This document shows, in pieces, positions 1-32,763 of a stretch of 32,763 nucleotides of DNA. The stretch comes from Clostridiales bacterium (lineage in GTDB: Bacteria; Bacillota; Clostridia; Christensenellales; UBA1750). Position numbers and translations under genes: made by a program. The notes beneath the pieces are model-generated. The model was not told the origin of the DNA. It saw nothing but the letters and a program-made list of their open reading frames with translations, and did no database searches. Numbering within the stretch: position 1 is the stretch's first letter; the number at the start of each line of letters is the position of its first letter. The stretch covers positions 1 through 32,763 of the forward strand of contig SVHB01000029.1 in NCBI GenBank assembly GCA_015056005.1, written 5' to 3'.

Positions 1-313
1 TTAACTCTGCTTCTTGTGCAGTTGGTATTTGATCGGAATATTCAGCTAAAAAGTATACTATATGCTTCAACTTTGCTTCACCATTACGCATAAAGCTGTG
101 CGTATCCTCAGTTCTAAAACCGTCGATCAACCGGACAGTCAAGCCTGTTTCCTCTGAGATTTCGCGTAAAGCGGTTTCTATTTCACTTTCTGTTCCTTCT
201 ATATGACCTTTAGGGAATCCGTATATTCCTTCTTTGGAACGGATAATTACATATTTTATTGTACTGTTCTCGCATGTGTAAACAATGGCACCACAGGATT
301 TTTCGGTTATCAT
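1..313 (-). CDS. NUDIX hydrolase, C-terminus truncated by the window edge
   Basis: Reading from CAT at 311-313 gives MITEKSCGAIVYTCENSTIKYVIIRSKEGIYGFPKGHIEGTESEIETALREISEETGLTV..., which contains a Nudix box (GX5EX7REXXEEXG). The frame stays open to position 1. Absent from the supplied ORF track because it has no stop in the window. Confidence 0.9.
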   Translation of the reverse strand, partial: MITEKSCGAIVYTCENSTIKYVIIRSKEGIYGFPKGHIEGTESEIETALREISEETGLTVRLIDGFRTEDTHSFMRNGEAKLKHIVYFLAEYSDQIPTAQEAEL

Positions 314-657
314 TTTGTGTTCTCCTTTGCGGTATTGATGGAGGCAATTAAGATGCGGCGAATCGTACCGCACTGATTGTAAAGGTCAACGGCAGTTTCT
401 CTATTCAGAATATCGGATTTCAAAAACAATTCAAGCCAATATTCCGTTTCGTAGCATTCCTTCAAAGCAATTTGTAATTTTGCAATAAAGTCGGGTTTTC
501 CGTGAGCATAATTTGCTTCGTGAATGTTGGCACCAATCGAGGTCGCAGAACGCTCCAATTGATTGACAAGAGAATAATGTCCTTTAATCGTTTCGCAAAG
601 TTTGATGATTTTCACTGCAAAGTCTGTTGAAAGTTCCCGAAGTTTTGATTCCGCCAT
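310..657 (-). CDS. Four-helix bundle protein (23S rRNA intervening-sequence / S23 / Avd-like family)
   Basis: 115 aa; SLVNQLERSATSIGANIHEANYA...FIAKLQIALKECYETEYWLELF is characteristic of this family. Its TGA stop overlaps the downstream NUDIX ATG (ATGA). Confidence 0.88.
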   Translation of the reverse strand: MAESKLRELSTDFAVKIIKLCETIKGHYSLVNQLERSATSIGANIHEANYAHGKPDFIAKLQIALKECYETEYWLELFLKSDILNRETAVDLYNQCGTIRRILIASINTAKENTK

Positions 658-710
658 GTTAACACCACAACTCTTGCTTGAATTATATCATCACCCTTAG
701 AAAAGTTAAA

Positions 711-881
711 GTGAAATATCCTTCGGATGTGAAATAATGACCTGCGGTCATTGTGAAATATTCGGTGTTCCACCGAATGTGAAATGAAATAAATCCACTC
801 ACGCCCGCAGGCATTTCACACGCCGCAGGCGTATTTCACGCGCGAAGAGCATTTCACAAATCCCGCAAGGGATTTATTTCG
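711..881. repeat. Mini-hairpin array with GTGAAAT linkers, globally inverted
   Basis: GTGAAAT at 711, 729, 753 and 779; ATTTCAC at 813, 833 and 851. Short palindromes lie between them, e.g. ATCCTTCGGAT, AATGACCTGCGGTCATT, ATTCGGTGTTCCACCGAAT, AAATCCCGCAAGGGATTT. Confidence 0.9.
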
Positions 882-885
882 TTGA

Positions 886-927
886 AAAGAAACACCTTTT
901 GTCAAGTAGACAAAAGGTGTTTCTTTT
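886..927 (-). terminator. Rho-independent terminator after tRNA-Ala (possibly bidirectional)
   Basis: GAAACACCTTTTGTC-aagta-GACAAAAGGTGTTTC long perfect stem followed by a T-rich tract. Confidence 0.8.
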
Positions 928-928
928 C

Positions 929-1004
929 TGGTGGAGCATACCGGATTCGAACCGGTGGCCTCGACAATGCGAATGTCGCGCGCTACCAACTGCGCTAATG
1001 CCCC
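929..1004 (-). tRNA. tRNA-Ala (anticodon CGC), CCA encoded
   Basis: Reverse complement GGGGCATTAGCGCAGTTGGTAGCGCGCGACATTCGCATTGTCGAGGCCACCGGTTCGAATCCGGTATGCTCCACCA folds as a cloverleaf. Anticodon loop TTCGCAT gives CGC. Confidence 0.95.
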
Positions 1005-1057
1005 GAATTTGGTACCTGAATATTATATCACGCACCCGCCCGTTTGACAAGCAAAAT

Positions 1058-2152
1058 TTAATCGGGCAGTAAATTTATGATCAGCTGGTTCAGCACGTCA
1101 AAGCCGGTCTGGGTGGCGATCACGCTTTTGTCGGTAATTTTTACAAGCCCCGCCTTTTCCGATGCCTTGAGCATTGAAAGCTTTTCTGAAGGGATCAGGG
1201 AGAGCGGCGCGCCCTTGCTTGTGCGAAGCATGAGCATCAGCTCTTCTTCTGCGGCTTCTTCTGCGCCTATAATATCCCTTGAAGCTTCGAAATTGCCGCG
1301 CATATATTCGCTTATGCATTCCGTATTGCCAATACGGGCGTTCCCTTCAAGTGAATGGGCGGCAACGCCGAGACCTACATAATCTCCGCGCTCCCAATAG
1401 TTCATGTTATGCCTGCACTCATAGCCGGGCAGAGCGAAATTGCTGACCTCATAGCGCAGAAAGCCAAAGCTTTCCAAAAGATCGTCCGCAGCGTGCATTG
1501 AATCGATATATTCCTCATCCGTGGGCTCCAAATATTGTCCGGATTCATATTTTTTGTAAAGCGCTGTTCCTTCCTCGATCTGCAGCTGATAGCAGGAGAT
1601 GTGTTTGACCTCCAGCGAAACAGCTGTTTTTATGCTGTTTATAAGCGTTTCTTTGGTCTGGAAGGGCAGCGCGCACATAAGATCGACCGATATGTTTTCA
1701 AAGCCCGCTTCTTTTGCAAGCTTTATAGCCTCTATCGCCTTTTTGGAATCGTGTACCCGGCCTATTGCGCCAAGCTCTTTGTCATTAAAGCTCTGAACGC
1801 CGATGGACAGCCTGTTTACGCCCATACCCTTCCAAAAATCGAGCAGCTCTTTGCTTATGCTGTCCGGGTTTGCCTCACAGGTGAACTCTTTTAAGGCGGA
1901 GAGGTCGTATTCTTCTCTTAAAACCGAAACGATCTTTTCAAAATGCTCCTTTTTGAGCAGCGAAGGCGTTCCGCCGCCGAAAAAAAGGGTATCAAAAACC
2001 AAAGCACGGTTTTTTTCTGCCCGTGCTTTGGCTTCTTTTATAAGCATATCGGTATATTCGGTTTGTAAAACTTCCCCGTTTGCAAAGGATATAAAGGCGC
2101 AGTATTCGCATTTGCGCCTGCAAAAGGGGATGTGGACATAAATTCCTGCCAT
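1058..2152 (-). CDS. hemW: Radical SAM heme chaperone HemW (coproporphyrinogen III oxidase-like)
   Basis: MAGIYVHIPFCRRKCEYCAF (CxxxCxxC), GGGTPSLL, ECNP-like and QTKETL motifs; adjacent to lepA as often seen in Firmicutes. Confidence 0.93.
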   Translation of the reverse strand: MAGIYVHIPFCRRKCEYCAFISFANGEVLQTEYTDMLIKEAKARAEKNRALVFDTLFFGGGTPSLLKKEHFEKIVSVLREEYDLSALKEFTCEANPDSISKELLDFWKGMGVNRLSIGVQSFNDKELGAIGRVHDSKKAIEAIKLAKEAGFENISVDLMCALPFQTKETLINSIKTAVSLEVKHISCYQLQIEEGTALYKKYESGQYLEPTDEEYIDSMHAADDLLESFGFLRYEVSNFALPGYECRHNMNYWERGDYVGLGVAAHSLEGNARIGNTECISEYMRGNFEASRDIIGAEEAAEEELMLMLRTSKGAPLSLIPSEKLSMLKASEKAGLVKITDKSVIATQTGFDVLNQLIINLLPD

Positions 2153-2153
2153 T

Positions 2154-3956
2154 TTAGTCGTCAGCTTTGAGGACGGCGATGAACGCCTCGGAGGGCACCT
2201 GAACGGTACCGACCTGCCTCATCCTGCGCTTGCCTTCCTTCTGCTTTTCAAGCAGCTTCTTTTTTCTTGTGATATCGCCGCCGTAGCACTTGGCAAGAAC
2301 GTCCTTGCGCATCGCCTTTACGGTTTCTCTGGCGATTATCTTGCCGCCGATGCAGGCCTGGATCGGGATCTCGAACATCTGGCGCGGGATAACTTCCTTG
2401 AGCTTTTCTGCAATGCCGCGGCCTCTGGAATACGCCTTGTCCTTGTGGATGATGATGGAAAGCGCGTCGCAGCCCTCACCGTTTAAGAGTATATCGAGCT
2501 TTACAAGATCGGAGGGCTTATAGCCCTTGAGCTCATAGTCGAAGGACGCATAGCCCTTGGTGCGGCTCTTCATCTGGTCGAAGAAATCGTAGATGATCTC
2601 GCCCAGAGGCATGTCGTATTTTATCATAACGCGGTTTGCCTCGATATAGTTCATATCGATAAATGTACCGCGCTTTTCCTGGCAAAGATCCATTATCGCG
2701 CCCACATAATCCGCAGGGGACATGATGTGAGTTTCAACATAGGGCTCTTCCATGGATGCGATCGCTGAAGGATCGGGCATGTTGGTGGGATTGTCGATCC
2801 AAAGCACCTCGCCGTCGGATTTTGTGACCTTGTAAATTACGCTGGGCGCGGTGGTGACAAGGTCAAGGTCAAATTCGCGCTCCAGACGCTCCTGAATAAC
2901 TTCCATGTGCAAAAGACCTAAGAAGCCGCAGCGGAAGCCAAGACCCAGCGCCACGGAGTTTTCGTTCTCTGAGGTGATCGCAGCGTCGTTGAGCTTTAAT
3001 TTTTCCAGCGCTTCTTTAAGGTCGTCGTAATGCGCGCCGTCTGCGGGGTAAATGCCGCAGAATACCATGGGCTGCACTTCCTTATAGCCGGGAAGGGGAG
3101 AAGTGCAGGGACGCTTTGCGTCGGTGATGGTATCGCCGACCTGAGTTTCCCTAAGCTCCTTTATGCTGGCTGCGATATAGCCTACATCGCCTGCGCTCAA
3201 AGATTCAACCGGTCTGAAAGAGGGGGCAAAAACGCCGACCTCGGTGACCTCGAACCTTGCGCCCGTTGCCATCATGAGTATTTCGGTGCCCTTTTTGACC
3301 GAACCGTTCACCACGCGGACAAAGGAGATCGCGCCCTTGTAGTTATCATAGTAGCAGTCAAATATCAGCGCCTGCAAAGGCTCCTCGTCGCTGCCCTTGG
3401 GCGGGGGAACGATCTTTACCACCTGCTCGAGCACATCTTCGATGCCGATGCCCTGCTTTGCGGAAATAAGGGGCGCTTCCTCCGCTTCGATGCCGATAAT
3501 ATCCTCGATCTCTTTTTTGACCCTGTCGGGCTCCGCGCTGGGCAGGTCAATCTTGTTGATAACGGGGATGATCTCAAGATCATGGTCGCTTGCAAGGTAT
3601 ACGTTTGCAAGGGTCTGCGCCTCGATGCCCTGAGAAGCGTCCACGACCAGCACCGCACCTTCGCATGCGGCAAGGGAGCGGGAAACCTCATAGGTAAAGT
3701 CGACATGACCGGGGGTGTCTATAAGGTTCAGGGTATAGGTTTCTCCGTCGTTTGCCTTGTAGCGCATGATGACGGGATGCGCCTTTATGGTTATGCCCCT
3801 TTCGCGCTCAAGATCCATGGAGTCAAGTATCTGCTCCTGCATGTCTCTGAGCTCAAAAACGCCGGTCTTTTCCAGCATGCGGTCTGCAAGCGTGGATTTG
3901 CCGTGGTCGATATGGGCGATTATGCAAAAATTTCTTATCCTGGAAAGGTCCTTCAA
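2154..3956 (-). CDS. lepA: Elongation factor 4 (LepA)
   Basis: 600 aa; [33 protein letters not shown], and C-terminal [30 protein letters not shown]. Confidence 0.98.
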
Positions 3957-4106
3957 GGCCGTACCACCTTTTGATATTTATTCTATTTTATCTTAACCCA
4001 AATCGGTCAAAAATGCAATATTTTCTTTTCAAACGGCGTTTTTTGTGATATGATATAAATTGCGCGTTTGCGTGGATTTATGGATTTTTTTGAAAGGAGG
4101 GGCAAT

Positions 4107-7100
4107 ATGTTCTTAAAAAACATCACTTTGCACGGCTTCAAATCCTTTGCCGATAAGATCGAGCTGGATTTCATGAGCGGCATAACCGGCATAGTCGGCC
4201 CCAACGGTTCGGGAAAATCCAATGTATCCGACGCGGTCAAATGGGTGCTGGGCGAGCAGAGCGCAAGGCAGCTCAGAGGCAACACCATGAGCGACGTTAT
4301 CTTCAACGGCAGCGAAAAGCGCAAGATGCGCCAGTACTGCGAGGTATCGCTCACCTTTGACAATTCTGACCATGCCCTTCCCTCCGATTACGAGGAGATC
4401 ATGGTCACCCGCCGCGTTTACCGCAGCGGCAACGGCGAATATTTTATAAACAAGACCGAATGCAGGCGCAAGGATATCGTGGACCTTTTCCATGATACGG
4501 GCATAGGCAAGGACGGCTATTCTCTTATAGGTCAGGGCAGGATAGACGAGATCCTTTCCCTCAAGGGCGAGGACAGAAGGCAGATATTTGAAGAAGCCGC
4601 CGGCATAGTGAAGTTCAAGACCAGAAAGAACGAGGCGGAAAGATCCCTCGAGGCGGCAAATCAGAACCTTACCCGAATTGACGATATCATAGGCGAGCTT
4701 GAAAGATCGCTCAAACCCTTGGAGAGCCAGAGCGAAAACGCGAGGAAATACTTAAAGCTTCGAGACGAGCTCAAAGGGCTTGAGCTTGCCGCTTTTGCCG
4801 TATCGTTTGATAAGTATAACTCAAGGATAAACGAGCTTACGCTTCAATCGCAGGAGCTTTCAAAAAAAATCGAGGAAAACGAAAAGCAGATCCTTGAAGG
4901 TCAGCAAAATGCGGATGAGCTTGAGAGCGTTCTGGATGAAGCGGACGCAGTCCTTTCTTCGGTCAGAGACGAGGTGCTCTCCCTTACCCGCAGCGCAGAA
5001 GCGCTTCAGGGCGAAAGGAACCTCAGCCTGCAGAAAGCAGAGCAGGTAAAGGAGCATAAAGCGCAGCTTGAAAAAAATATCGAGCTTTCAAAGCAGAAGC
5101 TTTTGGAGCTTTCCTCCGATATGTCTCCTGAGAAGATATCTGCTCAGGAAAAGATCATAAAAGAGCTTGAAGCTAAGGAGGAATCGGCTCAGGCCTCTCT
5201 TTTGAGCATGCAGGAAAGCCTCAGGGAAATGGAAGACGAGCTTGAGAGCAAAAAGGCTCAGGTCATTTCGTCCTTAAACCGCCTTTCCGACACCAAAGCG
5301 GCTTTTTCAAGGCTCAACGCCATGAAGGAAAACATCCTTTCAAGGCTCGATGATATCGATTCCAGAAAAAGCGTCAACGAAGACCGCCTTGATGATGCAA
5401 GGATCGCGGTCGAAAACGCCAAAAAGGCAAACGAGCGTGCATATCTGGAGCTTGAAAACCTCAAAAAGCTTGAAAAACAGGCGCAGGATAAGCAAAACGA
5501 GCTGCGCGAGAAGCTCTCGGGCGCTTTCTCCAGGCAGGAAAAGGCTCAGGGGGCTTTAAGGGAAGTTGAAGCCAGATTAAAGCTTCTGACTCAGCTCAAG
5601 GACGATTTTGAGGGCTATACCCAGTCGGTCAAAGAGGTCATGCGCTTTTCCAGGGGAAGGCAGACGGGCATCCACGGCGTTATCGCCTCGCTCATATCCG
5701 TCCCCAAGCAGTATGAGCGCGCAATTGAGATGGCGCTGGGCGCCCAGTCTCAGCACATCGTCTGCGACGATGAGCAAAGCGCGAAGAATATGATAGAGTA
5801 CCTGAGAAAAAACAGGTACGGCAGAGCCACCTTCCTGCCCATTTCCACTGTTTCGGGAAGAGGGCTTAATGCAAACGAAGAAGCGCTGCTTTCAATGGAT
5901 GGCTGTATCGGCGTTGCAAGCGACCTTATCTCCTATGACAAAAAATATGCTCAGATAGTAAAGAGCCTGCTTGGTAGGACCGTTATCGCCAAAGACCTTG
6001 ACTCGGGCATCGAGATCATGCGCAGGGCAAGGCATTCGTTCAGGCTCGTCACCCTTGACGGCGATATCATGAACCCCGGCGGCGCTATGACGGGCGGCAG
6101 CGTGAACAGCCGCGTGACCTCCCTGATATCCAGAGAGCGCGAGATAGCAGAGCATACCCAAAGCGTAAAAAAGCTTCGCGAGGAAGCTGATAAGGCGTCC
6201 TCGTTTATCGAAAGCTCCCAGAAACTGAGGGACGAGGCAAGGGAAGAGCTTGCCGCTGTATCCTACAGAGTCCATCAGCAGGACATAGCCTGCACAAGGG
6301 AGCAGCTTGCCCTTGAAAGAGCAAACGACGAATATAAGGCAAGGCAGGGCGATCTTGAACGCTCTCATCAGGAAAAGGAACAGCTTTCACAGGCGCTGCT
6401 TGATATCGAAAACAGGCTTTCCGCGATGGAAAAGGATCGCCTTGACCAGAGCGGAAAGAGCGATGATGATCAGAAGTTTGTCGATAAGCTTTCCATGGAT
6501 GTTTCAAACCAAAGGGAGCTCACCGAAAACAAGAGGGAAGAGCTCACCGCCATCAGAGAAAAATGCATCGGCGCGCGCAGCGAGCTTTCCCTGCTTTTGA
6601 GGGACGAGCAGCAGGTCGAAAAAGAGCGCGAAAGGCTTTTGGACGGCATTTCTCTTGACGAAAAAGAGCTCGAAAACATAGAATATGAGCTGCCCGAGCT
6701 GGAAAACAAAGCTTTGGAGCTTGAACGCGAGCTTATTCAAAAGCGCGCCTTGCTGGATAGCAAGACCGCAGATCTCAGGCAGAAGGAGCTTGAGCGCACA
6801 AAGCTCAGCCAGAATCTGCGCTCGGTCAACGACGACCTTCTGGTGCTCAGGAATCTTTCCTCCGAGCTTTCCGATAAAAACCATCGCTGCGAGCTGCAGC
6901 TCAGCCGAGCTCAAAGCGAGCTTAAGACCCTTTCCGACCGCATATTTGAGGATTACGAGATCACCTATGCGATGGCGGCGGAATATGTGACCGAAGATTT
7001 TGAGCCGCAGAAGGCGCAAAGGCGCATCGGCGAGATCAGAAGCGAGATCAGAAAGATCGGCAGCGTAAACGTAAACGCGGTCGAGGAATACCAGAGCGCG

Positions 7101-7649
7101 CTTACAAGGTATCAGGATATGAGCGCACAGCGCGAGGATATCACCAAGGCGATGGACGACCTCAATTCCATCATAAGCAGGCTCAAGTCCAAAATGGAAA
7201 AGCAGTTTACCGAGCAGTTTACTCTTATGCAGGAAAACTTTAAGATCACCTTTGCCCGTCTTTTCGGCGGCGGCGAGGCGCAGCTCAAGCTTTCTGATGC
7301 ATCCGATCCGCTCAACTGCGGTATCGAGATCATAGCGCAGCCTCCGGGCAAGAAGCTCACCCTTCTTTCCCTGCTCTCGGGCGGCGAAAGGGCGCTCACC
7401 GCGATCGCCATCCTTTTTGCGATCCTTATGCTCAAGCCCACTCCGTTCTGCATTCTGGACGAGATCGACGCGGCGCTGGACGAAGCAAACGTTGTCGGCT
7501 TTGCGACCTTCCTTAAAGAGTTTTCAAAGAGCACTCAGTTCATCGTTGTATCGCACCGAAAAGGCACCATGGAATCCTGCGATGCGCTCTACGGCGTTGC
7601 CATGGAAGAAAAAGGCGTCTCCAAGATCGTTTCGGTAAAGCTGACTTAA
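4107..7649 (+). CDS. smc: Chromosome segregation protein SMC
   Basis: MFLKNITLHGFKSFADK, GPNGSGKSNVSDAVKWVLGEQSARQLRG, coiled coil/hinge, LSGGERALTAIAILFAIL, CILDEIDAALDEANV. ATG at 4107 chosen over the upstream TTG at 4068 because AGGAGG precedes it. Confidence 0.97.
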   Translation: MFLKNITLHGFKSFADKIELDFMSGITGIVGPNGSGKSNVSDAVKWVLGEQSARQLRGNTMSDVIFNGSEKRKMRQYCEVSLTFDNSDHALPSDYEEIMVTRRVYRSGNGEYFINKTECRRKDIVDLFHDTGIGKDGYSLIGQGRIDEILSLKGEDRRQIFEEAAGIVKFKTRKNEAERSLEAANQNLTRIDDIIGELERSLKPLESQSENARKYLKLRDELKGLELAAFAVSFDKYNSRINELTLQSQELSKKIEENEKQILEGQQNADELESVLDEADAVLSSVRDEVLSLTRSAEALQGERNLSLQKAEQVKEHKAQLEKNIELSKQKLLELSSDMSPEKISAQEKIIKELEAKEESAQASLLSMQESLREMEDELESKKAQVISSLNRLSDTKAAFSRLNAMKENILSRLDDIDSRKSVNEDRLDDARIAVENAKKANERAYLELENLKKLEKQAQDKQNELREKLSGAFSRQEKAQGALREVEARLKLLTQLKDDFEGYTQSVKEVMRFSRGRQTGIHGVIASLISVPKQYERAIEMALGAQSQHIVCDDEQSAKNMIEYLRKNRYGRATFLPISTVSGRGLNANEEALLSMDGCIGVASDLISYDKKYAQIVKSLLGRTVIAKDLDSGIEIMRRARHSFRLVTLDGDIMNPGGAMTGGSVNSRVTSLISREREIAEHTQSVKKLREEADKASSFIESSQKLRDEAREELAAVSYRVHQQDIACTREQLALERANDEYKARQGDLERSHQEKEQLSQALLDIENRLSAMEKDRLDQSGKSDDDQKFVDKLSMDVSNQRELTENKREELTAIREKCIGARSELSLLLRDEQQVEKERERLLDGISLDEKELENIEYELPELENKALELERELIQKRALLDSKTADLRQKELERTKLSQNLRSVNDDLLVLRNLSSELSDKNHRCELQLSRAQSELKTLSDRIFEDYEITYAMAAEYVTEDFEPQKAQRRIGEIRSEIRKIGSVNVNAVEEYQSALTRYQDMSAQREDITKAMDDLNSIISRLKSKMEKQFTEQFTLMQENFKITFARLFGGGEAQLKLSDASDPLNCGIEIIAQPPGKKLTLLSLLSGGERALTAIAILFAILMLKPTPFCILDEIDAALDEANVVGFATFLKEFSKSTQFIVVSHRKGTMESCDALYGVAMEEKGVSKIVSVKLT

Positions 7650-7676
7650 TGCACATATTTTCATCGTATAAAGCAA

Positions 7677-7711
7677 AAAATACCCCTGTAATTTCTTTGC
7701 AGGGGTATTTT
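7677..7711 (+). terminator. Terminator-like hairpin after smc, abutting the next start codon
   Basis: AAAATACCCCTG-taatttctttg-CAGGGGTATTTT; the next ATG is at 7714. Confidence 0.75.
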
Positions 7712-7713
7712 AT

Positions 7714-8688
7714 ATGCTTAAAAAACGTGTTTTATCTTTTGTCCTTTCCGTATCCATTTTATTATGCGGCTGCTCAAAGTCTCAGATCGATACGCCAAAG
7801 GCTTCGCCTTCGCCCACCCCGGGCGTTGTTCAAAAGCTCGGTCTTGAGCTGACAGGAGGCGAGCCTACGCTCAAGGTGTATTTGACCGATACGGAAAAAA
7901 TCGAGACAATGGGCATTGAACAGTATCTACTGGGCGTTCTTGCCGGTGAGATGAAGAACGACTGGCCTATGGAGGCGCTCAAGGCGCAGGCGATAATCGC
8001 GCGCACCTTTGCCGTTAAGTTTCTGATGGACAACGAGTCGTCCAAATACGAGGGCGCGGATATTTCCACGGATATCACCGAAGCGCAGGCGTATAACGCC
8101 GAGGGCATAAACTACCGCATCCGACAGGCGATCGACGAGACGCGCGGGCAGGTGATCACCCATAACGGCGATATCGTATACACCTGGTTTCATTCCCACA
8201 GCGGCGGCATGACCGCGACCGCTGTAGAAGGGCTTGATTACGAGGGCGGCGAGCAGCCATATATCCGGGCAGTGGAATCAAATGAGTCCCCCGATTCGCC
8301 CGAGGAAAACCGCACATGGGCGCAGGCGTTTTCCGCGCAGGATGTCATCGAGGCATGTAAGCAGGTTGGCGTGGATGTTTCTTCAATTTCCGATTTTTCC
8401 ATACATGAAACAGGTCCTTCCGGCAGAGCGACAGTGTTTATGATCGACGGAAAGGAAGTCCCCGCGCCCGCTTTCCGCGTTGCCATAGGCTCTGAAAAGC
8501 TCCGCTCGACCCTGATCGACGATGTTCAGGTCTCCGGTCAGGTCGTGATAATCGCAGGCCGCGGCTACGGTCACGGAGTCGGCATGAGCCAGTGGGGCGC
8601 GTATCAAATGGCCCTTTCGGGCAGCTCCGCCTCCGATATCATCCACCACTACTACCAGGACGTTTCCATCGACCCGCTTTGGGAGTAG
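7714..8688 (+). CDS. SpoIID/LytB domain lipoprotein
   Basis: Lipobox LLCGCS; EQYLLGVLAGEMKNDWPMEALKAQAIIARTFAV...HSHSGGMT...GRGYGHGVGMSQWGAYQMA is the SpoIID/LytB signature. Confidence 0.92.
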   Translation: MLKKRVLSFVLSVSILLCGCSKSQIDTPKASPSPTPGVVQKLGLELTGGEPTLKVYLTDTEKIETMGIEQYLLGVLAGEMKNDWPMEALKAQAIIARTFAVKFLMDNESSKYEGADISTDITEAQAYNAEGINYRIRQAIDETRGQVITHNGDIVYTWFHSHSGGMTATAVEGLDYEGGEQPYIRAVESNESPDSPEENRTWAQAFSAQDVIEACKQVGVDVSSISDFSIHETGPSGRATVFMIDGKEVPAPAFRVAIGSEKLRSTLIDDVQVSGQVVIIAGRGYGHGVGMSQWGAYQMALSGSSASDIIHHYYQDVSIDPLWE

Positions 8689-8699
8689 GGAGGGAGGGA

Positions 8700-8766
8700 C
8701 GTTCGAGAGGTTTCACCTCTCGAGCTCTCTGACCAAGGGTTTGCAACCCTTGGATCCCGCGGCATT
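8700..8766 (-). repeat. Module C copy 1 (inverted): two-hairpin repeat
   Basis: Reverse complement: GCCGCGGGATCCAAGGGTTGCAAACCCTTGGTCAGAGAGCTCGAGAGGTGAAACCTCTCGAACG. Aligns to copies at 8960 and 9266 with stem-preserving changes. Confidence 0.85.
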
Positions 8767-8790
8767 TTGTTTGAGTAATTGAATACGTTA

Positions 8791-8830
8791 GCTTACGAGG
8801 AACCCGTAAAGTATGGGTTCCTCGTGATTT
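8791..8830 (-). repeat. Module B copy 1 (inverted): hairpin repeat
   Basis: Reverse complement AAATCAC-GAGGAACCC-ATACTTTAC-GGGTTCCTC-GTAAGC. Confidence 0.88.
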
Positions 8831-8892
8831 CTTTTAAGGGAAATTATTCTTTTTGGTAGTTACTGATTAACCGCCTGACTCTCTCCAAAAAT

Positions 8893-8932
8893 AAATCACG
8901 CGTGACCCATACTTCACGGGTCACGCGTAAGC
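8893..8932 (+). repeat. Module B copy 2: hairpin repeat
   Basis: AAATCAC-GCGTGACCC-ATACTTCAC-GGGTCACGC-GTAAGC. Confidence 0.9.
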
Positions 8933-8959
8933 CAAAGTATAAAATTTACTGTTCCCAAT

Positions 8960-9027
8960 GCCGCGGAGTCCAGAGGATGCAATCCTCTGGGCCCAGAGCT
9001 CGAGAGGGCGCAGCCATCTCGAACGTA
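8960..9027 (+). repeat. Module C copy 2: 68-bp repeat
   Basis: GCCGCGGAGTCCAGAGGATGCAATCCTCTGGGCCCAGAGCTCGAGAGGGCGCAGCCATCTCGAACGTA, identical to 9266-9333. Confidence 0.95.
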
Positions 9028-9042
9028 CCCCCAAAAGTTTGA

Positions 9043-9088
9043 GCGATATAGCCTTCGGCTGCGATATGCGCCTTGCGGCGCGCGATAT
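9043..9088 (+). repeat. Mini-hairpin array with GCGATAT linkers
   Basis: GCGATAT at 9043, 9061 and 9082 separated by AGCCTTCGGCT and GCGCCTTGCGGCGC hairpins. Confidence 0.85.
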
Positions 9089-9265
9089 GTGCGCGAGACG
9101 GCTTTTTTGCCTTATCAAACAAACCAATTCTTCAGCCGTCATAAATTTCACGAACGAAGAATCCGCGCACGCAAAATACTCCTATCTTTCCTCTCAGCCA
9201 TTCTCGATGGCGGCATACCTGCCGCCGCCATCGACAGCTTCCGCTTGACTTCCTAAAATCCCAAA

Positions 9266-9333
9266 GCCGCGGAGTCCAGAGGATGCAATCCTCTGGGCCC
9301 AGAGCTCGAGAGGGCGCAGCCATCTCGAACGTA
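9266..9333 (+). repeat. Module C copy 3: 68-bp repeat, identical to copy 2
   Basis: Same 68-nt sequence as 8960-9027. Confidence 0.95.
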
Positions 9334-9353
9334 TCCCCCAAAAAGTCGTCCCC

Positions 9354-10061
9354 CTATTCCCCGTCTCTCAGCCTGAGTGCGAGGTTGGGGTGGCGGGTGG
9401 TGATATTTTGTACGCCTATGGAAAGCAGGAGGGAGATAATTTCCTCGGTATCGGCTGTCCATGCAGAGAGGGAAAGGCCGCTTTCTTTAAGGGCGGGCAG
9501 GGTAAGCTCGGGAACGAGCTCAAGATAGCAAAGGTTGAGCCATGAAAGCCCAAGATCGCGCGCGGCTTTGATATCGACCGAAGCGTTTCCGTCCCTGCGT
9601 ATCTGGCGGGTATTGAGCCACACCTGTGCGTGAAGCTCGGCTGCTGCTGAGAGCTCGTCTAAATCCAAAGGCTCGCCCGTGAACACGATGCGGTCGGCCA
9701 TGGAATACTTTTTTGCGATATCGAGCACATCAAGCGCAAGGCGAGATTCTTTCAGGTCGCAGTTGAGCAGATGCGAGCTTGAGTGGCAAAGCATCTGTAT
9801 GCACTGTTCAAGGGTCGGACCGTCCTGAGCGCTGTCGTGACCCAAGCGCAGAGAGCCGTCTGATGTGCGGCGAACGTCGACCTCAAGTGCATCACAGGGA
9901 ATGTCCATGAGCTTGTTTATGGATTCAAGGGTGTTGGGTTCGGTGTTTTCCGCGCCCGCATGCGCGGTTATAAGGACCTGCGGGCGAGCTTGAAATGCGG
10001 TATCGATCGATAAAGGGCAGGATTCAAAGCCCGAGAGCCACCTGATGTTCAGCTTTTCCAT
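9354..10061 (-). CDS. Glycerophosphodiester phosphodiesterase family protein
   Basis: AHAGAENTEPNTLESI, ALEVDVRRTSDGSLRLGHD and the C-terminal LSAWTADTEEIISLLLSIGVQNITTRHPN are GDPD-like. Confidence 0.85.
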   Translation of the reverse strand: MEKLNIRWLSGFESCPLSIDTAFQARPQVLITAHAGAENTEPNTLESINKLMDIPCDALEVDVRRTSDGSLRLGHDSAQDGPTLEQCIQMLCHSSSHLLNCDLKESRLALDVLDIAKKYSMADRIVFTGEPLDLDELSAAAELHAQVWLNTRQIRRDGNASVDIKAARDLGLSWLNLCYLELVPELTLPALKESGLSLSAWTADTEEIISLLLSIGVQNITTRHPNLALRLRDGE

Positions 10062-10202
10062 ATATCTTTTGTCCTCTCTGTAAAACTGTTTCCGATGATT
10101 TTATTATAAACACCAAAGCTTTGGCTTGCAACAATATAAATGTTCCATTTTGCTGTGTTTGATGGTATAATCAGCGTGTAAAGACAAAAAGGAGATACTC
10201 CT

Positions 10203-10883
10203 ATGATAAAAATAGAGACTCATTGCCACACTTCGCCCGCAAGCAATTGCGCCAAGGTGAACGTTAGAGATACGCTGACAACGCTCAAAGAGCACGGCTA
10301 TGACGGTGTTTGCATTACAAACCACTACACCTATTATGACTGCATTCCCAGAAGCAACAGAATGATATTTGAAAGAGTCCTGGCCGATTATGAGGAAGCG
10401 AGAAATATCGCGCCTGAGATCGGCATCAAGGTGTTTTTCGGTGCAGAGCTCAGGTTTTACGAAAACGCCAACGATTATCTGCTCTATGGACTTACCCCGC
10501 GGGAGCTTTTTGATTTGGGCAGCGTATATGAGCTTGATCCGGAAAGGTTTTATAAGATCAAGCCCAAGCACGCCGTGTTTTATCAGGCTCACCCGTTCAG
10601 GATCAATATGTTCAGAGCCGATCCAAGATTTTTGGACGGCGTAGAGGTGTATAACGGTCACCCCGGACATGAGAGCAGCAACGAGCTTGCGCTCAAATGG
10701 GCAAAGGAAAATAATAAGCTCATGATATCCGGCTCCGATTTCCACCAGACAGTCGCCGCAGGCGCAGCCGGTATATATGTGGAAAAAATGCCCGAAAACG
10801 AGCGCGAGCTTGCTTTTATGCTCAAAACAGGCGCGTTTACCATGATCACTCCCAAATGGGAAAATACGGATATTATTGTATAA
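10203..10883 (+). CDS. PHP-domain protein (putative metal-dependent phosphoesterase)
   Basis: IETHCHTSPAS, DGVCITNHYTY, GAELRFYE, HPFRI, ISGSDFH; AAGGAG ribosome-binding site upstream. Confidence 0.88.
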   Translation: MIKIETHCHTSPASNCAKVNVRDTLTTLKEHGYDGVCITNHYTYYDCIPRSNRMIFERVLADYEEARNIAPEIGIKVFFGAELRFYENANDYLLYGLTPRELFDLGSVYELDPERFYKIKPKHAVFYQAHPFRINMFRADPRFLDGVEVYNGHPGHESSNELALKWAKENNKLMISGSDFHQTVAAGAAGIYVEKMPENERELAFMLKTGAFTMITPKWENTDIIV

Positions 10884-11017
10884 ATAATGTCGAAATTTGT
10901 ATATAAACGCCCTTTTCCACCTCAAAAGGAATGGATTTCCACATAAATAAAGCCGTTTTAGTAGGTTTTGCACATAGTTTTCCACATTTTCCACAGCGAT
11001 GGGGATATTCAGATTGG

Positions 11018-11075
11018 CTTGCTGCGCAAGCAATGATATATTCCTTCAGAATATGATATATGCGCTGTAAGCATG
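11018..11075. repeat. Mini-hairpin array with ATGATAT linkers
   Basis: CTTGCtgcGCAAG / ATGATAT / ATTCcttcaGAAT / ATGATAT / ATGCgctgtaaGCAT. Confidence 0.7.
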
Positions 11076-11117
11076 TTTTGGTTAGTAACCACCCTAAAGT
11101 AGAACTCTCCACAAAAT

Positions 11118-11146
11118 AAATCACGAGTGGCCCACAGGGCGGTCGT
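11118..11146 (+). repeat. Module B, degenerate copy
   Basis: AAATCACGAGTGGCCCACAGGGCGGTCGTG keeps the AAATCACG flank and a hairpin. Preceded by GGTTAGTAACCACCCTAAAG...CTCTCCACAAAATAAATCACG, as is copy 4. Confidence 0.6.
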
Positions 11147-11161
11147 GTGTGTCAAGACCGC

Positions 11162-11233
11162 AGTGAGATACGCCTTGCGGCGTGTGAAGAGTGAAATGTC
11201 CCTGCGGGACGTGAAATATGCGCTGCGCGCACG
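11162..11233 (+). repeat. Mini-hairpin array with GTGAGAT/GTGAAAT linkers
   Basis: GTGAGAT-ACGCCttgcGGCGT-GTGAAGA-GTGAAAT-GTCCCtgcGGGAC-GTGAAAT-ATGCGCTGCGCGCA. Confidence 0.8.
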
Positions 11234-11275
11234 TTTTGATTAGTAACCACACTAAAGAATAACCTTCCTAAAAAC

Positions 11276-11315
11276 AAATCACGCGTGACCCATACTTTAC
11301 GGGTCACGCGTAAGC
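11276..11315 (+). repeat. Module B copy 4
   Basis: AAATCAC-GCGTGACCC-ATACTTTAC-GGGTCACGC-GTAAGC. Confidence 0.9.
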
Positions 11316-11337
11316 TGCAGTATGAAATTACCTGATC

Positions 11338-11411
11338 CCAAAGTCTCAGGAATCCAAGGGATGAAATCCCTTGGTGGATGAGGGTGTGGGAGAAGGCAAA
11401 GCCTTCTCCCA
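11338..11411 (+). repeat. Module C copy 4 (divergent)
   Basis: CCCAAAGTCTCAGGAATCCAAGGGATGAAATCCCTTGGTGGATGAGGGTGTGGGAGAAGGCAAAGCCTTCTCCCA: same two-hairpin layout as copies 1-3, second stem entirely different in sequence. Confidence 0.8.
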
Positions 11412-11429
11412 AGAAAGCGAGGATTTCAC

Positions 11430-12113
11430 ATGAAAAAAATATATAATGACATACCGTTTACCCTGACTGACACGCAGGTGCTGGCGCATCTGAAGCTTTC
11501 TGAGGATTTTCTGGAAGACATTCGCGACATGATCGACAACACCAAAAAGACGGCAAAGCCCAAGGGCGTTATCGTTGAGGTGGAAATTGAGCGCGTTGAC
11601 GAAAAGACGACCATCGTCGGCGGCAAGAAGATAGTGAGCAAGGTCGTTGCCGCAAATCTTGAAGGCAGGGAAAAGGCGTACGCATATGTTGCGACCTGCG
11701 GCAGGGAAGCCGATAAGCTCATGCAGGAGACTGTCGACCCCGTGGAGAAGCTCTGGCAGGCAGAGATAAACCAGTATCTGCTCATGCAGGCAAGGCTTTA
11801 TATGATGCGCAAGCTGCAGGAGGAGGAGAATCTTTCCGTTTTGAGCTCGCTCAACCCCGGCTCCAACCCCGACTGGCCCATTACCGAGCAGGTGAACCTG
11901 TTCTCTATGATAGGCGATGTTAAAGAGGATATCGGAGTCACGCTGACCGAGAGCTTCCTTATGATGCCCATAAAATCATCGAGCGGCATATGGTTTGAAG
12001 CAAAGGACGATCACTATACCAACTGCTCCATTTGCCTTAGGAAGAACTGCCAGGGCAGAAGAGCGCCCTTTGATCAGCAAAGATACGACAAGATTTTCGG
12101 AGCGGGAATGTGA
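11430..12113 (+). CDS. Vitamin B12-dependent methionine synthase activation-domain protein
   Basis: FSMIGDVKEDIGVTLTESFLMMPIKSSSGIWFEA resembles the MetH activation domain; C-terminal CSICLRKNCQGRRAPF cysteine motif. Confidence 0.8.
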   Translation: MKKIYNDIPFTLTDTQVLAHLKLSEDFLEDIRDMIDNTKKTAKPKGVIVEVEIERVDEKTTIVGGKKIVSKVVAANLEGREKAYAYVATCGREADKLMQETVDPVEKLWQAEINQYLLMQARLYMMRKLQEEENLSVLSSLNPGSNPDWPITEQVNLFSMIGDVKEDIGVTLTESFLMMPIKSSSGIWFEAKDDHYTNCSICLRKNCQGRRAPFDQQRYDKIFGAGM

Positions 12114-12526
12114 TGAGGGTCACCGTTATAGACGCGCAGGGCGGCGGCATCGGCAAAGCCGTCGTTAAAGCGATAAAAGAAAAGGCCCCCGACTGCATGG
12201 TGATCGCAGTGGGAACCAACGCCGTTGCCACCACCGCAATGCTCAAAGCGGGCGCGGATGTGGGCGCAACGGGCGAAAACGCCGTGGTGTATAACTGCGC
12301 AAAAGCGCAGGTGCTCATAGCCCCCATAGGGCTTACGCTCGCAAACGCGATGTACGGCGAGATCAGCCCCGGGATGGCTCGGGCTGTGGGCGAGTGCGAA
12401 GCGATAAAGATACTCATCCCCGTAAAGCAATGCAGCGCCAAGATCGCAGGTCTTATGGATAAGCCGCAGGCGGCGTATATCCAGGACGCTGTCGAAATGG
12501 CGCTGAACGAAATGAAAAATATTTAA
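12113..12526 (+). CDS. DUF3842-like protein
   Basis: MRVTVIDAQGGGIGKAVVKAIKE...AVGTNAVATTAMLKAGADVGATGENAVVYN. ATG overlaps the preceding stop (TGATG). Confidence 0.75.
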   Translation: MRVTVIDAQGGGIGKAVVKAIKEKAPDCMVIAVGTNAVATTAMLKAGADVGATGENAVVYNCAKAQVLIAPIGLTLANAMYGEISPGMARAVGECEAIKILIPVKQCSAKIAGLMDKPQAAYIQDAVEMALNEMKNI

Positions 12527-13431
12527 TATCGACCGTTTGACCAGTCTTCAAGCGCTTTGAGAAGATGCGCAGGGCTTTGCGCTGCCGTATCTCCAAAGCG
12601 CTTTTTTATGTTCTGGAGTATTATTTCAGCGCCGAAAGCGTGCAGAAGCAGACCGCGGTATAGATGATGGGCAAGGGAAAGACCGGAAAGAGCGGTGAAG
12701 CTTTGGGCGCATCCAAGGTCAAGATCGAAAAGATCGACTGTCACGCATACCGACTCCAAAAACGCGGGCGCAAGATTGCTGTCGGCAAAATCGATCACGA
12801 AAAGCTCGCCGTCTTTATACAGCACGTTGTCGCCGTTCAGATCGCCGTGAACGTATACCTGCTCCTCTTTTTTTGCGCATTTTGCCACCGATATAGCCTC
12901 TTCTTTGAAGCTTTTTGGCAGCTTGTCCCAGCGCCTGTTGGATATGACCTGCGCGCAGGCGTCCATGGGCGTGAAGCTTTTTACGGGGACGTTTAAGCAG
13001 CGCAATCTTTCTGAGAAGTTTTTTGAAAGTAAAATGAGCTCGTCTTTTGAGAAAGATGCGCGGACAGACTGAAACTCGGGCGCGTCAATGTATTCCATGA
13101 TGATGTAGTAAAAGCGATATTTGTCGTCGATGTAACCGGATGCAAGCACATTTGGCGAGCTGAACCCGCATTTCATCGCATGGCGCATGGAAAAAAGCTC
13201 TATGTCAAAGCCGTCCTTGCCCGAAAGCCCCGTTTCGATCGGGGTGTATATCTTTATGACCGTGTTTCCCGAGCGGAAAACGGCGTTGGTGCCCGGGGTG
13301 AGCGGCGATAAAGGCTCAAAGGGTATTTGGTTTTTTCTGTAGATCTCTTTTGCAAGCGGCGTGAAGGCCTGAAGGTTTTGAAATTCCCTGCCCCAGTTTT
13401 CCCAGCCGCTCAGATCGCGGGTGTAAAGCAT
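12523..13431 (-). CDS. Aminoglycoside phosphotransferase-like kinase family protein
   Basis: YVHGDLNGDNVLYKDGELFVIDFADS matches the APH/choline-kinase catalytic loop and DFG-like motif. The internal Met (MLYTRDL) is preferred because the ORF start at 13470 lies inside the upstream gene. Confidence 0.75.
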   Translation of the reverse strand: MLYTRDLSGWENWGREFQNLQAFTPLAKEIYRKNQIPFEPLSPLTPGTNAVFRSGNTVIKIYTPIETGLSGKDGFDIELFSMRHAMKCGFSSPNVLASGYIDDKYRFYYIIMEYIDAPEFQSVRASFSKDELILLSKNFSERLRCLNVPVKSFTPMDACAQVISNRRWDKLPKSFKEEAISVAKCAKKEEQVYVHGDLNGDNVLYKDGELFVIDFADSNLAPAFLESVCVTVDLFDLDLGCAQSFTALSGLSLAHHLYRGLLLHAFGAEIILQNIKKRFGDTAAQSPAHLLKALEDWSNGRY

Positions 13432-13441
13432 GTTCTTTGTC

Positions 13442-15481
13442 CTATTGAAGCTTTTTGTAGTAAAGCCCACGGGTGAATTTGCCGCTCGGGCTCTCGCCGG
13501 TTTTAAAATCTTCGATAATTTTTATGCAGTCGGCGCTCGTTTCGTTGGTAAAATACAGGGTCACAAAATCAAGCCCGGAAAGATCCTTGTCTGAGATGTT
13601 TACGGGAACGGAGTTGAGAAGAACGCTGTAGCGCCTGTTTTTGCAGATCAGGGGGAAATCCACGCCCATCCTGTCTTTAAGCAGCGGCCTGCCGTTGCAC
13701 GAGGGCGGGCAGGCAAAGCCCTTTTTGTTCGGGCAGCTCCTGAGCAGCATCACGGGCAGATTGCCGTAGGCGATAACCCCGCGCGGAATATCGCAGGAAA
13801 GCTTCTTAGCGTCGGTTATAAGACCTTCAAAGGAAACGGTAAGGCTCTTTAAGCCAAGGCGTTCAAATTCCTTTGCCGCCATGGAGTTCAATACGTTGAG
13901 CCCCGTGCCGCCGTGAACTTCAAGCCCCGCTTCTTTAATAAGCTTTAATGCGCCGATGTTGTTACAGTATGCGCCGCGCACGCCGTTTGCTTTGACCGAA
14001 AGGAGCTTTTTAAGCAAGGCTTCCTCCTCCAAGGCAAATACCAGCTCGTCGACCTCTGCGTAAACGTTTTTGAACCTGCCGATCAGGGAAGGATCGGCGT
14101 TTATCGCGTCGATGGGAAGTATCGCGTCGTATTGGGTGTAATCAAAACCCGGCACAATCTGGTTTGCGCTCAAGAACCTCAGGCGCATTTGGGGCTCGAT
14201 ATCGCGGATCCTTTCCTGCTTAGGTATCCCGGGCAGAGGATTTATTTTATAGCCCTCGTTTTTCATGCGAAGGGAAGAAAGCTGTTCAAGGCAAGTGCTT
14301 CTAAGCTTGTTAAGAGCGCTTGCGGGCATGAATATGCCGTCTTCGATATCGCAGGTGAATTCCTTTAAGAAATAGGGAGTGCCGCCGGTCTTTGAAAGGG
14401 AGCGTTTTGCGTATTCTTCGTCCATGGGCTTGCCCGTTGCTGGAAGGGGCTGAGGCCCTTGAGTGTATACGCTGTGCTCGCCGTCGTCTATATATAATGA
14501 AGAAAGGTTTTTGGTCGCTGTAAGATGCATGTTGATGCCGACAAGCGGAGTCTCGTTCCTGTAAAGCTCCTGCAGGGGCTTAAACACGGTCGCGCTTGAT
14601 ATAACGTCGCCCTTGTCGCGGATGCCGAACATGCTCTCACCGATTTTGGAAGTCAGGTATCCGTCAGTGAAACCGCCTCTGGAAAATACGGCTCTTAAAG
14701 TATCGATATCGTATTTTTCACCGCGCAGAGCGTTTTTGCAGGCGGTGACGGCTGCGGCAACGTATTCGGGGCGCTTCATCCTGCCTTCGATCTTGATGGA
14801 GCATATCCCCGCCTGTTCAAGCGCCTTTATGTGCTGTACATAGGACATGTCCTTGAGTGAAAGCGCATAAGGCCTTTTTGATGTGTTGGTAAATTCAAGC
14901 CTGCAGGGCTGGGCGCACATGCCCCTATTGCCGCTGCGGCCGCCCAGCATGGCGGAAAGATAGCACTGACCCGAAACGCTCATGCAAAGCGCGCCGTGTA
15001 CAAAGCTTTCAAGCTCTATATCACAGCTCTTTCTTATTTTTTCGATCTCGGTGAGCGAAACTTCCCTTGCAAGCACCACGCGGGAATAGCCCATGTCCTC
15101 AAGCTGCTTTGCGCCCGAAAGGTTGTGTATGCTCATCTGGGTGGACGCGTGAAGGGGCAGATCGGGGCAGATTTCCCTGAACAGCTTAAACACCGCAAGG
15201 TCCTGGATTATCGCTGCATCCGCGCCCGAAAGCGCAATTTTCTCTATCTGCTTTGCGGCGTCCGAAAGTTCAAGATCGGTTATAAGGGTATTGAAGGTCA
15301 CGTGAACCTTCACGGAGCGCTCATGGCAGTAGTTCACCGCTTCTATGAGCTGCGCATCGTCAAAATTGCCCGCGCTTCTTCTGGCGTTGAAGTTTTTTGT
15401 TCCAAGGTAAACAGCGTTTGCGCCCGAGCGCACAGCCGCGATCAGCTGCTCCATTGCTCCGGCGGGAGCCAGTATCTCCAT
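13442..15481 (-). CDS. U32 family peptidase (long form)
   Basis: MEILAPAGAMEQLIAAVRSGANAVYLGTKNFNARRSAGNF, ESFVHGALCMSVSGQCYLSAMLGGRSGNRGMCAQPCRL, SIKIEGRMKRPEYVA are U32 signatures. Confidence 0.93.
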   Translation of the reverse strand: MEILAPAGAMEQLIAAVRSGANAVYLGTKNFNARRSAGNFDDAQLIEAVNYCHERSVKVHVTFNTLITDLELSDAAKQIEKIALSGADAAIIQDLAVFKLFREICPDLPLHASTQMSIHNLSGAKQLEDMGYSRVVLAREVSLTEIEKIRKSCDIELESFVHGALCMSVSGQCYLSAMLGGRSGNRGMCAQPCRLEFTNTSKRPYALSLKDMSYVQHIKALEQAGICSIKIEGRMKRPEYVAAAVTACKNALRGEKYDIDTLRAVFSRGGFTDGYLTSKIGESMFGIRDKGDVISSATVFKPLQELYRNETPLVGINMHLTATKNLSSLYIDDGEHSVYTQGPQPLPATGKPMDEEYAKRSLSKTGGTPYFLKEFTCDIEDGIFMPASALNKLRSTCLEQLSSLRMKNEGYKINPLPGIPKQERIRDIEPQMRLRFLSANQIVPGFDYTQYDAILPIDAINADPSLIGRFKNVYAEVDELVFALEEEALLKKLLSVKANGVRGAYCNNIGALKLIKEAGLEVHGGTGLNVLNSMAAKEFERLGLKSLTVSFEGLITDAKKLSCDIPRGVIAYGNLPVMLLRSCPNKKGFACPPSCNGRPLLKDRMGVDFPLICKNRRYSVLLNSVPVNISDKDLSGLDFVTLYFTNETSADCIKIIEDFKTGESPSGKFTRGLYYKKLQ

Positions 15482-15619
15482 AATAACACTCCCGTAAATA
15501 TCTTCTTTTCCATTATACCACATAAATGAGCATTTCTTAGTTTATTTTTAACTTAAGTTCATATATAATTCATTTAGTGGCACTATGCTTTTATCATAAA
15601 GATAAAAGGAGTGACATGA

Positions 15620-15946
15620 ATGACACGCACTCTAAACGCCGCAAAGGAGATAGAGGAGCTTAAAGCAAAGGGCGATCTGTCGGAGCTTTTTCCGTATATG
15701 TTCTCCCCTTTGCCAAAGGTCAGGGCGCTTGCCTATACAGCTATTGCATGCTTCCCCGACGAGAGCAGCGCCGTCTGCGCCCTTATATCCGGAATGGATG
15801 ATCCGGACAGCGAGGCAAGGCAGGCTGCTATCGACGGCATCGTGAACATCGGCGGACGTCAGATCGCAAAGCTCACCCAATGGAAGCTCGGCTCCTCCAA
15901 AAACAAGGCTATCATCCGCGCGGTCAAGCCAACGCTTGCAAGATAG
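15620..15946 (+). CDS. Small HEAT-repeat domain protein
   Basis: LPKVRALAYTAIACFPDESSAVCALISGMDDPDSEARQAAIDGIVNIG looks like two HEAT-like helical repeats. Confidence 0.65.
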   Translation: MTRTLNAAKEIEELKAKGDLSELFPYMFSPLPKVRALAYTAIACFPDESSAVCALISGMDDPDSEARQAAIDGIVNIGGRQIAKLTQWKLGSSKNKAIIRAVKPTLAR

Positions 15947-15964
15947 CGCAATAAAAGGAGTTTT

Positions 15965-16636
15965 ATGTTCAAAATTTTGGTTGTTGAAGACGACGAAAGG
16001 CTTTTGAAGCTGATGAGCGCCGTTTTGAGGAAAAACGGATACGACGCATTGACCGCCCCCAACGGCGTGGAGGCGCTTGAGGTCATGGATCAGAACCATA
16101 TAGACCTCATCATATCCGATATAATGATGCCCAAAATGGACGGCTATCAGTTCACAAGGCAGCTGCGCGAGGGAGGATACACCCAGCCGATACTCATGGT
16201 CACCGCAAAGGACGATTTTGACGCAAAGCTCAGAGGTTTCACCGCAGGCACCGACGATTATATGGTAAAGCCGATAGATTTGAACGAAATGATCCTGAGG
16301 GTGGGCGCGCTGCTTAGAAGGTCCCAGATAGCAAGCGAGCACAGGATAGAAGTGGGTGATATGCTCTTAAATTACGATTCCTTCACAGTCAGATGGCGCG
16401 GCGAGGAAATGATGCTGCCCAAAAAGGAGTTTTTGCTTTTGTATAAGCTTTTGTCCTACCCGGGCAGGATATTTACCCGCCAGCAGCTGATGGACGAGCT
16501 CTGGGGCTTTGATTCTACCGCAGACGAGCGCACGGTCGATGTGCACATAAAGCGGCTCAGGGAGCGCTTCCACGATAACAACGCCTTTGAGATCGTGACC
16601 GTCAGAGGCCTTGGCTATAAAGCGGTGAAAAGCTGA
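15965..16636 (+). CDS. OmpR/PhoB-family response regulator
   Basis: KILVVEDDERLLKLM, DLIISDIMMPKMDGYQ, TAKDDFDAKLRGFTAGTDDYMVKP and a winged-helix C-terminus. Confidence 0.95.
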   Translation: MFKILVVEDDERLLKLMSAVLRKNGYDALTAPNGVEALEVMDQNHIDLIISDIMMPKMDGYQFTRQLREGGYTQPILMVTAKDDFDAKLRGFTAGTDDYMVKPIDLNEMILRVGALLRRSQIASEHRIEVGDMLLNYDSFTVRWRGEEMMLPKKEFLLLYKLLSYPGRIFTRQQLMDELWGFDSTADERTVDVHIKRLRERFHDNNAFEIVTVRGLGYKAVKS

Positions 16637-17718
16637 TGGATAAGCTGAATAAATTCCGTCAGGAAAAGCGCGGACTGTTTTCGGGCATGAACATGATGCT
16701 CGTTTTGCGCGTTATGGCTCTGCAGGCCATCGCAACGGCCATCATGATCGGCGTTTTCTATATCGTTTCGCGCTTTGAGCTGCTTCCGATAACCACCTGG
16801 AGCCTTTGGCTCGTCGCCTATTGCCTGCTCGGCTGCGGCATGGTGGTCGGCATGATAATGATAGCTATTTTTTCCAAGCATATCATGCAGCCCTTCACAG
16901 ACCTTAACCGCGCCACAGAGCGCGTTTCAAGGGGCGATTTTGATGTTGAAGTAAAGGTTCCCGCGCTTGTCGGCGGCGAGCTCAGGGATTTTATTAATGG
17001 CTTCAATAAGATGGTCAGAGAGCTCAGGAGCATCGAGCAGATGCGCAGCGAGTTCACCGCAGTTATTTCTCACGAATTCAAGACTCCGCTTTCATCGATG
17101 CAGGGATATGCCACCCTTTTGCAGGACGAGGATCTTCCCCTTCAGGAAAGACAGGAATACGCGCAGATCATCATCGACTCATCCAGAAGGCTTTCCGAGC
17201 TTGCCAACAATATATTAAAGCTCACAAAGCTTGAAAACCAGCAGATAATATCGGATGCGAGCACGTTTTCTCTTGATGAACAGCTGCGCCTTGTGATACT
17301 CACCCTGGAACCGCAGTGGAGTAAAAAGAATATCGAAATGGATATCGACCTTGTGCCCTCTATGATCTCCTCCTCGGAGGAGCTTTTGTGGCAGGTTTGG
17401 TCAAATCTTCTGGATAACGCCATCAAGTTCACCCCCGAGGGCGGCACGATCTGTGTGCAGATGAGCCGCGGCAGCGACGCGACCCTTGTTTGCATAAAGG
17501 ATAACGGCGAGGGCATGGACGAAAAAACTCAGGAGCATATTTTCGATAAATTCTATCAGGGCGATAAAACAAGGGCGTCCAAGGGCAATGGTCTTGGGCT
17601 TGCGCTGGTAAAGCGCGTGCTGGATCTTTGCGGCGCGGATATATCGGTCAAAAGCGCTCCCGGGCAGGGCGCGGAATTCACCGTCACCTTCCCCGAGATC
17701 CCGGTTAGAAGCAATTGA
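16636..17718 (+). CDS. Sensor histidine kinase (HAMP, HisKA, HATPase)
   Basis: Two transmembrane segments, VISHEFKTPLSSMQGYATLL H-box, WSNLLDNAIKFTPEGG N-box, GNGLGLALVKRV G-box; TGATG overlap with the response regulator. Confidence 0.95.
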   Translation: MDKLNKFRQEKRGLFSGMNMMLVLRVMALQAIATAIMIGVFYIVSRFELLPITTWSLWLVAYCLLGCGMVVGMIMIAIFSKHIMQPFTDLNRATERVSRGDFDVEVKVPALVGGELRDFINGFNKMVRELRSIEQMRSEFTAVISHEFKTPLSSMQGYATLLQDEDLPLQERQEYAQIIIDSSRRLSELANNILKLTKLENQQIISDASTFSLDEQLRLVILTLEPQWSKKNIEMDIDLVPSMISSSEELLWQVWSNLLDNAIKFTPEGGTICVQMSRGSDATLVCIKDNGEGMDEKTQEHIFDKFYQGDKTRASKGNGLGLALVKRVLDLCGADISVKSAPGQGAEFTVTFPEIPVRSN

Positions 17719-17734
17719 TAAAATTAGTTTTAAA

Positions 17735-17763
17735 AACGGCGCGGATAAAAGCGCTGTTTTTTT
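17735..17763 (+). terminator. Terminator of the two-component operon
   Basis: AACGGCGC-ggataaaa-GCGCTGTT followed by TTTTT. Confidence 0.65.
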
Positions 17764-17858
17764 GCGCATAAAACGCTCTTTTTGGGGGAAAAATAAGCCG
17801 GTATGGTCGGGTTTGTCAAAAGATTGATAAAATTATAACAAAAAAGATTGTTAAACTC

Positions 17859-17887
17859 TTGACAAAGTCTGCAAATTAAGCTTTAAT
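17859..17887 (+). promoter_or_regulatory. SigA-type promoter for uxuA
   Basis: TTGACA (17859-17864), 17-nt spacer, TTTAAT (17882-17887). Confidence 0.6.
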
Positions 17888-17960
17888 ACCAAGGGGCTTG
17901 TGACCCGATGGGAATATTCGGGCGCAAAGCGCTCAAAGACAGAAAAAGGGTGGATTTTTC

Positions 17961-19037
17961 ATGATGAAACTTGGATTCAGATGGTTCGGCGACAAGTATG
18001 ACACCGTAAAGCTCTGGCAGCTTCGTCAGATCCCCGGCACAAAGGGCGTAGTGACCTCGCTGTACGGAGTGGCTCCCGGCGCGATCTGGGGACGTGACAA
18101 GATCCATGCGCTCAAGAGCGAAGTGGAAGAAGCGGGGCTTGAGATCCTCTGTATAGAATCCGTAAACGTGGCGGACGCCATCAAGGCCGCCACCTATGAC
18201 CGCGACAGGTGCATCGAAAACTATATCAAGTCCCTTGAAAACCTCGCCGAAGAAGGCATCCACACCGTTTGCTATAATTTCATGCCCGTGTTCGACTGGA
18301 CAAGGACCGACCTTAACAAAATGCGCGAAGACGGCGCGACCGTCCTTTCCTACGATCATTCCGTGGTCGAATCTGTCGATCCTCAGGAAATGTTTGATAT
18401 CGTCGATTCCGACAGCTCGGGTCATGTCCTCCCCGGCTGGGAACCCGAGCGCTTGGGTAAGGTGAAGGAGCTCTTCGGTCTGTATAAAGGCATGGACGAG
18501 GATACCCTCTTTGCCAACCTTGTATATTTCCTAAAGGCCATTATGCCCACCTGCGATAAATATGATGTGGATATGTGCATCCATATCGACGACCCCTGCT
18601 GGTCCGTTTTCGGTCTGCCGAGGATTGTCAGGAGCAAGGAACACCTCCATCGCATCATGGACGCGGTTCCCAATGTCCATAACGGCGTGACGTTGTGCAC
18701 CGGCTCTCTTTCATCCGACCCGAGCAACAATATCCCAGATATCATCAGAAGCTTGAAGGGCCGCATACATTTTGCCCATATCAGAAACACCCGCCAGTCG
18801 GGAACTTACCGCGTTTTCGAGGAAGCTGCCCATATTTCATGCGATGGCTATCTTGATATGTATGAGATAATGAAAGCCTTTTACGATATCGGGTATGACG
18901 GCCCCTTCCGCCCCGACCACGGCAGAAACATCTGGGGCGAAATGGCAATGCCCGGCTACGGCCTTTATGACCGCGCACTTGGCAGCCAGTATCTCTTAGG
19001 GCTTGAAGAAGCCATAATCAAAGCGAATAAAAAATGA
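17961..19037 (+). CDS. uxuA: Mannonate dehydratase
   Basis: MKLGFRWFGDKYDTVKLWQLRQIPGTKGVVTSLYGVAPGAIW, TLCTGSLSSDP, FRPDHGRNIWGE. Confidence 0.95.
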   Translation: MMKLGFRWFGDKYDTVKLWQLRQIPGTKGVVTSLYGVAPGAIWGRDKIHALKSEVEEAGLEILCIESVNVADAIKAATYDRDRCIENYIKSLENLAEEGIHTVCYNFMPVFDWTRTDLNKMREDGATVLSYDHSVVESVDPQEMFDIVDSDSSGHVLPGWEPERLGKVKELFGLYKGMDEDTLFANLVYFLKAIMPTCDKYDVDMCIHIDDPCWSVFGLPRIVRSKEHLHRIMDAVPNVHNGVTLCTGSLSSDPSNNIPDIIRSLKGRIHFAHIRNTRQSGTYRVFEEAAHISCDGYLDMYEIMKAFYDIGYDGPFRPDHGRNIWGEMAMPGYGLYDRALGSQYLLGLEEAIIKANKK

Positions 19038-19044
19038 TTTATGC

Positions 19045-19072
19045 CTGCCCGGGTCTTTGCCCGGGCTTTTTT
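19045..19072 (+). terminator. Rho-independent terminator after uxuA
   Basis: GCCCGGG-tcttt-GCCCGGGC followed by a T run. Confidence 0.85.
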
Positions 19073-19073
19073 G

Positions 19074-19102
19074 TTGAAATACAGGATGTTTCTTGCTATA
19101 AT
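19074..19102 (+). promoter_or_regulatory. SigA-type promoter for the 627-aa gene
   Basis: TTGAAA (19074-19079), 17-nt spacer, TATAAT (19097-19102). Confidence 0.65.
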
Positions 19103-19144
19103 CAAAGCACCGACAAATAAAAATTAAAGAAGGATGATGACTCT

Positions 19145-21028
19145 ATGGCAGAAAACACCATTTTCTCAGGTGTCGTCTTTGAAAACGATAATTTCATTCT
19201 TGAAATAGGCTCAGACGGCTGCGCAAAAAGGCTTTTCCATAAGGCAGAAAAAAGGGAAATGCTTGAAAACACGCATACGCCCATGTTTTCTATTACTCAG
19301 GACAGGCTTTTCAACAACGAATTAAAGCTTGCCCACCCAAATAAGCGCTCGACCTTCTCTTCAAACTCGGTGGAATTTATAAACGACAGGCTCATAGTAT
19401 CCTTTGAGCTTCTGCAGTACAGGGCGGAAATAAAGGTGAGCGTCAAAGAACGCTATATCGCATTCGAGCTTGTTGATTTCATCGTGCCCGAGCATGCCTT
19501 TGGAGGGCTGAGGATGGACGTTCCCCCCGTTTCCTCCTTCCGCCTTGCTCAGCTGCCGATTATCGCTCTGCCCAATTTCGGTGAGTGGCTGAATGTCGCC
19601 TTTGACGAAAAAACAGCGGTAAACCTTATCGGAACGGATAAATCTTCCATCATCGACGCTCAAAAAGGCGTAGGCTGTGTGACCCTCACCGCCGACTGCG
19701 TGCGCGGTATAAAGCTCAAGGGCTGTTCCTGCGCGCTCATAGTTTCAAAAAAGGACGAGCTGTTAAATGCGATAGAGGATGTCGAAAACGATTTTGACCT
19801 CCCCAAGGGCGTTAAAAGCAGAAACGATAAACGGATAAATGCATCTGTTTACTGGACGAGCGATGCTACCCCCGAAAACATAGACGAGCATATAAAATAC
19901 GCCAAAATGGGCGGTTTTAGGCTCATGCTCATGTACTACACCTGCGCGGTCAAGGAAAGCACCAGGTATTATCACTGCGGCAATTACGACCTGAGGGACG
20001 AATACAAAAACGGCTATGATGACCTAAAAGCCATGCTCAAAAAGGTAAAAGACGCGGGGATCACCCCCGGCCTGCATTTTCTGCACACCCACATAGGCCT
20101 CAGGAGCCGCTATTGCACCCCCAAAGCCGATCACAGGCTGAACATCAAGGAGAAATTCACTCTTTCCGCTCCTTTGGGTAAAGACGATACCGTGATATAT
20201 GTCGAGGAGGACCCAAGCTTTGCGCCCATGCACAAGGACTGCCGCGTGCTCGTCTTTGACGGAGAAATGATCTCGTACGAAAACTATTCTTTAGAGCCGC
20301 CCTTCAGATTCATGGGCTGCAAAAGGGGCTGGAATGATACCGACATCGTTCCCCATCCTGCAGGCAGATGCGGCGGCGTGCTCGATATAAGCGAGTACGG
20401 CGCTTCCAGCGTTTATGTTGACCAGAACTCCACCCTGCAGGACGAGATCGCCGATAAGATCGCAAGGATATATAACTGCGGCTTTGAATTTGTCTATTTC
20501 GACGGCTCGGAGGGTACCAACGCTCCCTTTGAATACCATGTTCCTTCTGCGCAGTACAGGGTCTATAAAAAGCTTTCCCCCGCCCCGATCTTCTGCGAGG
20601 GCGCGGCAAAATCACATTTTTCATGGCATATGCTCAGCGGCGGCAACGCTTTTGATATCTTCCCTACTAATATCTTTAAGGAAATGATAATCAAATACCC
20701 CGCCGAGGAAGCGCCGAGGATGGCAAACGATTTCACAAGAGTCAATTTCGGCTGGTGGGCGTTCTTTGAAGATACCACGCCCGATGTATATGAGTACGGC
20801 ACGAGCAAGGCCTTTGCCTATAACTGCCCCGCAACCATGCAGGCACGCCTTGAAAGGTTTGAGAAAAACCCCAATACCAAAGCCGTGCTTGAGGTCATGC
20901 GCAGGTGGGAGTATGCCCGCCAAAACGATATATTAACCGATGATCAGAAGGAAGCGCTAAAAGACCCCAATAAGGAATTCACCCTTATCATAAACGAAAA
21001 CGGCGAATACGAGCTGAAAGAATGCTGA
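19145..21028 (+). CDS. Putative glycosidase-like (TIM-barrel) protein of unknown family
   Basis: 627 aa; beta-rich N-terminus, then SVYWTSDATPENIDEHIKYAKMGGFRLMLMYY...AGITPGLHFLHTHIG...FEFVYFDGSEG, reminiscent of clan-D-like glycoside hydrolase barrels. No family confidently recognised. Confidence 0.55.
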   Translation: MAENTIFSGVVFENDNFILEIGSDGCAKRLFHKAEKREMLENTHTPMFSITQDRLFNNELKLAHPNKRSTFSSNSVEFINDRLIVSFELLQYRAEIKVSVKERYIAFELVDFIVPEHAFGGLRMDVPPVSSFRLAQLPIIALPNFGEWLNVAFDEKTAVNLIGTDKSSIIDAQKGVGCVTLTADCVRGIKLKGCSCALIVSKKDELLNAIEDVENDFDLPKGVKSRNDKRINASVYWTSDATPENIDEHIKYAKMGGFRLMLMYYTCAVKESTRYYHCGNYDLRDEYKNGYDDLKAMLKKVKDAGITPGLHFLHTHIGLRSRYCTPKADHRLNIKEKFTLSAPLGKDDTVIYVEEDPSFAPMHKDCRVLVFDGEMISYENYSLEPPFRFMGCKRGWNDTDIVPHPAGRCGGVLDISEYGASSVYVDQNSTLQDEIADKIARIYNCGFEFVYFDGSEGTNAPFEYHVPSAQYRVYKKLSPAPIFCEGAAKSHFSWHMLSGGNAFDIFPTNIFKEMIIKYPAEEAPRMANDFTRVNFGWWAFFEDTTPDVYEYGTSKAFAYNCPATMQARLERFEKNPNTKAVLEVMRRWEYARQNDILTDDQKEALKDPNKEFTLIINENGEYELKEC

Positions 21029-21126
21029 AAAGCAAAAACTTTGTTTATGAACGATAAAGCTCAACACCGCTGTCAGGAACCCTTCCCGATTAATCCGATA
21101 TAAAAGAAAGAACCCTTCGCGTGAAG

Positions 21127-21168
21127 CAATGTCATTTAGTTTGTGCAAAACCTGTTAAGTTAAGGGGT
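21127..21168 (+). repeat. Left terminal inverted repeat of the island
   Basis: Matches the reverse complement of 24937-24980 with a few mismatches. Confidence 0.88.
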
Positions 21169-21291
21169 TAAGAAAAGAGTACTGCTAACTTTTTCACAAA
21201 GCGAGCGGTACTCTTTTAATAATAGACTACACCAAACTAAAAATTTTGTCTGTTCGATAACTTGTTGTTTATCGCACAAGTTCATATATAT

Positions 21292-22032
21292 TTATTCTTC
21301 AAAAATGTATGCTACACCATACTTCTCATAGCCAATAGATTCTGCCAAGGCGATTGATGCAGTGTTTTCTACATGGCACTCCCATTGTGGACAAATCCCA
21401 TTTTCTACTAAATGATGAGCTGCCAATGCAGCGGTAAGTTTAGCGTATCCTTTTCTGCGCTCGTTTTTTAATGTTACAATTCCGGTATGTTGAATTACAT
21501 CTTCCATATATGGCATATCTGGCGCATCACAAACAGATACCAATTTGCCATTCATAAAATATCCGGTGAAATATTCCTTTTCAACTTTCTCCTCAAAATA
21601 TTCCTGTAGCCACCCGGTTGGGTCAGCCGTTGGAGAAGTCAATCGGAAAAATTCTTCATACAAAGGGTAATCAGCTTTCTTCAGCACTTGTGCGTTCCCA
21701 TATTCCTGCACACATTCTTGTCTGAATTTCATTAACTGCATTTTTTTAATCTTAAAAGAAGTATCTACCGCCGTCAAAATATCGACAGTACTCACATCTT
21801 GCAACTTTTTGAAGAAGTCGTCATATTGCGGTGCATAAGATACAATGCACGCATCTTCTTTTACCAGTACATAAATTGAATATTTACAGCCGAAACCTCT
21901 AACCTCCTCATTTCGGGAATCAGAGCATACAAATGATATGCCGCTTACTGCTTCGGATAAATTTATCCCGCAAAAACAAGAGTAGAACTCATTGGTAATT
22001 TTATCAATTTCCCTTTCAGTCAACCTTGCCAT
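21292..22032 (-). CDS. GNAT-family N-acetyltransferase (island cargo)
   Basis: HTGIVTLKNERRKGYAKLTAALAAHHLVENGICPQWECHVENTASIALAESIGYEKYGVAYIF is a GNAT C-terminal half. Confidence 0.8.
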   Translation of the reverse strand: MARLTEREIDKITNEFYSCFCGINLSEAVSGISFVCSDSRNEEVRGFGCKYSIYVLVKEDACIVSYAPQYDDFFKKLQDVSTVDILTAVDTSFKIKKMQLMKFRQECVQEYGNAQVLKKADYPLYEEFFRLTSPTADPTGWLQEYFEEKVEKEYFTGYFMNGKLVSVCDAPDMPYMEDVIQHTGIVTLKNERRKGYAKLTAALAAHHLVENGICPQWECHVENTASIALAESIGYEKYGVAYIFEE

Positions 22033-22078
22033 CCTTATACCTCCATTTTGAAAAGTACATTTGTTAAGCCAATCGTAT

Positions 22079-22798
22079 TTATATCGTCACATAAAGCAAA
22101 CCTTCATTGAGAATCGGCAGTTCTCTTTGAATTTTACCTTCGAAGAATTGAGCTGCTCCACCAAAGGCATCACCATCACAGATGGAGTTGATATACAGAG
22201 TATTTTCGCAACATAGTTTCGCTTGCTCTGCGTATTCGAGCTCACTGCCATTTTCCCATTCTTCTTTTGTCCAGCACACATACACAGGCCACAAAAGAAG
22301 GTCTTCACCAAGAGCAAATCTTTCGGGGTAATCCCACAGATCGCCGCACAGACCAATTACACACTTCTTACCTTTATAGTCAAAGGCTTCGACTATCGAA
22401 CCTTCTTTATAGTGTTCATCCGTCTTTGAGTATTCTTTCCACCCCCTTGAAATACGGCGATAATTGTGAATGATTTTGCCGTCTGCAATCAGAGCACAGG
22501 AGGAATAGATACTATCTTCTTCAAGCTCATTATATCCAAACAAAACGTCAATGCCAATTTCTTTCGTCAATGCCTTTATTTGTGTAAACTCCTGCGAGGA
22601 AGTAGTCAATGCCATTTTTCTATCTTCTTCATACTGCCACGAGAGCGCATTGAAACTTTGAAGAAAGGATTCGCCAAAGCACACAAGATCTGCGCCGTTT
22701 GTTTTAGCTTCTCTCATATACCATTGCATCTGTGACAGATTATACTTTATATCTCGATCAACAATTCGTGCCGAGGCGAGAGCAATTTTCATAATCAT
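22079..22798 (-). CDS. Carbon-nitrogen (nitrilase-superfamily) hydrolase (island cargo)
   Basis: MKIALASARIVDRDIKYNLSQM...ADLVCFGESFLQ...IIHNYRRIS...KCVIGLCGDLWDYPERF: apparent nitrilase E and C motifs. Start chosen by the upstream GAGG. Confidence 0.82.
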   Translation of the reverse strand: MIMKIALASARIVDRDIKYNLSQMQWYMREAKTNGADLVCFGESFLQSFNALSWQYEEDRKMALTTSSQEFTQIKALTKEIGIDVLFGYNELEEDSIYSSCALIADGKIIHNYRRISRGWKEYSKTDEHYKEGSIVEAFDYKGKKCVIGLCGDLWDYPERFALGEDLLLWPVYVCWTKEEWENGSELEYAEQAKLCCENTLYINSICDGDAFGGAAQFFEGKIQRELPILNEGLLYVTI

Positions 22799-22856
22799 TT
22801 TATTCCTCACATTTCAAACTAAAAGTCAATCCATCGTGCCTCTGTCTTGTCGCTAA

Positions 22857-24128
22857 TTAAAGAATATAATCTGTGATACAATCATACCACTGAACGTAGA
22901 CCGTACCATTGACAATCAATCTATCGTTGTCAGGAAGCAGCTCGCTCCATTTCTTTTTATAATAATCAATAGCCCAATCATCTCTGTTGAATCTGCGCCA
23001 CAAAATAGTTTTTCCGTTCTTATCCAGAAACTGCTCGGATACCACACCACAGTTATAGGTTTCAATGTCCATCACACAAACGGTATCATAGCATTTCCCG
23101 CCGATTGTAACCTTGTATCTACCGACAATATCCAGCAGGAAATCTTTATTGACACTTGTAACGATAGTTCCATTTCTCTGTATATCGCCCTTGGGTGCCA
23201 GATTGGTTTCATTACCACAGTTATCTTCACCAAATCCCCAGTTCGACATGAAATCATCCCCATCCAAGAAGGTAATGTAATTACGAATATCCCCGTCATT
23301 TCTGAGCGTTGCAAGATAACGGCAGTGAGTATCAGTGAGTTGTGCAACAAACGTACGATTGATCCCTTCATACTTATCTGAATATGATGCTTCCCGGGCA
23401 GTCAGCTCCACACCTTCAATACCATGAACCTTTGCTTTACCTGTGACTTGCATATCATATACATGGTTACATTTGCGCGAAGGAATATAGTACATTCCCC
23501 AAGACAACTTTTCTCCTAATTTAGGAATCAGAAACCATCCCATGAGTTCTTCCCATTTCACTGCAAAGGTAGCCTCTGTACTCGGTTCAATTTTATATTC
23601 GGGCATAAATTCAGGTAACTTGTTCATAATGTATTCTCCTTTCGACATTTCGGTGCGATATGGATACTTATTTTTGAAGTTCTGTTTCGCTGTATGCAGT
23701 CTGCTTTTTACTGTTCCTATCGGAATATTCAGTTGTTTCGCAATTTCAGCCTGGGCCATCTCTTTCCAGAAGAAAAGATAGAGGATTTGTTTATCCTTAT
23801 CCCCCAGCAAACTCAAAGTTTCCTTTACAGTATTCGCCACGGAAACTCCGTGTCTGCCATATGACAGCTCTTTTTCAGTCAACTCTTCAATGGTAATTTC
23901 ATATTGAGTTGCTTTCTTACGGAAATAGTCATTACATTTGTTACGTGCAATACTGATGATCCATGCTTTGAATGCATCCTTATTCTTCAACTGAGCTAAC
24001 TTTTGGTAAGCCGTAAAGTATACCTCCTGCAGAACATCGTCAGCATCTGCTTTGGAACTGATCCGAAATCTCACAAATCGCTCTACAGATACTCTCTCCG
24101 CTTTCAGTAAGTTTTCAAACTCATCCAT
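22857..24128 (-). CDS. ECF-type sigma factor with ~260-aa C-terminal extension (island cargo)
   Basis: N-terminus has sigma region 2 (DADDVLQEVYFTAYQKLAQLKNKDAFKAWIISIARNKCNDYFRKK) and region 4 (LLGDKDKQILYLFFWKEMAQAEIAKQLNIPIGTVKSRLHTAKQNFKNKY). C-terminal domain not recognised. Confidence 0.88.
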   Translation of the reverse strand: MDEFENLLKAERVSVERFVRFRISSKADADDVLQEVYFTAYQKLAQLKNKDAFKAWIISIARNKCNDYFRKKATQYEITIEELTEKELSYGRHGVSVANTVKETLSLLGDKDKQILYLFFWKEMAQAEIAKQLNIPIGTVKSRLHTAKQNFKNKYPYRTEMSKGEYIMNKLPEFMPEYKIEPSTEATFAVKWEELMGWFLIPKLGEKLSWGMYYIPSRKCNHVYDMQVTGKAKVHGIEGVELTAREASYSDKYEGINRTFVAQLTDTHCRYLATLRNDGDIRNYITFLDGDDFMSNWGFGEDNCGNETNLAPKGDIQRNGTIVTSVNKDFLLDIVGRYKVTIGGKCYDTVCVMDIETYNCGVVSEQFLDKNGKTILWRRFNRDDWAIDYYKKKWSELLPDNDRLIVNGTVYVQWYDCITDYIL

Positions 24129-24177
24129 ACCGTCACCTCCTTTTCTCTAAATATGATTAAAACCGGTTTCACTTATA

Positions 24178-24205
24178 TAGACGGGCACATATATCGAAAG
24201 GTTCA
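24178..24205 (-). promoter_or_regulatory. Candidate ECF-type (autoregulatory) promoter of the sigma gene
   Basis: Minus strand: TGAACC (24200-24205), 16-nt spacer, CGTCTA (24178-24183), upstream of the 24128 start. Confidence 0.6.
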
Positions 24206-24343
24206 TTTCTCAAAATTATTTTACAAATTTTACAGATTATAATTAAAAATGCCGCCAACAATGCCACTGGCAGCATAATGGAGACATTTTCACTGCAAAA
24301 ATTGCGCCCCGAGCGCCTATTTAGGGGGCTTAACCGAGATTGC

Positions 24344-24715
24344 TTATTGGCATGATATCATTGACCAATTTAGATTCATAAGACCTCCACTGTAAGTAAA
24401 CAAATCCATTACATCATTACAATTTGCATTAAAATGTTCAAAAGCATCCTCGAAAACAGTCCAAGATAACTTGTTACGCTGCTGCACGAATGCGGATGCG
24501 GTAACATCAATACCGGCATCAGATAATTCCTTTTTCAGACTTCCACCCTGCATAGAGAGCAGAAGATTTACCATTGTTTCCATATTTAGAACACACTTGC
24601 GTGTAAATCCTGTATTGTTTGGATAATCTTTTCTGTAATCTGCAACCGCCTTTGCGATAGCTTCTTCAATTTGGTGCTTTAACACCTTTGGAGTTGTATT
24701 TACTATTTGCATCAT
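24344..24715 (-). pseudogene. Truncated IS4-like transposase N-terminus
   Basis: 123 aa; ...NMETMVNLLLSMQGGSLKKELSDAGIDVTASAFVQQRNKLSWTVFEDAFEHFN resembles the N-terminus of Clostridia IS4-type transposases; ends well short of a catalytic domain. Confidence 0.75.
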
Positions 24716-24760
24716 TAAGACCTCATTTCATTACAGTAGTTAATGATGTGTATAAAAAAA

Positions 24761-24801
24761 CAAGACGAAAACCCTACTATGTAGGGAATACCAGTCTTGT
24801 G
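24761..24801. other. Hairpin upstream of the transposase remnant
   Basis: ACAAGAC-gaaaa-CCCTAC-tat-GTAGGG-aatacca-GTCTTGT nested stems. Confidence 0.7.
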
Positions 24802-24936
24802 TGCGTAGTTTTCCTATTCTCTCTTTTCTCTCTAATCTAAAATATCTCTACTAAAAATCGGTTCTCTCTGTTTACTGTAAAGAAAATAATCGTTCTTAAT
24901 CTCTCAAAATGTTTTTAAGGGGCAAACCCGAAGATT

Positions 24937-24980
24937 TACCCCTTAACTTAACAAGATCTTGAACTAACTAAATGACATTG
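24937..24980 (-). repeat. Right terminal inverted repeat of the island
   Basis: Reverse complement aligns with 21127-21168. Confidence 0.88.
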
Positions 24981-25009
24981 TCGTGTGAAGGGTTCTTTTT
25001 TGCAGTTCG

Positions 25010-26020
25010 TTATTTGAGGAAGGTGCGGTAGTCTTCAAGGTTGCGCCTGAGCAGCGCGGGGGTGTTAAGACCATAGGGGCAGCGGGTCATGCATGCGCCG
25101 CAGTTTTTGCAGTCCTCGATCTTGTTCATCTTTTCCTGATTTGCGGGGGTGAGCCACTGCGCGGTGGGCGAGCGGCGCAGAAGCAGGCTCATGCGCGCGC
25201 AGTTGTTGATCTCGATGCCAGCGGGGCAGGGCATGCAATAGCCGCAGCCGCGGCAGAAATCGCCGGCAAGCTCGTCCTGATCGTGTGCTATAAGCGCCTT
25301 GATATCGTCGGTCATGGTCGGGGGATTTTCGTTGTAGGAAATGAACTCGTCCAGCTCGCTCTCCCTCTGGATTCCCCAGATGGGCAGGGTATTAAAAAAC
25401 TGCGCAAGGTAGGCGTAAGCGGCGTCGCTTCTTGTGATCAGACCGCCCGAGAGCGCCTTCATGCAGATGAAGCCAATGTTCTTTTCCTCGCAGAGCTTTA
25501 CAAGTGCCTCGTCCTTTTCGTCTGCAAGGTAGGAGAAGGGGAACTGCAAGGTGTCATAGAGCCCGGAATTTACGGCTTCTTCAGCCACGGGCAGGCGATG
25601 GTTGGTGATGCCGATAAAGCGGATCTTGCCCTGCTTTTTGGCTTCAACCATCGCATCATACAGGCCGCTTTCATCGCCGGGCTTGGGGCAGAAGGCGGGG
25701 TTGTGGAGCTGATAGATATCGATGTGATCGGTTTTGAGGTTTGTAAGGCTGGTCTCAAGGTCCTTCCAGAACTGATCGGCAGTCTTTGCCGCGGTCTTGG
25801 TGGCGATGATGATATTGTTCCTTACATCGGACAGGGCATGACCCAGCTTTATCTCGCTGTCGGAATAGGAGCGGGCGGTGTCGAAAAACTCGATGCCGTT
25901 ATCGTATGCTTTCCTTAAAAGGTATTTTGCTTCCTCAAGGCTTACCCTTTGTACCGGCAGAGCGCCGAAACCGTTGCGGTTTACAGTTATGCCGGTTCTG
26001 CCAAGCGTCATTCTTATCAT
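25010..26020 (-). CDS. Aldo/keto reductase with C-terminal 4Fe-4S ferredoxin-like domain
   Basis: MIRMTLGRTGITVNRNGFGALPVQR, DHIDIYQLHNP; CRGCGYCMPCPAGI and CKNCGACMTRCPYGL cysteine clusters. Confidence 0.93.
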   Translation of the reverse strand: MIRMTLGRTGITVNRNGFGALPVQRVSLEEAKYLLRKAYDNGIEFFDTARSYSDSEIKLGHALSDVRNNIIIATKTAAKTADQFWKDLETSLTNLKTDHIDIYQLHNPAFCPKPGDESGLYDAMVEAKKQGKIRFIGITNHRLPVAEEAVNSGLYDTLQFPFSYLADEKDEALVKLCEEKNIGFICMKALSGGLITRSDAAYAYLAQFFNTLPIWGIQRESELDEFISYNENPPTMTDDIKALIAHDQDELAGDFCRGCGYCMPCPAGIEINNCARMSLLLRRSPTAQWLTPANQEKMNKIEDCKNCGACMTRCPYGLNTPALLRRNLEDYRTFLK

Positions 26021-26130
26021 GTTTCCGCCTCCGTATCTTTGTATATAAATATAATATATCCATTGAGCCCTTCCGTCAAATGCGGACTCAATTACAGCAA
26101 TATATTACAATAATCGTTCCAATCATTGCA

Positions 26131-26160
26131 TTGACACCCATATTATACCGATGCTATAAT
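26131..26160 (+). promoter_or_regulatory. SigA-type promoter for padR-potABCD
   Basis: TTGACA (26131-26136), 18-nt spacer, TATAAT (26155-26160). Confidence 0.75.
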
Positions 26161-26161
26161 C

Positions 26162-26193
26162 ATTTCGGAAGCCGATATATCGGCTTCCGAAAT
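26162..26193. promoter_or_regulatory. 32-nt perfect palindrome, candidate operator
   Basis: ATTTCGGAAGCCGATATATCGGCTTCCGAAAT equals its own reverse complement and lies just downstream of the -10 element. Confidence 0.75.
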
Positions 26194-26236
26194 ACCCGGA
26201 TATCCAACCGCATATCATCAAAAAGGAGGGGAAACG

Positions 26237-26581
26237 ATGCCCGAGAGTACCGAAAGAGGCGCGCTGACCGAGGCCGTATACTATATTATGCTGGTCCTTC
26301 AGACCCCCATGCACGGCTATTGCGTCATGCAGCGCGTAAGTTCGATCAGCGACGGACGCGTGAACCTTTGCCCCGGAACGCTTTACGGGGCGATAAACAC
26401 CCTTTTGCAAAAACGGTGGATCGAGGATGTTACAAACGCCGAGGATGCAGGGAGAAGGAAGGAATATGTCCTGACGGACCTTGGCAGACAGGCGCTGAAA
26501 TATGAAATGGATCGCCTGCGCGGGCTTATCGCAGACGGAGAAAAATATAACGCCGTAAATTTCGGCGATTGCGAGGCGTAG
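26237..26581 (+). CDS. PadR-family transcriptional regulator
   Basis: EAVYYIMLVLQTPMHGYCVMQRVSSISDGRVNLCPGTLYGAINTLLQKRWIE...GRRKEYVLTDLGRQAL. Confidence 0.93.
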   Translation: MPESTERGALTEAVYYIMLVLQTPMHGYCVMQRVSSISDGRVNLCPGTLYGAINTLLQKRWIEDVTNAEDAGRRKEYVLTDLGRQALKYEMDRLRGLIADGEKYNAVNFGDCEA

Positions 26582-26584
26582 AAT

Positions 26585-27655
26585 ATGAGCGAGACCATAC
26601 TCTCTCTTAGAAACATAACCAAATCCTTTGGCGACAACAAGGTCATCAAGGGGATCGATATGGATATCGATGCCGGCGAATTCATAACCATTCTGGGCCC
26701 ATCGGGCTGCGGCAAGACCACCATGCTCAGGATAATCGCGGGTCTTGAAAATCCAGACAGCGGCAGCGTTTCAATAAGCGGGCAGGACGTGACCGCCCTT
26801 CCCCCCGAAAAGCGCAATGTAAACACGGTTTTTCAGAATTATGCGCTTTTCCCGCATATGAATGTATACAAAAACATCGCATACGGCCTGAAGCTGCGCG
26901 GATTAAAAAAAGACGAGATCGATAAAAAGGTCAAAGAAGCCCTGGAGCTTGTGCAGCTGCCCGGCTATGAAAAGCGCATGCCCGACCAGCTTTCGGGCGG
27001 TCAGAGGCAGAGGGTCGCCATCGCAAGGGCGATAGTGAACGACCCCGCGCTGCTGCTTTTGGACGAACCCTTGGGCGCGCTGGACTTAAAGCTTAGAAGG
27101 CAGATGCAGGTGGAGCTCAAAAACCTGCAGAACCGTCTTGGTATAACCTTCATCTATATCACTCACGATCAGGAGGAGGCGCTCAACATGTCAAGCCGCA
27201 TCGCTGTCATGAACGGCGGCGTGTTTGAGCAGGTCGGCTCTCCCGACGATATTTACGAGCGCCCGAAGACCAGATTCGCAGCCTCCTTTATCGGCGATGC
27301 AAATATTATCGATGCAAAGATAGTAAGCGCCGATAAAGAATGCGCGATTGCCTCCTTTGCCGGCGGCAGCATCCGCGTTTGCGGTTCTTCCCTGAAGGCG
27401 GGCGATTCGGTCGCGCTCTCTGTAAGAGCTGAGCGCATCTCCTATTCCGACAAGAGCGAAAACGGTTTTGATCTTGAGGGCGTTATAGAGCGCCATTCCT
27501 ATATCGGCGGTGTGCTCAAGACTGCGATTAAGCTTAAAAACGATCAGGAGCTGACCATCACCGGCTCCAATCCCACCGCTTCCTACCCCGTGGGCAGCGC
27601 AGTTAAGGTTTACTGGGATCCTCAGTTTGCCGCAATAGTGGAAGGGGGCGCGTAA
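26585..27655 (+). CDS. potA: Spermidine/putrescine ABC transporter ATP-binding protein
   Basis: GPSGCGKTTMLRIIAGLE, LSGGQRQRVAIARAI, LLLDEPLGALD and a TOBE-like C-terminus. Confidence 0.92.
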   Translation: MSETILSLRNITKSFGDNKVIKGIDMDIDAGEFITILGPSGCGKTTMLRIIAGLENPDSGSVSISGQDVTALPPEKRNVNTVFQNYALFPHMNVYKNIAYGLKLRGLKKDEIDKKVKEALELVQLPGYEKRMPDQLSGGQRQRVAIARAIVNDPALLLLDEPLGALDLKLRRQMQVELKNLQNRLGITFIYITHDQEEALNMSSRIAVMNGGVFEQVGSPDDIYERPKTRFAASFIGDANIIDAKIVSADKECAIASFAGGSIRVCGSSLKAGDSVALSVRAERISYSDKSENGFDLEGVIERHSYIGGVLKTAIKLKNDQELTITGSNPTASYPVGSAVKVYWDPQFAAIVEGGA

Positions 27656-27656
27656 A

Positions 27657-28523
27657 ATGCGCCGCAGAGCAGAAAAAAACAAGGGCAAAGTGTCTCCCGC
27701 GCTTTGGCCCATGTACATAACCACCATAGCCTTCATCGTTTTGCCCCTTTTGTACATCGTGGGCATCTCCTTCCTTGAAAAAGGCGATTATTTCGGCGTG
27801 AAAAACGTGGTAACGATTGAAAACTACCACAAGATATTCGACCCTATGTACCTGTCGGTTCTGTGGGAATCGTTAAAGCTTGCGATCATCACAACGGTCC
27901 TTACCTTCCTTATCGGCTATCCCTTTGCCTATTGCACGGCAAAGCTGCCCGTAAAGTGGCGCGGGATGGTCAGGATGCTTCTTATGACCCCCTTCTGGCT
28001 CAATTCGCTCATCCGCTTAAACGGCTGGATAATCCTCATGAAGGCAAACGGCGTTATAAATACCGTGCTTCAGTCCATGGGGCTGATCGAAGAACCGCTT
28101 CAGCTTTTGTATAACGACGGCGCGGTCATAATCGGCATGGTGTACGCGCTGGCGCCCTTTATGATCCTTGCGATTTATAACTCGGTCGAAAAGCTCGATT
28201 GGTCCTTGGTCGAGGCCGCGCGCGACCTTGGCGCAGGCCCGGTAAAGGCGTTCTTCACGGTAACTTTGCCGCTTTCGCTGCCCGGCATCATCGCCGGCTG
28301 CGTGCTGGTGTTCGTGCCCTGCATCGGTCTTTTCTATGTGTCCGACCTGTTCGGCGGCTCAAAGACTATGCTGCTTGGCAGCCTTATCAGAAACGAGATG
28401 CTGCAGGCAAGGAACTGGCCCTTCGGCGCTGCTCTTTCCATGCTCATGCTCATTGCCACCATCGGAGCATTGCAGCTTTATAAGAAGATCGCCAAAACCG
28501 ACAGCCTGCAGGGCATAATGTAG
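27657..28523 (+). CDS. potB: Spermidine/putrescine ABC transporter permease
   Basis: Multi-TM permease with EAARDLGAGPVKAFFTVTLPLSLPGIIAG (EAA motif); gene order A-B-C-D. Confidence 0.9.
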   Translation: MRRRAEKNKGKVSPALWPMYITTIAFIVLPLLYIVGISFLEKGDYFGVKNVVTIENYHKIFDPMYLSVLWESLKLAIITTVLTFLIGYPFAYCTAKLPVKWRGMVRMLLMTPFWLNSLIRLNGWIILMKANGVINTVLQSMGLIEEPLQLLYNDGAVIIGMVYALAPFMILAIYNSVEKLDWSLVEAARDLGAGPVKAFFTVTLPLSLPGIIAGCVLVFVPCIGLFYVSDLFGGSKTMLLGSLIRNEMLQARNWPFGAALSMLMLIATIGALQLYKKIAKTDSLQGIM

Positions 28524-28535
28524 GGGGTGCGGATA

Positions 28536-29318
28536 ATGAAAAAAAGATCAAAGTTCGCCCCGATATTCGTTGCGCTCATCCTGTTTTTGATGTACCTGCC
28601 CATACTTGTGGTAATCGTGTATTCGTTCAACGAATCCAAGTACTCCAACTGGACGGGGTTCACCTTTGACTGGTACGACAAGCTGTTTTCCAACAAAGCC
28701 ATAGGAGCCTCGGTCATAAACAGCTTGAAGGTGGGCGTGACCTCATGCCTTTTGTCCATAGTCATCGGCACTGCGGGCGCGATAGGTATGAACAAATCGA
28801 AGTTCAAGTTCAAATCGATGCTTGAAAACCTTTCGCTCGTCCCCATCATGATCCCCGAGATCATTTTGGGTATGGCGTACCTTGCCTTCTTCACTTTCCT
28901 TGATATCGAGCTTGGCTTTACCACGCTTATCATATCGCACACCATGTTCTGCATACCCTATGTGTTCATAAACGTGCAAAGCAGGCTTGTGGGCATCGAC
29001 CCGCATTTTGTGGAGGCTGCGCGCGATATGGGTGCAAGCCCCGTCAGAGCGTTTTTCGATATCACCCTGCCGCTTATCTCGCCGGCTATAATATCGGGCG
29101 CGCTGCTTGCATTTGCAATGAGCATAGACGATGTGGTCATAAGCTATTTTGTGACCGGCGCCACTACCAACACATTGCCGCTCAAGGTTTTTTCGATGCT
29201 CAAAACCGGCGTTACCCCCGAGATCAACGCGCTTTGCACGGTTATGCTTGTGATCGTCTGGACTGCGATAGGCCTTGGGCTTGCGCTAAAGAGAGTAAGG
29301 AATCTTCAGTCAAAATAA
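28536..29318 (+). CDS. potC: Spermidine/putrescine ABC transporter permease
   Basis: Multi-TM; EAARDMGASPVRAFFDITLPLISPAIISG. ATG at 28536 follows GGGGG; the track start is a GTG at 28527. Confidence 0.9.
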   Translation: MKKRSKFAPIFVALILFLMYLPILVVIVYSFNESKYSNWTGFTFDWYDKLFSNKAIGASVINSLKVGVTSCLLSIVIGTAGAIGMNKSKFKFKSMLENLSLVPIMIPEIILGMAYLAFFTFLDIELGFTTLIISHTMFCIPYVFINVQSRLVGIDPHFVEAARDMGASPVRAFFDITLPLISPAIISGALLAFAMSIDDVVISYFVTGATTNTLPLKVFSMLKTGVTPEINALCTVMLVIVWTAIGLGLALKRVRNLQSK

Positions 29319-29379
29319 AAATACCGCGATCATTCGCTGTATATATATTCCCTTAAATTAATTTATTTGGGAGGTAATT

Positions 29380-30429
29380 ATGAAAAAATTTGTTCGTTTG
29401 ACCGCTGTTGTTCTGGCAATGGTGCTCATGTGCATGCTGCTCGTGGGCTGCCAGAGTGAAAAAGAAGCAGAGCCCCTGGTAATATTCACCTGGTCCGACT
29501 ATCTGCCCCAGGAAGTGCTTGACGCTTTCACCGCCGAGACCGGCATCCCCGTTGAGTACACCTATTTCACCCAGAACGAAGAGATGCTCACCAAGCTGCA
29601 GGCAGCAAACGGCGGCACCTATGACCTCGTTCTTGCTTCCGACTATATCATCGATATAGCCATCAAGGAAGGCCTTGTTCAGAAGCTTGACAAGAACATC
29701 ATCACCAACTACCAGTACATCGGCGAAGGCTTCAAGGGTCAGTTCTATGATCCCAACGACGAATATACCGTTCCCTTCGCAGCAGGTACTCCCCTTATCG
29801 TATACGACCCCGCGAAGGTCGATATAGAGGTCACCGGCTATAACACCTGGTGGGATCCTTCCCTTGAAAACTCCATCGTCGTTATGGACAGCGCCAGAGT
29901 CGTTGTGGGTATGGTCCTTAAATCCATGGGCTATTCTCTCAATGAGTCCGACCCCGCCATCCTTAAACAGGCCGAGGAAAAGCTGATGCAGCTCAAACCC
30001 AACATCCTTGCTCTTGACTACGATACTCCCCACGAGAAGATCATCTCCGGCGAGTGCGCAATGGCGTTCATGTTCACCCCCCAGGCATACTGGGCAGTGA
30101 CCGAGCGTCCTGAGCTCGAGGTCGTTTACCCCGTTGAAGGCATGGGCTACGGCGTTGACAGCTTCTTCATCCCCTCTCAGGCTCCCAACGCTGAGGCTGC
30201 CAATAAGTTCCTCCAGTTCATTCTGGAAGGCGAGACCGCAGCTGAGCTTGCGATGTTCACCCAGTACATGTGCTGCGTAGAGACCGCTTATGATTATCTG
30301 CCCGAGGAATACTTCAACGAGATCCTCTACATCCCCGCAGAGATCCTTGGCGAGACCGAGATCGTTCAGGACGTCGGCCCCGAAGCCACCGCGATCTACG
30401 ACGAGATCTGGACCAGATTCAAGCAGTAA
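29380..30429 (+). CDS. potD: Spermidine/putrescine-binding lipoprotein
   Basis: Lipobox LLVGC; LVIFTWSDYLPQEVLDAFTAETGIPVEYTYFTQNEEMLTKL; LVLASDYIIDIAIKEGLVQKLD. Confidence 0.93.
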   Translation: MKKFVRLTAVVLAMVLMCMLLVGCQSEKEAEPLVIFTWSDYLPQEVLDAFTAETGIPVEYTYFTQNEEMLTKLQAANGGTYDLVLASDYIIDIAIKEGLVQKLDKNIITNYQYIGEGFKGQFYDPNDEYTVPFAAGTPLIVYDPAKVDIEVTGYNTWWDPSLENSIVVMDSARVVVGMVLKSMGYSLNESDPAILKQAEEKLMQLKPNILALDYDTPHEKIISGECAMAFMFTPQAYWAVTERPELEVVYPVEGMGYGVDSFFIPSQAPNAEAANKFLQFILEGETAAELAMFTQYMCCVETAYDYLPEEYFNEILYIPAEILGETEIVQDVGPEATAIYDEIWTRFKQ

Positions 30430-30442
30430 AACAGCATAAAAT

Positions 30443-30475
30443 ACAGCACGGAAGAAATTCCGTGCTGTTTTTATT
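30443..30475. terminator. Rho-independent terminator between potD and convergent genes
   Basis: ACAGCACGGAA-gaaa-TTCCGTGCTGT followed by TTTT. Confidence 0.85.
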
Positions 30476-30602
30476 TGATCGTGATTCCTTTTTGAATTTT
30501 TATTGAGCTCAGATCGACTCCGTACAGTGCAAGCGTTAGAAGAAGAAACAGTATTATAAGTATACCGATCGCGGCGATCAAGATTTTTGTCTGCTTATCC
30601 AT
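30471..30602 (-). CDS. Small (43-aa) single-TM membrane protein
   Basis: MDKQTKILIAAIGILIILFLLLTLALYGVDLSSIKIQKGITIK, starting 5 nt after the upstream stop. It is the in-frame tail of the 103-aa track ORF. Confidence 0.5.
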   Translation of the reverse strand: MDKQTKILIAAIGILIILFLLLTLALYGVDLSSIKIQKGITIK

Positions 30603-30606
30603 AGCT

Positions 30607-31419
30607 TTATTTGCTTTTCCCGATCGCGCCGTAGAAATGCAGGATGTTGATATCCTCGGGCATATAAAGACCGTGGGAGCCGAGCCCGCCGTCGATCTCG
30701 TGACAGCCGTGGTCGGGGGCAAAGCCGATAAGGGTATCGTGATGAGCCCAGTTTTCTTTGCATGCGTCAAAGAACATGGCAAAAGCGTCCATGTTGGCTT
30801 TAAGCGCCTTTAATGAATCCTCGCCCTCGGGAGCCCATCTGTGCATTGTGGAATCGTAATTGCCGTTGTAGATAACGATAAGATCGTGCTCGTCGTTTTT
30901 GATAAGCTCCATAGCTTTTTCGTTTACCTCGTCGACCGTCGGGTAGATGAAATAATCCATTTCCCTTTCAAGGAAGATGCAGGATATGCTGTCGTTTGCG
31001 GTAGATACTATAGCCGGCTTTTTGCCCGCTTTTATCATCGCGTCAAATATGGTCTCGATCCTGATCACGGGCTTTGTATAGCTTTGTATGCCGTGGACCT
31101 CGGGCTGCGCGCCGGTGTACATGGTGCCGAAGCAGACAGGGGTGACCGAGGGCATTACGCAGGCAAGGGGAAGGGTAAGGCTCGTCCTTTCCTGAACGGG
31201 AATATAATAGGAAGAATATTTCTGATAAAGCCACAGAGCCACGGCGTCGGGGTTGTACATAAGTATCCTGTCAAAATTTCTGCCGCAGATCCTGTTTTTC
31301 ATGGAAAGCAGAGCCGGGTTGCCCTCGTTTGCTTTTTCGGGAGCTTCAATGCCCATAAGAGAGCAAAGAGCGGCGCAGACGCCGTCAAGATTATAGGAAT
31401 TGTAAACCTGATCGTTCAT
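30607..31419 (-). CDS. Alkaline-phosphatase-superfamily / type I phosphodiesterase-like protein
   Basis: TPVCFGTMYTGAQPEVHGIQSYTKPVIRIETIFDAMIKAGKKPAIVS...DLIVIYNGNYDSTMHRWAPEG...LIGFAPDHGCHEID. Confidence 0.8.
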   Translation of the reverse strand: MNDQVYNSYNLDGVCAALCSLMGIEAPEKANEGNPALLSMKNRICGRNFDRILMYNPDAVALWLYQKYSSYYIPVQERTSLTLPLACVMPSVTPVCFGTMYTGAQPEVHGIQSYTKPVIRIETIFDAMIKAGKKPAIVSTANDSISCIFLEREMDYFIYPTVDEVNEKAMELIKNDEHDLIVIYNGNYDSTMHRWAPEGEDSLKALKANMDAFAMFFDACKENWAHHDTLIGFAPDHGCHEIDGGLGSHGLYMPEDINILHFYGAIGKSK

Positions 31420-31655
31420 ATTTATCTTCCTTTCTTTTTATTTGAGCAAAAGATTTTATGCTTTTGGGCTTGATTTATTCTGCATTTGGCCTTATTCTCT
31501 AAAGAGAGTAGTTAACAATGATGAAATTTTTTGATTCTGTGGATCGAGTGTAAATATTATAACACAGTTTTTATGTTTTTTCACTATCATTTAAGCCGCT
31601 CTGTTACATGCATTGCTCCACGTTTTAATATAAAAGAAAGGCGGAGAAAAACAAT

Positions 31656-32763
31656 ATGAAACTTCAAAGGGTTTTTGCATTGCTTCTGTGTGCAGCGCTT
31701 TTGCTTTGCGGCTGCTCAAACGGAGGCAAGGAAGAAGCGCAGATCACGGCTGTTGAGATCACACCGGATCCTGCCTATATCGGAAAAGACGGTGTTTTTG
31801 AATACCCAATGGAGCCGGTCACTTTGAGCATCAATCTTGACCCGGTCGATCGCAGCACGATACCTGCCTGGGCTCTTGAATACTATATCTGGGATATCAT
31901 TGCCGAAAAGACCGGCGTTACCTTGGAGCGCATCGGCTCTTCGGGTCAGGGCGGCGGAAACAACGATGCGATCTATACCCTGATCGCATCAGGTGATCTG
32001 CCCGATATTTTCCTCAATAATTGGTTTGCCTATTCAGACGGGCCCGAGGACGCGATCAAGCATAATATAATCCTCAGGCTCAACGAGATATACTCCATGT
32101 ATGCCCCGAACCTTACCAAGGTGCTCGAGGAAAACGAGAAGTGGGCAAAGGATACGGCAACGGATGACGGCACATATTATGTTTTCCCCTTCCTTCGCTC
32201 TTCGGGCGGACAGTCCTCTTACGGCTTGGCTTACAGAAAAGATAAGCTTAATGAGTTTGATCTTGAGGTGCCCGAAACTCCGGGCGAGCTGGAGAATATT
32301 TTGAGGGTGTTCAAGCAAAACGGCGAGGGCTGCGGACTGACTTTTGAATACCGCTATCTGTTTACGGGCGAACAGGGCTACGGCACCGCTCTTCAGTCGG
32401 GCTTCGGCATCAAATCCGGCTTCTATGTCGAAGACGGCAAGGTTCGTTTCGGCGAATGCGAACCCGCTTATGAGGAATTTGTTTCATGGCTCAATAAACT
32501 GTATTTGGAAGGCCTGATCGACCCGGAAATGCCCTCTGTCGATAAAACCATCGTTCAGAACAAGTTTAGAAACGGTGATGCTCTGGCAGTTCTTATGGGT
32601 CCGGCTCAAAGCGCTGCGGAAGTAAGCGTATTCGGCGAAGGTTGGGAGATCGCAGGCGGTCCTTCGCTTACGCCTGAAAAAGGTACTGCGCCCAAGTTCG
32701 GTCATGCTGAGAATTCATATACCGGAGCCTCCTGCGCAGCCATCTCCACAGATTGTGAAAATA
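31656..32763 (+). CDS. Extracellular solute-binding lipoprotein (family 1-like), truncated by the window edge
   Basis: MKLQRVFALLLCAALLLCGCSNGG lipobox; GGGNNDAIYTLIASGDLPDIFLNNWF. Open to the window end, so missing from the ORF track. Confidence 0.85.
   Translation, partial: MKLQRVFALLLCAALLLCGCSNGGKEEAQITAVEITPDPAYIGKDGVFEYPMEPVTLSINLDPVDRSTIPAWALEYYIWDIIAEKTGVTLERIGSSGQGGGNNDAIYTLIASGDLPDIFLNNWFAYSDGPEDAIKHNIILRLNEIYSMYAPNLTKVLEENEKWAKDTATDDGTYYVFPFLRSSGGQSSYGLAYRKDKLNEFDLEVPETPGELENILRVFKQNGEGCGLTFEYRYLFTGEQGYGTALQSGFGIKSGFYVEDGKVRFGECEPAYEEFVSWLNKLYLEGLIDPEMPSVDKTIVQNKFRNGDALAVLMGPAQSAAEVSVFGEGWEIAGGPSLTPEKGTAPKFGHAENSYTGASCAAISTDCEN

Follow-up and report, generated by a model that had tools for sequence, protein, structure and literature searches.

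The 3.9-kb island described here is most probably (probability about 0.87) a non-autonomous element of the mobile-insertion-cassette kind that carries passengers and derives from an insertion sequence of the IS4 family, in the IS4 subgroup and nearest to IS1675. It lies in the window, i.e., the whole 32,763-nucleotide stretch of DNA that was analyzed, which corresponds to contig C52; the genome to which it belongs comprises 105 contigs and is 94% complete. The original prediction of a passenger-carrying IS derivative is supported by the inverted-repeat ends of the island, the target duplication that flanks it, the transposase remnant that it contains, and relatives in which the same ends enclose other cargo.

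Setting and ends of the insert

The insert (21127–24980; 3854 bp) separates two convergent host genes, one of which encodes a 627-aa protein and ends at 21028, while the other encodes an aldo/keto reductase and occupies 25010–26020 on the other strand. The GC content of the insert is 38.6%, compared with 50% for the flanks. Its borders comprise the following features.

21117–21126, no strand: left copy of the 10-bp target duplication, TCGCGTGAAG; 9/10 identical to 24981–24990
21127–21171, plus strand: distal inverted repeat, far from the transposase; located by end comparison
24936–24980, minus strand: transposase-proximal inverted repeat; located by end comparison
24981–24990, no strand: right copy of the target duplication, TCGTGTGAAG; 9/10 match to the left copy

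The two arms show 73% complementarity, ungapped, over 45 nt. The outer 15 bp, CAATGTCATTTAGTT, are identical at both ends of the insert and are followed by a variable spacer and then by a GTTAAGTTAAGGGG block common to both. Imperfect inverted repeats had been predicted at exactly these positions, together with a 10-bp near-duplication of the target, and both predictions hold. No third match to the outer 15 bp was found anywhere in the window with three mismatches allowed, and the island ends have no other occurrence in their own genome. The ends carry the signature of subgroup IS4, -AATR--------WTW: both have CAATG, and positions 14–16 read T-T-A on the right and T-T-T on the left. The duplication, 10 bp with one mismatch, falls within the 10–13 bp of the same subgroup, and most relatives have exactly 10 bp, in agreement with the earlier suggestion that this length fits IS4-type elements. 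Given the mismatch in the duplication and the limited complementarity of the repeats (73%), one has to assume that the insertion is old.

The transposase remnant

The truncated IS4-like transposase that had been predicted at the right end is real.

24344–24715, minus strand: truncated IS4-type transposase ORF, 123 aa; homologous part 24404–24715, residues 1–103

The remnant starts at 24715 and reads inward from the right end, which is the transposase-proximal end of the element. Its approximately 103 N-terminal residues are 78% identical to the intact transposase of a relative (L120, listed below). The homology stops before the first catalytic aspartate, none of the catalytic residues is kept, and with these 103 homologous residues only, the island lacks the complete transposase of an autonomous IS4-family IS. 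No full or second copy of a transposase of this kind was found in the same genome. Searches with the remnant returned only the self-match in 60 relatives and no match in phages and viral contigs; comparison of the transposase with PDB sequences gave no match.

The split host terminator

Removing the island plus one duplicate yields AAAGAACCCTTCGCGTGAAGGGTTCTTTTTT, which folds with −20.7 kcal/mol over 40 nt (rank p 0.003 compared with 600 random windows from the same contig). The rebuilt stem is perfect, GAACCCTTC-GCGT-GAAGGGTTC, with fully complementary arms and a T run behind it, and its dyad lies 1 bp from the center of the duplication. The original prediction that deletion of the island restores a clean terminator between the convergent genes, and that the insertion splits this hairpin, is thus borne out. 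The two halves are as follows.

21108–21120, plus strand: left half of the split host terminator (AGAACCCTTCGCG); complementary to 24986–24999, rebuilt hairpin folds
24986–25001, plus strand: right half of the split host terminator, with T run; rebuilt hairpin folds

The uninterrupted site between the two host genes would have the sequence AAAGAACCCTTCG(C/T)GTGAAGGGTTCTTTTTT. A DNA search of 60 relatives for this empty site found no shared intergenic region for the flanks, which matched in the aldo/keto reductase gene only (same family, 64–69%).

Related elements with the same ends

The same ends were searched for around other cargo and were found, both in six transposase-bearing elements and in transposase-free cassettes. 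An intact transposase relative with the same end occurs in a genome of the same class. Scanning for the pattern CAATGTCATTTAGTTN{5,20}TTAAGTTAAG returned 41 loci in species genomes, mostly labelled Lachnospiraceae, and matched six viral contigs; since the pattern demanded exact ends, these counts are lower bounds, biased to close relatives. Many of the loci are in metagenome assemblies with short contigs. When 32 of the matched genomes were searched for the first 16 bases, allowing one mismatch, these were found in 32/32, and a reversed control pattern was almost absent from those genomes.

The six transposase-bearing elements are complete and different from each other. All encode an intact IS4-family transposase of 438–442 aa with passengers downstream, and all have exact 10-bp duplications, one of which can be read as 11 bp. 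They are listed here with two of the transposase-free cassettes.

L118, 3290 bp: intact transposase and TraX-like protein
L119, 3690 bp: intact transposase, SMI1/KNR4 protein, and others
L120, 3930 bp: intact transposase and 475-aa putative lipoprotein
L121, 3601 bp: intact transposase, GNAT, and FMN reductase
L122, 5246 bp: intact transposase, HTH, and other genes
L123, 3962 bp: intact transposase, HTH, and other genes
L084, 1159 bp: transposase-free cassette with a metallophosphatase
L072, 1502 bp: transposase-free cassette with a Rha-type phage gene

Several transposase-free cassettes also have exact 10-bp duplications. Given that the same ends and exact 10-bp duplications recur in many other genomes, the ends of the island are not due to chance. 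That cassettes of this group move as units even when transposase-free is best supported by L125 and L133, found in two Lachnospiraceae assemblies, which contain the same ECF sigma gene and neighboring gene. The two cassettes are 95.7% identical and the similarity stops at the repeats; they occupy unrelated sites, with different flanks and different duplications (TTCAGGACGC; GGTGTTACCC/GTTGTTACCC).

The transposases of the group contain the Pfam domain DDE_Tnp_1, as expected for the DDE transposases of subgroup IS4, and fit this subgroup by their ends and duplication length. The Y(2)R(3)E(6)K motif is present in all nine intact or near-intact relatives, in IS1675, and in InsG. A phage-like group (L080, L131, and L132) has the same ends and no clear terminator target, and was kept apart in the interpretation.

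Passenger genes

All three passenger ORFs of the island are open.

21292–22032, minus strand: GNAT acetyltransferase, 246 aa; Pfam PF12746 and PF00583; 80% (aa) to the G157 homologue
22079–22792, minus strand: carbon-nitrogen hydrolase (nitrilase-like), 237 aa; Pfam PF00795; 75.5% (aa) to the G157 homologue
22857–24128, minus strand: ECF sigma factor fused in frame to a C-terminal domain, 423 aa; Pfam PF04542 and PF08281

It had been proposed that three non-transposition genes replaced the center of the element. Three such genes are indeed present, but their position is between transposase and far repeat, and the intact relatives carry their passengers in the same place; besides carrying passengers, the window element has also lost most of its transposase. 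For the nitrilase-like gene, the ATG at 22792, used as start in the homologue, was preferred over a GTG at 22810. The C-terminal part of the sigma factor, about 255 aa, has no Pfam match, and the same fusion occurs in two paralogues.

The nitrilase–GNAT pair (21281–22792) matches a locus on contig G157:C51 at 76% over 1.5 kb, and this locus is without the ends of the island. The sigma gene with about 100 bp upstream (22857–24227) is 77% identical to G001:C21 and 70% to a paralogue on contig C60 of its own genome. Hence, the two modules trace to two sources and the cargo is a mosaic. Values of dN/dS against homologues were 0.07–0.14 for the nitrilase–GNAT pair, which describes the gene families and not specifically the time spent in the element; synonymous sites of the sigma gene are saturated in such comparisons. 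The possibility that the passengers are defence genes was considered and rejected, as PADLOC gave no convincing match for the genes of the window.

Predicted transcription signals

Four putative signals were located in the island.

24178–24204, minus strand: ECF-type promoter GAACC-N16-CGTCTA before the sigma gene; conserved in three paralogues
21168–21222, minus strand: element-borne hairpin terminator adjoining the distal repeat; aligned and conserved in nine elements
24249–24276, minus strand: intrinsic-terminator-like hairpin in the gap between transposase remnant and sigma gene; 12 pairs, then TTTTT
24915–24946, minus strand: conserved hairpin with UUCG loop inside the transposase-proximal end; covariation in 16 elements

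The promoter pattern GAACC-N16-CGTCTA has three matches in the whole genome, two of which precede the two sigma paralogues, and this distribution suggests that the sigma factor is autoregulated. The genes for sigma factor, nitrilase, and GNAT lie on one strand with short gaps, no terminator-like site was found between them on that strand, and together they probably form one operon. The ECF-type promoter would drive all three genes, and the transcript probably ends at the element's own hairpin terminator (21168–21222). Judging by this arrangement, the captured enzymes may be under control of the sigma factor.

The hairpin inside the transposase-proximal end comprises 13–14 pairs, and most members have UUCG as the loop; three pairs are changed on both sides, and 98.6% of cells pair. 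Its G–U pairs suggest an RNA hairpin of the transposase-sense strand. IS10 and IS50 are precedents for limiting transposase expression from outside transcription, and by analogy one might guess that the hairpin has such a role here.

Origin and present mobility

The three genes could also have come in by a different route, through homologous recombination or with another mobile element, and an IS4-type element would then adjoin them, with no move of the island as a single unit. Such a history would suit the occurrence of the nitrilase–GNAT pair and the sigma gene elsewhere without these ends, and this gene combination occurs only once in the window. Yet both inverted-repeat ends are present with the duplication outside them, the passengers are placed as in the six intact relatives, and one transposase-free cassette of the group has moved as a unit, which makes such a route very improbable. 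The chances are evenly balanced, in our view, that the island is now a dead relic, i.e., an old insertion that is immobile even in trans and whose cargo is simply resident. This is compatible with the main explanation and differs from it on present mobility only. The genome has a single copy and no full transposase, and the mismatched duplication and diverged repeats point the same way; on the other side stand the perfect outer ends, the three open passenger ORFs, and the movement of transposase-free relatives.

For a passenger-carrying IS4-family derivative, the course of events would be as follows. The ancestor would have encoded a complete transposase and, downstream of its gene, passengers. 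The two CAATG ends would have been acted on by a transposase of the cut-and-paste type, and the element would have entered the intrinsic terminator of the convergent host genes at its apex, in an almost symmetrical position and with a stagger of 10 bp. The loop and the inner stem would thereby have been duplicated, and the hairpin split. Most of the transposase would have been lost before or after this insertion. With the transposase mostly lost, the window copy could move only with a transposase acting in trans; L125 and L133 lend indirect support to mobilization of such cassettes by a related transposase.

Target choice

Insertion sites of the related elements were compared with random sequence. 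Counting one end per locus and excluding the window, runs of A (≥5) were found 13–28 bp outside the end at 24/47 loci, compared with 4.8% of random positions (p about 1e-19). For 14 other elements, the rebuilt sites gave better folds than did random windows (combined p 1.6e-6). The statistical evidence is strong that terminators are the preferred target of the group and that the insertion in the window is no accident. Not all relatives are in terminators: the L121 and L125 sites have both runs and a weak or no hairpin across the site.

A different reading of these data is that what the transposases require is two runs, one of A and one of T, spaced at a set distance, and that terminators happen to supply both. 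Of all signals, that of the A runs at the expected distance is strongest, the L121 and L125 sites are as this reading would have them, and matching of the arms in fixed register gave no significant excess over shuffled partners across sites. Against it, for the transposase-bearing type and IS1675, inner arms around the duplication center show higher complementarity than random sites do (z 4.3). The latter dyad test replaced the fixed-register test and was chosen after a first look at the sites, and the sites of Escherichia coli IS4 served as a fresh set for it. Here, twelve copies gave nine distinct sites, four of which (L149, L150/L157 in both orientations, L154, and L155) are terminators with the duplication centered on the hairpin apex; the observed complementarity was reached by 0/3000 random sets. 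With the dyad exactly at the center of these sites, we consider a requirement for the runs alone possible, though less likely than not.

A broader proposal, to which we would give an even chance, is that transposases throughout the IS4 subgroup, those of E. coli IS4 and of gut Clostridia included, use the two-fold symmetry of intrinsic terminators to recognize them and make symmetrical cuts about the apex of the hairpin. Terminators would offer a harmless intergenic home, and the Lachnospiraceae branch would be a vehicle that takes varied passengers from terminator to terminator. A preference for terminators that leaves a duplication would explain such harmless residence and would say where to look for further elements. 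The 2008 IS4-family survey describes the specificity of the target arms of some IS4-subgroup members as “spectacular” (PMC2266710), so the preference may partly be known in another form. A literature search found no report of IS insertion into terminators with duplication; preprints and most subscription journals lay outside this search.

Comparison with known systems

Passengers are known in the IS4 family from IS231 and MIC231, where they lie between the left repeat and the transposase; in the 2008 survey, this modular aspect is stated to be unobserved in subgroups other than IS231 (PMC2266710). On that basis, the elements described here are a second passenger-carrying branch (IS4/IS1675), frequent enough in gut Lachnospiraceae to show in one pattern scan. 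Its ends are diagnostic and can serve in annotating further cassettes. The branch resembles IS231/MIC231 in having IS4-family ends around non-transposition genes, with or without a transposase, and a duplication of about one helix turn. In contrast, its passengers lie beyond the 3′ end of the transposase, and the ends of the window element are of the CAATG type and not of the CAT type, which sets it outside IS231/MIC231.

The nearest named transposase found is that of IS1675 (IS4 family, lactococcal plasmids), with 36% aa identity. Both blocks of the window's ends, outer and inner, are found in the IS1675 ends, CAATGTCATTAAGTTAAGG, without the spacer, as if the two were fused. The copy examined has a 10-bp duplication and no passenger. 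E. coli IS4 shares the AATG ends and the YREK motif, and its duplications, 11–13 bp, are often centered on a terminator apex; unlike the group, it is a simple IS, without passengers in the copies examined, and its transposase is only 22% identical (aa) to that of L120. IS1272 and TnSha1 of the IS1182 family also target hairpins, often terminators, and TnSha1 carries a passenger gene, but IS1272 deletes the target hairpin, makes no duplication, and has a transposase of another family (PMC4923244, PMC5678879). The window keeps both hairpin halves and a duplication, and hence is not of the IS1272 type.

With its 3854 bp and three open genes, the element is no MITE, which would be short and non-coding. 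Passenger genes framed by IS ends, with no functional transposase, correspond to a mobile insertion cassette. The transporter IS (tIS), an IS derivative carrying passenger genes (PMC9330008), fits the transposase-bearing relatives L118–L123, of which the window element, lacking a transposase, is the non-autonomous counterpart.

The sigma factor fusion in the island cargo

In the protein encoded by the sigma gene of the island, an ECF sigma factor is joined by in-frame fusion to a C-terminal domain of roughly 255 aa, and this domain matched nothing in Pfam or among PDB sequences. The border between the two parts carries an internal ATG that has a good ribosome-binding site. The fusion was found at three loci:

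Window, 22857–24128 (−): ECF sigma factor with C-terminal domain
Comparison locus L024, 4597–5868: same fusion
Comparison locus L025, 4629–5978: same fusion

The putative promoter of the fusion gene occurs only three times in the whole genome, and two of these occurrences lie upstream of its own paralogues; judged by this rarity and placement, the sigma factor looks as if it would mainly control itself. On the left side of the island, the host gene for a 627-aa protein (19145–21028) had no Pfam or NCBIfam match.

Related ends and insertion sites

A 113-bp element (L136, 418–530; G748:C36:62717–62829) is a MITE of the same group as the island: it has the two ends, and its 10-bp duplication is exact. 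Another element (L082, 2307–3748), flanked by the near-duplication CTGTCTCATGG / CTGTCTCATAG, has ends of differing subtypes, one resembling the window's distal end and the other the phage-type end, and these mixed ends suggest that subgroups may exchange ends. Four phage-like gut contigs (L071, L074, L075, and L076) carry several copies of a 39-bp end unit (CAATGTCATTTAGTTA...TTAAGTTAAG), single or in tandem, of which some adjoin HicB-like genes and most lack a partner end or duplication.

In Escherichia coli, IS4 is inserted in the rraA–zapB terminator in both orientations in two strains (L150 and L157), and this terminator has therefore been targeted at least twice.
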